From Pelomonas cellulosilytica (GTDB lineage: Bacteria > Pseudomonadota > Gammaproteobacteria > Burkholderiales > Burkholderiaceae_C): a stretch of 64,000 nucleotides of DNA. Made by a program: the position numbers and the translations under genes. The notes under the pieces were generated by a model, which saw only the letters and a list, made by a program, of their open reading frames with translations, was not told the origin of the DNA and made no database searches. The DNA lies in NCBI RefSeq assembly GCF_021353265.1, contig NZ_JAJTWU010000005.1, forward strand, positions 124,001 to 188,000. The letters are read 5' to 3'. Below are positions 1 through 64,000 of the stretch, piece after piece. Positions within the stretch are counted from its first letter, which is position 1; each line of letters opens with the position of its first letter.

Positions 1-557
1 CCGGCCCGCGGCAGGCCGAGACTGTCGGCGGCGCGGATCTCGTCGGCCCAGCGTAGCGTACCGAGCATCAGTGCCGGGCCGGCCGGCACGAGCGCGGCCA
101 GGTGCTCCTTGTTGTGAAGCACGAAACGCGCGATGCCGATGACGGCCGACGCCGCCAACGCCTCGCGCAGCAGCGCGTAGACGTGCTCGGCGCGGTCGTC
201 CGGCGCCAGGTAGTAGGGCTTCTCGAGGTAGACGAAGGACACATCCTCGGCCTTCACAAACTGCTCGATCTGGATCGTCTGCGTGCGCTTGGGGTAGGCC
301 GCGCGGATCTCGTCGTCCGACAAGACAACGACCTCATCGCCCGCCAGCTTCACGCCCTTGACGATGTGTTCGCGGGCGATTTCCTTGCCGGTGCGCTTGT
401 TGATGCGTTTGTAGCCCACCGGGTCCAGCGTGCGGGCGTCCAGCCAGTCGAAATCGACTTCCTGCTCCTGCGACGCTGCATGCAGCGCCACCGGCACATG
501 CACGAGGCCGAAGGAGATCGCGCCCTTCCAGAGCGCCCGCGGGCTGCCGCCTGCCAT
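1..557 (-). CDS. ku: Ku protein, non-homologous end joining (5' part, runs off the window)
   Basis: Bacterial Ku homodimers ring broken DNA ends and recruit ligase LigD. About 185 residues are visible. They begin MAGGSPRALWKGAISFGLV, the characteristic Ku opening, followed by a segment with YKRINKRTGKEI and later FVYLEKPYYLAPD, all typical of the Ku core beta-barrel. The ATG at 557 is the natural start because the conserved W-K-G-x-I-S-F-G-L motif begins about nine residues in. The C-terminal part lies beyond base 1, so its length and any Lys-rich tail cannot be judged. The ligD partner is not in the window. Seen: motifs; known: Ku family; inferred: a working NHEJ system. Confidence 0.93.
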   Translation of the reverse strand, partial: MAGGSPRALWKGAISFGLVHVPVALHAASQEQEVDFDWLDARTLDPVGYKRINKRTGKEIAREHIVKGVKLAGDEVVVLSDDEIRAAYPKRTQTIQIEQFVKAEDVSFVYLEKPYYLAPDDRAEHVYALLREALAASAVIGIARFVLHNKEHLAALVPAGPALMLGTLRWADEIRAADSLGLPRA

Positions 558-562
558 GGCGG

Positions 563-709
563 CTAGCGGCCGAACACCGCGGCCAGCACGGTGGGTTTGG
601 GTGGGTTATCAGGCGCGGGTGTAGGCGGCACCTCCTTGCGGCAGGCCGACAGCACGACCAGCGCAAGCAGGGCGCCCGACACCAGCAGGGCGAGTTGCTG
701 GGGCTTCAT
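563..709 (-). CDS. Small predicted lipoprotein, 48 aa
   Basis: A 48-residue protein with a short basic N-terminus, a hydrophobic stretch and a lipobox-like L-S-A-C ending at Cys23, followed by a Pro-rich tail (PPTPAPDNPPKP). This suggests export and lipid anchoring, leaving a mature peptide of only about 26 residues. A GGAGG ribosome-binding site lies about seven bases before the ATG. It sits five bases upstream of the Ku start on the same strand and may be co-transcribed with it. The Cys followed by Arg-Lys-Glu and prolines resembles the small LptM-like lipoproteins, but I do not recognise it firmly. Function unknown. Confidence 0.6.
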   Translation of the reverse strand: MKPQQLALLVSGALLALVVLSACRKEVPPTPAPDNPPKPTVLAAVFGR

Positions 710-896
710 GGCAGACCTCCGGGGATGGCTGCACTGTCCGGCGTGGCGGTGTGCCGCAGGGTCGGCATCGCGGACGTTGCCCTGTAGGCCGCGGCCGACC
801 GGCAAGAAAAGCGGCCATGGCGCGGCACACCCTCGTCCGATAAGCGGCTCCAGCCGATGCCGACACCGGCAGGCGAGGCGGTCGACCAATATTTGT

Positions 897-908
897 CTCA
901 TCGATGAG
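897..908. promoter_or_regulatory. 12-bp perfect palindrome upstream of the 936 gene
   Basis: CTCATCGATGAG is a perfect 12-bp palindrome ending 27 bases before the ATG at 936. Its position suits an operator or part of a 5' UTR, but no known regulator is implied by the sequence alone. Confidence 0.3.
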
Positions 909-935
909 GTGCTGCCCAGCCATTCGGAGCCTGCC

Positions 936-1439
936 ATGTCAACCCGCCTGATCGCCTTGCTGTCCTGCCTGAGCCTCGCCGGCCCGGTCCACGCCCAAGT
1001 GCAGAAAGTCAGCCTCAGCGGCGCGCCGCTCGCCGGCCAGTCCGCGTCCCAGTTCTCGGCCGCGGTGCCGGACCCCCAGCTCAACTGGCGTGACCCCCAG
1101 TGGCTCGCGCGCCAGCGCGAGTCCTCCCGCTGGCGCTACCAGCTGGGTGTGGAGCAGCAGCTTCGCTCGCCGCTGCAGTTCGGCCCGCAGGCGGCCGTGC
1201 GCGAGGCGCTGTGGGCCGGCGTGAGCTACGACGTCACGCGGCGCATCAGCGGCGGCGTCGAGGCCCCCCTGTGGCAGCGCGACAGCGGCTGGGCGTCGCG
1301 CATGAACTTCGAGAAGCCCAAGGATGCCGGCATGGCCGGCCTGCGCGGAGCCTTCAGCTACCGGCTCAGCTCGCAGAGCAAGCTGACGCTCAAACCGCAG
1401 GCGCGGCGGGTGATGGTCGCGTATTCGGCGACTTGGTGA
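936..1439 (+). CDS. Exported hypothetical protein, 167 aa
   Basis: I do not recognise this family. The first 20 residues (MSTRLIALLSCLSLAGPVHA) form a clear Sec signal peptide with an A-x-A-like cleavage site. The mature part has an N-terminal low-complexity region, then a segment rich in Trp, Arg and alternating residues (YQLGVEQQLRSPL, AGVSYDVTRRISGGV). It ends in strand-like stretches and a terminal aromatic (SATW), which could indicate a small beta-rich periplasmic or outer-membrane protein. The frame is open well upstream, but ATG 936 is chosen because it places the signal peptide at the N-terminus. It is monocistronic and convergent with the next gene. Confidence 0.65.
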   Translation: MSTRLIALLSCLSLAGPVHAQVQKVSLSGAPLAGQSASQFSAAVPDPQLNWRDPQWLARQRESSRWRYQLGVEQQLRSPLQFGPQAAVREALWAGVSYDVTRRISGGVEAPLWQRDSGWASRMNFEKPKDAGMAGLRGAFSYRLSSQSKLTLKPQARRVMVAYSATW

Positions 1440-1443
1440 GCAC

Positions 1444-1471
1444 GCGGGCCGCCTGAACTGCAGCGGCCCGC
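1444..1471. terminator. Stem-loop between convergent genes
   Basis: A perfect 9-bp stem (GCGGGCCGC at 1444-1452 and GCGGCCCGC at 1463-1471) encloses a 10-base loop. It lies between two convergent genes and is a likely bidirectional terminator, although no U-tract follows on either side. Confidence 0.55.
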
Positions 1472-1478
1472 AACAGGC

Positions 1479-1856
1479 TCAATCCAGGCTGAACAGCACC
1501 TTGACGCTGCTGTCGACAACGCTCTTGTCCACGTAGCCGACCGCCTTCGGATCCGCCGCGACGGCCTTCTTGACTGCTGCCGAATCGGCCACCTGCCTGG
1601 GTGCCTGGCGTTTGCCGGAGAAGACGATGCGCGACCAGGTGGCCTTCACCTGGGCCACATCGCGGCCGCCGGCCTTCTTGTAGAAGTCCGCGTAGGCCGC
1701 AGAGCCCTCGTTCTGGTCGATAGGCGTGAAGGCCTGGCTCTTGCCGAGGAACAGGTCGGCAACCTGCTCCTTCGTCAGCGTCCCGACGGCCGGGTTGGCA
1801 ATCACCGCCCGATGGGAAAAGTTGGCCCTATCTGCCGCGCGGCGAGAATCACCCAT
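1479..1856 (-). pseudogene. PstS-like phosphate-binding protein, 5'-truncated
   Basis: The protein from LTKEQVADLFLGKSQAF to the C-terminus matches the short (about 140 aa) periplasmic PstS-like proteins annotated as phosphate ABC transporter substrate-binding proteins. The FYKKAGGRDVAQVKATWSR and AVGYVDKS segments are typical. Those proteins start with a signal peptide just before a V-I-x-N-P-A strand. Here VIANPAV is kept but is preceded by an Arg-rich, non-hydrophobic stretch, and no reading frame upstream offers a signal peptide before the ssb terminator is reached. I read this as loss of the 5' end. A cytoplasmic product starting at ATG 1856 (or further upstream in the open frame) is possible but could not act in the periplasm. 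Confidence 0.6.
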
Positions 1857-1924
1857 CGCGCGCCACCATTTCGGATCACCCCTTGGTGTCGCTCCGACCC
1901 AGCAAGGGAAGCGCGTAAACAAGC

Positions 1925-1959
1925 AAAAGGCCCGTGGTGACTGGCGCCACGGGCCTTTT
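1925..1959 (-). terminator. Rho-independent terminator of ssb
   Basis: A perfect 13-bp stem (AAAAGGCCCGTGG at 1925-1937 and CCACGGGCCTTTT at 1947-1959) with a 9-base loop lies 24 bases past the ssb stop. The A/T flanks give U-runs on both strands, so it can work in either direction. Confidence 0.88.
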
Positions 1960-1983
1960 GTTTACAACGCTTTAATGGTCGGT

Positions 1984-2505
1984 CTAGAAGGGAATGTCGT
2001 CTTCCATATCGTCGAAGCCGGTCGACGCCTTGGGCGCCGGGGCCGGTGCGCGCTGGGGCGCGGGACGCGGGGCCGCCGGGCGGGCTGCAGCGCGCGGGGC
2101 GCCGCCGCCCATGTCGTCCGAGCCGCGGCCGTAGCCGCCACCGCCGCCTTCGTCGCCACCGCCCATGCCTTCACGGCCGCCCAGCAGCTGCATCTCCTGG
2201 GCGATGATTTCGGTGGTGTAGGTGTCGCGGCCTTCCTTGTCCTGCCACTTGCGGGTCTTCAGGCGGCCCTCGACGTACAGCGGCCGGCCCTTCTTGACGT
2301 ACTCGCCGACGATCTCGGCCAAGCGGTCGTTGAAGACGACGCGGTGCCATTCGGTTTCTTCTTGGCGCTCGCCGGTCTCGCGGTTCTTCCAGTTGCGCGT
2401 GGTGGCCAAGCTCAGCGTGCACCAGGCGCCGCCGCTGGGGTTATAGCGAACCTCGGGGTCTTTGCCGACGTTGCCGATGAGGATGACTTTGTTGACGCTG
2501 GCCAT
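1984..2505 (-). CDS. ssb: Single-stranded DNA-binding protein SSB
   Basis: SSB tetramers coat single-stranded DNA during replication, recombination and repair. The 173-residue protein starts [20 protein letters not shown] and carries the OB fold over roughly residues 1-110, with the conserved [21 protein letters not shown] and [16 protein letters not shown] segments. A Gly-rich then Pro/Ala-rich linker follows. The acidic tip MEDDIPF recruits partner proteins such as RecQ, itself encoded in this window. The frame is open far upstream, but ATG 2505 is the conserved start. It is divergent from the sensor kinase gene and followed by a strong terminator. Confidence 0.97.
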
Positions 2506-2664
2506 GACGCTCGTCCGAATTCGATGGGGAAGGGGACGAATTATGACTTCGAGGGGGGGCTTGCGGCAGTCAGCAACACCGCGGAGACCGCATCCCGCAC
2601 CCCCAGGGCCGCACTTCGTCTCCCGCCCACCCGGGAGGCCGGTCGGGCTCCCTAAGATGAAGCC

Positions 2665-3768
2665 ATGATGCCCGCCACCCCAGCCCCTCACACCCTGCGC
2701 AGCCGCCGCAGGCTGTGGCTGACCTACGCCGGCTGCTGCCTGCTGACGTGGACGCTGTTCGTGCTGGCCGGCAGCGAATTCGACCGCGGCCTGGACCCGT
2801 TCTGGCTGGCGGTCTATCAGGCCACGACGATGCTGTGGGCGCCGATGCTGTTGGGCGTGGCCGTGTGGCCGGTGGCGCACCGCCTGCACACCAGCGACGC
2901 CGGGCCGCTGCCGACCGCCATGGCGCACCTGCTGGCCGCGCTGGGCTTTGCCGTCTGCTGGCAGGCCGGCGAGTTCGCCGTCAATGCGCTGCTGTTCGGC
3001 ATGGACCATGCTGGCGCCGTGCTGGTGGCTGGGCTGCTGTGGCGCTCCATTTGGGGGCTGGTGGCCTATGCGGTCATCGCCACCGCCTTCACGGCTGTGC
3101 TGCAGGCGCGCGCGGCCCGCACGGCGGCCGTGGCGGCGGCGCAGGCCGAGAGCGCACTGGCCAAGGCCGAGCTGTCCGCCATCAGCGGCAAGCTCAACCC
3201 GCATTTCCTGTTCAACACGCTGAACACGCTCATCGCGCTGACCCGCAAGGACCCCGCCGGCGCCGAGGCGGCGTTGCTGCAGTTCGCGTCGATGCTGCGC
3301 TACGTGCTGGACACCAAGCGCGGCGCCGAGGACCGCGTCATGCTGTGCGACGAGATCGACTTCCTGCGTGACTACCTGGCGCTGGAGGCGCTGCGACTGG
3401 GCCCGCGGCTGCGCGTGGATTGGCAGCTGGAGGAGCGCGTGATGGCCGACGAGCTACCGCCGCTGACGCTGCAGCCGCTGGTGGAGAACTCAATCCTGCA
3501 TGCCGTGGCGCCGCGCAAGACCGGTGGCTGCGTGACGATCTCGGCGCGACGCAACGCGCTCAACCAGGGGCTTGAGCTGGCCGTGTCCGACGACGGCCCC
3601 GGCTGCGATCCGGCCGCGCTGGAGGCCCGGCCCGGACAGCGCCGCGGCGTGGGCCTGTCCGCGTTGAAAAAGCGCTTCGCACTGGACTACGGCGGCCAGG
3701 CGCGATTGCGCATCCACACCGCGCCCGGCACCGGCTTCCGCGTCGACCTTTTCATTCCCCAGGCATGA
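2665..3768 (+). CDS. LytS/AlgZ-type sensor histidine kinase
   Basis: A 367-residue kinase of the HisKA_7/LytS family (PF06580). Four hydrophobic segments occupy roughly residues 18-145. A short Ala-rich helix follows, then the H-box [16 protein letters not shown] with phospho-acceptor His180. A GHKL ATPase region contains [10 protein letters not shown] and SDDGPGC. There is no separate periplasmic sensor domain, so the signal is probably sensed in or near the membrane. It is followed after 59 bases by a LytTR response regulator, its obvious partner. Either of two adjacent ATGs (2665, 2668) could be the start. Confidence 0.93.
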
Positions 3769-3827
3769 GATCGTCACCTGCCCACGTCGCGCGCACTCGT
3801 TGCCATGAATCGCTGGAGTACCCCGTC

Positions 3828-4571
3828 ATGACCACCACCACTGTCCTGATCGCCGAAGACGAACCGCTCGCCGCCGAGGCGCTGGCCGACTGGGTGAAGG
3901 CCACGCCAGGCCTGCAGCTTGTGGCCGTCTGCCAGGACGGCGACGAAGCGCTCGCGCAGATCCGCGCGCTGCGGCCCGCACTGGTGCTGACCGACATCCA
4001 GATGCCCGGCATGACCGGCCTGCAGGTCGTTCAGCAGTTGCAGGGCGACGACCACCCGCCGCGCATCATCTTCACGACCGCCTTCGACCAGCACGCGGTC
4101 ACGGCCTTCGAACTGCACGCGCTGGACTATCTGCTCAAGCCGTTCTCGCGCGAGCGTTTCGATGAGGCCATCGGCCACGCGCTGCGCGAGGCCGCGCCCA
4201 GCCCCGCCGACGTGGCCCAGGCGCTCGGCTCGCCGGCCGACACGCCGCTGACCCGCCTGCTGGTGCGTGACCAGGGCAAGATCTTCCCGCTGCAAGTGGC
4301 CGACATCGAGAGCCTGCGCTCCGACAACAAATACACCGCCATCACCAGCAAGGGCCGCAGCTTCCTCGTGCGGCTGCCCATCGCCAGCTTCGAGGAGCGG
4401 CTGGACAAGAGCCGCTTCCTGCGCGTGCAGCGCGGCTGCATCGTCAATCTCGATTTCGTCGACAGCATGACGCCCGACGAGAACTCCCAGCTCGTCGTGC
4501 AGCTGCGCGACGGCACGCGCATCACGGCCAACCGCGAGGTGTCCAAGATGCTCAGGGAGCAGTCGTTGTGA
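3828..4571 (+). CDS. LytTR-family response regulator
   Basis: A 247-residue DNA-binding regulator. The receiver domain (residues 1-120) has the acidic pair at the end of VLIAEDE, phospho-acceptor Asp56 in LVLTDIQMPG, and Lys104 in DYLLKPF. A LytTR domain (about 145-245) contains SLRSDNKYTAI and FLRVQRGCIVNLDFV. ATG 3828 is chosen because it begins exactly at the receiver domain. The frame is open back to an upstream ATG that would add 21 unrelated residues. It is probably phosphorylated by the kinase just upstream. Its last codons overlap the next gene. Confidence 0.94.
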   Translation: MTTTTVLIAEDEPLAAEALADWVKATPGLQLVAVCQDGDEALAQIRALRPALVLTDIQMPGMTGLQVVQQLQGDDHPPRIIFTTAFDQHAVTAFELHALDYLLKPFSRERFDEAIGHALREAAPSPADVAQALGSPADTPLTRLLVRDQGKIFPLQVADIESLRSDNKYTAITSKGRSFLVRLPIASFEERLDKSRFLRVQRGCIVNLDFVDSMTPDENSQLVVQLRDGTRITANREVSKMLREQSL

Positions 4572-5371
4572 AGCGGCGCCTGCTGAACGGCGTGCTGCTG
4601 GCCGCCGCATGGGCCACCACACTCGCCACCGCGCAGACGCCGACCGCGCCTGCGGCGCCAGCGCCGACCGCACCACTGGCGCCACCTGCGACTGCGGCCC
4701 CGCCCAGCCCGGTGCCGCCGCTGCCGCCAGGCCCCGGCAAGGTCTACACGCCCGGCCCCTTCGACCGGCTGGAGCTGGCTGGTGCCGCGCGCGTGGTGCT
4801 CGTGCAGGGCGATCGCGACCAGGCCTACATCGCCGGCGATGCCGAGGCGCAGCAGGGCGTCGACGTGCAGCTCAACGACCACCAGCTCGTCATCCGCCCG
4901 ACCGGCGGCTGGAAGTTCTGGAACGCCGACAAGCTGTTCGTGCAGGTCGAGATGCGTCAGCTACGCGAGCTCTCCGTCTCTGGCGCCAGCGACCTCTACG
5001 CGCCCGGCCTGCTGCGCAGCGACCAGCTGCGGCTCAGTATCAGCGGCGCGGGTAACGTGCGGCTGGACCAGCTGCAGGCCCGCCAGCTGAGCTTTGCCAT
5101 TTCCGGCGCCGGCACCGGCCAGCTCAGCGGCCGCGTCGACGACCTTGCGCTGCAGATCTCCGGCAAAGGCAAGGTCGCCGCCGACCGGCTGCAGGCCAGC
5201 CGCGCGAGTGTGGGCGTCAGCGGCATCGGCAGCGTCGTGATGTGGGTGACCGACGAGCTGGCGGCGCGGATCTCGGGCGTCGGCTCGGTGGAGTACTTCG
5301 GCAACCCCAGCGTTCAGCGCTCCGTGTCGGGGATGGCGTCGATCAGCTCACGGGGCGAGCGGCCGCGTTAG
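4568..5371 (+). CDS. Exported head-GIN-domain (DUF2807) protein
   Basis: A 267-residue exported protein. The signal peptide ends near residue 22 (ATTLATAQ). A Pro/Ala/Thr-rich linker runs to about residue 55, then a DUF2807 repeat-helix domain follows. Its short strands recur with an S-G-x-G pattern (VSGASDL, ISGAGNV, ISGAGTG, ISGKGKV, VSGIGSV, ISGVGSV), as expected for a right-handed beta helix. The GTG start overlaps the regulator's stop as GTGA, so it is translationally coupled to the LytS/LytTR pair. That coupling suggests it is part of the same system. The biochemical role of the family is unknown. Confidence 0.85.
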   Translation: MKRRLLNGVLLAAAWATTLATAQTPTAPAAPAPTAPLAPPATAAPPSPVPPLPPGPGKVYTPGPFDRLELAGAARVVLVQGDRDQAYIAGDAEAQQGVDVQLNDHQLVIRPTGGWKFWNADKLFVQVEMRQLRELSVSGASDLYAPGLLRSDQLRLSISGAGNVRLDQLQARQLSFAISGAGTGQLSGRVDDLALQISGKGKVAADRLQASRASVGVSGIGSVVMWVTDELAARISGVGSVEYFGNPSVQRSVSGMASISSRGERPR

Positions 5372-5437
5372 CAGTTTTGAGGTTGCGCCGGCGCGGCTGG
5401 CGGCGTTCACTGCGGGGCTTTGCAGGAGACCTCCGCG

Positions 5438-6316
5438 ATGTCGCACCCCGTCAAGCTCATCAGTCCCTACGACCTCGACGGCGAAGAGCCCTTTCCGCTC
5501 GACCTCTACGGCCAGCGTTTCCTGGCCCAGGGCGATTCGTGGTTCTCCATCGGCGCCATTCCGCCCTACCTGACGACCAACGTGCTGGCCGAGCTGGTGT
5601 TGCAACGTGGCGCCGTGGCGGTCAACTGCGCCGCACCCGGCGCCGTGCTGCGCCGCATGACCGACAGCGTTCGCAACCCGAAGTTCGTCGACCTGCTGTG
5701 CGGCAACGTGCAGCGCGAGTGGACCGCCATCCTCGTCTCCGGCGGCGGCAACGACCTCATCGAGGCCATCGGCGCGCCGCCCACGGCCGCGCGCGACCAG
5801 CGCCTGCTGCTGACGCCCGCCGAGCGCGGCACGCCGAACGACCCCGCCGGCTACCTCAGCGACGAGGGCTGGCAGACCTTCAGTACCTACCTCGGCGCCG
5901 TCTTCGACGGGCTGCTGGACCTGCGCGACAGCGGCGCCAGCCGGCTGAAGCCGCTCGTCATGCACGACTACGCGCTGCTTCGCCCGCGCCCCGCGCCGGC
6001 TGGCGCCGGCTTCGGCCCGTGGCTGCAGCCGGCGCTGGTGGACTTCCAGGTGCCTGAGGACGCGTGGCTGGGCATCGGCCAGCTGTTGATGCAACGCCTG
6101 GGCGCGCTGCTGAACCAGCTCGCCGCGGCCCGCATGGACGCCCATCCCGATGCCGGCCCCATCCAGATCGTCAACAGCCAGGCCGCCGGCCTCGTGCTGG
6201 CCGAGCGCGACTCGACCGGCGCCTCGGGCGACTGGGCCAACGAGATCCATCCTACGCGCGGCGGCTACGACAAGGTGGCCGCACGATGGGCCGAGGCGCT
6301 GGACGCACTGCCCTGA
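5438..6316 (+). CDS. SGNH-type hydrolase-like protein
   Basis: A 292-residue protein with the blocks of an SGNH/GDSL esterase fold: FLAQGDSWFSIG (nucleophile Ser in G-D-S), SGGGNDLIEA (block III G-x-N-D) and NEIHPTRGGY (block V with catalytic His). There is no signal peptide, so a cytosolic ester or acyl hydrolase is likely; the substrate cannot be inferred. AGGAG about nine bases before ATG 5438 supports this start over a TTG six codons upstream. It stands 66 bases after the head-GIN gene and 12 bases before slyX, and may be co-transcribed with slyX. Confidence 0.75.
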   Translation: MSHPVKLISPYDLDGEEPFPLDLYGQRFLAQGDSWFSIGAIPPYLTTNVLAELVLQRGAVAVNCAAPGAVLRRMTDSVRNPKFVDLLCGNVQREWTAILVSGGGNDLIEAIGAPPTAARDQRLLLTPAERGTPNDPAGYLSDEGWQTFSTYLGAVFDGLLDLRDSGASRLKPLVMHDYALLRPRPAPAGAGFGPWLQPALVDFQVPEDAWLGIGQLLMQRLGALLNQLAAARMDAHPDAGPIQIVNSQAAGLVLAERDSTGASGDWANEIHPTRGGYDKVAARWAEALDALP

Positions 6317-6328
6317 TCCAATAGGGGC

Positions 6329-6547
6329 ATGGACCCCGACCTGCACGCGCTGGAACAGCGCATCACCGACCTGGAGATCAAGCTCAGCTTCACGGAGGAC
6401 ACTGTGGAGCAGCTCAACGCCGTCGTCGTGCGCCAGCAGGCGCAGATCGACCGGCTGGTGCGCGAGCTGGTGGAGCTGCGCGACCGCGCGGCAGCAGAGC
6501 CCGGAGGGGTCCGTAGCCTGCGCGACGAGTTGCCGCCGCATTACTGA
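6329..6547 (+). CDS. slyX: SlyX family protein
   Basis: A 72-residue protein that is mostly one coiled coil (LEQRITDLEIKLSFTEDTVE, then QLNAVVVRQQAQIDRLVREL), ending in the family's conserved L-P-P-H-Y. SlyX is widespread in Proteobacteria and its molecular role is still unclear. The length and tail are typical. It follows the SGNH hydrolase by 12 bases. Confidence 0.93.
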   Translation: MDPDLHALEQRITDLEIKLSFTEDTVEQLNAVVVRQQAQIDRLVRELVELRDRAAAEPGGVRSLRDELPPHY

Positions 6548-6858
6548 GCCTGCGATACATGCCCGTTGCCACGGGGCCGGTGATCGCAGCAAAGCCTCGG
6601 GCGCGACCCAGCCGCTGCGCTGCGGAAGCAGCTGCCAGGGCACTGACAAGGCAGCCTGCGCAGCCCGTGCGCCCCCCCGAAACACGGAGGACGCCGCCCG
6701 GCCCGGCAGTAATGCGCGGTCGTTACGGCTGTTGCACGCGGTGCGTGTAACGGTGGCGTCAGGCCTGAACGATGCACACGCCGCGCCGGCGCCGGGCGAC
6801 TAGTCTTGCCTGACCGGCACGCGCCGGCTCCCATTGCCGCCCCCCGTTCTTCGACACC
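6548..6858. other. Intergenic region between slyX and the FtsH-like gene
   Basis: These 311 bases hold no convincing gene. CGTTAC (6721-6726) and GTAACG (6747-6752) form a short inverted repeat. The promoter of the downstream protease gene presumably lies here, but I cannot point to a clear -35/-10 pair. Confidence 0.5.
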
Positions 6859-8768
<1,910 letters not shown>

Positions 8769-8790
<22 letters not shown>

Positions 8791-9263
8791 TCCACCCCCG
8801 CGCCCTGGTGCTGCAGCAGCCGTACACCCGGCGCGAAGCTGCCGACCTTGCCCGAGTCCGGGTAGACGCACACCTCCACGGCGGCCTGCGTGCTGACCGA
8901 CAGAATCTGCAGCGGCGCGGCGGACGTGTTGATGATGTGGTGCGGGTACTCCGGACCCGCGGGGATGAAGATCGTGTCGCCCGCGCGAATGGGCACGAGC
9001 TCGCCGGCCACGCGCAGCGTGCCCTCGCCCTGCAGCACGACGAACATCTCCTCCTCGGCGTGGTGGTAGTGGTAGGGGCAGCCCTGCTGGCCGGGGGCGA
9101 GCACTTCGATGCGCGCACCGAGCTGCGTGGCGGCCGTGCCTTGCGAGAGCGAGCCGCCCTCAGTGTCGTAGCGCGGCGCGCGAACGAATCGCTCACGCGG
9201 CACGTCGTTGAAGTTGCGGATCAGTCGATCGCGCAAGGCGGCGGCTGGGTCGGACGAGGTCAT
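8769..9263 (-). CDS. Cupin-domain protein
   Basis: A 164-residue protein with one cupin barrel. Motif 1 is [19 protein letters not shown] (metal ligands H-x-H and E) and motif 2 is [12 protein letters not shown]. Such single-domain cupins bind a divalent metal and serve as small dioxygenases, isomerases or sugar-binding proteins; the substrate cannot be told. ATG 9263 follows an AGGAG sequence. It is divergent from recQ with only 26 bases between the starts, so the two must share promoter space. Its 3' end overlaps the protease gene on the other strand. Confidence 0.85.
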
Positions 9264-9289
9264 GGGAAGGCTCCTGGGACAATGGCGGC

Positions 9290-11179
<1,890 letters not shown>

Positions 11180-11189
11180 GCGCGGGCAG

Positions 11190-11462
11190 TCAGTTGGCCG
11201 AGGCCAGCTGCACCGGTTCGGCGCTGCGTCGGCCGACCACCACCACCCGCGGCAGCTGCTGAAGCTCGGCCACGTCGGACGCGGCGTTGCTGCGCCGGCC
11301 TTCGATCAGCACCGGCTCCAGCGTCACGATGGCCTGGCCCTCGGCCGGCACGGTCAGCGTCATCCAGGCTGCGCCCGTCGTCGCCACGAGAGCGATGAGC
11401 GCCACGGCGGCGGCGGCCTGCAGGTTAGCGGTGCGACGGTTGGTGGTGCTGATGCGGTTCAT
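11190..11462 (-). CDS. Small exported or membrane protein with an LPRVVVVG motif, 90 aa
   Basis: This 90-residue protein is not a family I can name. A basic N-terminus is followed by a hydrophobic helix (about 18-38). The C-terminal part contains LEPVLIEGRR and then LPRVVVVGRRS, two copies of a strand ending in G-R-R. The same L-P-R-V-V-V-x-G core recurs three times in the small protein at 21854-22078, so the two are probably related. The motif loosely resembles the stretch just before the plug of TonB-dependent receptors. A 10-bp sequence upstream is also shared with the 21854 gene. It converges with recQ, only ten bases apart. Confidence 0.6.
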   Translation of the reverse strand: MNRISTTNRRTANLQAAAAVALIALVATTGAAWMTLTVPAEGQAIVTLEPVLIEGRRSNAASDVAELQQLPRVVVVGRRSAEPVQLASAN

Positions 11463-11473
11463 GGTGTGCTCCC

Positions 11474-11483
11474 GTGTCGATGG
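11474..11483 (-). promoter_or_regulatory. Shared upstream element, copy 1
   Basis: GTGTCGATGG (read on +; CCATCGACAC in gene orientation) begins 12 bases before the ATG of the small 11190-11462 gene. It is flanked by a similar TGC/CACA-rich stretch. The same ten bases occur upstream of the related gene at 21854-22078. Confidence 0.35.
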
Positions 11484-11673
11484 CTTGCACTGTGCGCGTC
11501 GGCGGCCCGGGCGTCTGCGGGTTTGCGATAGGTTGCGCCATTTCGGGGACGAGTTGTGGCTGGTGGCGACCAGCCTCAGGCAGCCGGCCTAATCAACCTT
11601 GTGGGCGGTGCTTCCAGACACGGGTCACCCGGCGCTTGCATACTCGCGCCCGACGCAACGAGGGAGGCACAAG

Positions 11674-14600
11674 ATGGCCCGTGGCAACGACGTTCAACTA
11701 GGCGGCATCACCGATCTGGTGCTGATCGCCGACATCAAACCCGGCTTTGTCGACGCACTGGAGGTGGCGACGTACGTGGACCGGCTGCGCAAGGTGCTGC
11801 GCACGCTCAACGGCCTGCGGCTGGGCTCGCGCGAGAGCAGCGCACCCGCCTCGCCCTACACCGACATCGTCGCCCGATGGCGCATCGTCCACTCCTTCCG
11901 ATGGGCCATCATCGACGGCAAGGACGGCGCACCCGACCGGCTGCTGCTCAACGTCAACTTCGATGGCGGCTGGGAGCCGTACATGCGCGTCATCTGGGAC
12001 CAGCTCGGCTCCACGCTGGACCTGATCCTGTGCCATGTGGAGGGATACGAGCTGTCGTGCAACTGCAGCTTCGAGACCTACGCGCGCTGGGTGCGCGCGC
12101 ACGAGATCTCGGCGGACTTCCTGTTCATCGAATCCGGCCGCACGGTCAGCGATGCCGAATACCTCGCCAAGCTGGAGGCCAGCCAGCGCGGCCGGGCCAG
12201 CGAGCTGGCGGCCGACCGCCTGCGCGCCCCGGCCGTCGGCGAGGTGACGCCGCTGCCCACGACGCCGGCCGACCGCTTCGCTATGGCCGCGCGCGGCCTG
12301 GTGCCGCTGGCCGGGCTGTTCACGCTTCAGCGCTACTTCAACGAGACCGCCTGGGACGGCCGTGTGCTGCTGCGCGCCGCGCAGGACGTGCTGTTCGAGC
12401 TGACGCGACTGGACACGCACGCGCAGTTCCCCATCGGCGCCGGCAACACGCCGGGCGAGCTGCTGCGGCGGCGTCATTTCGCGATGCTGCAGTGGTTCGA
12501 GACGCCGCTGCCCGCGCCCGCCGTGCAGGCCCGTGCGCTGGACGTGACAGATGTAGACCTGCAGGCTGGCATGCTGACCAAGCTGCCCACCAACCGCGGC
12601 GCGCTACTGCTTCTGCGCATCGCCCAGCCGGCCGCGGCGCTGGCCTGGCTGTCCACCGCGCCCACGACGGCCGAGGGCCAGCACCCGCCAGCCGCCGGCC
12701 CGCTGCAAGGCGTCTGGACCCAGTTGGCGCTGACGCTTGCCGGCCTGGCCGCGCTGGGCGTGCCGGCAGCGCGGCTGGAGCGCTTCCCGCAGGCGTTCAA
12801 GGAGGGCATGGCTGCACGCGCCGGCCTGCTGGGCGACGTGCGCCACAACCACCCCAGCCACTGGGCGCTGGCGCCGCATGTCAACGGGCGCGACCGCTTC
12901 GACCCCGCCACGGCCCATATGCTTGTGCAGCTGCGCTTTGCCAGCACCGACGCGGGCGAGGCGGTCACGCCGGCCGACCAGGCCCGCATCGAGGCCGCCG
13001 CGCAGGCGCTGACCCAGGGCACGGGCCTCGCGCTGATGGCCCTCGAGCCGCTGCGCAGCAACGCACTGGACCAGGAGAACTTCGGCTTCAAGGACGGCAT
13101 CAGCCAGCCTGTGCCGCAATGGCAGGCGCCGCAGCCCACCGGCCAGCGCTGGGACGACCGCGTGCACGACGGCGAGATCCTGCAGGGCTTCCCCACTGCG
13201 CGCGACAAGGGCTATGCCGTGCCCGAGCAGCCCGACCCGCTGCTGGACCGCGGCAGCTTCCTCGTCGTGCGCAAGCTGCGCCAGTACGTCGGCCGGCTGG
13301 ACGCGCGCGTGACGGCCGAGGCCGCGCGCACCGGACTGTCCAAGGAGGTGCTGCTGGCCAAGCTGATGGGCCGCTGGCGCACCGGCGAGCCGCTGGCCGA
13401 CGACAAGGCCGTCAATGACTTCAACTACGAGGCCGATGCCAAGGGCGCGCTGTGCCCCTTCCACGCGCACATTCGCCGCACCAACCCGCGCGACCAGGGC
13501 GCTGACATGGCCTTCGCGAAGGCTCGCATGCCGCGCATCCTGCGCCGCGGCATGAGCTATGGCCCGCCGCCCAACCGCCAGCAGCCGGCGGACGACGCCG
13601 ACCGCGGCCTCGTCTTCATGGCCTACAACGCCCACCTGGCCGAGCAGTTCGAGGTCGTGCAGCGCTGGGTAGCCGGCGGTAATGCCAGCGGTGGCTACTC
13701 CGCGCAAAACGACCCGCTGCTGGGTGTGGTGGACGGCAACGCGCCTCGCATCTACCCCTTCGAGCATGACAAGCGCGCCTACGAGATCGACCTCGGCCGC
13801 GAGCCCTTCGTCACGCTGCAGTGGGGCGCGTACTTCTTCGTGCCATCGGTGCGGGCGCTGAAGGCGCTGCCGGGTCTCGTTGAATTGCCGCTGCCGCAAC
13901 TTCCGGCCGCGGCGCTGCCGGCCGCCATGCCCGCGCCGGACGACGCTGACGGCTGGCGCGAGGCGCTGGAGGACCCCAACAAGCGCGACGCCACCTGGGC
14001 CTGGGTGCGCGCCCAGCCGGGCGGCGTCGTTGCCACCGCCTACGGCGTGCTCGTCGGCGCAGCCGACCGCGTGCAGGAGGTGCTGCGCAACAGCCCCGAC
14101 CGCTACTCCAACCGCGGCTACGGCCAGCGGATGGCCGACTCGGTCGGCGTCGGCTTTCTGGGACTGGACGACGACAGCGGCCACCGCGAGCAGGCACCGG
14201 CCGTCAACAAGATCCTGGAAAGCGTCACCGAGGCCGATGCCTTCATGGCCGCCTACCAGGTCGCCAGCGGGGGCATCGCCGGGCTTCGGCAGGAAGCGCA
14301 GGCGCTGCTGGCCGCCTTCCCAGTCAGCCAGAAACCGGCCGACCTGCCCACCGACACGCCGCTGGACCTGGAGCGCCTGAGTGAAGGCGTGCTGGCCAAG
14401 CTGTGCCAGGTCTGGTTCGGCCCGCCGGATGGCCGGCATGTCTGGGGCACCGAGTTCCACTCGCCGACCGAGCCCGCCGCGCCGCGCTGCCCGGCCGCGC
14501 TGTTTCGTGTGTCCCGCTACGTTTTCGGCCCGCACCCGACGCCGGCCGTCTGCCAGGCCGGGCGCGAGGCCGGCAGCGCCTTCACCGCGGCCGTGGGCCG

Positions 14601-15201
14601 CTGGCTGGACGCCACGCCGCCGGAGCAGCTGCCCAGGCTGACGCAGGCCATCCTGGCCGCCTCCCGCGCCGTGCCGGATGCGCCGCCCGACCTGCCGCTG
14701 CGTACGCTGGCCGGCGTCATGCTGGGCTTCCCGCCGACGACGCATGCCAACCTGCTGGCCACGCTGGCCATCTGGGTGCAGACGCGCAAGCTGTGGGAGC
14801 TGCAGCCGCAATGGCACGAGGTGCCCGCCACGGCCAGCCTGCCGGAGCGCTATACGGCCGCCGTCGCCCGCCTGCGCCCGGCGCTGGTGGCCACGCTGAA
14901 CTACAAGCCCACTCCCTTCCAGATCTGGCGCCTGGCGCGTACGGACCACCGGCTGGGCCAGGTGGACGTGAAGGCCGGCGACACCGTCGTCGCGGCGCTC
15001 GGCTCCGCCACGCAGCAGGACCCGCTGCGCCACCACGTCGTCTTCGGCGGCGACCGTGCCGACCCGCAAGGCGCACCGCCGCATGCCTGCCCGGGTTACG
15101 GCATGGGCATGGGCGTCATGCTGGGCGTCATCGCGGCCGTGCTGGACGCCGGCGTCATGCGCTTCACCGGGTCACCGACGGTGGTAGCGCTTTCGGTCTG
15201 A
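11674..15201 (+). CDS. DyP-type peroxidase / cytochrome P450-like fusion protein, 1175 aa
   Basis: Three parts are visible. Residues 1 to about 290 are a domain I cannot name. About 294-730 is a DyP-type haem peroxidase with FGFKDG (470-475, D474 being the family's catalytic Asp), FHAHIRRTNPR (H599 as likely proximal ligand) and ILRRGMSYG (R624/R625). From about 757 on it aligns with P450s: a helix-C-like GHREQ, an I-helix-like GFPPTT, then RLARTDHRLGQ..AGD at the spacing seen in P450cam. It ends with PHACPG (likely thiolate Cys1139). The P450 part is degenerate: the ExxR position reads A-T-L-N, the I-helix acid is absent and FxxG before Cys is QGAP. AGGGAGG precedes ATG 11674. No signal peptide and no reductase domain are seen. 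Confidence 0.82.
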   Translation: MARGNDVQLGGITDLVLIADIKPGFVDALEVATYVDRLRKVLRTLNGLRLGSRESSAPASPYTDIVARWRIVHSFRWAIIDGKDGAPDRLLLNVNFDGGWEPYMRVIWDQLGSTLDLILCHVEGYELSCNCSFETYARWVRAHEISADFLFIESGRTVSDAEYLAKLEASQRGRASELAADRLRAPAVGEVTPLPTTPADRFAMAARGLVPLAGLFTLQRYFNETAWDGRVLLRAAQDVLFELTRLDTHAQFPIGAGNTPGELLRRRHFAMLQWFETPLPAPAVQARALDVTDVDLQAGMLTKLPTNRGALLLLRIAQPAAALAWLSTAPTTAEGQHPPAAGPLQGVWTQLALTLAGLAALGVPAARLERFPQAFKEGMAARAGLLGDVRHNHPSHWALAPHVNGRDRFDPATAHMLVQLRFASTDAGEAVTPADQARIEAAAQALTQGTGLALMALEPLRSNALDQENFGFKDGISQPVPQWQAPQPTGQRWDDRVHDGEILQGFPTARDKGYAVPEQPDPLLDRGSFLVVRKLRQYVGRLDARVTAEAARTGLSKEVLLAKLMGRWRTGEPLADDKAVNDFNYEADAKGALCPFHAHIRRTNPRDQGADMAFAKARMPRILRRGMSYGPPPNRQQPADDADRGLVFMAYNAHLAEQFEVVQRWVAGGNASGGYSAQNDPLLGVVDGNAPRIYPFEHDKRAYEIDLGREPFVTLQWGAYFFVPSVRALKALPGLVELPLPQLPAAALPAAMPAPDDADGWREALEDPNKRDATWAWVRAQPGGVVATAYGVLVGAADRVQEVLRNSPDRYSNRGYGQRMADSVGVGFLGLDDDSGHREQAPAVNKILESVTEADAFMAAYQVASGGIAGLRQEAQALLAAFPVSQKPADLPTDTPLDLERLSEGVLAKLCQVWFGPPDGRHVWGTEFHSPTEPAAPRCPAALFRVSRYVFGPHPTPAVCQAGREAGSAFTAAVGRWLDATPPEQLPRLTQAILAASRAVPDAPPDLPLRTLAGVMLGFPPTTHANLLATLAIWVQTRKLWELQPQWHEVPATASLPERYTAAVARLRPALVATLNYKPTPFQIWRLARTDHRLGQVDVKAGDTVVAALGSATQQDPLRHHVVFGGDRADPQGAPPHACPGYGMGMGVMLGVIAAVLDAGVMRFTGSPTVVALSV

Positions 15202-15992
15202 TGAAGACGGCCTACGAAGCCGGCAGCGCCATCGAGGCGCACATGCTGGTCGACCTGCTGAAGCAGGAGGGAATCGACGCCCACATCCGCGGCGAGGCGC
15301 TGCAGGGCGCGGTGGGCGAGATTCCGGCGACCGGGCTGGTGCGGCTGGAAGTGGCGGACGCAGATCACCCGGCGGCACGGGCCGTCATCGAACGCTGGGA
15401 GCGCACGCAGGTCGAACCCACGCCGCGGCCTGAAGGTGCGCGGAAGTCGTCGACGTTGCGTGGCATGCTGATCGGCCTGGCCCTCGGCGTCGGCGGAACC
15501 TACGCCGCCTACCGCGCGCCGGCCTCCACGGAGGGTATCGACTACAACGGCGACGGGCAGCTGGACGAGAAATGGACCACCTCGCCCAACGGCCTGATGC
15601 TGAAGGCGGAAGTGGACCGCAACCTGGACGGCAAGATCGATTACGTCGTTCACTACGACGCCAAGGGGCGCGTCGCGTCCGCGGAGGCTGACGACAACTT
15701 CGACGGCGTGTTCGAGACCCGGCAATGGTTCAAGAACGGCAATGTCGCGGTGTCGGAGTCGGACACCGATGGCGACCTCTATCCCGACCTGCGCACCCAC
15801 TACACCCATGGTGTCGTCGACACGGTGGAGTTCATCAACCCGGCCACCGGCAAGCCGTTGCGCGTCGAACACTACGTGATGGGCGTGCTGAAGTCTGCAG
15901 AGGTGGACAGCGACGGCCGTGGCCGGCTGGACGTGCGACTCAGATACGGCAAGCTGGGCGACGTCGAATCACACGAGCCGCTGGAGAGGTGA
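15201..15992 (+). CDS. DUF2007-domain membrane protein with calcium-loop-like repeats
   Basis: A 263-residue protein. Residues 1-68 match DUF2007, a small ACT-like putative signal-transducing domain (YEAGSAIEAHMLVDLLKQEG). One transmembrane helix follows at about 88-105. The C-terminal part repeats acidic loops of the D-x-N-x-D-G kind: DYNGDGQLDE, DRNLDGKIDY, DDNFDGVFE, DTDGDLYPD, DSDGRGRLD. These resemble EF-hand or dockerin calcium loops and would lie on the far side of the membrane from the DUF2007 domain. The ATG overlaps the stop of the DyP-P450 gene (TGATG), so the pair is translationally coupled and probably works together. No known function. Confidence 0.75.
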   Translation: MKTAYEAGSAIEAHMLVDLLKQEGIDAHIRGEALQGAVGEIPATGLVRLEVADADHPAARAVIERWERTQVEPTPRPEGARKSSTLRGMLIGLALGVGGTYAAYRAPASTEGIDYNGDGQLDEKWTTSPNGLMLKAEVDRNLDGKIDYVVHYDAKGRVASAEADDNFDGVFETRQWFKNGNVAVSESDTDGDLYPDLRTHYTHGVVDTVEFINPATGKPLRVEHYVMGVLKSAEVDSDGRGRLDVRLRYGKLGDVESHEPLER

Positions 15993-16131
15993 CGTGTTGA
16001 TTCACGCGAGTCTCCCTCGGGATCGGCTGGCGCTCACGCAGGGCGTTCCATGCTGATGCTGCTCGGCTGCCTGGTGACCGTGGCATTCCGGCGGTCGTTG
16101 ACGATCAGCCATATCCCCGAGGGCGGACCAG

Positions 16132-16806
16132 CTACTTTCGGCGCCGCGCTAGGCCTGCCATGCCGAATGCGCTCAAGACCAGCGCCAGGCCATGCGGCTC
16201 CGGCACCTGCACAGGCTGCGCGGGGCCAAAAACCGGCTGTGAGCTGTTGCAGCTCGCTCCCGGCAAGCCAACGCCGGCTCCGGCAATGAGGACGTTTTGA
16301 CCGTCGCCTCCGTTGAGGCACGAAGCGCCGGTCGCTGAACCGGTGAGCACATCGTCGCCCGCGCCACCCCAAAACTCGTTGACATTGCCGGCACTGGCGA
16401 TCAGTACGTCGTTTCCCGCACCCCCGAGTGCCACAAACTTCATCGGTGGCATGCCGGCAGGCATTGCGATGGTGTCGACGCCGCTCAGGTCGAGCACGTC
16501 GTCGCCGGTGCCCATGTCGATGCGCACTTCGGTCACACCCGTCAACGAGCACCGCACGGTGCTGAACTCCCCGCTACAGCCTGGCGTGACGACGGTGAAC
16601 GAGAGACCGAAGAAATCCAGCTCGGAACCCGACAGCGTAGCCGTCAACAGGTCGTCTCCACCATCCGCGGTCGCTATCAGCACTGTGCCATTGATGCCGA
16701 TCGTGGCCGCCTCGGCCGGACCGGCCGGACCGGCCCCTGCGAACACGGCCACCAGCGCCACGGCGGCGACCCGCCCCAGTTGAACGCGGTGCCTTGCAGG
16801 TTTCAT
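16132..16806 (-). CDS. PEP-CTERM protein with RTX-like Gly/Asp repeats
   Basis: A 224-residue exported protein. The signal peptide ends near AEAATIG. The middle has Gly/Asp nonapeptide-like units (GTGDDVLDLSG, GGAGNDVLIA, GGAGDDVLTG, GGDGQNVLIA) of the type that bind calcium in parallel beta rolls. The C-terminus is a PEP-CTERM sorting tag: VPEP, a hydrophobic helix, then ARRRK. Exosortase would remove the tag, usually in strains that make exopolysaccharide; no exosortase gene is in this window. AGGAG precedes ATG 16806. Five Cys residues suggest disulphides. Confidence 0.85.
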   Translation of the reverse strand: MKPARHRVQLGRVAAVALVAVFAGAGPAGPAEAATIGINGTVLIATADGGDDLLTATLSGSELDFFGLSFTVVTPGCSGEFSTVRCSLTGVTEVRIDMGTGDDVLDLSGVDTIAMPAGMPPMKFVALGGAGNDVLIASAGNVNEFWGGAGDDVLTGSATGASCLNGGDGQNVLIAGAGVGLPGASCNSSQPVFGPAQPVQVPEPHGLALVLSAFGMAGLARRRK

Positions 16807-16818
16807 TCTTTCTCCTTC

Positions 16819-16855
16819 ACGTCGCGTGCGACGTTTGCGGCGGCACGATGCCGCA
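16819..16855. promoter_or_regulatory. Two adjacent inverted repeats before the PEP-CTERM gene
   Basis: ACGTCGC/GCGACGT (16819-16825 and 16828-16834) and TGCGGC/GCCGCA (16836-16841 and 16850-16855) lie 13-49 bases upstream of ATG 16806. They could be operator half-sites or 5' UTR hairpins. No regulator is assigned. Confidence 0.3.
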
Positions 16856-16937
16856 GGAGCTAGTCGCATGGCACCCCGCGTTCGAGGGAACGTACCGGGC
16901 CTGTCCGTGACCGCGTCGGCTCCAAAAAAGCTCCCGG

Positions 16938-17396
16938 TCAGTGCGGTAATGACACCCCAGCCGGTGCGCTGCCAGCTTTGGCCTGCATGCAGGTCTCGCT
17001 GCCGAAGTTGCCGCCCTTGAACGCCGGCTCGTAGTACCACTTGCTGAACTGCCAGCGGCCGTCGCGCGTCTTGCGGAAACTGGCGATGCCGGTGCCGTAG
17101 TCCTGAGTGGCCTGGTCCGTCAGCGCGAAATGGATGGCCATCTGCGCGCCGTCGCTGGCGGCCTCGCCAGGGTAGCGGCCGTAGCCGGGCACCTCCAGCT
17201 CGAAGCGGTAGGCGCCATGCCGGCCGCTGCTCTGCTCGCGCACGAGGGTCAGCGTCACCGTGCCGGTGTAGGGGCCTTCGTGGTCGTCCTGGCCTCGACA
17301 CTGGTAGCGGCCGCTGTAGTCGGGGCCGGTGAAGGGCTGGGGCGCGGCGCCGGCGGCGGCGGCCAGCGCGACGAGTGAGGCGGGAATGAAGCGCAT
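16938..17396 (-). CDS. Exported hypothetical protein, 152 aa
   Basis: A 152-residue protein with a signal peptide (MRFIPASLVALAAAAGAAP) and a compact mature domain containing DYSGRYQCRGQDDHEGPYTG, a strand-rich middle and KGGNFGSETC near the end. Two Cys residues could form a disulphide. I do not recognise a named family. It starts 12 bases after the cyclase gene's stop and is probably the last gene of that operon. Confidence 0.65.
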   Translation of the reverse strand: MRFIPASLVALAAAAGAAPQPFTGPDYSGRYQCRGQDDHEGPYTGTVTLTLVREQSSGRHGAYRFELEVPGYGRYPGEAASDGAQMAIHFALTDQATQDYGTGIASFRKTRDGRWQFSKWYYEPAFKGGNFGSETCMQAKAGSAPAGVSLPH

Positions 17397-17408
17397 CGGC
17401 GTGGCAGG

Positions 17409-20400
17409 TCAGCAGCGGTGGTGGGGGCGTTGCAGGAAGCCGGCCATGCCCAGCCGGGTGAGTTCGGCGCGGGCGCGGTCCAGCGCGTCGGGCCAGCCGG
17501 CGTCGAGCTTCAGCTCGGCGGCCAACAGCGTCGTGACGGCGGCTTCGTGCGCCGAGTCGCGGCGGTCGGCCACGCGGCGGGCGAGGGCGACGTAGCGCCG
17601 CGCCTGCGTCGCATCCCCGGCGCAGGCGGCCAGCCGCGCCGCGGCGCGGTAGGCCATGGCGCCACCGATCCAGTCATGCTGCCGCCCGCGCTGCAGCGCC
17701 AGCGCGATGTGGTGGCGCGCGGCGCGCGCATGACCCTGCACCGCGTAGATGTCGGCCAGCCAGCCATGGTTGAAGCTGCTGTAGAGGCCGCCGCCGCGCG
17801 GGGCCAGCCACGCGGTGGCGTCGAGGATGCGCTGCGCCGCGCCCGGGTCGGCCGACTGCATCCAGGCGCCATAGGCAGCCGCAGCATGGCCCATCGCGCA
17901 GGTGAACATGCTGCGCACCTGCGCGCCAACGCGGTGGGCCACGTCAGCGGCTTCGCGGGCCTCGGCCCAGCGGCCCTGCCACAGCAGCACGGCGGCCCGC
18001 CAGCCCTGGATGCTGGCCTCCACCGCATGGCCGCTACCGGCGAACGGCGCCAGCGCCTCGGCGAAGAGCGCATGCGCCTCGTCGAAATGCCCCTGGTCGC
18101 CGCGCACATAGGCGCGGCAGCACAATGAGAAACCCAGGCCGATGCGGTTGATAGCGCTCTTGCTGGCGCGCGAGCGCTGTCGGCCGATGGCCAGGTCCAG
18201 CATGGGCAGCGCATCGGCGTAGTGCGCCGCGGCAGCCTGCAGCTGGCCGACGGTGCCCGGCAGCTGCGCCAGCAGGGCCTGGTCGCCGCATTGCTCGGCC
18301 TTGGCGACGGCGGAGCGGGCATGGCGCAGGCTGACACGCGTCTCGCCGAGCGCATAGCCGACGTAGGCCAGCCAGTACTCGGTGCGGGCGATCAGCCCGG
18401 GGTCGCCGTCGGCCTCGGCGAGCGCGGCGGCATGGCGCAGCACGCGCAGGTCGTCCTGCGACGCGTCGAACACGCAGGCCATGCCCAGGCGCTGCGCAAT
18501 GCCCACCCAGCGGCGGTGGCGCAGGCGCGTGGCCTCCTCGCTCTCGTCGGGTGTTTCGAGGAATTCCAGCGCCGCGAGCGCGGCGCGGAACTGCTTCTTG
18601 GCACGGTCCAGCGCCGACACGGCCAGCGCCTGGTCGCCTGCGGCTTCAGCATGCAGCGCGGCGGCGGCCCAGTCGTTGGCGGCGGCGGCGTGGTAGGCCA
18701 GCTGCTCGTGCAGCTGGCTCTCGGTGCCGCCGCGCGCCGTCAGCTCGATGCGGATGCGCCGGTGCAGTGCCTGACGCTCGTGCAGGCCGGTGGCCTCGTA
18801 GACGACATCACGCGTGATGCCGTGCTTGAAGCGCAGTTGGCCAGGCAGCTGGTCGGGAAAGATGAAATCCTGCACCGCCAGCGCGCGCACGGCCGGGTGT
18901 TGCTCGCCGCAACCGGACAGCGCCTCCAACAGCCACGCGGGGATGACGTTGCCGATGACGGCCGCCACACGCACGAGCGCGGCCTGCTCGGGCAACAGGC
19001 GGCCGACGCGGGATTCGACGAGGGCAGCCAGCCAGGCCGAGCTGCTCTGGCCCTGCACCAGGCCGTCGGGCGTCTCGGCCGCGGCGTGGCACAGCTCCTC
19101 GATGAACAGCGGGTTGCCGCCCGCGTGCCGCTGCACCTCGGCGGCGACGAAGGGGTCGCCCTGCGGCAACAACTGCTGCACGGCGTGGGCGGCCTCGCGC
19201 TCGGCCAGCGGCGGCAGGTCGATGATGTGGGCGCCTTCGTCGTGCGCGGCCAGCCGGGCGGTGGCGGGCCGGCTGGCGCTGAGCAACAGCAGCGGCAGGC
19301 TCTGGCGGGCGGCCGTCGCGCGCAGCCGGTGCAGCAGCCGCATGGATGCGTCGTCGGCCCATTGCAGGTCGTCGATGAAGACCAGCTGTGGCGCACGGCG
19401 CGCCAGCGCTGTCATCAGCGCCAGCAGCGCATCGGCGCGGTCGCCCGGCGCGCTGTGCTGCGCGGCGGCCAGCTCGGCGGGCGGGTCGCCCATGCCGTCC
19501 AGCGCCCGCAGCATCTGCAGGAAGGGCTGCAGCGGCTCGGCGCTGAGGTAGCTCTCGCAATAGCCGCGGTGGATGTGGCAGGGCTGCCCCGCGTGGGCCG
19601 CCAGCTCGGCGGCGTGGCGCAGGAACTCCTCGGCCAGCCGCGTCTTGCCGACGCCCGCGCCGGCGCGCACGCCCAGCCACAGCGTCTGGCCCGACAGTGC
19701 GCCGCCGAGCGCGGCTTGCAGCTGGGCCAGCTCGGCCTCGCGGCCGACGAAAGGCGTCAGGCCACGGCGCACGCTAGCGTCAAAGCGCCGCCCCACGGCG
19801 GCGCGACCCAGCACGCGGTAGGCGGCCAGCGGCGTGGCGCGCCCGCGCAGCTGCAGCGTGAGTCGCGGGCCGGTGTCGAAGAACTGGCTCTGCAGGCCCA
19901 GGCTCTCTTCGCTGGCGATGATCTCGTCGGCCTTGGCGGCCTCGGCCAGCCGCGCGGCGATGTTGGGGGCGTTGCCCAACAACTCGAAGCGGCCGCGCAT
20001 CTGGTCGCCGTCGTTGATGAGCACGATGCCGGCGTGAATGCCGCTGTGCAGCGTGAGGCCGCGGAAGCCCGAGGGCTTGGGGCCTGGCGGCACGAGGCGG
20101 CGCACGGCGGCATGCAGCTCCAGCGCGGCCTCCGTGGCGCGGCGGCCGTCGTCCTCGCGCACCTCCGGATGGCCGAACACGGCCAGCATGCCATCGCCCT
20201 GGATGCGCGCGATGACGCCGCCGTGGTGCGGCACGATGCGCTCGTGTACCTCGCGCAGCGCCGCGAGCATGGCCGCGTAATGCTCGGCCTCCATCCACTC
20301 GGCCATCGCCGTGGAGCCGCTCAGGTCGGCGAACAGCAGCGTCAGCAGCCGGCGCTGACCGGCGCCGGCGGTGTCGGGAGTGGCGGCGGAGACGGGGGAT

Positions 20401-20429
20401 GCGGTCATGGTGACTTCATCCGGGGTCAT
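17409..20429 (-). CDS. Class III nucleotide cyclase with AAA ATPase and TPR-like region
   Basis: A 1006-residue soluble signalling protein. The N-terminal class III cyclase domain (about 26-210) has both metal aspartates (D35 in FADLSGST, D79 in QGDGMLAVFG) and the transition-state N-x-x-x-R in NIAARL. The base-selecting position reads Glu in FELLG, where adenylate cyclases usually have Asp. A STAND/AAA ATPase follows (P-loop AGAGVGKT ending at 263, Walker B LVFIDDLQWAD at 349-359). From about 600 on it is Ala/Leu-rich helical repeats of TPR type. ATG 20429 or 20408 may be the start; the former has CGGAG nearby. It is 20 bases after the 20450 gene. Confidence 0.88.
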   Translation of the reverse strand: MTPDEVTMTASPVSAATPDTAGAGQRRLLTLLFADLSGSTAMAEWMEAEHYAAMLAALREVHERIVPHHGGVIARIQGDGMLAVFGHPEVREDDGRRATEAALELHAAVRRLVPPGPKPSGFRGLTLHSGIHAGIVLINDGDQMRGRFELLGNAPNIAARLAEAAKADEIIASEESLGLQSQFFDTGPRLTLQLRGRATPLAAYRVLGRAAVGRRFDASVRRGLTPFVGREAELAQLQAALGGALSGQTLWLGVRAGAGVGKTRLAEEFLRHAAELAAHAGQPCHIHRGYCESYLSAEPLQPFLQMLRALDGMGDPPAELAAAQHSAPGDRADALLALMTALARRAPQLVFIDDLQWADDASMRLLHRLRATAARQSLPLLLLSASRPATARLAAHDEGAHIIDLPPLAEREAAHAVQQLLPQGDPFVAAEVQRHAGGNPLFIEELCHAAAETPDGLVQGQSSSAWLAALVESRVGRLLPEQAALVRVAAVIGNVIPAWLLEALSGCGEQHPAVRALAVQDFIFPDQLPGQLRFKHGITRDVVYEATGLHERQALHRRIRIELTARGGTESQLHEQLAYHAAAANDWAAAALHAEAAGDQALAVSALDRAKKQFRAALAALEFLETPDESEEATRLRHRRWVGIAQRLGMACVFDASQDDLRVLRHAAALAEADGDPGLIARTEYWLAYVGYALGETRVSLRHARSAVAKAEQCGDQALLAQLPGTVGQLQAAAAHYADALPMLDLAIGRQRSRASKSAINRIGLGFSLCCRAYVRGDQGHFDEAHALFAEALAPFAGSGHAVEASIQGWRAAVLLWQGRWAEAREAADVAHRVGAQVRSMFTCAMGHAAAAYGAWMQSADPGAAQRILDATAWLAPRGGGLYSSFNHGWLADIYAVQGHARAARHHIALALQRGRQHDWIGGAMAYRAAARLAACAGDATQARRYVALARRVADRRDSAHEAAVTTLLAAELKLDAGWPDALDRARAELTRLGMAGFLQRPHHRC

Positions 20430-20449
20430 GGGCTCCGGGCAACGTGGGC

Positions 20450-21700
20450 TCAGGCGTGCAGTGGCAGGAGGTCGGTCTCCGCCGTCGTGCGCGGTGCGTC
20501 CGGCGGCAGGTCTTCCTCGCGCAGGCCGAGGTAGATGGGCTCGCCGTTGCGGCGGTGGATGTTGATCTTGGCGTTGTAGACGCGGTGGATGCGCCCGTGC
20601 TTGTCGGCCACCTGGTATTCGCTGATGCCCCACAGGCCCGAGGCGTCGCGCCGGCCGGTCAGGTAGCAGGCGATCTCGTCGACCTCGGAGCCGGCGAGCT
20701 TCAGGCCGTTGAGGCTGCGCAGCGGCGCGCGGGTGCGCTCGACGAAGTCGAGGCTGTCGATGCGCACATCCTCGCCGGAGGTCTCGTCGCGCATCATCGT
20801 GTTGAACTTGCCGACCAGGATCTGGCCGGGCTCCGCGCGCTCGATCATGCGGGCCAACTCGATGGTGACCTGGCCGACCAAGTAGCTGAAGGAAGTCGGA
20901 TTCAGGCCTTCGGACTGATAGAACTCGTAGTGCGAGCCGACGTGGAAGCAGGCGCGCAGCCGCGGCACGGACTCCGGCCGCGTGGCGCGCTCGTGGGCCA
21001 GTGCGTTGTCGGCCAGGATGAACTGCATCAGCTGGTAGAGCTCGACGTTGGCCTCCACGCCGCGCATGCGGTTCCAGATGTAGAAGCCGTCGCCCGTCGT
21101 CGTGCGGGCGAAGTTGATGTTGATCTCGCGGTCCAGCAGCTTGGCGTAGGCCGCGTTGACCGAGCACGACAGGCTGTTGAGCTGCACGACCTGCTGCAGC
21201 GGCGTCAGCAGCGAAAAGCCGACGGCGTCGAACAGGATGACGGCCCGGTCTTCCACCAGGCGAACACCGTAGCGCGCGGCGATGGCGGCGATCAGCGGCA
21301 GGCCCAGGCCCTTCTCCGGCGAGAACGGCAGGCTGATGAAGCGGGGTTTGACGCCGAGATCCTCGCTGACGGCATCGAAGGCCTGTGCGTCGAGGTGCTC
21401 CTGGTTGGACAGCAGGTTGTCCAGCAGCCGCGCGCGGCGGGCCAGCTCCTCGGGCGGCAGCCGGCCGTCGTCCAGCGCGTACTCGGTGAGCATCTGGTGC
21501 GGTGCCACCAGCACGCGCAGGCCGCGCGCCTCGGGCGTCCACGCGAAGATGAGGTTGTCGCCGAGGTTCCAAAGCGCGTAGAGCGCCTGGTCGAGCAGGA
21601 TGATGTTCTCGCGAAGGTGGGTTTCGCTCACGGTGGCCGGCGCGGGATAGGCCATGAAGCCATCCAGCCATGACCGGCGTTTGCGCAACTCTTCTTTCAC
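20450..21700 (-). CDS. Divergent class III cyclase-like protein, 416 aa
   Basis: The N-terminal 150 residues are a domain I cannot name. From about 150 on, the pattern follows class III cyclases: VILFDAVGFSLLT (D158 aligns with the first metal Asp), TTGDGFYIWN (D204 with the second), then a segment resembling VGxxVNxAaR in which VGQVTIELARM has Thr for the conserved Asn but keeps the Arg. A PGQILVGKF strand follows. It may be a weak cyclase or a regulatory pseudo-cyclase that pairs with the true cyclase encoded immediately downstream. The GTG at 21700 is the likely start. The C-terminal 80 residues are another unassigned domain. Confidence 0.65.
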   Translation of the reverse strand: MKEELRKRRSWLDGFMAYPAPATVSETHLRENIILLDQALYALWNLGDNLIFAWTPEARGLRVLVAPHQMLTEYALDDGRLPPEELARRARLLDNLLSNQEHLDAQAFDAVSEDLGVKPRFISLPFSPEKGLGLPLIAAIAARYGVRLVEDRAVILFDAVGFSLLTPLQQVVQLNSLSCSVNAAYAKLLDREININFARTTTGDGFYIWNRMRGVEANVELYQLMQFILADNALAHERATRPESVPRLRACFHVGSHYEFYQSEGLNPTSFSYLVGQVTIELARMIERAEPGQILVGKFNTMMRDETSGEDVRIDSLDFVERTRAPLRSLNGLKLAGSEVDEIACYLTGRRDASGLWGISEYQVADKHGRIHRVYNAKINIHRRNGEPIYLGLREEDLPPDAPRTTAETDLLPLHA

Positions 21701-21853
21701 AAGCGGGCTCCGATGAAGAAGCCCGATTGTCTTTCAGAGACGTGACGGCTAGAAGCAGTTCAAGCCGACTCGGCGGCGCAGCGCGGGCCACCGGCCTGCT
21801 GCGCCGGCGACTCGGCTCGGAGGATCGTCTTCAGGGGCATCGTCATGCCGGGT

Positions 21854-22078
21854 TCAGGCGCGGCGGCTGGTGACGACGACGCGCGGCAGCAGGGCCACTT
21901 CGCGCACGGCCACCCCGGTCACGACGACGCGCGGCAACTGGGCGACTTCCTTGACGGCCTTGCCGGTGATGACGACGCGGGGCAACTTCTGCACCTCGGC
22001 GGGGGCAGCGCTGGCGGTCAGCGCGGTGAAGGCGAAGGCGGCGACAGCAGCGGCTTGGATCAGAACGGTGGTCTTCAT
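21854..22078 (-). CDS. Small exported protein with three LPRVVVTG repeats, 74 aa
   Basis: After a signal peptide (residues 1-25, ending TASAAPA) the mature peptide is essentially three tandem repeats: [33 protein letters not shown] and [12 protein letters not shown]. Each is a strand-turn unit of 15-16 residues. The only relative here is the 11190-11462 protein, which carries LPRVVVVGRRS. The repeats resemble the segment that precedes the plug in many TonB-dependent receptors, but the protein is far too small to be one. It has AAGGAAG before the ATG and is divergent from uvrA. Function unknown. Confidence 0.65.
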
Positions 22079-22114
22079 GATGCTTCCTTTCGGTGTTCGC
22101 ACAGCGGAATTGCT

Positions 22115-22124
22115 GTGTCGATGG
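22115..22124 (-). promoter_or_regulatory. Shared upstream element, copy 2
   Basis: GTGTCGATGG, identical to 11474-11483, lies 37 bases before the ATG of the LPRVVVTG-repeat gene. In gene orientation both copies are preceded by a CACA..TGC stretch, so about 20 bases are similar overall. Confidence 0.35.
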
Positions 22125-22249
22125 AAGCAGTGTGGCGAGCGGGCCGGTGCGCCGCCATGGCGCTGCGACGAATCGCCGGCGCGGCGCGATGAGCTGCAGG
22201 CCGCCCGGATGAGCCGCTGCTGAAGCACTGTGGCGAGGGGCGGCCTATC

Positions 22250-25186
<2,937 letters not shown>

Positions 25187-25307
25187 GATAAGTCACGCTT
25201 TTGCGCCGAATTTGACGTGGGTCGTCTTCGGCCGTTGGACAGGCCGGCGGCGCGAGCCTTTGCTGCTATCGTGCCGGCGCTCCGATCCGCCCCACCCGCC
25301 TCCCGCC

Positions 25308-25703
25308 ATGCCCGACCGCGCCGCGCCGCAGGTGCTCTACGTCGAAGACGACCGCATCCATCTCATCCTCATGGAAGAGGTGTTCCGGCTGCTGCCGGAC
25401 TGGGCCCTGCGCTGCGCCGAGACCGGTGCCGAGGCACTGGCCGCACTGGCGGAAGGCCCGGCCCCGCGGCTGGTGCTGGTGGACATGAACCTGCCCGACA
25501 TGACGGGCCTCGCGCTGCGCGAGCACGTGACGGCGGACGCGACGCTGTCCGCCCGGCTGGCGGGCACGCGCTGGGTGGCGCTGTCGGCAGACGATCCGAG
25601 CGCCATGGTGCGCGCCGCACGGGCGGCCGGCTTCGACGACTACTGGCTCAAGCCCATCGAGGTGCCGCACCTGCAGGCCGCGCTGCGCCGGCTGATCGGC
25701 TGA
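25308..25703 (+). CDS. Single-domain response regulator
   Basis: A 131-residue stand-alone receiver domain: acidic pair in VLYVEDD, phospho-acceptor Asp59 in LVLVDMNLPD, and Lys115 in DYWLKPIE. No output domain follows, so it acts by protein interaction or as a phosphotransfer intermediate. No kinase gene is adjacent. ATG 25308 begins directly before the receiver fold; the frame is open further upstream without similarity. Its stop lies within a triplicated octamer. Confidence 0.88.
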   Translation: MPDRAAPQVLYVEDDRIHLILMEEVFRLLPDWALRCAETGAEALAALAEGPAPRLVLVDMNLPDMTGLALREHVTADATLSARLAGTRWVALSADDPSAMVRAARAAGFDDYWLKPIEVPHLQAALRRLIG

Positions 25704-25714
25704 TCGGCTGATCG
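25691..25714 (+). repeat. Triplicated octamer GCTGATCG at the 3' end of the regulator gene
   Basis: GCTGATCG occurs three times in direct tandem (25691-25698, 25699-25706, 25707-25714). The gene's TGA lies in the second copy. Slippage here would change the C-terminus by only a few residues. Confidence 0.6.
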
Positions 25715-25730
25715 GCCGAGCGCCGGACGC

Positions 25731-25754
25731 AAAAAAGCCCGGCGGTGCCGGGCT
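25731..25754 (-). terminator. Rho-independent terminator of the SWIB gene
   Basis: AGCCCGGC (25736-25743) and GCCGGGCT (25747-25754) pair over a GGT loop, with six A residues (25731-25736) giving a U-run on the minus strand. It lies 32 bases past the SWIB-protein stop, and may also end the convergent response-regulator transcript. Confidence 0.85.
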
Positions 25755-25786
25755 CTGTTCACGAAGCCGCGCGAGGCGGCGCCGCT

Positions 25787-26212
25787 TCACTTCAGGTGGC
25801 TGTTGATCAGCTTCGTCATCTCGAACATGTCGGCCTTGGCCTTGCCGAAGATCTCCTTCAGCTTGGCGTCGGCGTTGATGACGCGCTTCTGCAGTTCGTC
25901 CTGCAGCTTGTTCTTCTTGATGTACTCCCAGACCTTCTTGGTCACGTCGGTGCGCGGCAGCGGGGCTGCGCCGACGATGGCGGCCAGGGCCGCGCTGGGG
26001 GTCAGCGCCTTCATGAAGGCAGCGTTGGGCGTGCGCTTCTTGGCGGGGGCGGCGGCCTTCTTGGCCGGCGCTGCCTTCTTCGCGGGGGCCGCAGCCTTCT
26101 TGGCCGGGGCGGCTGCCTTCTTCGCGGGCGCTGCCGCCTTCTTCGCCGGGGCGGCCTTCTTGGCCGGTGCAGCCGCCTTCTTCGCGGGCGCGGCCTTCTT
26201 CGCAGTTGCCAT
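25787..26212 (-). CDS. SWIB/MDM2-domain protein with histone-H1-like Lys/Ala tail
   Basis: A 141-residue basic protein. Residues 1-60 are eight P-A-K-K units separated by alanines, like the tails of bacterial H1-type nucleoid proteins. Residues 62-141 form a SWIB/MDM2 domain (FMKALTPSAALAAIVGAAPL, VWEYIKKNKLQDE). SWIB domains occur in eukaryotic chromatin remodellers and in chlamydial and some proteobacterial DNA-associated proteins. The tail should bind DNA non-specifically, so a nucleoid role is likely. The repeated codons make the tail length prone to change by slippage. Confidence 0.9.
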   Translation of the reverse strand: MATAKKAAPAKKAAAPAKKAAPAKKAAAPAKKAAAPAKKAAAPAKKAAPAKKAAAPAKKRTPNAAFMKALTPSAALAAIVGAAPLPRTDVTKKVWEYIKKNKLQDELQKRVINADAKLKEIFGKAKADMFEMTKLINSHLK

Positions 26213-26372
26213 GTCGATTCACTCCATCAAAAGTTGTTGATGTGCCGGGTCCGGGTGAAGGCCGCGTAAGCCTTCAATACTCTCTAGCACCCTGCGGCGG
26301 CGATGGTACTGCGCTCCATGGAGGAATAGAAGGCTTTCATAGAGGGGATGACCCGCAGAGCCCCATGAAATC

Positions 26373-26386
26373 GGGCCTTTCGGCCC
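26373..26386 (-). terminator. Possible terminator of the iron operon
   Basis: GGGCC and GGCCC pair around a four-base loop (GAAA on the minus strand, a stable tetraloop), about 48 bases after the cytochrome b561 stop. It is followed on the minus strand by GATTTCAT, only a weak U-rich stretch. Confidence 0.45.
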
Positions 26387-26433
26387 TGCCTGTCGCGGGG
26401 CCGCATCAATCCGGGCCTCGCAAGGCGCTCGCT

Positions 26434-26985
26434 TCACGCGATGTCGTTGCCCTCGGGCGCACGCTTGGCGCCGCTGAACATCGCGCCGACGAGGTTCTCG
26501 CGGTGCCGCCAGCTCGTCACCACGACGCCGCCGAGATGGCCGGCCACCAGCACGAGCAGGCCCCAGGCCAGCCATGCATGCAGGTCCGACAGCCACTCGT
26601 AGCCCCACAGCCAGTCGGTCGTGTAGAGCCAGCCGGTCAGCGCCAGCGCGAAGGCCGTGGCCCACAGCGCCAGCACCATCCATCCACCCAGAGGGTTATG
26701 GCCGATGTAGCGCGGCTCATGGCCCGCCCGCAGCGCGCGGGCGTAGGCCAGCACGTCGCGCGGGCGCCTGACGAAGCTGGCCAGCCGCGCGTGGCCGCGG
26801 CCGGCCCAGCCCCAGCCCAGCCGCAGCAGGACCGCGGCGCCGGCGACATAGCCGGCCGTGTGATGCCAGTCGTCGAAATGGCTGGGCGGCCAATGGCCGC
26901 TGATCCAGGCGGTCGCGACAGCGGCGGCCAGCGTCCAGTGCAGCGTGCGGACGAGGCCGTCCCAGACGCGAACGCGGACGCGCAT
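26434..26985 (-). CDS. Cytochrome b561-family membrane protein
   Basis: A 183-residue four-helix membrane protein with the family's haem-ligating histidines: RTLHWTLA near the N-terminus, DWHHTAGY, SDLHAWLA and VAGHLGG. Such b-type cytochromes move electrons across the inner membrane. It is the last gene of the Fur-box operon and follows a PepSY gene by three bases. In this context it may supply electrons for periplasmic reduction of ferric iron or siderophore complexes, which is an inference. Confidence 0.88.
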   Translation of the reverse strand: MRVRVRVWDGLVRTLHWTLAAAVATAWISGHWPPSHFDDWHHTAGYVAGAAVLLRLGWGWAGRGHARLASFVRRPRDVLAYARALRAGHEPRYIGHNPLGGWMVLALWATAFALALTGWLYTTDWLWGYEWLSDLHAWLAWGLLVLVAGHLGGVVVTSWRHRENLVGAMFSGAKRAPEGNDIA

Positions 26986-26988
26986 CGC

Positions 26989-27276
26989 TTACTTCGCGGG
27001 TGCGGCGGGCTGCTCGCCCTCGGGGTAGACGCGCTCGAAGGTCTTGGGGTCGAAGAAGGCTTCGGCCTTCTTGCCGCTGCCGTCGAAGCCATAGACCTCG
27101 TAGCAGCCGTTGTAGTTCTGGACCTTGCGCACCTTCCAGCCTTCGCCTTCAAGCTTCTTCTGCAGTTCCATCTGCGGCTTCTTCTCTTCCTTGGGCACGG
27201 CGGGGCAGGAGACGTTGCCGTGGGCGAATGCGGCGGAGGCGGCCAGGGTCAGGGCCAGCGTGGCGATCAGCTTCAT
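26989..27276 (-). CDS. Periplasmic PepSY-domain protein
   Basis: A 95-residue protein with a signal peptide (MKLIATLALTLAASAAFA) and a single PepSY domain (KLEGEGWKVRKVQNYNGCYE, then VYGFDGSGKKAEAFFDPKTF). PepSY proteins are often encoded with cytochrome b561 or ferric-reductase-like proteins, as here. Two Cys residues may form a disulphide. It starts 11 bases after the FMN oxidase stop and precedes the cytochrome gene by three bases. Confidence 0.86.
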   Translation of the reverse strand: MKLIATLALTLAASAAFAHGNVSCPAVPKEEKKPQMELQKKLEGEGWKVRKVQNYNGCYEVYGFDGSGKKAEAFFDPKTFERVYPEGEQPAAPAK

Positions 27277-27287
27277 GAAAAGGCCTT

Positions 27288-28409
27288 TCAACGGAAGGAG
27301 GTGCCGGGCCAGAGCAATGCCGGGCCGGCGTCGGCGAGGGTCTTGCAGCCGGAGAGCGCCATCGCGATCTCCAGCTCGTCGCGCAGCAGCCGCAGCGCAT
27401 GGGCCACGCCCAAAGCGCCGCTGGCGGCCAGCGCATGCACATAGGGACGGCCCACGAGCACGGCGTCGGCGCCGAGCGCGATCGCCTTCAGCACGTCGGT
27501 GCCGCGCCGGATGCCACCGTCGACCAGCAGCGGCACGTCCGGGCCGAGGGCGACGCGCAGCGGCGGCAGCAGCTCGGTGGTGGGCGGCAGCGTGTCGAGC
27601 GCGCGGCCGCCGTGGTTGGAGACGACGAAGCCAGTCACGCCGCGGGCCAGCGCATCGCGGGCGTCGTCGACATGCGTAAGACCCTTCAGCAGCAGCGGCA
27701 GCTTGCTCTCGGCGCGCAGCCAGTCGATCTCGCGCCAAGTGGCGGCGCGCGGCATCAGGCCGTCGAACAGCGCGCTCTGGCCGGGCTGCAGGTCCAGCGG
27801 CTTCTTCAGGCCGCCGAGGTTGACGGCGCGGATGTGGTCCGGCAGCTTGAAGCCGGCACGGCGCTCGCGGTCGCGCGCCCCATGCACCGGCGCATCGACG
27901 GTCAGCACCAGCGCCTGGAAGCCGGCCGCCTCGACGCGCCGCAGCAGCGCGCGCATGAAGTCGCGGTCGTCGCGCCAGTAGAGCTGAAACCACAGCGGCC
28001 CGGCGGTCGGGTCGGCCCGCATTGGCGCGGCCACGTCCTCCATCGGCACGCTGGCCTGCGCGCTGAGCACGATGCCGGCGCCCTGCGCGGCCGCCGCGTG
28101 CGCGATGGCGACCTCGCCATCGGCATGGAAGAGCCGCTGGTAGGCGATGGGCGCCAGCAGGATGGGGTGCAGCAGCTCGCGGCCCAGCAGCGCCACGCGC
28201 GTGTGGCCGCCAGACAGGTCGCGCAGCACGCGCGGGTGCAGCTTGATGGCATCCCACGCGGCGCGGTTGGCGCGCAGCGTGATTTCGTCGGCGGCGCCGC
28301 CGTTCAGGTAGGCCCAGGCGTTGGCATCGACGCGGGCCTGGGCGTGCGGCTCGAAGTCCGCGAGGTTGGCCAGGCCATCAGGCAGCTTTTCGATGAGCGG
28401 CGCGCTCAC
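27288..28409 (-). CDS. FMN-dependent 2-hydroxyacid oxidase/dehydrogenase
   Basis: A 373-residue TIM-barrel flavoprotein of the lactate oxidase/LldD/glycolate oxidase family. The catalytic base is His266 in SNHGGRALD. Other family segments are [31 protein letters not shown] and [20 protein letters not shown]. The GTG at 28409 overlaps the piuC stop as GTGA and is preferred over an ATG four codons upstream. Members oxidise L-2-hydroxy acids such as lactate; the true substrate here is unknown. Its place inside an iron-uptake operon after piuC is typical of neither lactate utilisation nor photorespiration-like pathways. Confidence 0.88.
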
Positions 28410-29089
28410 GTGTCGGCCCACATCCTGAGGAGATTGTGATAAGTCCCCGTCAGCTGCACCAGCTCTGCCGTCTCGCCCAGCTCGCTGCGCAGCTTCATGA
28501 GACTCATGTCCATCTCGTAGAGCAGCCGGCGCTGCTCGTCGGCGCGCACCATGCTCTCGATCCAGAAGAAGCTGGCCAGCCGCTCGCCGCGCGTGACGGG
28601 CTCGACTCGGTGCACGCTGGTGCCGGGGTAGACGACGATGTCGCCGGCCGACAGCTTCACGCGCTGCTCGCCGTAGCTGTGCTCGATGACCAGCTCGCCG
28701 CCATCGTAGTCAGCCGGGTCGCTGAAAAACATCGTGCAGGAGATGTCGGTGCGAACGCGCTGCACGCCGCCGGGCAGGTAGCGGATGGCCTGGTCCACAT
28801 GACTGCCATAGGCATTGGCATGTCCGCCGTAGCGGTTGAACAGCGGCGGCAGCACGCGCTTGGGCAACGTGGCGCTGAAGAACAGCGGGTGTTTCTCCAG
28901 CGCCTGCAGCACCAGTGCCTGCAGCTCGCGGTGCTGCTCGCTGCCGGGCTGCAGCTGCTGGTTGTTCTTGACGAGGGCGGCCTGCGCGCCGGCTGTCGTG
29001 CGGCCATCGGCCCATGGGGCCTCGGCCAGCAGCTGGCGCGCTCGCGCCACGCCGGTGGCATCCAGGATCTGCGGGATCTTCAGCAGCAT
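28406..29089 (-). CDS. piuC: PKHD-type Fe(II)/2-oxoglutarate hydroxylase PiuC
   Basis: A 227-residue member of the PiuC/YbiX family. The iron-binding triad is H97, D99 ([10 protein letters not shown]) and H160 ([10 protein letters not shown]), and R170 should bind 2-oxoglutarate. The opening MLLKIPQIL is typical. PiuC genes regularly follow TonB-dependent catecholate-siderophore receptor genes and are Fur-controlled, exactly as here (25 bases after the receptor). The substrate is not established. Cytosolic. Confidence 0.94.
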
Positions 29090-29114
29090 GGCGTGGCGCG
29101 GTCCGTCGCGGGGG

Positions 29115-31373
29115 TCAGAACTTGTACGTGCCAGTCACGCTGGTCACACGGCCGGTGCCCGGCACGTAAAAGCTGGTGTACAGCTGGTCAGCATAGAGCT
29201 TGTTGGCGATGTTGCTGACGTAGAGCTTGAAGCTCAGCTGGTCGGGCACCACCGCGTACTCGGCCATCAGGTCGGCCGTCACGAACTTCGGGGCGTAGAT
29301 GCCCACCGGGTTGCGATTGGGCGTCTGGCCGCTGCGGGCGTTGAGGCCGGCGCCCAGGCGCAGCTGCGGCAGGACCTGGTAGGCCGTCCACAGGCTGCCG
29401 GAATAGCGGGGTGTCAGCGACGGGCGCTGCCCCTGGAGTTCGCCGCCCGTCGCGCTTGAGATGTCGATCTTCGCGACCGGCATCCACGTGAAGTTGCCGA
29501 AGACCTCCCATTGCGGCGTGATGCGGCCGACGATGTCGACGTCCAGACCTGACGCGTGGCGCTTGCCGGACAGCGTCACGACGTTGGCGTTCAGCGGATC
29601 GGTATTGCGCTCGTGCAGCTTCGTGTTGCGGAAGGCGCCAGCCCGCACGCTGAGCTTGCCGTCGGAGCTGTCCCACTTCGCGCCGAGTTCGACGTTGACC
29701 GACTTCTCAGGCGGGATGTCCTGGTTGGCCGCGTTGAGCGAGTACGCGTCGCCCGAGGTGTTGAAGGACGTCGCTCCCATCAGGTGGAAGGACCACTGGG
29801 CGTCGGGCTGGAACAGCACGGCGGCGCGTTTGCTGACCTCCGAGACCTTCATCTGGTAGCCGCTCGTCGTCACTGGCGTGAGCGCGTTGTTCGGGACCGC
29901 GTAGGTGTCGTAGTCGCCCTTCAGGTGGTCATAGCGCAGACCGGCGAGCACCTTCCACATCGGTGCGATTTCCACCATGTCCTGGATATAGCCGCCGTAG
30001 GCGTCGGACACGTAGGCGCTGGTCTTGCGGTAGCTGCGCAGGTTTTCGTCGATGCCGGCACCGTCGTAAGGCGTGCCGATGGTGGTGTTGGGACGCGTCG
30101 GCACGGTCCCGCCCTGCGCGGCCGTGATCTGGCCGAACACCTGCTTCTTCTCCTTGGCGAAGTCCAGGCCGGCCTGCAGCACATGCTGCATGCCCCAGGC
30201 CTGCACTCGGCTCGTGAGGTCGCTCTGCGCGGTGACCGTCTGCACGTCCTGCTTCTTGGGCTGGAAGCCCCGGGTCAGGACCGTTGCATCGCTCAACGTG
30301 TCCAGCGACACCACCTGCCCGCCAGGTTGCTGGGCCTGGGGCGCGAAGTTCCACAGCGTGGCCCGCTGGTCGCGGGTGTATTCGGCGTAGCGCACCTTCG
30401 TCACGAGCTCCGTCGCGGGCGAGAAGCGATGCGTGTGCGTGAGCATGCCGTAGTACGCCGTGCCCTTGTTGAAGTCGCTGGACAGCCCGTAGTAGGCGTT
30501 CGGATCGAGCTTCGTGTTGAGCTTGTTGGCAACCGTGTCTGTCGGGCTCTGGCGCATCCAGCGCACGCCATAGTTGATCCCGTTGTCATTCTGCAGGCCA
30601 TACAGCGTGAGGCTGAATTCGTCGGTCTCGTCGACGCCGACGCGGTAGTTCAGACCGATGCCGCGCTTGTCGATCTTCGAGCCGGCGCCGTCGCTGTCGG
30701 CCGTGTCGCTCATCGCGCTCACGCGCAGGCCCGACGTCTCGCCGGTGCGGGTGTCGAAGTCGGCGATCGCGCGCAGGCTGCCGTGGCTCCCCATGCTGAC
30801 GTCGATCTGGTTCTGATTGGCCAGCTGCGCCTGCTTGGTCACCTGGTTGACGGCACCGCCCGTGGAGCCGCGCCCGAACAGCAGCGAGGCCGAGCCGCGC
30901 AGGAGCTCGATCCTGTCGAGGAAGAACGTGTCGCGGTCATAGAAGGCCGGGTCGCGCATGCCGTCAATGAAGATGTCGCCGGTGCTTTGCAGCGAGATGC
31001 CGTGGACCTTGATGTCCTCCTCGCCGCCCTCGGCCGCCTGGAAGGTGATGCCGGCAGTGTTCTTCAGGACCTGCTTCACGTTGCTGAAGTTGCGGTCGTC
31101 GATGACCTTCTCGGTGACGACGGTCAGCGACTGCGGGATGTCGCGGATCTCTTGCTTGCCCTTGCCGATGCGGGTCTCGGTGGCCTGGTAGTCGTCCTTG
31201 CCCTGCTTCTCGGCGCTGGCCTTCGCACGCACGACGGGCAGCACGTTGTCGTCCTTGGCGGGCGCGGTCTGGGCCAGCGCTGCGGACGCCAGGCCAAAGC
31301 CGGCGGCCAGTGCCCCCAGCGGCAGGACAGCGGGCCGCAAGACGGGTTTGGGTTTCTTGTTGTGGCGGGACAT
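29115..31373 (-). CDS. TonB-dependent siderophore receptor
   Basis: A 752-residue outer-membrane receptor. A signal peptide (to about residue 35, ASAALAQ) is followed by a probable TonB box [11 protein letters not shown]. The plug (about 60-190) has [17 protein letters not shown] and [21 protein letters not shown] 22-strand barrel ends in the terminal aromatic of TYKF. The plug and barrel pattern and the piuC neighbour point to a catecholate-type (Fiu/PiuA-like) siderophore receptor. ATG 31373 has GGAGAG upstream; the longer frame would bury the signal peptide. The energising TonB is encoded just upstream. Confidence 0.94.
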
Positions 31374-31471
31374 GGAACTCTCCGATGGGTTTTGAATGGG
31401 CATGGCTTTGCCCACGACGGCGCAAGGCGCCGCCCACGGCATGGCTAGTCAGGGAAGGAAAAGGCGGGGCG

Positions 31472-32227
31472 TCAGCGGTCGACTTCGTAGGACATCGGCG
31501 CGATGACCTCCCACTCGACGGCCTGGCCGTTCTCGGTGTACGGCACGAAGCGCGCCGTGCGGATGTCCTGCAGCGCCTGCTCGTCCAGCCGCGCGAAGCC
31601 TGACGACTTGGCCAGCGACACCTCGCGAGGCAGGCCGTTCACGTCGACGACGACGCGCACCTGTACGACGCCGGACTCACGCAGCCGCTTGGACATCAGC
31701 GGCACCGTCATGCGCGGCTCTTTCAACCAGCGCACGGCGCTGGCCGGCAGGCGCTTGATGGTGGGCGGCGCGGGCGGCGGCACGACCTGCACGACTGGCG
31801 CCGGCGCCGTTTGCACGGGCGCGACGGCGGGCGGCGGCGGGGGCAGCGCGGCGACGACCGGGGCGGGCGCGGGCGCTGCGGCAATCGCGATCAGTGGCGG
31901 CTCGATCAGCGTCGTCGGCGGGGACTTGAACTCCGGCATGGCCACGGGTTGCGGCGGCTGCGGCTTGGGCGGCTCGGCGGGCGTGACGATTCGCACGACG
32001 ATGGGTGTCACGCGCTGAAGCGTGTGGCGGACGTCCTGCATGCGACTCAGGCCCCACAGGCCCAGCACATGCAGCGCGGCAATGCCCACCAGCACCAGCC
32101 GGCGGCTGCGCGGCGCGCGGGCCGGGTCGGCATAGTTGGGCCGGGCCGGCTGCGGCACGCTCACCGCCACGGGCCGCGCCGGCAGGGCAACAGGGCTGGG
32201 AGCGACGAAGGCAAGAGCGGGCTTCAC
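31472..32227 (-). CDS. tonB: TonB energy-transducing protein
   Basis: A 251-residue TonB. A cytoplasmic N-terminus of about 42 residues precedes the single transmembrane helix (about 45-60, VLVGIAALHVLGLWGL, with the conserved His). A Pro/Ala-rich periplasmic spacer follows (about 80-160), then the C-terminal TonB domain with SGVVQVRVVVDVNGLPREV and ALQDIRTARFVPYTENGQ. exbB and exbD are not in the window. It is the first gene after the Fur box and should serve the adjacent receptor. Confidence 0.92.
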   Translation of the reverse strand: MKPALAFVAPSPVALPARPVAVSVPQPARPNYADPARAPRSRRLVLVGIAALHVLGLWGLSRMQDVRHTLQRVTPIVVRIVTPAEPPKPQPPQPVAMPEFKSPPTTLIEPPLIAIAAAPAPAPVVAALPPPPPAVAPVQTAPAPVVQVVPPPAPPTIKRLPASAVRWLKEPRMTVPLMSKRLRESGVVQVRVVVDVNGLPREVSLAKSSGFARLDEQALQDIRTARFVPYTENGQAVEWEVIAPMSYEVDR

Positions 32228-32266
32228 GATGGGCCTCGGCAGGGACGACGATGAAAGAGTAACACG

Positions 32267-32285
32267 AATGCGAACGATTCCTATT
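32267..32285. promoter_or_regulatory. Fur box upstream of tonB
   Basis: AATGCGAACGATTCCTATT fits the 19-bp betaproteobacterial Fur consensus (AATGnGAATnATTnTCATT) with a few mismatches. It lies about 40 bases before the tonB start and is placed to control tonB through the b561 gene under iron limitation. Confidence 0.72.
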
Positions 32286-32356
32286 TAAGTAGACGTATGT
32301 TGCAGCGAACACGCGACACCACCGAAGTGGGGGCGGATGTCGATATGCTCGGCCGC

Positions 32357-32707
32357 ATGAAGATCCTCGTCCGTTGGCTGCTGCTGGCCGGCGCGTTGCT
32401 GCTGGTGGCTCACCTCTACCCGGGCGTCGTCGTGAACAGCTTCACATCGGCGCTGATCGCGGCGCTGGTGCTGGGGCTGCTGAACACGCTGCTGCGTCCC
32501 GTCCTCGTGCTGCTGACCTTGCCGGTGACGGTGCTGAGCCTCGGGCTCTTCCTGTTTGTCATTAACGCGCTGATGTTCTGGGCGGCGGCTTCGCTGCTTG
32601 GCGGCCTGGCGGTGACGGGCTTCGGCGCGGCGCTGGTGGGCTCGCTGCTGTACAGCCTGTGCGGCATGGTCATCGACGTGGTCATGGAACGTTCGTTCCC
32701 CGATTGA
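32357..32707 (+). CDS. Four-helix membrane protein of the phage-holin-like family (PF04020)
   Basis: A 116-residue integral membrane protein with four hydrophobic helices. It has the family's LLRPVLVLLTLPVTVLSLGL and FVINALMFWAAA segments. Despite the family name (holin superfamily IV/YvlD-like), these are common chromosomal proteins of unknown role with no phage link. ATG 32357 is chosen since it begins immediately before the first helix; two upstream ATGs in frame add a polar leader. It is divergent from tonB. Confidence 0.85.
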   Translation: MKILVRWLLLAGALLLVAHLYPGVVVNSFTSALIAALVLGLLNTLLRPVLVLLTLPVTVLSLGLFLFVINALMFWAAASLLGGLAVTGFGAALVGSLLYSLCGMVIDVVMERSFPD

Positions 32708-32811
32708 TCGATGGGCGGCGGCCCCCTGAACGGGTGGCCGGCTGTCGCGAGGCACCTCGAGTTGGCGTCCATGCAAGGGGGCGCTGAAGCCCCGCCACCT
32801 CCGAGGTCATC

Positions 32812-33909
32812 ATGCGATTCCTGCTAGCCCTCCTCATGCTCGCCTGCAGCCTGGCCGCGTCGGCGGGCTCCGCCACCTACAGTGGCCGCTTCACGCAGGA
32901 CGACGAGCTGTTCATGCTCGACCTGACGCTGCCTGACGAAGGGTCGCTCAGCGTCGTCACCGACTCTTTTGCCGCTGGCGGCTTCGCGCCGGCGCTGTGG
33001 CTTTACGACGGCTGGGGCAACATGATCCAGTCGGACATTGGCCCCATGCACACGTGCCCGGGCGCAGGCAGCTTCTGCTGGGACGCCGCCTTTCACGTGG
33101 ATTTGACGGCGGGGCACTACCGGTTGCTTCTGTCCCAGAGCGGCAATGGGCCGGCGGGCACGAGGCTTTCCGATGGCTTCGGCATGACCGGCACGCCGGA
33201 CTTCACGGGCCAATGGTTCCTCAACGAGACAGGCAAGCGCTTCATCAACCCGGACGGCACGCAGCGCACCGGCGACTGGCGCTTCACGCTTGAGGCCGCG
33301 GCGGTGCCCGAGCCGGCGTCCGTGCTGTTGATGCTGGCCGGCGGCGTCGCCTTGCTGGCGTGGCGCCGGCGTGGCGCGCTGCTGCTGGGCCTGGGCGCCG
33401 CAGCGTCATTTCCTGCGTTGGCGCTGGAGGCGCCGCTGGCGGCCGATACCCATGTCGCCACGACGCAGCGGGCCCTCAACTTCGGCAACCTGCCGATCCT
33501 CAGCGTCGGCGGGGGCTCGACCGCGCTGCTGCGCTTCGACCTGGGCACGCTGCCCAGCGGTACGACAGCGGCCAAGCTCATCAAGGCCAACCTCGTGCTG
33601 TATGTCAACCGCATCGGCGCACCCGGTGCACTGGAGCTGCAAACGATCAACGGCAGCTGGGCCGAGGCCGGCGTGACGCTGAACACCACGCCACCCACTT
33701 CAGGCGCGGGCAGCGGCATCAACGTGCCGGTCGGTGCGGCCGGTCAGTTCATCGCAGTGGACGTGACGAACGCGGTCAAGGGCTGGATCACCAACCCCGC
33801 CACCAACTTCGGCTTCGCGCTCACGCCGGCGCTGTCGGCGCCGGGCACGGTGGTGTTCCTGGACAGCAAGCAGAACACGGCGACGGCGCATGTGGCCCGC
33901 TGGACCTGA
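32812..33909 (+). CDS. Chimeric PEP-CTERM / DNRLRE-domain protein, 365 aa
   Basis: Two exported proteins appear joined in one frame. Residues 1-18 are a signal peptide; 20-160 form a PEP-CTERM-type pre-peptidase domain (DVUA0089-like: [33 protein letters not shown]). Residues about 164-184 are a sorting tag ([14 protein letters not shown], helix, WRRR). Instead of stopping there, the frame runs into [19 protein letters not shown], which looks like a second signal peptide, then a DNRLRE domain ([35 protein letters not shown]). It ends at TGA 33909, where homologous DNRLRE proteins continue into collagen-like repeats. I infer a deletion that fused two genes, plus a frameshift. Confidence 0.72.
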
Positions 33910-34355
33910 CATTGGCGGACCAAGGGCCGAAGGGGGATGCAGGCCCCAAGGGGCCTAAGGGCGACAAGGGAGACCCTGGTGCCGCCGGTCCTATCGGTCC
34001 TGTCGGTCCGGCGGGTCCTGCGGGTCCGACTGGGCCGCAGGGGGCGGTCGGTGCAACTGGTCCGGCAGGCCCGCTTTCACCCCGGTACCGGAGCTACGAC
34101 TATCAGGTGGCGCCCACTGTATCGAATGAGACTTGGGTCGCTTGCCCGGTGAACACCTACGTCATCGGCGGTGGTTGCGGCTTCAGGGACTTTCCAGGTA
34201 AACAGAACGAAGTCGTGGTCAACTTCGCCGGCCCCCGTCCATCGGAAGAGCGATCAAAGTACGCGCGCAGGGCCACCAACAGTAGCCTGTTCGTCACGCA
34301 CACCTTGCGCGTTACTGCGGTTTGCGCGTCGGCAACGACGGTGACCGGGCCATGA
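33910..34355 (+). pseudogene. Frameshifted collagen-like tail of the DNRLRE protein
   Basis: In the +1 frame relative to the preceding ORF the sequence continues [15 protein letters not shown], about 16 Gly-x-y collagen triplets (33924-34073), and then a Cys-containing C-terminal domain ([16 protein letters not shown]). Inserting one C in the CCCGCTGG at 33896-33903 would restore one continuous protein of about 515 residues ending at 34355. No ribosome site or start codon suits separate translation. Either the gene is inactive at its 3' end, the assembly dropped a base, or the frame is shifted on purpose. Confidence 0.68.
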
Positions 34356-34395
34356 AGTGGGCATTGGTGGTCAGCGGCGCCCCGTGGCCAGCAAG

Positions 34396-36000
34396 CTAGT
34401 CCGGCAACTCCACATCCGGCGGGATGTAACGCCCCTTGAACATCTCGCCCAGGATGGCCTGGCGCTGGTAGACCAGCGTGCGCAGACGTGCGTCGATCAC
34501 GGAGGCCTCCACCTGGTCGGCATCGGGCCGGCGGGACTGCCGCAAGCCCGAGCGCAGGCGGTCGATGGCGCCGTTCAGGTCGCCCGCGGCGGCATGCACC
34601 TCGGCCTGGGCCCGCACGGCGCGCAGCGGCTGGCCCAGCTTTTCCCAGATCAGCGACAGCTCGTGCCAGGCGAGCGCGTCGTTCGGCTCCAGGCTCACAT
34701 GCGTCTGCAGCGCGTCGGCTGCCTCCCGCAGCTGTGGGCCGGCGCTCGACGCCGGTCCGGCGGCCAGCGCCAGACCCACGCGGGCCATCAGCATCGGGCG
34801 GGACTTCTCGCCCTGCAACGTGTCGAGCGCAGCAATGCCTTCCATCGGCCGACCTCGGGCCTCGGCGAGTTCGGCGCGCAGGTAGGTCAACAGCCGGGCG
34901 GCCGCGGCCTTCTCAGCCGGGCTGGGATTGATGAGGTCCAGCGTCACCTCGGCGCTGCGCAGCGTCGCCTCGGCGCGGTCGAAATTGCGCAGCTTGATGG
35001 ACGACAGCGCGGCGGCGTAACGGGCACCGAGCTGCTCGTAGCCGCCGCTCTCCTTGATGTTGCGGGCGCCGGCGTCGTAGTTTTCCAGCACCTTCCACGC
35101 GTCCACCCGCGGGTCCATCAGCGCGCGTGCGCGGCCAGCCATGATGGCGTGCTCGGCCAGACCGCGCGGGCGCGCGAAGGGCTCCAGCGCCAGCCGTGTG
35201 CGCGCGTCGCCGATGCGCTCGCTCGTCAGCGGGTGTGAGCGCAGGTACGGGTAGGCGCCGTTGTCCATCAGGTGGTAGGCCTGCTCCATCCGCTCGAACA
35301 TGCTGACCATGCCGCTGCCCGCAAAGCCCGCCTCCACCAGCACGTTGAAGCCCACGCGATCGGCTTCGCGCTCCATGTCACGCGAGAAGTTCAGCGACAG
35401 CTGCGTCGCCGCGGCCTGACCGCCGACGATGCCAGCCTGGGCCATTTCCGCATTGCCGCGCGTGGCGGCCAGGATGCCCAGCAGCAGGCCGGCGATGGCA
35501 ATCATGCTGTTCTTGGAGTCGCCCGCGATGCGCCGCGCAATGTGGCGCTGCGTGATGTGCGAGAGCTCGTGTGCCAGCACCGAGGCCAGCTCATCGCGCG
35601 AGACGGTCATCGCGATCAGGCCCAGGTGCGTGCCGACGAAGCCGCCCGGCAGCGCAAAGGCATTGACGCTCTTGTCGCGCACGAGAAAGGGCTCCCACGC
35701 GAAGCGCGCCTGCGTCTCGTCGCCGATCTGGCCCAGCTTGCGCGCGGCGGCCACCAGCGGCGTCCAGACGCCCTCGATGTACTCCTGCAGCAGCGGGTCC
35801 ATCACGTAGTCGGGGTCGATGCGAATCTGGCGCATGACCTGGTCGCCCAGGCGGCGCTCGGAACCAACATCGAGGTCCTGCGAGACCGAGTCGCCGAGCG
35901 CGGGCAGGTTGACCTGAGCGTTCAGCGGCGCGCCCGGCAGGGCGAGCACCGCAGCGGCGACGAGGCTGAGCAGGGTGCGGGAGGCAGGGGACTTCTTCAT
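34396..36000 (-). CDS. bepA: BepA-like periplasmic M48 metalloprotease with TPR domain
   Basis: A 534-residue exported zinc protease. The signal peptide is residues 1-28 (to PLNAQ). The M48 domain (about 40-290) has HELSH at 144-148 and the third ligand in MEREADRVGF. The C-terminal half is TPR-like helices (about 330-500). BepA-type proteins act in outer-membrane protein quality control and in LptD assembly or degradation. ATG 36000 is chosen over an upstream ATG because it starts the signal peptide. It is divergent from moaC. Confidence 0.92.
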   Translation of the reverse strand: MKKSPASRTLLSLVAAAVLALPGAPLNAQVNLPALGDSVSQDLDVGSERRLGDQVMRQIRIDPDYVMDPLLQEYIEGVWTPLVAAARKLGQIGDETQARFAWEPFLVRDKSVNAFALPGGFVGTHLGLIAMTVSRDELASVLAHELSHITQRHIARRIAGDSKNSMIAIAGLLLGILAATRGNAEMAQAGIVGGQAAATQLSLNFSRDMEREADRVGFNVLVEAGFAGSGMVSMFERMEQAYHLMDNGAYPYLRSHPLTSERIGDARTRLALEPFARPRGLAEHAIMAGRARALMDPRVDAWKVLENYDAGARNIKESGGYEQLGARYAAALSSIKLRNFDRAEATLRSAEVTLDLINPSPAEKAAAARLLTYLRAELAEARGRPMEGIAALDTLQGEKSRPMLMARVGLALAAGPASSAGPQLREAADALQTHVSLEPNDALAWHELSLIWEKLGQPLRAVRAQAEVHAAAGDLNGAIDRLRSGLRQSRRPDADQVEASVIDARLRTLVYQRQAILGEMFKGRYIPPDVELPD

Positions 36001-36074
36001 CAGCAAGGGACTCCGGCCGGCGGCAGCCGGCTGTCTATGATGCCTGACCCTCTGTTTCCTGAACGTTTCCCGGC

Positions 36075-36563
36075 ATGTCGACCCCACTGACGCATTTCGA
36101 CGCCCAGGGCCGGGCGCACATGGTGGACGTGTCCGCCAAGGCCGAGACGCACCGCGTGGCAGTGGCGGAGGGTGAGATCCGCATGCAGCCTGAGACCTTC
36201 GCGCTCATCGCCAGCGGCACGGCGAAGAAGGGCGATGTACTGGGCGTGGCGCGCATCGCAGCCATTCAGGGCGCCAAGCGCTGCAGCGACCTCGTGCCGC
36301 TGTGCCATCCGCTGCCGATCACGCGCGTGAAAGTGGACTTCGAGCTGGACGAGGCGGGCAGCCGCGTGCTGTGCCGCGCCCAGGTCGAGACGCTGGGCCG
36401 CACGGGCGTGGAGATGGAGGCGCTGTGCGCCGTGCAGGTGGGCTTGCTCACTGTCTACGACATGTGCAAGGCCGCCGACCGCGGCATGGTCATCGGCCAG
36501 GTGCGGGTGCTGGAAAAGCAGGGCGGCAAGAGCGGCGACTGGCACGCACCCGCATCAGCGTAG
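36075..36563 (+). CDS. moaC: Cyclic pyranopterin monophosphate synthase
   Basis: A 162-residue MoaC, which with MoaA turns GTP into cyclic pyranopterin monophosphate for molybdenum cofactor. Family segments seen: [38 protein letters not shown] with the active-site [22 protein letters not shown] and the C-terminal KAADRGM (general acid Asp, Lys). Length is standard. moaA and the other moa genes are not in the window. It overlaps the pglL-like gene tail-to-tail by nine bases. Confidence 0.97.
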
Positions 36564-38360
36564 CGAGCGCCAGTCGACGACGCCGGACGCCGGCTGGCAC
36601 TGCACCATGGGCGCAGAGGCGGGCTCGGTGCAGGCCGCGAACCAGGTGTCGCCCGTCGGGTTGCGGAACTCGCGAAGGCGGTCGGCGAGGTAGCGTGCGC
36701 CTTCCAGGTCACCCGTGGCTTCCAGCGACATCGACCAGTGCATCAGCAGCCGCGCATCGACGAGGCTGAAGGCCGTGCGCCGCGCCGCCGCGAGCGCGAT
36801 GCGGCCCGGCGACACGCTGGTAGCGGCCGCGTAGTCGGCCTGGTGGCTGAAGAACAGCGAGCGCTGGCCGGCAGCGATGCGCTGCACCAGCGGGGGCGCA
36901 TCCGCCGCCGGTGCGTAGATGGCGACGACGCGCTCGTAGTCCCACACGGCAAACAGGCTGCCGACGATCAGCCCGCCGCCGAGCAAGCCCCACAACCTCG
37001 GCGTCGAGCGAGGTGAGCGGGCCGGCGCCGGCAGCGCCAGCCCCAGGGCGAAGCAGGCCGGCAACAGGAAATAGGCGTACCACAGCGGGTACTCCAGCAG
37101 GCTGTGCAGGCCGATGGTCAGCACGATCATCAGCGCGGCGCGGCGCAAGAGCGCGTCGTCGGCCGACTCCGGCGCAGCGCGCCAAGCCTTCCAAAGTGCC
37201 CATGGCAGAAGCAGCCACGACACGGGGAGGGTCAGGACGCAGAGGATAAAAGTCCGCAAACGGGCGCCCATGCCAAAGGCGTCGCACCAGGCCTTCCATA
37301 TCGCCCACGCCAGGAGTGCCAGTACCACGCCGGCCCAGGGCAGGCCCAGCTCTACTGCCAGCTGCGACACCAGGTTGTGCGTGTGGTCGAAGAAGGCGAT
37401 GGGCCGTGTCGGGAAGGGTGTGAGGCTCCAGGCGACATTGAACTCGCCCCAGCCGACGCCCAGCCACGGGTTGGCGAGCGTCAGCGCCCAGGCGTCACGC
37501 AAGATGGCCAGACGCGACGGCGAGCCTGCGCCTTCTGCCAGCCGCGATGCGCCGCGAAAGGCGTGGCCGCTTTCGGCGGACCAAATCGACATCACCCACC
37601 ACGCGGCGCCCAGCATCAGCGGCGTGGCCAGCAGGCTCAGCCGCGCGGTGCGAGACAGCCGCCGGTCCACGAGGCCCCAGACGGCCAGCATGCCGATGCC
37701 GATGTAGCCGGTGCGCGAGGCGCTCAGCACGACGACGAAGACGAAGGCGAACAACAGCGGGGGCAGCAGCAGCGGCCAACGGCGCTTCTCCGCCACGAAG
37801 ACGGCGCCGATGGACGACCACATCATCAGGCTCGCCAGATGATTGGGCTGGCGCAGGTTGCCGACGGCGCTGCCGACGACGCCCGAACGCGCGATGAAGA
37901 CGCCATCCGCCAGATTCGGCAGGAAGACCTGCACGACGCTGACGACGACGCTGGCCAGGCCAGCCAGCACGAGGCCTGCGCACAAGCCCTCCGCCGCTGC
38001 GGCTCGCGCCGCGCCGGACAGCCCCTGCGCCAGCACCAGCACGGCGAGCCCAGCGCCGATGATGGCCATGGCGCCGAGCGCCAGCGACAGCGGCAGCGCG
38101 CGCCAGACGAAGGATGTGAGCGGCGCAATGAGCAGCAGCAACAGCGCCCACGCGGCCGGGCCGGTGAAGGCCGCGCGCCAGTTCGGCGTGGCGCGCGCCC
38201 AAAGCAGCAGCACGAGGCCCCAGCCGGCCAACGCCAGCAGATGGTTGTAGAGCGTCGCCGCGGGCGTCTGGTTGAACGCGATGAGCGGCGGCAGAGCCGC
38301 CGCGATGACGATGCCCAGCGGCGCGGCGTCGTCGTCAGCGGAAGAGGTCTGAAAGGACAT
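36555..38360 (-). CDS. pglL: PglL/TfpO-type pilin O-oligosaccharyltransferase
   Basis: A 601-residue inner-membrane protein with about a dozen helices, belonging to the Wzy/WaaL/PglL superfamily. The N-terminal part resembles PglL_A. The Wzy_C segment has [10 protein letters not shown] and the conserved [20 protein letters not shown] with its His. A soluble C-terminal part (about 480-601) resembles Wzy_C_2. These enzymes move lipid-linked sugars onto Ser/Thr of pilins. It closes a six-gene run that follows pilA, which supports PilA as target. No good ribosome site is seen; ATG 38360 or 38378 may be used. Confidence 0.82.
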
Positions 38361-38389
38361 GGGCGCGCATGATGGCATGCGCCATCGGT

Positions 38390-39916
38390 TCAACGTGCCG
38401 GTGCCGACGCCGACACGGGCCAGGTGGGTGGCGGCGTGGTGGTGAAGTACTGCGGTCGCCACATCCAGCCGCAGATCTCGAAGAACTCCTGGGCCGTGTA
38501 GGTCGTGCGCGTCGCCCAGACGGTGTAATAGGGCGCCGCCATCGGGTCGCGTGCCGGCAACGCCCGATGGCGTGCGCCGCCTTCAACGTGGAAGCCGATC
38601 TCGCCCCAGGTGGTGGGCCCAGCGAGGAGCAGCACCAGCAGCGTGGCCCCAGCCATGCGAGGCAGCGGCATCGCGGCGATCTCATGCGCACAGCGGGCGA
38701 ACAGGTAAATGAGGGCCGGCATCGAGATCCGCATGACCGGGTCCGGCACCGGGCCGCCAATCCATGGCAGCACGATCAGCGTGAGCAGCGCCGCGATGCT
38801 GGTCGGATCGTCGAAGAGCCGACGCCGAAGCACGAGCAGTGGGATGGCCAGCTCGACGGCGATAAACAGCACATAGGCCCCTGGCCGGGTCAGGCGGTCG
38901 GCAGCGCAGCTCACGCACAACCCGCCGCCGGGCAATTCGTGCGCGAGCGTCCAGGCCATCAGCCCGGCGAAGGCTGTGGCCACCACGGCCGCGCCGCCAC
39001 GCGCAATGCCGGGATGCCGCAAGGCCTGGCGCAGCACAGGCTGGCCGCAGACATGTGCAAGGAACAGCACGACGGCGCCGATGAGCGCGTACGGCGACCA
39101 CAACGCGAGCATGCTGGTGGCCAGCGCCGTGGGGCCGAGCGCGTCGGCCGTTCGCAGGCGGCGCAGCAGCCCGACGACGATGAACGTCGGGATCGCCTGG
39201 TGCGGCACCCACAGCAGCAGACACAGCATCGAGCCGTACTGCAGCGGATGGTCCACCAGCGCGTTGGCCCACCATTCGTGGTGGAAGCCGCTGAACGTGA
39301 TGGGCCGGCTGTCCGCGCGCAGCAGCACGTCCAGCCACGCGTCGCCGCCGGCCATCGCCAGCAGCAGCGGCACGGCCCACAGCAGCCGCCACCGGCTGCC
39401 GTCGCGGGTGCCCCCCGAGCCCAGCAGCATGAACGCGAGCACCAGGCCCGCTCCGTACCAGAGCGCCGTGCAGGCGACGATGCTGAGCCCCGTCAGACTA
39501 GCAAGCACCGCCGGCACTAGATAGGCACCGATGTAGAAGCGAAGGTAGCCCGGCTGGCCTTGCAGCTCCACGCGCACTGGCCAGGGCAGTTGCTCCAGGC
39601 TGTTGAGCAACGCCCAATGCTTGATCCAGTCCCAGCAGTACTCGCCGGTTGCAAAACCCATCAGCGCTACCACGCCGAGCGCCATCAGCAATGCGACGAC
39701 GAACTTAGGTCCCCGAGGAGGCAAGGGCACGGCCGACAGCGCCCAGCCACGCCGTGCGGCATGTGCCAGAAGCGCCACCAGTGCGACCCCCAGCGGCAGA
39801 CCCAACACGGGCTTCACGAAGGCCCCCAGGAACAACAAGGCGGGCGAGCAGAGGTACAGCAGCGCGGCCACGCCTTCGCTGCGCCCTGCACCGGCGCGCG
39901 GCGAGGTGGGCGTCAT
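38390..39916 (-). CDS. Polytopic membrane protein, possible GT-C-type glycosyltransferase
   Basis: A 508-residue protein with about ten to twelve predicted helices. Between helices are Trp/His-rich loops (TGEYCWDWIKHWALLNSLEQ, GFHHEWWANALVDHPLQYGS) and a short soluble C-terminus (APYYTVWATRTTYTAQEFFE). The layout, and the neighbours, suggest a GT-C-fold enzyme or lipid-linked sugar carrier protein, but I find no motif that proves it. ATG 39916 overlaps the previous stop as ATGA. It is 29 bases before the pglL-like gene. Confidence 0.6.
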   Translation of the reverse strand: MTPTSPRAGAGRSEGVAALLYLCSPALLFLGAFVKPVLGLPLGVALVALLAHAARRGWALSAVPLPPRGPKFVVALLMALGVVALMGFATGEYCWDWIKHWALLNSLEQLPWPVRVELQGQPGYLRFYIGAYLVPAVLASLTGLSIVACTALWYGAGLVLAFMLLGSGGTRDGSRWRLLWAVPLLLAMAGGDAWLDVLLRADSRPITFSGFHHEWWANALVDHPLQYGSMLCLLLWVPHQAIPTFIVVGLLRRLRTADALGPTALATSMLALWSPYALIGAVVLFLAHVCGQPVLRQALRHPGIARGGAAVVATAFAGLMAWTLAHELPGGGLCVSCAADRLTRPGAYVLFIAVELAIPLLVLRRRLFDDPTSIAALLTLIVLPWIGGPVPDPVMRISMPALIYLFARCAHEIAAMPLPRMAGATLLVLLLAGPTTWGEIGFHVEGGARHRALPARDPMAAPYYTVWATRTTYTAQEFFEICGWMWRPQYFTTTPPPTWPVSASAPAR

Positions 39917-40401
39917 GCCGGATCGCCGCAATTGAAGAGGCGCTGGAAGAAGCCGAAGGCGCCGGCCAGCCAGCGGCCGCGTTCAGTCAGCACGAAGCGC
40001 CCGTCCCGCGCTTCCAGCGTGCCGGTGGCCAGTTGCTCACGAACCCGGCGCTCCACGCCGCCCTGGGCCACGAAGTGGCGGGCAAACCAGTCTTCCATGT
40101 CGGCGCGGCTCATGCCCTCGGGGCGGCTGGCAAGCTGCTGGATCATGCGCACGGAGTAGGCGCGGTCCACCGTCGTCGGCACGGTGAACATGAAGGCATA
40201 GGCCAGCAACAACGTCAGTAAGGCGTCCTTGGCGACGGGGGGCCGGGCGGCCGTAGACCAACGCCACGCCGCCAGTCCCTGCGCAGCAGCGCACAGCACA
40301 GCGCAGCCGAGCCCCTGGTAGAACAGGATGCCCGCCGGCCACACCTGGCGCGTCACGACAAAGAGGGCAAGGAAGCTGAGGCTCCCGAGGAGGATGTGCA
40401 T
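39913..40401 (-). CDS. Small membrane protein with winged-helix-like C-terminus, 162 aa
   Basis: Three N-terminal helices (about 1-80) are followed by a soluble region (MSRADMEDWFARHFVAQGG, VERRVREQLATGTLEARDG). The V-x-x-R-L-x-x-x-L and T-E-R-G-R-W pattern could be a small winged helix. I do not recognise the family. It lies 33 bases after the FAD oxidoreductase and overlaps the next gene by four bases, so it belongs to the same operon. Confidence 0.6.
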   Translation of the reverse strand: MHILLGSLSFLALFVVTRQVWPAGILFYQGLGCAVLCAAAQGLAAWRWSTAARPPVAKDALLTLLLAYAFMFTVPTTVDRAYSVRMIQQLASRPEGMSRADMEDWFARHFVAQGGVERRVREQLATGTLEARDGRFVLTERGRWLAGAFGFFQRLFNCGDPA

Positions 40402-40434
40402 AAGGCCGTCCGTGACGAGCGGTCGCCGCCCACT

Positions 40435-42006
40435 TCAACCCTTGTTGCTACCTTCCTCATGGTAGTCGTCGTCGATGTTGACGGCCCAGATGGCGTCGCG
40501 GCCCGCACCGCCATTCAGGATCGCCTGCGCGGCCAGCCGTGCGGACAACATCGAGTGGTCCTGGTTGTTGTAGCGGTGCATGCCGTTGCGGCCGCACAGG
40601 AACAAGTTGTCCAGGCCGTCCAGCCAGCCGCGCAGTTCATCGAAGCGCTCGAATGCGCTCCCGAAATAACCCGGGTAGGCCTTGGGCTGGCGCAGCACGG
40701 TGGCGTCGAGCAGTTCCGCCTCGTCGGCTAGGCCCAGCTGCTGCATCTCGCGCACAGCAAGCGCCTTCAGCTTGTCTTCACTCAAGGCCCACAGATCGTC
40801 GTCGTCGCGCGCGAAGAACTCCAGCCCCAGCCACACCGTGTCGGGGTCGGCCACCATGTAGGGGCTCCAGTTGTTGAACACCTGCAGACGGCCCACCTTG
40901 ACGCCAGGCTCCTGGATGTAGATCCAGTTGTCCGTCACGCAGCGCGCTTTGCCGCTGACTTTCGGGCTCATGCGGCGGTATAGCAGGCCGACGGTGATGA
41001 AGTCGCGGTACTCCAGGCCCGAGGCGATGGACAAGGTCGGCGCATCCGGCGCGGGCCGCAACGCCTGCGCCAGCTCGCGGATGGGCATCGTCGACACGAC
41101 GGCGCTGGCATCGAAGCTCTGTCGCTGGCCGGCGGCGTCGCGGGCGACGACGCGCTCGACGCGCCGCTCCTGGCGGTGGATCTCGTCCACGGCCCAGCCA
41201 CGCAGCAGCCGTCCGCCGCGGCGTTCGAACTCGACCGCCGCCGTCTCCCACATCTGGCCGGGGCCGTACTTGGGGTAGAGGAAGCTCTCGATCAGCGAGG
41301 TGTGCTGCGTGTCGGTCTTGCCGGTGACGATCTTCTTGAGCGCCTGCTTGGCCGCGCTGCCGATGGACAGGCTCTTGATGCGCTGTGCGCCCCAGTCCGC
41401 GCTGATGTCACGGCAAGGCACGCCCCAGACCTTCTCCGTGTAGTCCTTGAAGAACTGGCGGTACAGCTGGCGGCCGAAGCGGTTGATGAAGAAGTCCTCC
41501 AGCGTGCGCTCGGGCTGGATGGGGCTGGCCGCCGCGGCCACGTAGCTGCCGGCGAACAGCAGGCAGCGCACGGGCCCCATCTTGCGGACGAGGTCCATGC
41601 CGGGCTTGAGCGGGTAGTCGAAGAACTGGCCGCCGAAGTAGATGCGCGACTGGCGGCTGCGGATCAGCATGACCGCGTCGTCTGTTTCGCTGGCGGTCGC
41701 GGCATCGCTGCCGAGCAGGCGTTGCTGGCCCTGGTAGGCCAGTTGGGTCGGGCCGCTGCCCTGCGCCGGCTTGGCCACCGGCAGCACCTGCCGCCACCAG
41801 TCCATGACCCAGTCGGACTTCGAGAAGAACCGATGGCCGCCGATGTCGATGCGGTTGCCCTTGTAGTTGACCGTCTTGGAGATGCCGCCAATGGCGTCCG
41901 TAGCTTCCAGGATCGTGACTTGCGGGTAGCCGGCACGCAGCAATTCCAGGCCAGCAGTCAGGCCTGCGGGGCCGGCGCCGATGATGACGGTGGGAGCTTG
42001 GGTCAT
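40435..42006 (-). CDS. FAD-dependent oxidoreductase, UDP-galactopyranose-mutase-like
   Basis: A 523-residue flavoprotein. The dinucleotide fold begins [17 protein letters not shown], with [15 protein letters not shown] and [10 protein letters not shown] as expected for protoporphyrinogen-oxidase/UGM-like amine-oxidase-fold enzymes. The C-terminal FAD segment is [20 protein letters not shown]. Proteins of this type occur in surface-polysaccharide clusters, often beside GtrA, and may rearrange or oxidise a nucleotide- or lipid-linked sugar. The substrate is unknown. The start overlaps the gtrA-like stop by four bases. Confidence 0.82.
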
Positions 42007-42416
42007 GGGGACGTGCGCAGCGCGGCGCGGCGTTGATTGGTGAAGAGCAGCGTCTTGCGCAGGACGAAGTTGAAGAGGAACACGCCACAGGCGCTCGTGA
42101 GCTTCGCAGCGACGGGTGCCACGCCGAGCTGGCGCACGAGCAGCCAGAGCAGCGCTTCGGTCAACAGCAGCCCAGCGACGCCGATCAGTGCGAACAGCGC
42201 GAATTCACCGCGCCGGTCGGCCATGCGGTGTTGCGAGAACACAAGGCGGGTGCTGACCGTGTAGATCAGCATCAGGCCCAGACTGAAGCCGAGGCACGCA
42301 GACACTGCCAGGTTGACGCCCAGGCGCATGCCGAGGCTGAAAACGGCGGTATCCAGCGCGAGCGCGGCGGCGCTGGCGGCGAGGTAGAGCAGGAATTCGC
42401 GCAGGGTCGACGCCAT
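42003..42416 (-). CDS. GtrA-family membrane protein
   Basis: A 137-residue, four-helix protein of the GtrA/DPMS3 family ([37 protein letters not shown]). GtrA-like proteins help translocate polyprenyl-phosphate-linked sugars or anchor a partner glycosyltransferase. No GtrB-type transferase is adjacent, so its partner lies elsewhere or is one of the two large membrane proteins here. ATG 42416 is two bases from the upstream stop; the end overlaps the FAD oxidoreductase as ATGA. Confidence 0.9.
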
Positions 42417-42418
42417 GA

Positions 42419-44302
42419 CTAGGTTCCTTGGGCGTTCAGCTGGGAGCATGCGTAGAGGGCGTAGTTTTGCGGCGGATCTCGATGCACGGGCGGCTGCCAG
42501 GTGGCCAGGGGCTCCAGTGGAAGCCGGCCTCGCAGCACCAGGTAGTCAGGCGCGTCGTTCTGCCGGCACAGTGACTCCAGGCGCTCTCTCGCTGGCATCT
42601 CGCAGGCAAGCCGAGCTGCCAAATCTTTGGCGAGCGAGGCGCCGGTCAGGCACCGTTCGCGATCCTCGTTGATGCGACGGTAGCCCTCCTTGCGCGGACC
42701 GAAGATCAAACCCGTATCCCGGTTAAACAGCACACCGGCACCCTGCTGTGCGGCGTAGTGACTGGGACGTTCCAGCAGTCCCCAAACCGTCAGCAGCTGC
42801 GTCGGCCAATAGACGGTGGCTTTCGCTGGCAGGTGGGCAATGAAGGGATGCGTGTGCGGCGGCTGTGATTCGACAGCCCGCTCAAGGTCGGGGCGTTGAT
42901 CCCAGCTCAGGATGGCAACGCCCATCAGTGCGGTGCCGGCGGACAACGCTGCGACGACGCCAGCTCGGCCGCGGCGGGCCAGAGAGATCAGCAAAGCAAA
43001 GCTCGCAACGGCCACGGTCGGAAACGACGCCCAGGTGGCGAACCGGTCGTTCCAGCTCGCGTTGGGATCGCGCCAATGTTGCTGCTCAAGCAGGCTGTCG
43101 ATTTGGTACCCAGAAAGAGCCAGCACGCAGAGCAGGATAGAGCCACAGACCAGGTGGACAACTCCCGCCGAAACCTTGCGTAGCCGCCATGCTGCCAACG
43201 ACGTGGCCGCCCACAGCCCCAACGCCGGTAGGCCGTGATCCATGCCAATGTGGGCGTTCAAGAGAGCCAGGCCCAACGCGCAGGCGCTGGCCGGCCAGAG
43301 TCCGCCACATTGCCACAGGCGAGTCAGCAGCCAGGGCGAAAGAGCCATGGCAAACAGGTGAGTGATCCAGTGGACACGCCATAGTTGCAGCTGTGTGATC
43401 AGCACGGAATGCAGTCCATCGGCAGCCACCGCCGTCAGACCCACCAGAGCCAGCGTGGCGAGGACGATGGCGTGAAGGAGGCGGGTCCACGCGTCGAAGC
43501 CGCGGAGCCGCGTCACGGCCATCAGGACGGTGAGGTCCAGTAGCAGACCAAGCTTGTCTTCCATCGTCCAGTAGGCCAGCAGCACCTGACGATTGCCGGT
43601 TTCGATCAGCGACCACCAGTAGGGGTCGTAGATTCTGAGCAGCCCGTTCCACGGCGCCAGGTCGGCCAAGGCGGCAATCAACGTGACCGGCAGTACAGCT
43701 ATCAGCCACAGCCAGCGTCGGTCGGCGGCAACGAGATAGCCCCAGCTCACGACGATGACGGGCAGGGTCATCAAGGGATGAAACAGCGCTGCCAGTGACT
43801 GCAAGGCAAGAGCGCTGTGCCAGCGCCCAGCGAGCAGTGCGACAAAGCTCCATAGCAGCAGCGGCTCTGCAAAGCCGCGTGCGGTGACGAAGGCCTCGGT
43901 GTAGCTGAAGATCCAGCTCCCTCCATAGAAGGGCGACATCACGGCGAAGGCCAGCATCCCCCAGAGCGTCTGCCCGCTGGATGGCTCGAAGCGGCGGAGC
44001 AGCACGCCGACGGCGGCCATCATCGCCAGCCAACTTGCCGCCAGCACGGCGACATGGGCGGGGAGCATGCCCACATGCTCGTAAAGGGGCGCCATCAAGT
44101 GGCCGTAGATGGAATATCGATCCTGCGAGCCGCCGGCAAAAAAGGTGTCCTGGCTGAGCGAAGGTGCCTGCGAGTGAAGAAGCGCTTGCCCGAGGTAAAG
44201 CACGCCGTCATGCCGAATGCCCATGTAAGAGTGCGCCAGGATCATCCATGCGCCGATGGGCAGCAGTGCAGCCAGCGATGGCAGGCGATCCAGCTTGGTC
44301 AT
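42419..44302 (-). CDS. Large polytopic membrane protein, possible GT-C-type glycosyltransferase
   Basis: A 627-residue protein with about twelve helices and a soluble C-terminal domain (about 480-627). The first outside loop has RHDGVLYLGQALLHSQAP, an acidic His-Asp position at the place where GT-C enzymes keep their catalytic Asp. Repeated W-x-x-x-W loops follow. The C-terminal domain contains CLTGASLAKDLAARLACEM and two Cys-containing segments. I infer a sugar transferase using lipid-linked donors, from layout and neighbours only. It is the first gene after the pilA terminator; ATG 44302 is preferred to a TTG two codons earlier. Confidence 0.6.
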   Translation of the reverse strand: MTKLDRLPSLAALLPIGAWMILAHSYMGIRHDGVLYLGQALLHSQAPSLSQDTFFAGGSQDRYSIYGHLMAPLYEHVGMLPAHVAVLAASWLAMMAAVGVLLRRFEPSSGQTLWGMLAFAVMSPFYGGSWIFSYTEAFVTARGFAEPLLLWSFVALLAGRWHSALALQSLAALFHPLMTLPVIVVSWGYLVAADRRWLWLIAVLPVTLIAALADLAPWNGLLRIYDPYWWSLIETGNRQVLLAYWTMEDKLGLLLDLTVLMAVTRLRGFDAWTRLLHAIVLATLALVGLTAVAADGLHSVLITQLQLWRVHWITHLFAMALSPWLLTRLWQCGGLWPASACALGLALLNAHIGMDHGLPALGLWAATSLAAWRLRKVSAGVVHLVCGSILLCVLALSGYQIDSLLEQQHWRDPNASWNDRFATWASFPTVAVASFALLISLARRGRAGVVAALSAGTALMGVAILSWDQRPDLERAVESQPPHTHPFIAHLPAKATVYWPTQLLTVWGLLERPSHYAAQQGAGVLFNRDTGLIFGPRKEGYRRINEDRERCLTGASLAKDLAARLACEMPARERLESLCRQNDAPDYLVLRGRLPLEPLATWQPPVHRDPPQNYALYACSQLNAQGT

Positions 44303-44332
44303 AGGCAAACGCGCGAGGGGTAGCAGGCACCA

Positions 44333-44356
44333 AAAAGAAAGGGGCCGAAGCCCCTT
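44333..44356 (-). terminator. Terminator of pilA
   Basis: GGGGC and GCCCC (44341-44345, 44350-44354) pair around CGAA. On the minus strand the stem is followed by TTTCTTTTT. It lies about 40 bases past the pilA stop and should leave partial read-through into the glycosylation operon. A second, 9-bp stem is at 44364-44372/44375-44383. Confidence 0.78.
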
Positions 44357-44396
44357 GTATCTGCATGCCGCCGTGGCGGCATGTCCGTTATGACGA

Positions 44397-44855
44397 TCAG
44401 CTGCTGATGTTGTTCTTCTTGAGGGCGTCGATAACGATCTGGTTGTCGGCGGCGGTAAGGGTGGTATCGGTGGTCCAAATCACGGCCTCGCCAACGACGT
44501 TTGCCACGTCGAACGTGATTGTCTTGCCGGCGGTATTCGTGCCAATGTCGTTGAGCGTCAGCTTGATGAGGCCATCAGTGACTTCCACCTTGTTGACTTC
44601 CTTGGTGGTCACGCTACCCGGGATACCATTCGAGTTCAGGCTGCAGCCGGTCTTGCTACCACCCTTTTCGAGGATGCAAAGGGCAACCGCTGCCTTGTAC
44701 TGATCACCGACGGTGAGCGCGTTGGCCGCTTTGGCGCGGGTGGTGTAAGTGCGGTACTGCGGCAGAGCCACAGCCGCCAGGATACCGATGATGGCTACGA
44801 CGATCATCAGTTCGATCAGGGTGAAGCCCTGTTGGGCGCGGGATTTCAGTTGCAT
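44397..44855 (-). CDS. pilA: Type IV major pilin PilA
   Basis: A 152-residue type IVa prepilin. The leader peptide ends at Gly10 in [20 protein letters not shown]; PilD would cleave after Gly10 and methylate Phe11, and Glu15 is the conserved E5. The N-terminal helix is followed by a short globular domain with Cys60 and Cys71, probably a disulphide, but no second Cys pair near the C-terminus. The protein ends in Asn-Asn-Ile-Ser-Ser; C-terminal Ser is where TfpO glycosylates some Pseudomonas pilins. It has a sigma-54 promoter and an upstream inverted repeat. Confidence 0.95.
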
Positions 44856-44906
44856 GTCGATACTCCAGGAGGAAGAGCGGGTTGGGAGGTGAGCACCTCT
44901 TCCAAC

Positions 44907-44921
44907 GCAGGTCGCGTGCCA
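44907..44921 (-). promoter_or_regulatory. Sigma-54 (RpoN) promoter of pilA
   Basis: On the minus strand, TGGCACGCGACCTGC matches the -24/-12 consensus TGGCACG-N4-TTGC with one difference. Transcription would start about 40 bases before the pilA ATG. RpoN plus PilR control of pilA is known in related bacteria. Confidence 0.85.
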
Positions 44922-44983
44922 GCCCGTTCCGGCGCCTTGGACGTGGGAAAGCGCACGGTTCGACGGTCGAGCGCCCCGACTTC

Positions 44984-45021
44984 TGACAAAAATCGTCAGG
45001 TCTGGGTGACGACTTTTGTCA
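44984..45021. promoter_or_regulatory. Inverted-repeat upstream activating site, probably PilR
   Basis: TGACAAAAATCGTCA (44984-44998) and TGACGACTTTTGTCA (45007-45021) are near-perfect inverted copies separated by eight bases; each is itself an interrupted palindrome TGAC-N7-GTCA. They lie about 105 bases upstream of the predicted pilA start, the usual place for a sigma-54 activator site. Confidence 0.7.
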
Positions 45022-45055
45022 CTCTTCGGCCGGCGGACGCAAAACGTCAGACCTG

Positions 45056-45081
45056 AAAAACGGCGCCCGCGGCGCCGTTTT
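45056..45081 (-). terminator. Terminator of the phosphodiesterase-like gene
   Basis: AAAAA, then CGGCGCC (45061-45067) and GGCGCCG (45071-45077) around CGC, then TTTT. The U-runs on both strands make it bidirectional. It lies 20 bases past the stop at 45101 and insulates the pilA promoter region. Confidence 0.88.
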
Positions 45082-45100
45082 GTGCTTTAGAAACAAGTAC

Positions 45101-45886
45101 TTACAGCACCATCGCCTGCCCCGCATGCAGCGCGCTGATACGGTGCGGGCTTTGCAAGGCCTGGACGCCAGCCATGACGGCCTCCACCTCGCCCGGCTTG
45201 ATGTGCGTGATGCGCACATCGACGCTGCCGGAGAGATGGCGGAGCTCCTGGCCGAGGTCGGTGGGGCATAGATGCCGGCTGACATGGGCGAGTTCGCACT
45301 CGTCGTCGCTGAAGGCCGTCTCGATGACGAGGTGGGACAGGCGCAGCTCCGACAGGCGCTGCCAGAGCGCCGGATTCGGGCCGGTATCGCCGGTGTAGAC
45401 CCAGTGCGCATGGCCGCTGGTCTCGCCGCCATCGACGGCGAAGCCGACTGCCGGGACCGTGTGGGCGGCAGGGAGGACTTCGATGATGCGACCGCCGAGA
45501 TTCAAGCGTTCGCCGATCTGGAAAGGGTGCAGCGACAGCACCGGCGCTTCACGGCTGGGCAGCGCGGTGAAGTCGGGCCAGATCGCGCCGTTGAAGATGT
45601 GGCGGCGCAATGCATCGAGTGTTTCGGGCAGCGCGTGAACCTGGATCGGCGGGCGGCCGGCGGCGGCGCGCAGGCGCAGCACGGCATCGGCCAGCAGCGG
45701 AATGCCCAGCACGTGGTCCAGGTGGGAGTGGCTGAGCAGGATGTGGTCGACGCCCGCCAGGGCATCCAGCGGCAGGTCGCCCACGCCGGTACCTGCGTCG
45801 ATGAGGATGTCGTCGTCGAGCAGGAAGGCGGTGGTCTTGTAGCCGGCGGCGATGGCGCCGGAGCAGCCCAGGACGCTGATGTTCAT
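45101..45886 (-). CDS. Metallo-beta-lactamase-fold, class II cAMP phosphodiesterase-like protein
   Basis: A 261-residue hydrolase with the metal motif HSHLDH (53-58), a second site His in LPAAHTVPAVGF, and TGDTGPNPALW carrying the bridging Asp. This arrangement follows class II 3',5'-cyclic-nucleotide phosphodiesterases (PF02112) as well as other MBL-fold enzymes. If it cleaves cAMP it would counter the class III cyclase at 17-20 kb. ATG 45886 starts the fold directly; the longer frame adds a basic leader. It is encoded 240 bases beyond the FHA/phosphatase/kinase genes on the same strand. Confidence 0.78.
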   Translation of the reverse strand: MNISVLGCSGAIAAGYKTTAFLLDDDILIDAGTGVGDLPLDALAGVDHILLSHSHLDHVLGIPLLADAVLRLRAAAGRPPIQVHALPETLDALRRHIFNGAIWPDFTALPSREAPVLSLHPFQIGERLNLGGRIIEVLPAAHTVPAVGFAVDGGETSGHAHWVYTGDTGPNPALWQRLSELRLSHLVIETAFSDDECELAHVSRHLCPTDLGQELRHLSGSVDVRITHIKPGEVEAVMAGVQALQSPHRISALHAGQAMVL

Positions 45887-46085
45887 GCGGTGCGTTGGCT
45901 CGGGAATCTGGGGCCTCGCGCGGCGGCGAGGTGGAGCCAAGAATGTACGCAGCCGCCCCTGTCCACGGACGGTCGGATTACCGGGTTGCTGGTGCCACTC
46001 GCGTGAGGATGTCACGCGGCCTCGAATACAGCGCCGGGCGCCGCCGGCGCAGATCGGGCCGGACCGCTTGGACCGTTAGGGAAGA

Positions 46086-46116
46086 GTGGCCGGGCGCAGC
46101 GATTTCGCCCGGTCAC
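46086..46116 (-). terminator. Stem-loop after the FHA gene
   Basis: GTGGCCGGGCG (46086-46096) pairs with CGCCCGGTCAC (46106-46116) over 11 bp including one G-T pair, with a nine-base loop. It starts 11 bases past the FHA stop. There is no U-tract. Confidence 0.55.
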
Positions 46117-46126
46117 GCGCGACGCG

Positions 46127-46777
46127 TCAGCCCTGGATGAACTGCATCTGGGTGCCGGCGAGCTCGATCAGATCTCCGCTGCGCAGTGCAATAGATTCGC
46201 CCGTCAGCGGGATGCCGTTGACGCTGGGACGCTGTGCGCCTTCCACATGGGCGAAGACGTAGCCTGTGGGACGCTTGGTGATGGAGGCCACCTGAACACC
46301 CGGCTTGCCGAGCGTCGTGACCACCTTCGTCAGCGCGACTTCACGGCCGGCCGCGGCACCGGTCAGCACCTTGATGGAAGCGGGGCCGATGGCAGCAGCA
46401 CCGAGGCCGCCGAATCCCGAGGCCAGGCCACCGAGCTGCGAAGGGCTCTGGCCATGCTTCAGGATCATCGTCTTTTCGTAGTCGCCGCCGTCGTTGGTCA
46501 GGTACTTGATCTTGTACTTGCCGATCTCGACGGTGTCGTTGTCGGCAAGGAGCTGCTTCTTGATGGCCTTGCCGTTGATGTAGGTGCCATTGGTGGAGTT
46601 GAGGTCTTCGATGAAGACGTCGTTGCCGACCATCTGCAGCACGGCGTGCTCGCCCGACACCGCGAGGTTGTCGATGACGATGTCGTTGTAAGGCCGCCGG
46701 CCGAGCGTGGTCTTGTCCTTGGTGATCTGTACCTCCTTGATCACGACGCCGTCGAGCGACACCACCAGTTTGCCCAT
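46127..46777 (-). CDS. FHA-domain protein (two FHA regions)
   Basis: A 216-residue phosphothreonine-binding protein. The first FHA domain (about 1-95) has TLGRRPYNDIVID, VSGEHAVL and NSTNGTYING, all the ligand-contacting residues. A Gly-rich linker leads to a second, more divergent FHA-like domain (about 125-216; TLGKPGVQVASI, VNGIPLTG) lacking the canonical S-x-x-H. It probably reads out phosphorylation by the Ser/Thr kinase encoded two genes upstream. ATG 46777 is preferred over a start four codons earlier. Confidence 0.9.
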   Translation of the reverse strand: MGKLVVSLDGVVIKEVQITKDKTTLGRRPYNDIVIDNLAVSGEHAVLQMVGNDVFIEDLNSTNGTYINGKAIKKQLLADNDTVEIGKYKIKYLTNDGGDYEKTMILKHGQSPSQLGGLASGFGGLGAAAIGPASIKVLTGAAAGREVALTKVVTTLGKPGVQVASITKRPTGYVFAHVEGAQRPSVNGIPLTGESIALRSGDLIELAGTQMQFIQG

Positions 46778-46828
46778 GAAAGACCTCAAGTTCTGTTATG
46801 CGGGCCGCGACTCGTCAGGCAAGGTACA

Positions 46829-47622
46829 TCAATTGCCGCCACGTCGGCCGAAGGGCCACCAGCCCCGTCCTTCGGTTTTTTGGCGGCCCTCGGCGCGGGC
46901 CAGGATGAGCGCGATGTTATCCCGACCTCCGCGGTCATTGGCTGCGTTGATCAGGACGCGGGCCGCTTCGGCCAGGCTCCCGTAGCCATTCAGCAGGTTG
47001 GCCATGCTGTCGTCGTCCAGCATGTCGGACAGCCCGTCCGAGCACAAGAGGAAGGTATCGCCGGGCTGCACCTCGTGCAGGTGCAGCTCCATCAGCACGG
47101 TGTCTTCCACGCCCACGGCGCGCGTGACGAGGTTCTTGTTGCTGGAGTAGGCGGCTTCCTCCACGGTGAGGAGGCCGGCGTCGATCTGCTCCTGCAGCAG
47201 CGAGTGGTCGCGCGTGATCTGCTGCAGCCGCCCTGCCCGCAGGCGGTAGCCGCGGGAGTCACCCACATGGCCCAGCAACAGCCCCTCGGGGCGGAAGACG
47301 CCCAGTACCAGCGTCGTGCCCATGCCTGCATAGCGCGGGTTGGTGTTGGCGGCGTTGAAGATGGCACGATTGGCGTTGTCCACGCAGATGTCCATCGCCC
47401 GCTTGACTTCGCCCGCCTTCGCTTCGCGTCCGGCGTCCTTGAGCCAGCGACCGAGCTCGCTGCTGACGAAGCCGGTCAGCATCTGGCTGGCCACCTCGCC
47501 GGCGTTGTAGCCGCCCATGCCGTCGGCCAGCACCGCCAGCCCCGCCGCCTCATCCAACGCGACCGAGTCTTCGTTGTTGTCGCGCGCACGGCCCACGTCG
47601 GTGGCGCTGAAGAACTCCAGGA

Positions 47623-47626
<4 letters not shown>
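46829..47626 (-). CDS. PP2C-type Ser/Thr protein phosphatase
   Basis: A 265-residue PPM phosphatase with the bacterial Stp/PppA pattern: ARDNNEDS near the N-terminus, LAVLADGMGGYNAGE (D35 and G36 bind metal), MGTTLVLG, GHVGDSRGYRLR, CSDGLSDML and GRDNIALI. It would reverse phosphorylation by the adjacent kinase, whose stop it precedes with an ATGA overlap. A basic, Trp-containing tail (GWWPFGRRGGN) ends the protein. Confidence 0.95.
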
Positions 47627-48744
<1,118 letters not shown>

Positions 48745-48754
48745 GCAGCCGATC

Positions 48755-49450
48755 TTAGGTCGATTGCGCCTTGCCCCGCCGGGCCAGAACCAGCCCCACC
48801 GCGACAACGAAGACCGCGCAGCCGATGCTGACGGTGTAGTCCAGGTGGTGCAGGTGCGTCTCGAACCAGTCGTGCACAGCGGCGTCGGTCGTCGCCATCT
48901 CGCCGGCGACAAAGCCCAGCAGTGCGGCACCCAGCGTGATGATGGCCGGTACGCGCTCCATCAGCTTCAGCAGCAGCGTACTGCCGAAGATGATCAACGG
49001 AATCGACAGCCCCAGGCCGACGATCAGCAGCGCCAGCCGCAGGGACTCGGGCGCGCTGTTGGCTGCCGCGGCCACGGCGATGACGTTGTCCAGGCTCATG
49101 ACAAGGTCGGCGACAAGGATGGTGCGGATCGCGCCCCACATCGTCGGGTGTGCATGCACATCGGCATCGTCGTCGCTGTCCGCCAGCAGCTGAATGCCGA
49201 TCCACAGCAGCAATGCGGCACCCACGAGCTTGAGCCAGGGCAGTTGCAGCAGTTCAACGGCAAACAAGGTCAGCACGACACGCAGCACGATGGCCGCGCC
49301 GCTGCCGAAGACGATGGCCCGCTTCTGCTGGTCGGCCGGCAGGTTGCGCGAGGCCAATGCGATGACGACGGCGTTGTCGCCAGACAGCAGGATGTTGACC
49401 CAGACGATCTTCAGCAGCGCAAGGAAAAAGGCGGCGTTCAGGAGATCCAT
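48755..49450 (-). CDS. TerC-family integral membrane protein
   Basis: A 231-residue protein with seven helices and the TerC signatures LSGDNAVVIALA and DLVMSLDNVIAVAAAA, each with an acidic metal-binding site. Related proteins export manganese or assist metal loading of secreted enzymes; some are linked to tellurite resistance. A His/Asp-rich loop (DSDDDADVHAHP) lies between helices 3 and 4. It is the first gene of the run into the kinase operon, separated from sucD by a terminator. Confidence 0.93.
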   Translation of the reverse strand: MDLLNAAFFLALLKIVWVNILLSGDNAVVIALASRNLPADQQKRAIVFGSGAAIVLRVVLTLFAVELLQLPWLKLVGAALLLWIGIQLLADSDDDADVHAHPTMWGAIRTILVADLVMSLDNVIAVAAAANSAPESLRLALLIVGLGLSIPLIIFGSTLLLKLMERVPAIITLGAALLGFVAGEMATTDAAVHDWFETHLHHLDYTVSIGCAVFVVAVGLVLARRGKAQST

Positions 49451-49459
49451 GGACGGAGC

Positions 49460-49490
49460 AAAAAAAAGCCGCCAGACGAACCCGGCGGCT
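49460..49490 (-). terminator. Terminator of sucCD
   Basis: AGCCGCC (49467-49473) and GGCGGCT (49484-49490) form the stem, with eight A residues (49460-49467) giving a U-run on the minus strand, 20 bases past the sucD stop. Confidence 0.88.
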
Positions 49491-49510
49491 GGGATGGGGT
49501 CGAGGCCCGA

Positions 49511-50404
49511 TTACAGCAGGGCCTTGAGCAGCTTGCCCATCTCGGACGGGTTGCGCGTGACCTTGAAGCCGCACTCTTCCATGATGGCGAGCTTGGCATC
49601 GGCCGTGTCGGCGCCGCCGGAGATCAGCGCGCCGGCGTGACCCATGCGCTTGCCCGGAGGGGCGGTGACGCCAGCGATGAAGCCGACGATGGGCTTCTTC
49701 ATGTTGGCCTTGCACCAGCGGGCGGCTTCCGCCTCGTCCGGGCCACCGATCTCGCCGATCATGATGACGGCGTCGGTGTCAGGATCGTCATTGAAGGCCC
49801 TCATGACGTCGATGTGCTTCAGGCCATTGATCGGGTCGCCGCCGATTCCGACCGCGCTCGATTGGCCGAGGCCGATCTCGGTCAGCTGTGCCACGGCTTC
49901 ATACGTCAGCGTGCCCGAGCGGGACACGACGCCGATGCGGCCCTTCTTGTGGATGTGGCCCGGCATGATGCCGATCTTGATTTCTTCCGGCGTGATGAGG
50001 CCCGGGCAGTTGGGGCCCAGCAGCAGCGTCTTCTTGCCGCCGGCGGCTTCCTTGGCCTTCATCTTGTTGCGCACTTCCAGCATGTCGCGGACGGGGATGC
50101 CTTCCGTGATGCAGATGGCCAGGTCCAGGTCGGCCTCGACGGCTTCCCAGATGGCGGCCGCAGCGCCGGCGGGCGGCACATAGATGACCGACACGGTCGC
50201 GCCGGTCTGCGAAGCGGCTTCCTTGACGGTCGCGTAGATGGGAATTTCGGAGAACTTCTCACCGGCCTTCTTCGGGTTCACGCCCGCGACGAAGGCGTTC
50301 TTGCCGTTGGCATAGGCCTGGCAACCCAGCGTGTGGAACTGACCGGTCTTGCCGGTGATGCCCTGGGTGATGACCTTGGTGTCTTTGTTGATGTAGATCG
50401 ACAT
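49511..50404 (-). CDS. sucD: Succinyl-CoA ligase, alpha subunit
   Basis: A 297-residue TCA-cycle subunit that with SucC interconverts succinyl-CoA and succinate plus ATP/GTP. The CoA-binding N-terminal fold starts MSIYINKDTKVITQGITGKT. The phospho-histidine loop is GHAGALISGGADTA, and NCPGLITPEEIKIGIMPGH is typical. It starts 18 bases after the sucC stop and is followed by a terminator. Confidence 0.98.
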   Translation of the reverse strand: MSIYINKDTKVITQGITGKTGQFHTLGCQAYANGKNAFVAGVNPKKAGEKFSEIPIYATVKEAASQTGATVSVIYVPPAGAAAAIWEAVEADLDLAICITEGIPVRDMLEVRNKMKAKEAAGGKKTLLLGPNCPGLITPEEIKIGIMPGHIHKKGRIGVVSRSGTLTYEAVAQLTEIGLGQSSAVGIGGDPINGLKHIDVMRAFNDDPDTDAVIMIGEIGGPDEAEAARWCKANMKKPIVGFIAGVTAPPGKRMGHAGALISGGADTADAKLAIMEECGFKVTRNPSEMGKLLKALL

Positions 50405-50422
50405 GTTTCTTACTCCTGGGCT

Positions 50423-51583
<1,161 letters not shown>

Positions 51584-51935
51584 GGCTGGGTCTTTCGGGT
51601 CGGAGGAGTCAGGAAACGGTCTCGGCGGTCGCTGGCGTGACCAGCGGCAGGCGCGGGGAGCGCAGAACGCCCGACTGCCCATTCGGCCGAGCAAAAGCCT
51701 TCACATCGTGGGCGCAGCGATGTAGCGGACGGCGCGGGATGGAGGGGTGGACGACGGGCATGGAGGCGGGATGGCAAGTCAACCCGGCCGGCGCCGGGAC
51801 GGGGTCAGCCCGGCTTTTCCGGCCTCTGCCAGGGAGCGGCAGAACGCCTGTAACCGGATGAACCCTCGTTTTTTGGGCAGCCGGCAATGTAGCACGGAGG
51901 GTGAAAACTCCCCTGTGCCCGGGCTGAGCGGGCTC
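51584..51935. other. Intergenic region between recX and sucC
   Basis: No gene is supported in these 352 bases. ACATCG (51703-51708) and CGATGT (51718-51723) form an inverted repeat with a nine-base spacer that could be an operator in the sucC promoter region. A minus-strand TTGACT near 51780 could be a -35, but no matching -10 is clear. Confidence 0.45.
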
Positions 51936-52475
51936 TTAGAGGCGCAGCAGGCGGCGCACAAGATCGGGGGCAAACCCTCGGGCTAGCAGGAACCGCGTTT
52001 GCCGAGCGCGTTCCGTCGGCTCGACGGACGGCTCGGCGCCAAAGCGCTTGACCCAGACCTGGCGGGCGCGTTCGAGCTCGGTGTCGCGCAGCGTGGCCTG
52101 TTGCTCGGCATCCAGCTTCAACCCGTGCTGGGCCAGCTCCTGCTGAATGCGCTGTGTCCCGAATCGCCCGGCACGCAGGTGCAGCCGGGACTCGACGAAG
52201 CGGGTTTCGTCCAGATACCCCTGGGCCGCGAGCGCGTCCAGCAGCGTATCGACGGTGGTTTCGACGGCCTCGTCGTCGTATTCGGCTGCGTCAGGCGTGG
52301 CATCGCCATCGTCGGCAGCGTCGATCGCCTCATCGGTCATCGCCGCGGCCGACTGCCGGGCCCGCTGCTGTTCGATGCGCAACAGCTTGCGCCGCAGCTC
52401 CGTGCGGCTGTGCTCACGCTGGGCCAGCAACCCGATGGCGCGCGCCTTCAACGACAGCGGCGCGCGCATCGCCAT
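51936..52475 (-). CDS. recX: RecA regulator RecX
   Basis: A 179-residue helical protein that modulates RecA filaments. N-terminal RecX helices (LSLKARAIGLLAQREHSRTE, LRRKLLRIE) are followed by the D-x-L-x-x-x-G-Y-L-D-E-x-R-F core (LLDALAAQGYLDETRFVESR) and the C-terminal repeats. Between them is an acidic insertion (about residues 43-72, with DEAIDAADDGDATPDAAEYD) not present in short RecX proteins. Start 52475 or ATG 52469. It follows recA by 18 bases and is probably co-induced with it. Confidence 0.93.
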   Translation of the reverse strand: MAMRAPLSLKARAIGLLAQREHSRTELRRKLLRIEQQRARQSAAAMTDEAIDAADDGDATPDAAEYDDEAVETTVDTLLDALAAQGYLDETRFVESRLHLRAGRFGTQRIQQELAQHGLKLDAEQQATLRDTELERARQVWVKRFGAEPSVEPTERARQTRFLLARGFAPDLVRRLLRL

Positions 52476-52493
52476 GTGGGGAGTCGCCAGCCG

Positions 52494-53537
52494 TTATTCG
52501 CTCGCGCCCTCGGCCTCGCCCAAGCGGGCGACGCCGACCGCTTCGCGGATGCGGTTTTCAATCTCGCGAGCGATGTCGGGGTTCTCGCGGAGGTACTCGC
52601 GGGCGTTGTCCTTGCCTTGGCCAATCTTGTCGCCGTTGTAGGCGTACCAGGCACCGGACTTGTCGACGATCTTGTGCACAACGCCCATGTCGACGATCTC
52701 GCCCTCGCGGCTGATGCCTTCGCCGTAGAGGATGTCGAACTCAGCCGTCTTGAACGGCGGGCTGACCTTGTTCTTGACGACCTTGACCTTCGTCTCGGAG
52801 CCAATGACCTCTTCGCCTTTCTTGATCGAGCCGATACGCCGGATGTCGAGGCGGACCGAGGCGTAGAACTTCAGCGCGTTGCCACCGGTGGTGGTTTCGG
52901 GCGAGCCGAACATGACGCCGATCTTCATGCGGATCTGGTTGATGAAGATGACCGTGCAGTTGGTCTTCTTGATCGTTGCGGTCAGCTTCCGAAGCGCCTG
53001 GCTCATCAGGCGGGCCTGCAGGCCTGGGAGCTGGTCGCCCATCTCGCCTTCGATTTCGGCCCTGGGCGTGAGCGCGGCGACGGAGTCGACGACGATGAGG
53101 TCGACCGAGCCGGAGCGCACCAGCGCGTCGACGATCTCGAGCGCCTGTTCGCCGGTGTCGGGCTGGCTGATGAGCAGGTCCTGCAGGTTGACGCCGAGCT
53201 TCTGGGCGTACTGGATGTCCAGCGCGTGCTCGGCGTCGATGAAGGCACAGGTGCCGGAGATCTTTTGCATCTCGGCGATGACCTGCAGCGTCAGCGTGGT
53301 CTTGCCGGAGGACTCGGGGCCGTAGATCTCGATGACACGGCCGCGCGGCAGGCCGCCAACGCCGAGCGCGATGTCCAGGCCCAGGGAACCGGTGGAGACG
53401 ACCTGGATGTCTTCGATGACCTCGCCTTCACCCAGGCGCATGATGGAACCCTTGCCGAATTGCTTCTCGATCTGGGCGAGGGCGGCCTGCAGGGCCTTGG
53501 CTTTTTCGGTGTTCAGGGCTTTGACGGGGGCGTCCAT
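52494..53537 (-). CDS. recA: Recombinase RecA
   Basis: A 347-residue RecA. It starts [20 protein letters not shown], has Walker A GPESSGKT, the L1 and L2 loop regions ([40 protein letters not shown]) and Walker [11 protein letters not shown]. It drives strand exchange and LexA self-cleavage. GGAG lies eight bases before ATG 53537. A LexA box upstream shows SOS control. recX follows directly. Confidence 0.99.
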
Positions 53538-53574
53538 GCGGTTCTCCAAAGGAATGGCGTGATTATGGGGCAAT

Positions 53575-53590
53575 CTGTATGTTTGTACAG
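53575..53590. promoter_or_regulatory. LexA (SOS) box of recA
   Basis: CTGTATGTTTGTACAG is a perfect CTGT-N8-ACAG operator, 38 bases before the recA ATG. It is on the side facing the divergent two-component genes but about 95 bases from their start. Confidence 0.93.
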
Positions 53591-53685
53591 TGGTTGGCCC
53601 CAGGGTTGATGAATGCTACGGGGCGGGTAGCTCATGAGGTGAGCCAGCAGCCCAGCGCCTAACATCGGCCGAGGAGACAAATGAA

Positions 53686-54357
53686 ATGCGCATCCTGATT
53701 GCCGAAGACGATCAAGTGCTGGCCGATGGTTTGCTGCGGGCGTTGCGAGCCTCCGGCTACGCCGTTGACCGGGTGAGTTCCGGCACGGAGGCCGACACGG
53801 CGCTGGCGACGCATGAGTTCGACCTGGTCATCCTGGACCTCGGCCTGCCGCGGCTGCATGGCCTGGAAGTGCTGCGCAAGCTACGCGCGCGCGGGTCGAC
53901 GATGCCGGTGCTGATCCTGACCGCGGCCGACAGCGTCGAGCAGCGTGTCAAGGGACTTGATCTGGGAGCCGACGACTACATGGCCAAGCCGTTCTCGCTG
54001 CAGGAGCTGGAGGCTCGCGTGCGCGCGCTGACGCGGCGTGGCCTTGGCACTGCCAGCAGCGTCATCAAGCATGGCCCATTGACGTTCGACGCCACTGGCC
54101 GCGTGGCCTACATCAATGAGCAGATGCTGGAGCTGTCGGCGCGCGAGCTGTCGCTGCTGGAGGTGCTGCTGCAGCGCGCGGGGCGCCTCGTCAGCAAGGA
54201 TCAGCTCGTCGAGCGGCTGTGCGAATGGGGCGAGGAGGTCTCGAACAACGCGATCGAGGTCTACATCCACCGGCTGCGCAAGAAGATCGAGCAGGGGCCC
54301 ATCCGCATCGCAACCGTGCGCGGGCTGGGCTACTGCCTCGAGAAGATCCCGTCCTGA
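53686..54357 (+). CDS. OmpR-family response regulator (TctD/QseB-like)
   Basis: A 223-residue regulator: receiver domain with acidic pair in LIAEDDQ, phospho-acceptor Asp51 in LVILDLGLPR and Lys101 in DDYMAKPF, then an OmpR winged helix (about 125-222, ARELSLLEVLLQRAGRLVSK, VYIHRLRKKIEQGPIRIATV). It most resembles TctD-type regulators of organic-acid uptake or QseB-type regulators. The kinase follows after three bases. Divergent from recA. Confidence 0.93.
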   Translation: MRILIAEDDQVLADGLLRALRASGYAVDRVSSGTEADTALATHEFDLVILDLGLPRLHGLEVLRKLRARGSTMPVLILTAADSVEQRVKGLDLGADDYMAKPFSLQELEARVRALTRRGLGTASSVIKHGPLTFDATGRVAYINEQMLELSARELSLLEVLLQRAGRLVSKDQLVERLCEWGEEVSNNAIEVYIHRLRKKIEQGPIRIATVRGLGYCLEKIPS

Positions 54358-54360
54358 TCA

Positions 54361-55860
54361 ATGTCAGGCAAGGACGGCAGCGCGCAGCAGGGCTCGCTGT
54401 TCGGCGAGATCCTGGATTGGATGCTCGCCCCGCTGTTGCTGATCTGGCCGATCAGCGTCGCGTTGACCTGGCTGGTGGCGCAGGGCATCGCCGGGCGGCC
54501 TTACGACCGCGAGCTGGGCGAGATGGCGCGCAGCCTCGGCCAGCAGGTGGCCGCGGCGGAAGCGCCGGTCAAGGGACGGGACCGTTATGCGCTGGCGCCC
54601 GAGGCCGCGGCACTGCTGCGCGTGGATGCGTCCGACACGGTTTTCTACCAGGTGCTGGGCCAGCGCGGCGAGTTGCTCAGCGGCGACGCGGGGTTGCCCG
54701 TGCCCACCGAAGACGCGCCCGTCGTGCCATGGGAGCTGCACTTCCGCGACGACGAGGTCGGCACGGATGCCGTGCGCGTCGCATACCTGTGGGTGGCGCC
54801 CGAGGGCCAGGCGCCGGCCGGCAGGACGCTGCTCGTGCAGGTGGCCGAGACGCTGGGCAAGCGCACGCGGCTGACTAACGAGATCATCAAGGGCGTCATC
54901 CTGCCGCAGTTCGTCATCCTGCCGCTGGCGGTGCTGCTGGTTTGGCTGGCGCTGGCGCGCGGCATCTCGCCGCTGAACGAGCTGCAGCGCCGCATCCGCT
55001 CGCGCGACAGCTCGGATCTGTCGCCCATCGACGAGCAGCGCGTGCCCGACGAAGTTGCGCCGCTGGTGCAGGCGATCAACGATCTGCTCGCGCGGCTGGA
55101 CTCGTCGATGAGCCGGCAAAAGCATTTCCTCGCCGATGCCGCCCACCAGCTGAAGACGCCGCTGGCCGGTCTGCGCACACAGGCCGAGCTCATCCAGCGT
55201 GAGATCGACGCCGGCCGCTCCAACCCCGACGAGCTGAAGCGTTCGCTCGCGCAGATCGCCCGCGCCAGCGAGCGCGCCGCGCACATGGTGAACCAGCTGT
55301 TGTCGATGGCGCGCGCCGAAGATGCCGAGCAAGGCATGCGCCGCGAGCCGGTCAACCTGGCCGAGATCGCCATCGACACGGTGCGCGACTTCGTGCCCCG
55401 CGCGCTGGAGCGGCGCATCGACCTCGGCTATGACGGCGTGCTGCCGGAGGACAGCCGGCTGCGCGTACAGGGCCAGCCGGTGCTCATTGGCGAACTGATC
55501 CGCAATCTCGTCGACAACGCGCTGCTGTACACGCCGGCGGGCGGCCTCGTCACGGTGCGCGTCGTGGAGGACCCGTTCGGCCAGGTCGTCGTGCTGCAGG
55601 TGGAGGACACCGGACCAGGCATTGCGCCGGGCGAGCGCGAGAAGGTGTTCCAGCCCTTCTACCGGTCGCTGGGCAGCGGCGTGGAGGGCTCGGGCCTGGG
55701 GCTGGCCATCGTCAAAGAGATCGCGCAGCAGCACGATGCGGAACTGGCGTTGGACGACACCCGGGTGCGCCGCGCCGCGGGAGGCGAGTCGCCCGACGGG
55801 CAGGGGCCCGGCGCGCGGTTCACGATCCGCTTCCCCGCCGGCCCGGCCGAGACGCCCTGA
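54361..55860 (+). CDS. Sensor histidine kinase (TctE-like)
   Basis: A 499-residue kinase. Helices at about 20-40 and 180-199 flank a periplasmic sensor region of about 135 residues (2CSK_N type). A HAMP-like segment leads to the H-box FLADAAHQLKTPLAGLRTQA with His262. The ATPase has N-box LIRNLVDNALLYTP, DTGPGIAPGE and GSGLGLAIVK. It pairs with the regulator immediately upstream. The TctE/QseC subgroup often senses tricarboxylates, but the ligand cannot be deduced. Confidence 0.93.
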   Translation: MSGKDGSAQQGSLFGEILDWMLAPLLLIWPISVALTWLVAQGIAGRPYDRELGEMARSLGQQVAAAEAPVKGRDRYALAPEAAALLRVDASDTVFYQVLGQRGELLSGDAGLPVPTEDAPVVPWELHFRDDEVGTDAVRVAYLWVAPEGQAPAGRTLLVQVAETLGKRTRLTNEIIKGVILPQFVILPLAVLLVWLALARGISPLNELQRRIRSRDSSDLSPIDEQRVPDEVAPLVQAINDLLARLDSSMSRQKHFLADAAHQLKTPLAGLRTQAELIQREIDAGRSNPDELKRSLAQIARASERAAHMVNQLLSMARAEDAEQGMRREPVNLAEIAIDTVRDFVPRALERRIDLGYDGVLPEDSRLRVQGQPVLIGELIRNLVDNALLYTPAGGLVTVRVVEDPFGQVVVLQVEDTGPGIAPGEREKVFQPFYRSLGSGVEGSGLGLAIVKEIAQQHDAELALDDTRVRRAAGGESPDGQGPGARFTIRFPAGPAETP

Positions 55861-55878
55861 GCGCGCCCCGGGCAGCCT

Positions 55879-57033
55879 TCAGGTCTTGACCAGCTTCCTG
55901 ACCCGCGCAATCGACAGCAGCAGGCCCAGCGACAGCCCCAGCGTCACCATCGCCGTGCCGCCGTAGCTGATGAAGGGCAGCGGTACGCCGACGACGGGCA
56001 GGATGCCGCTGACCATGCCCATGTTGACGAAGACGTAGGTGAAGAAGCTCAGCGTCACGGCGCCAGCCATCAGCCGCGTGAACAGCGTCGGCGCGTCGGA
56101 CGCGATCATCAGCCCGCGCAGGATCAGCGCCGTGAAGCCGACCAGAAGCGCCAGCGCGCCGAACAAGCCGAACTCCTCGCCGAAGGCCGCGAAGATGAAG
56201 TCCGTCGTGCGTTCGGGAATGAACTCCAGGTGGGTCTGCGTGCCCTTCATGAAGCCCTTGCCGGTCGTGCCGCCAGAGCCGATGGCGATCTCTCCCTGGA
56301 TGATGTGGAAGCCCTTGCCCAGCGGGTCCTTGCTCGGGTCTAGCAGCGTGCAGATGCGGTGCTTCTGGTATTCCTTCAGCACCGGCCACGTCACGTCCGG
56401 CTCGCAGATTTTGTCTTCGCTGAGCACCAGCGCCGTCGCGGCAGCCGCGCCGATGACGAAGGCCGGCACGATGAGTTTCCACGGCAGGCCGGCGAAGAAG
56501 ATCACGTACAGCCCCGCAGCCAGCACGAGGATGCCGGTGCCGAGATCGGGCTGCTTGGCGATCAGCAGGAACGGCAACAACAGCAGGCCGAAGGCAGCGA
56601 TGAAGTCCGGCCAGCGCAGGATGCCCTCGCGCTTCTGGAACCACCAGGCCAGCATCAGCGGCGTCGCGAGCTTCAACAGCTCGGACGGCTGGATCTGCGT
56701 GATGCCGATGCTGAGCCAGCGCGTCGCGCCCTTCTTCGTGACGCCGAACAGCGCCGTGGCCACCAGCAGCAGCACGCCCAGCGTGTAGAGCGGGATGGCG
56801 ATGGCCATCAGTTTCTGTGGCGGCACCTGGGCGACGATGAACATCAGGCCGAGGGCCAGCACCATGTTGCGGGCGTGGTCGGGGAAGCGCGTACCGTTGT
56901 CGTAGCCGGCCGAGTACATGCACAGCAGGCCCCAGCCGCACAGCCACAGCACGGCAAGCAGCAGCGGGATGTCGAAGCCGCTGAGCCAGGGCCGCAGGCG
57001 GCTCAGCAGCGGCGGGCGCTCGATGACGGTCAT
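55879..57033 (-). CDS. rodA: Rod-shape SEDS peptidoglycan glycosyltransferase RodA
   Basis: A 384-residue, ten-helix SEDS protein that polymerises glycan strands with PBP2. SEDS motifs: GWGLLCMYSAGYDNGTRF, QPSELLKLATPL, KQPDLGTGILVLAAGLYV and GILPVVGVPLPFISYGGTAM. An extra loop (about 205-235, KICEPDVTWPVLKEYQKHRI) is usual in Proteobacteria. It overlaps the mrdA stop by four bases (ATGA). Confidence 0.98.
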   Translation of the reverse strand: MTVIERPPLLSRLRPWLSGFDIPLLLAVLWLCGWGLLCMYSAGYDNGTRFPDHARNMVLALGLMFIVAQVPPQKLMAIAIPLYTLGVLLLVATALFGVTKKGATRWLSIGITQIQPSELLKLATPLMLAWWFQKREGILRWPDFIAAFGLLLLPFLLIAKQPDLGTGILVLAAGLYVIFFAGLPWKLIVPAFVIGAAAATALVLSEDKICEPDVTWPVLKEYQKHRICTLLDPSKDPLGKGFHIIQGEIAIGSGGTTGKGFMKGTQTHLEFIPERTTDFIFAAFGEEFGLFGALALLVGFTALILRGLMIASDAPTLFTRLMAGAVTLSFFTYVFVNMGMVSGILPVVGVPLPFISYGGTAMVTLGLSLGLLLSIARVRKLVKT

Positions 57034-59039
57034 CGCGAGGCTCCTGAGGCGGCCGGCGCCGCAGATGCAGCCGGGGCTGCCGATGCCGCCTGACCGGGCA
57101 GCGGCACGTCGGCGGCGCGGCGTGGCGTGCCGATGGGCGCGAAAGTCTGGCCCAGCTGCGTCTTGGCGATGTCTTCCTCGCTGGGGTACTGGCCCAGCAG
57201 CAGGTAGTCGAACACGCGACGCGCGATCGGCGCCGCCGACGACGAGCCCCAGCCGGCGTTCTCGACGATCAGCGCCAGCGCGACGGTGGGATGGTCCAGC
57301 GGCGCGAAGCCGACGTAGAGCGAATGGTCGCGCTTGCGCTCGTCGGCCTTGATGCTGCTGTATTTCTCGCCGGTCTTCAGGCCCACGGCCTGGGCCGTGC
57401 CGGTCTTGCCGCCGCTCTGGTAAGGCGCCCCCATGAAGACCTGGCGCGACGTGCCTTCCAGCGTCACGCCGTTCATCGCGTTGCGGATGACATCGACATC
57501 GGCCGAGCGCAGCGGCAGCGGCTCGCGCGCGTCGCTGGCAATCCGGCGCTGCTGGTGTTTCACGACATCCTCAATCTCTCGGACCAGGCGGGGCTTGAAG
57601 CGCTGGCCACCGGAGGCCAGTGTGGCGTAGGCATTGGCCATCTGCAGCATCGTGAAGCTGTTGTAGCCCTGGCCGATGCCCAGCGAGATGGTCTCGCCAG
57701 GGAACCACTTCTGGTTTGCCGGGCTGCGGCGGAAGTACTCGCGCTTCCAGGCCTGCGAGGGCAGCACGCCGGTGACCTCGCCCTGCACGTCGATGTCGGT
57801 CTTGCGGCCCAGGCCGAAGGGCTCCAGCTGGTCATGGATGAGGTCCACACCCATCTCGTTGGCGAGGCTGTAGAAGTAGACGTTGGACGACGTGACGATG
57901 GCCAGCCGCATGTCCTTCGGACCGGCGCGGTCCGTCTCCGGGCTGCCGAAGGTGCGGCCGCCGAAGCTGTAGCTGAGGTTGTCCTGGATGACGAGGTGCG
58001 GGTCGCGCTTGCCGCTGTTCAGCGCCGCCATCGCCATCAGCGGCTTGAACGTGGAGCCCGGCGGATAGGTACCGCGCAGCGCGCGGTTCAGCAGCGGCTT
58101 GTCGATGTCTTCGTTGAGGTCGCGCCAGGAGTCGGCATCGATGCCGTCGACGAACAGGTTGGGGTCGAACGTCGGCTTGGAGACGAAGGCCAGCACCTCG
58201 CCGGTTCTGGGGTCGATGGCCACCAGCGCGCCACGGCGGTCGCCGAACAGCTGCTCCACCAGCGCCTGCAGCTTGATGTCGATGGACAGGTTCAGCGTGT
58301 TGCCGGGCGTGGGCGGCTTGTGGTCCAGCCGGCGCACCGCGCGGCCGCCGGCACTCGTCTCAACCTGCTCGAAGCCGGTCGTGCCGTGCAGCTCGCGCTC
58401 ATAGGCTTGCTCCAGCCCAAGCTTGCCGATGTACTCGGTGCCGCGGTAGTTGGCGATGTCCTCTTCTTCCCAGTCGTCCATGGCCTTCTTCTCGGCCTGG
58501 TTGATGCGGCCGATGTAGCCGATCAGGTGGGCGCCAACTTCGCCCAGCGGGTAGGAGCGGAACAGGCGCGCCTTGATCTCGACGCCAGGGAAACGGAAGC
58601 GCTGCGCCGTGAAGCGCGCGACCTCCTCGTCCGTCAGTTTGGTGCGGATGGGCAGAGAGTCGGTGTGCTTGGCCTCCTCCAGCAGGCGCTTGAAGCGGCG
58701 CTTGTCTCGCGCCTGGATCTCGATGACCTCGCCCAGCGCTTCGATGGTGCCATCCAGGTCGGTGACCTTCTCAGGGTTGATCTCCAGCGTGTAGGCCGAG
58801 TAGTTGCTGGCCAGCACGACGCCGTTGCGGTCCTTGATGAGCCCACGGTTGGGCACGATGGGCACGACCGCGATGCGGTTGGACTCGGCGCGCTCGGCGA
58901 AGCTGTCGTACTGGAAGACCTGCAGGTAGACCAGACGCGCCACCAGCAGCCCGAAACAGAACAGAACGAAGGCGCCGGCCGCTACCACGCGCAGGCGGAA
59001 GCGCGACAGCTCCTGGTGGAGGTTCTTGAGGACAACCAC
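57030..59039 (-). CDS. mrdA: Penicillin-binding protein 2
   Basis: A 669-residue class B PBP, transpeptidase of the elongasome. A transmembrane helix at about 15-38 is followed by the dimerisation/pedestal domain (VPNRGLIKDRNGVVLASNYS) and the transpeptidase domain with GSTFKPLMA (nucleophile Ser), SSN and KTGTA. The tail is Ala/Ser/Pro-rich. The frame stays open upstream, but the GTG at 59039 puts LKNLHQELSRFRLRVVAAG at the N-terminus as in relatives. rodA is coupled downstream. Confidence 0.96.
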   Translation of the reverse strand: MVVLKNLHQELSRFRLRVVAAGAFVLFCFGLLVARLVYLQVFQYDSFAERAESNRIAVVPIVPNRGLIKDRNGVVLASNYSAYTLEINPEKVTDLDGTIEALGEVIEIQARDKRRFKRLLEEAKHTDSLPIRTKLTDEEVARFTAQRFRFPGVEIKARLFRSYPLGEVGAHLIGYIGRINQAEKKAMDDWEEEDIANYRGTEYIGKLGLEQAYERELHGTTGFEQVETSAGGRAVRRLDHKPPTPGNTLNLSIDIKLQALVEQLFGDRRGALVAIDPRTGEVLAFVSKPTFDPNLFVDGIDADSWRDLNEDIDKPLLNRALRGTYPPGSTFKPLMAMAALNSGKRDPHLVIQDNLSYSFGGRTFGSPETDRAGPKDMRLAIVTSSNVYFYSLANEMGVDLIHDQLEPFGLGRKTDIDVQGEVTGVLPSQAWKREYFRRSPANQKWFPGETISLGIGQGYNSFTMLQMANAYATLASGGQRFKPRLVREIEDVVKHQQRRIASDAREPLPLRSADVDVIRNAMNGVTLEGTSRQVFMGAPYQSGGKTGTAQAVGLKTGEKYSSIKADERKRDHSLYVGFAPLDHPTVALALIVENAGWGSSSAAPIARRVFDYLLLGQYPSEEDIAKTQLGQTFAPIGTPRRAADVPLPGQAASAAPAASAAPAASGASR

Positions 59040-59231
59040 GTCAGCGGTCCGACGCAGCGTGGCGCTGCCGATGGATGCGGGTTGAACGCCTCCGGCCGAG
59101 CGCCGGAGCGCCCCAATCCGGCCCGCAAGGGATCGTCCGCGGCTCAATGCCGCGCACCGCCTCGTCCCCAAGAGGGACCGGCCAGACTCGCCCGCGTTCA
59201 GCGCGGCGAGGTTGGACGAGGGGCAGTCTCA
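59040..59231. repeat. GC-rich spacer with stem-loops between mreD and mrdA
   Basis: The 192 bases keep the frame open but encode nothing recognisable. CTCCGGC (59090-59096) pairs with GCCGGAG (59102-59108). The following CTCGTCCCCAAGAGGGACC stretch resembles the CCCC-A-A-G-rich intergenic elements seen again at 59778-59802. It may be a dispersed repeat rather than a promoter. Confidence 0.4.
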
Positions 59232-59753
59232 TCACAAGGGCCGGTGAGCGTCGCGGTCCGGCGCGCGTTTCTGAGGCGCGAGCAGTAGCACGCTGGCCAC
59301 TGGCCACAGCAGTGCCTCGAACACCGGCGCCAGCAGCACGCCCCAGCCCGGCCACATGCCGCCGATGATCATCCGCACGACCAGCGCCAGCACATGCGCG
59401 GCGAAGAACAGCGGCAGCACCTGGACGGCCTGCGCGCCCAGGCTGAACCAGGGCAGGCGCCGATGCAGCATGATGGCGCCAAAGCTCAGGCCGCTGTAGG
59501 CCAGCGCATGCTGGCCCAGCAGCGCGCCGTCATGCACGTCGATCAGCAGGCCGAACACGAACGCCCACAGCACGCCCACGCGCCGCGGCTGGTGCACACC
59601 CCAGAACACCAGCACCACGGCCAGCACGTCCGGCATCGCCGCGGCGCGCCCCACCGGCACCATGTCGATCATCAGCGCGACGACCAGCGTGAACGCGATG
59701 AACCACGGGTTGGCGGGCAGCAGCAGCTTCTCGGCTGCGCGCGGCATGATCAT
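59232..59753 (-). CDS. mreD: Rod shape-determining protein MreD
   Basis: A 173-residue integral membrane protein with five to six helices (NPWFIAFTLVVALMIDMVPV, FWGVHQPRRVGVLWAFVFGL). MreD links MreC to the other elongasome proteins. GAGGAG lies six bases before ATG 59753, which supports this start over ATG 59747. Length is typical. It is followed by a repeat-like spacer and mrdA. Confidence 0.93.
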   Translation of the reverse strand: MIMPRAAEKLLLPANPWFIAFTLVVALMIDMVPVGRAAAMPDVLAVVLVFWGVHQPRRVGVLWAFVFGLLIDVHDGALLGQHALAYSGLSFGAIMLHRRLPWFSLGAQAVQVLPLFFAAHVLALVVRMIIGGMWPGWGVLLAPVFEALLWPVASVLLLAPQKRAPDRDAHRPL

Positions 59754-59777
59754 GACGCGCTCCTCACGGGCCGCGCG

Positions 59778-59802
59778 CCGGGCCGCCCCAAGCAAGGCCC
59801 GG
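59778..59802. repeat. Hairpin-forming intergenic element between mreC and mreD
   Basis: CCGGGCC (59778-59784) and GGCCCGG (59796-59802) pair around GCCCCAAGCAA. I know the CCCC-A-A-G core as a frequent intergenic element in high-GC Burkholderiales; its copy number here cannot be counted from one window. Confidence 0.45.
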
Positions 59803-59841
59803 CCCCCTCAGGATGCCGCCGCGAGCAGCAGCTACGCATGA

Positions 59842-60846
59842 TCATGGCGCCCCCCCCGAGGCCTTGGCGGCCGCCCGCTCGGCCGCCTTCTCGGCGCGTG
59901 CGGCCTTCTTCGCGTCGCGCGCGGCGGCCTTGGCTTCGGCGGCCGATGCCGCTTCGGCCGCGGCCGCCACGTCGGCTTCCTTCTTGGCCGCGATGTGGCG
60001 GTCCATCGGCTGCAGCACCAGCACGTGGCGCGCGCTGTCGGGCTGGGCGATCGGGGCCAGCTGCACCTGCGCGAAGCTGGAGTCGCCGCGGCGCTCGACA
60101 GCCGTCACCTTGGCCACCGGCAGGCCTGGCGGGTAGATGCCGTCCAGGCCCGATGTCGTCATCAGGTCGCCCACCTTCACATCGGCATTCGCGGCCAAGA
60201 AGCGCAGCTCCATGCCCGAGCCATCAGCCCGGCCGGCGGCGGCGTTGCGCATCTGCGTGCGTTCGTTCAGCAGCGGGATAGCGGCGTCCTTGTCGGTCAA
60301 CAGCGTCACCTCGCTGGACAGCGGATAGACCCGCGTCACCTGGCCCAGCACCCCGGCCTCGTTGATGACCGGCGAGCCCGGCGCCACACCCTGCGTCGCG
60401 CCGCGGTCGATGACGACGCGACGGGAGAACGGGTCCGGCGCCTCGAACAGCACCTCGGCGGCCACCGCCGGCACGGCAAGGGCAGGCTGCAGGCCCAGCA
60501 GCTTGCGCAGCCGGTCGTTCTCGGCCTGCAGCGAGGCGGTGCGGGACAGCCGTTCGGCCTGCTCCACGAGCAGCCGGCGCGCCTGATCCTCCGCGGCCAT
60601 CGCCCGCTTGGTGCCGCGCAAGTAGTCGCCGGCGGTCTCCCACGCGTCCACCGGCGTCAGCAACAGGCGCTGCACGGGTTGCAGCACGAGCGCCAGCGCG
60701 GCGCGGGCAGGCTGCATCAGCTTGAAGCGCGAATCGGCCACCATCAGCACGAGCGCCAGCGCGGAACACAGCACGAGCTTGGTCAGCGCCGACGGACCCT
60801 GGCGGAAGAACGGCGGTGGGGAGCGGTCGAGGGTGCCGAGGGGCAT
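59842..60846 (-). CDS. mreC: Rod shape-determining protein MreC
   Basis: A 334-residue protein: one transmembrane helix (about 22-40), a periplasmic coiled coil (about 80-118, RLLVEQAERLSRTASLQAEN) and the two beta barrels (FSRRVVIDRGATQGVAPGSP, TTSGLDGIYPPGLPVAKV). The last 50 residues are an Ala/Lys/Glu-rich helix beyond the usual family end. It lies 18 bases after mreB. Confidence 0.96.
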   Translation of the reverse strand: MPLGTLDRSPPPFFRQGPSALTKLVLCSALALVLMVADSRFKLMQPARAALALVLQPVQRLLLTPVDAWETAGDYLRGTKRAMAAEDQARRLLVEQAERLSRTASLQAENDRLRKLLGLQPALAVPAVAAEVLFEAPDPFSRRVVIDRGATQGVAPGSPVINEAGVLGQVTRVYPLSSEVTLLTDKDAAIPLLNERTQMRNAAAGRADGSGMELRFLAANADVKVGDLMTTSGLDGIYPPGLPVAKVTAVERRGDSSFAQVQLAPIAQPDSARHVLVLQPMDRHIAAKKEADVAAAAEAASAAEAKAAARDAKKAARAEKAAERAAAKASGGAP

Positions 60847-60864
60847 GGCGCGCGGGGCGCGTGC

Positions 60865-61983
<1,119 letters not shown>

Positions 61984-62117
61984 TCAGCGACGAAAAGCAT
62001 CGCTGAAAGGGCAGCCCCGAAGGCCATGAAGATGGAGGGCGATAATAACCGAACCCCCTGTTTTCAAGCCGTCGAACACCAGGTTTCTGGCGTGTGGCTT
62101 ACATCTGAAAACCCTTC

Positions 62118-62413
62118 ATGAGCCTCTCTCCTGACGACGTCAGCCGTATCGCCCATCTGGCCCGGCTGGAACTGCAGCCGGCCCAGTCCGACGCCCTGCT
62201 CGGGCAACTCAACGGCTTCTTCGAGATCGTCGGCCAGATGAGCGCCGTGGACACCGCCGGCGTCGAGCCGCTGTACACGCCGCTGTCGGCCATCCAGCAG
62301 GTGCAACTGCGCCTGCGCGACGACGTGGTCACCGAGACCAACCAGCGCGAGCGCAACCAGCAGAGCGCCCCGGCCGTCGAGGACGGCCTCTTCCTCGTTC
62401 CCAAGGTCATCGA

Positions 62414-62417
<4 letters not shown>
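62118..62417 (+). CDS. gatC: Asp-tRNA(Asn)/Glu-tRNA(Gln) amidotransferase subunit C
   Basis: A 99-residue subunit that stabilises GatA in the GatCAB complex, which amidates mischarged Glu-tRNA(Gln) or Asp-tRNA(Asn). [18 protein letters not shown] and [13 protein letters not shown] are conserved. The tail ends in LFLVPKVIE as expected. It overlaps gatA by four bases (ATGA). First gene of gatCAB. Confidence 0.96.
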
Positions 62418-63903
<1,486 letters not shown>

Positions 63904-63904
<1 letters not shown>

Positions 63905-63981
63905 TGGCCCCCACGCTCACTTTGTTCGCTGCCCCCCGAGGGGGTGCGAGCCTCCTTGAGGCGGCTCTGCGGAGTCTCTGA
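63904..63981 (+). repeat. Repeat-like spacer with a 25-codon ORF between gatA and gatB
   Basis: The spacer encodes MAPTLTLFAAPRGGASLLEA plus ALRSL, starting at the TGATG of gatA and ending two bases before gatB. The DNA forms two hairpins: CCCCC/GGGGG (63932-63936, 63940-63944) and GAGCC/GGCTC (63948-63952, 63963-63967). I read it as a dispersed intergenic repeat whose open frame may be accidental, although translation could still help ribosomes reach gatB. Confidence 0.5.
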
Positions 63982-63983
63982 AC

Positions 63984-64000
63984 ATGCCCACCACGCCCAA
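63984..64000 (+). CDS. gatB: Amidotransferase subunit B, first codons only
   Basis: Only 17 bases (Met-Pro-Thr-Thr-Pro) are inside the window. GGAG about nine bases upstream and the gatC-gatA order identify it as the gatB start; the rest lies beyond the edge. Confidence 0.75.

Follow-up and report, generated by a model that had tools for sequence, protein, structure and literature searches.

Among the closest described counterparts of the protein reported here are the fungal DOX-P450 enzymes (PpoA, LDS and DOX-AOS), in which, as set out in part of PMC13049297, a peroxidase-type haem enzyme is followed by a self-sufficient P450 on one chain; their P450 halves keep an HxC motif, and the I-helix site holds Asn, Thr or a nonpolar residue. 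The CYP5619 fusions of oomycetes likewise carry a P450 and a haem peroxidase/dioxygenase on one chain and have a degenerate P450 motif, the degenerate part being, in a portion of PMC5919972, the Cys loop, with EXXR kept. Coral catalase-related AOS-lipoxygenases contain a catalase relative acting on hydroperoxides, and a catalase-LOX fusion is described from Acaryochloris in an excerpt of PMC11719350. The CYP152 peroxygenases (OleT, P450BSbeta) carry Arg-Pro where the acid-alcohol pair would otherwise stand, according to a section of PMC5377825. The stand-alone DyPs 8re3, DyP2 (4g2c) and Alr1585 (5c2i) share the peroxidase half of the present protein; by chain length, they have neither its N-domain nor its P450.

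The window, by which we mean the whole stretch of 64,000 nucleotides analysed, comes from a bacterium of the Roseateles-Pelomonas group and encodes a chain in which an N-domain, a DyP and a C-terminal P450-like half follow one another. Row counts below refer to a family alignment of 36 rows, consisting of the window and 35 of 36 whole loci from elsewhere; L059 was omitted, its match figures being equal to those of L058.

11660..11667, + strand: ribosome-binding-site-like GAGGGAGG, preceding the fusion ATG
11674..15201, + strand: DyP-P450 fusion gene, 1175 aa
11674..12528, + strand: N-domain, about residues 1-285, predicted model
12526..13893, + strand: DyP peroxidase, about residues 285-740 (TIGR01413, 8re3)
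13093..13095, + strand: Asp474 of GFKDG, 36/36 rows
13468..13470, + strand: His599 of FHAHIRR, 36/36 rows
13543..13545, + strand: Arg624 of LRRG, 36/36 rows
13894..15198, + strand: P450-like half, about residues 741-1175 (AF2 model, Foldseek)
14713..14742, + strand: I-helix segment, residues 1014-1023, GVMLGFPPTT instead of AGx(D/E)T (family alignment, controls)
15088..15090, + strand: Cys1139 of HACPGY, candidate haem-thiolate ligand, 36/36 rows

The fusion is genuine and not an assembly artefact. Translation of 11674-15201 gives a single frame with zero internal stops, and a search of contigs from other genomes found 40 loci of the same architecture, 36 of which hold the fusion whole and in one frame, with a contig end falling inside it at the other four (L035, L038, L064 and L065). 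Within the genus, it occupies one frame in 17 of 20 genomes, its own counted, and is split over contigs or cut in G001, G011 and G013. The sequence-only reading of this DNA had placed both enzymes on one protein, which stands, and had named a frameshift revealing separate genes among the outcomes that would refute it; a frameshift or assembly join as the source of the fusion is ruled out by the single frame in 36 of 40 loci. That reading knew of no characterised protein of this architecture, and searches of open-licence PMC papers turned up no description of a DyP-P450 fusion among the papers listed. The fusion is under purifying selection: in the two closest pairs, each of the three parts has a dN/dS of 0.16–0.23, with selection on the P450 half similar to that on the DyP half, and 0.3–0.6 in more distant pairs, the latter being counted against the two-haem enzyme proposed below.

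The DyP half exceeds the cut-off of TIGR01413 (E=1.2e-29; 103.6 bits, cut-off 100.5) and scores 28.6 with Pfam Dyp_perox_C against a cut-off of 20; its best PDB match (E=1.7e-43) is 8re3, an entry titled 'Peroxidase, putative', with named DyPs next. The full set of DyP-type motifs claimed from the letters could be located at D474/G475, H599 and R624. We take Asp474 to be the distal Asp, His599 presumably is the proximal haem ligand, and Arg624 is assumed to be the distal Arg; as listed, none of the three varies. The first 290 residues had been called a third domain, and as a domain they hold up, homologues in other genomes often being a separate gene of ~200 aa near a DyP. The model of residues 1-310 (pLDDT 76, pTM 0.73) has a predicted beta-alpha-beta-beta-alpha topology followed by helices. 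No family could be assigned, as Pfam, PDB profile and Foldseek searches all lacked a significant match (best Foldseek E 0.09).

Pfam p450 matched neither the C-terminal half of the window alone nor any of 19 family members, and the half is therefore verified by profile and model only. The AF2 model of residues 736-1175 (pLDDT 87.4, pTM 0.89) is predicted to adopt a P450 fold, and in Foldseek (E 3.7e-9) all 50 of the matches listed were P450s, with TM 0.52–0.66 and rmsd 6–9 Å; profile and fold together rule out chance likeness. Cys1139, which sits in FGG...HACPGY and was proposed at the outset as the likely ligand, is invariant across the aligned sequences, and His1137, Gly1141, Phe1124 and Arg1086 are each found in 36/36 rows. 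The two absences first noticed in the window extend to the family. At the site of ExxR, a motif usually kept by P450s for haem binding, the window has A-T-L-N, and the family has Glu in 0/36 rows and Arg in 6/36. At the I-helix site, where the window reads L-G-F-P-P-T-T, the acid-alcohol pair is replaced by x-Pro in all 36 aligned members (Pro1021 in 36/36; residue 1020 P in 32, L in 3 and A in 1), and the acid is present in 0/7 family representatives. Used alone as a query, the P450 half had no match beyond its own genome among 369 genomes of the class. With the P450 half of L021 as query at 1e-25, a search of 200 genomes of the family had no match, an empty answer that is uninformative; among 20 genomes of the genus, one holds the whole fused L021.

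The reading we prefer, with a probability of roughly 0.4, is that the fusion is a self-sufficient two-haem enzyme handling a hydroperoxide, probably of a lipid, that is passed between the haems. The DyP half would make or consume a peroxide-level intermediate, and the P450 half, which has neither the O2-activating acid-alcohol pair nor a fused reductase, would rearrange or reduce the hydroperoxide at a Cys-ligated haem, as the P450 part does in the dioxygenase fusions of fungi; the substrate would probably be an unsaturated fatty acid or lipid. We infer haem in both halves, the hydroperoxide chemistry and the lipid substrate, and observe the conserved putative ligands, the predicted P450 fold, the lost motifs and the linkage of the same parts elsewhere, in some cases with lipid genes. 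Loss of the ExxR Glu counts against this reading. The layout is indeed, as initially suggested, a counterpart of PpoA-type fusions with an unrelated peroxidase: HxC is kept in both, but the first half belongs to the peroxidase-cyclooxygenase superfamily in fungi and is a DyP by TIGR01413 and 8re3 here, the ExxR Glu is lost in the window family, and the fatty acid substrate is putative here. Compared with CYP5619, the degeneracy is reversed, with ExxR lost and the Cys loop kept, and the peroxidase is a different one.

The missing ExxR would also suit a haem-free pseudoenzyme, the P450 half then serving to stabilise the DyP half, to gate it or to hold its substrate. P450-fold helpers are known in the TIGR04515-type P450-derived glycosyltransferase activators, and two DyP-linked P450s outside the family, in L107 (1.4e-7) and L104 (3.1e-15), match TIGR04515 weakly, far below cut-off, with TIGR04538 scoring higher. 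However, the invariance of Cys1139 and of the four residues named with it would be unexpected were haem lost, and an incomplete ExxR is seen in CYP157 P450s as well, although there it is the Arg that is missing and not the Glu (part of PMC3599690); we regard a pseudoenzyme as rather unlikely. Less likely again, in our judgement, is that the P450 half works as a peroxygenase, using H2O2 to hydroxylate a substrate, while the DyP half limits peroxide. In lacking the acid-alcohol pair and having Pro where the alcohol would stand, the half is CYP152-like, but the carboxylate-binding Arg of CYP152 is missing, no row having Arg at residue 1020, and the DyP half would be expected to compete for H2O2. 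No CYP152 was noticed among the 50 Foldseek matches listed, nor among the 60 matches of another listing.

Of 27 related DyP loci, 13 have a P450 as partner, 8 have a catalase relative, and in 6 neither was detected, so that 21 of 27 link the DyP with one or the other; the two occur together in none, an exclusion that is only suggestive because a single genus or family supplies several of the loci. One locus scored as having neither, L121, holds a gene annotated 'catalase' with a very weak profile match. A further 11 plasmid DyP loci, with one clear catalase relative, one weak one and no P450, count against the preferred reading. The order of parts in fusions varies between related loci, and in L099 the catalase relative is itself fused to the DyP. 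Outside the family, ExxR and Cys are retained in all 12 DyP-linked P450s, and the I-helix acid is present in 0/12 of them against 17/17 control P450s; judged from these sequences, the I-helix change is common to the fused family and the unfused DyP-linked P450s. The controls were 18 loci picked from the p450 list in ten genomes, which are some, not all, of those with a DyP-linked P450, less L140, where no protein passed the filter (n = 17); ExxR is true of them by construction, because the filter required E..R and the Cys loop, and the I-helix was not part of it. In L023, an Asp lies three residues beyond the I-helix acid position.

For the catalase-relative partners, the best PDB matches are 3e4w (5e-9) and then 1u5u (8e-7) and 3dy5 (1e-5), both entries of the allene oxide synthase-lipoxygenase of corals, with catalases following only from 1.3e-4. 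These partners differ from the coral and Acaryochloris fusions in having a DyP as partner, and the second half in the window is a P450; the distal His is replaced by Asn in 5 of 8 (manual reading), and Pfam catalase matches one of 6 scanned (L100), so that an AOS-like function is a tentative reading. The exchange of P450 and catalase relative resembles that between fungi or plants and corals in oxylipin synthesis and therefore suggests convergent use of one chemistry. One could envision, though we hold it to be doubtful, a widespread and so far undescribed oxylipin-like system of bacteria: a DyP would replace the lipoxygenase or dioxygenase, its partner would be either of two interchangeable haem enzymes, a P450 with an acid-less I-helix or an AOS-type catalase relative, the fusion order would vary, and lipases and FadL would feed it in some genomes.

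A minority of loci have lipase or FadL genes close by, and FadL is limited to one genus. Patatin (2e-22) and FadL (4e-79) genes belong to a run of genes in L095, with homologues in L096, and a patatin gene follows the DyP in L110 (2e-10). Within the family the loci concerned are few: a patatin-like gene is directly upstream of the fusion in L058 (27.4 bits, cut-off 27.7), L059 and L062, and GDSL-type sequences occur in the window, in L051 and, as a C-terminal domain of the chain below cut-off (E 1.1e-4), in L019.

5438..6316, + strand: GDSL-type hydrolase, ~5 kb upstream of the fusion (PF00657 E 0.0011, below cut-off)
15201..15992, + strand: DUF2007 gene (PF09413 8.6e-17), sharing one base with the stop codon of the fusion

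By its sequence the GDSL-type hydrolase may be a lipid partner, a weak link; as a general partner it was rejected, its homologue occurring in L051 only and no match to the L019 domain being found at 1e-5. The DUF2007 overlap is no conserved operon, a homologue being present, among the loci searched, only in L026 besides the window.

To our knowledge there is no earlier peroxidase-P450 fusion on the DyP fold, and the present one, if read correctly, would be the first. The natural substrates of DyPs are mostly unknown, and the family would gain a testable class of physiological substrate. Together with the occurrence of the two partners as adjacent genes in other bacteria, the fusion hints at an unstudied peroxide-handling route, perhaps of lipids, and its family offers a P450 without ExxR and the acid-alcohol pair in which the Cys is still under selection.

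A further neighbour recurs more widely.

17409..20429, - strand: cyclase-AAA protein (PF00211, PF13191), 1006 aa, convergent with the fusion
20450..21700, - strand: 416-aa protein, upstream of the cyclase gene

In 36 of 41 family loci, the window counted, a cyclase-AAA gene is no more than about 10 kb from the fusion, and such a gene also occurs at 6 of 27 related DyP loci; in a subset of genomes about 0.2 such neighbours would be expected by chance, by arithmetic from copy numbers and locus lengths, vs 5 seen. On a Sphingopyxis plasmid, a Crp/Fnr gene adjoins it. The protein is probably regulatory, and the fusion could be a stress or signalling part tied to it, for example a peroxide or lipid sensor leading to a cyclic-nucleotide signal. 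We consider this improbable, as some of these genomes carry many such cyclase genes (G787 has 28 matches and G914 has 13), the two genes mostly converge and do not form one operon, none was found in L032, L034, L043 and L046, and the link alone leaves the enzyme itself unexplained. That the protein is simply a DyP oxidising dyes or lignin, its extra domains being decorative, would suit the class-typical motifs but is very improbable given the P450 or catalase-relative linkage of related loci and a P450 half selected like the DyP half.

Four other window proteins given to PADLOC in search of a Pycsar effector had no match; the cyclase domain itself is matched by the PycC models (best 6e-17). 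The 416-aa protein has no Pfam match and has homologues in 22 loci, the window counted.

The sequence-only reading had claimed that a DyP-type peroxidase and a P450 share one intact reading frame, and this was confirmed: the frame is uninterrupted over 1175 residues and preceded by a good ribosome-binding site, the DyP superfamily model matches residues 393–729 with a score above cut-off, and the P450 part is recognized by fold. The fusion and its neighbors in the window are as follows.

11674–15201 (+): fusion of an N-domain (residues ~1–285), DyP (~285–740) and P450-like half (~741–1175)
16135–16806 (−): PEP-CTERM protein whose RTX-like repeats are weak, lying between the genes for the fusion and cyclase-AAA
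17409–20429 (−): cyclase-AAA, 1006 residues, converging on the fusion
20450–21700 (−): 416 residues, belonging to no known family, upstream of cyclase-AAA; 22 loci, this one included, have homologues

The closest solved relative of the DyP part is 8re3 (deposited as "Peroxidase, putative"), followed by named DyPs; Pfam returned nothing for the N-terminal 290 or C-terminal 436 residues. A profile built from the C-terminal halves of 19 members reached 4tpn (titled TxtE) at E 0.002. An AlphaFold2 model of residues 736–1175, built from 38 sequences, had a pLDDT of 87.4 and a pTM of 0.89; with it, Foldseek gave 1652 matches (1620 at E 0.001 or better), and the 50 listed by name are all P450s (best E 3.7e-9), with moderate TM-scores of 0.52–0.66. 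As modeled, the C-terminal half has the P450 fold.

Across 36 members of the family (homologues of the fusion, window included), D474, G475, H599, R624, R1086, F1124, H1137, C1139 and G1141 are invariant, and the ExxR positions hold Glu in none and Arg in six. The family I-helix reads G-F-x-P-T, with Pro1021 in 36/36 and Pro (32), Leu (3) or Ala (1) at residue 1020. Against the two closest relatives, dN/dS is 0.16–0.18 in the N-domain, 0.18–0.23 in the DyP and 0.17–0.21 in the P450; in three more distant pairs it is higher (0.30–0.35, 0.38–0.58 and 0.36–0.55, respectively). The P450 half is constrained about as firmly as the DyP; in the distant pairs, the N-domain is under firmer constraint than either.

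Loss of the I-helix acid-alcohol pair goes with DyP linkage, because the pair is absent from linked P450s but present in all 17 control P450s, drawn from ten of the genomes. Outside the family, 0/12 DyP-linked P450s have an acid at the aligned position (L023 has Asp three residues further) and 8/12 have Pro at the alcohol position, while ExxR and the Cys are kept in all 12; in the family, ExxR was then lost too. The linked-P450 profile outscored the control profile for 7/7 family representatives, and hhalign matched the family P450 half to the linked set at 99.3% (6e-21) versus 96.2% (2e-9) for the control set; in the reverse search, two controls ranked amid the linked P450s, and linked L021 and L108 fell below several controls. 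The same pair is replaced in CYP152 peroxygenases, by Arg-Pro (PMC5377825); at this site, Asn, Thr or a nonpolar residue is found both in DOX-P450 fusions and in the synthases of prostacyclin and thromboxane (PMC13049297).

Related DyPs occurred in 15/398 phylum genomes (own included), 3/369 class genomes, some relatives and 87 plasmid records. Among 27 such loci scanned for partners, one of them (L116) the Sphingopyxis fusion, the DyP was near or fused to a P450 in 13, a catalase-related protein in eight, neither detected in six and both in none, counts that are not independent since L095 and L096 come from one genus, as do L101 and L102. Gene orders varied: two N-domain genes, DyP, patatin, P450 and FadL (L095, L096); N-domain gene, another small gene lacking any clear match, DyP and P450 (L104); and cyclase-AAA, P450 with a C-terminal extension, DyP and patatin (L110), the likeness of that extension to the N-domain being judged by eye only. 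Single chains run P450 then DyP in L101, L102, L107 and L122 (with a weak N-domain match in between in the first three), DyP-P450 with ExxR intact in L021/L112 (carried as a second copy by a genome of the same genus), and DyP-catalase relative at L099:5888–8587 (+). Such varied fusions and orders constitute Rosetta-stone evidence for the parts working together. However, among 11 further plasmid loci (4 kb fetched per side), an N-domain gene lay near the DyP in ten, a clear catalase relative in one (L152), a weak one in one (L149) and a P450 in none, a scarcity that cautions against over-reading this evidence. The core is the DyP/N-domain pair, with the second haem enzyme optional across the wider clan. 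At L097:3888–5279 (−), a RoxA-like cytochrome c (PF21419) adjoins a related DyP.

For the catalase-like partner profile, 3e4w and coral allene oxide synthase-lipoxygenase structures outscore every true catalase; R-x-x-x-Y is kept in 8/8 partners and, in alignments read by eye, the distal His in three, with Asn in five. Of six scanned (L099, L100, L103, L105, L111, L120), only L100 had a Pfam catalase match. The DyP partners thus belong to the two folds by which established oxylipin pathways rearrange hydroperoxides of fatty acids, such activity being putative for these members. These folds, together with the patatin, FadL and GDSL neighbors present in some loci, favor a lipid hydroperoxide as the putative substrate. 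The DyP-P450 interpretation is strengthened both in layout and in likely chemistry, the chemistry itself staying putative.

Among the papers listed from open-licence PMC literature (no preprints, few subscription journals), no DyP-P450 fusion appeared. All 20 genomes of the genus survey, own included, carry the fusion (17 single-frame, three split across contigs or cut), and it is near-complete in G032 (residues 6–1175) and G030 (7–1157), from two other genera of the same taxonomic family. A one-genome-per-species scan gave 40 loci (36 whole in one frame, four cut), named Roseateles, Pelomonas, Paucibacter, Variovorax, Xenophilus and several metagenome bins. Searched alone against 369 class genomes, the P450 half matched only in its own genome, and the window's family is therefore narrow. 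The mobilizable Sphingopyxis plasmid pDB-1 bears a fragment lacking the 5' part (L116:7962–10391, +) that adjoins a Tn3 transposase and is labeled merely "Dyp-type peroxidase domain-containing protein"; genes for cyclase-AAA and Crp/Fnr proteins also adjoin it.

Within the ~10 kb fetched, the cyclase-AAA gene was not found in L032, L034, L043 or L046, nor in L026, where the contig ends; the other 36 of 41 family loci have it, nearly always convergent with the fusion but on the same strand in L065. It also occurs in 6/27 related DyP loci; some genomes hold many copies of it, but the number seen exceeds a rough expectation of ~0.2. One member from another genus (L019:2989–7896, −) includes a C-terminal GDSL-like hydrolase domain in its single chain (PF13472 at E 1.1e-4, which is below cut-off).
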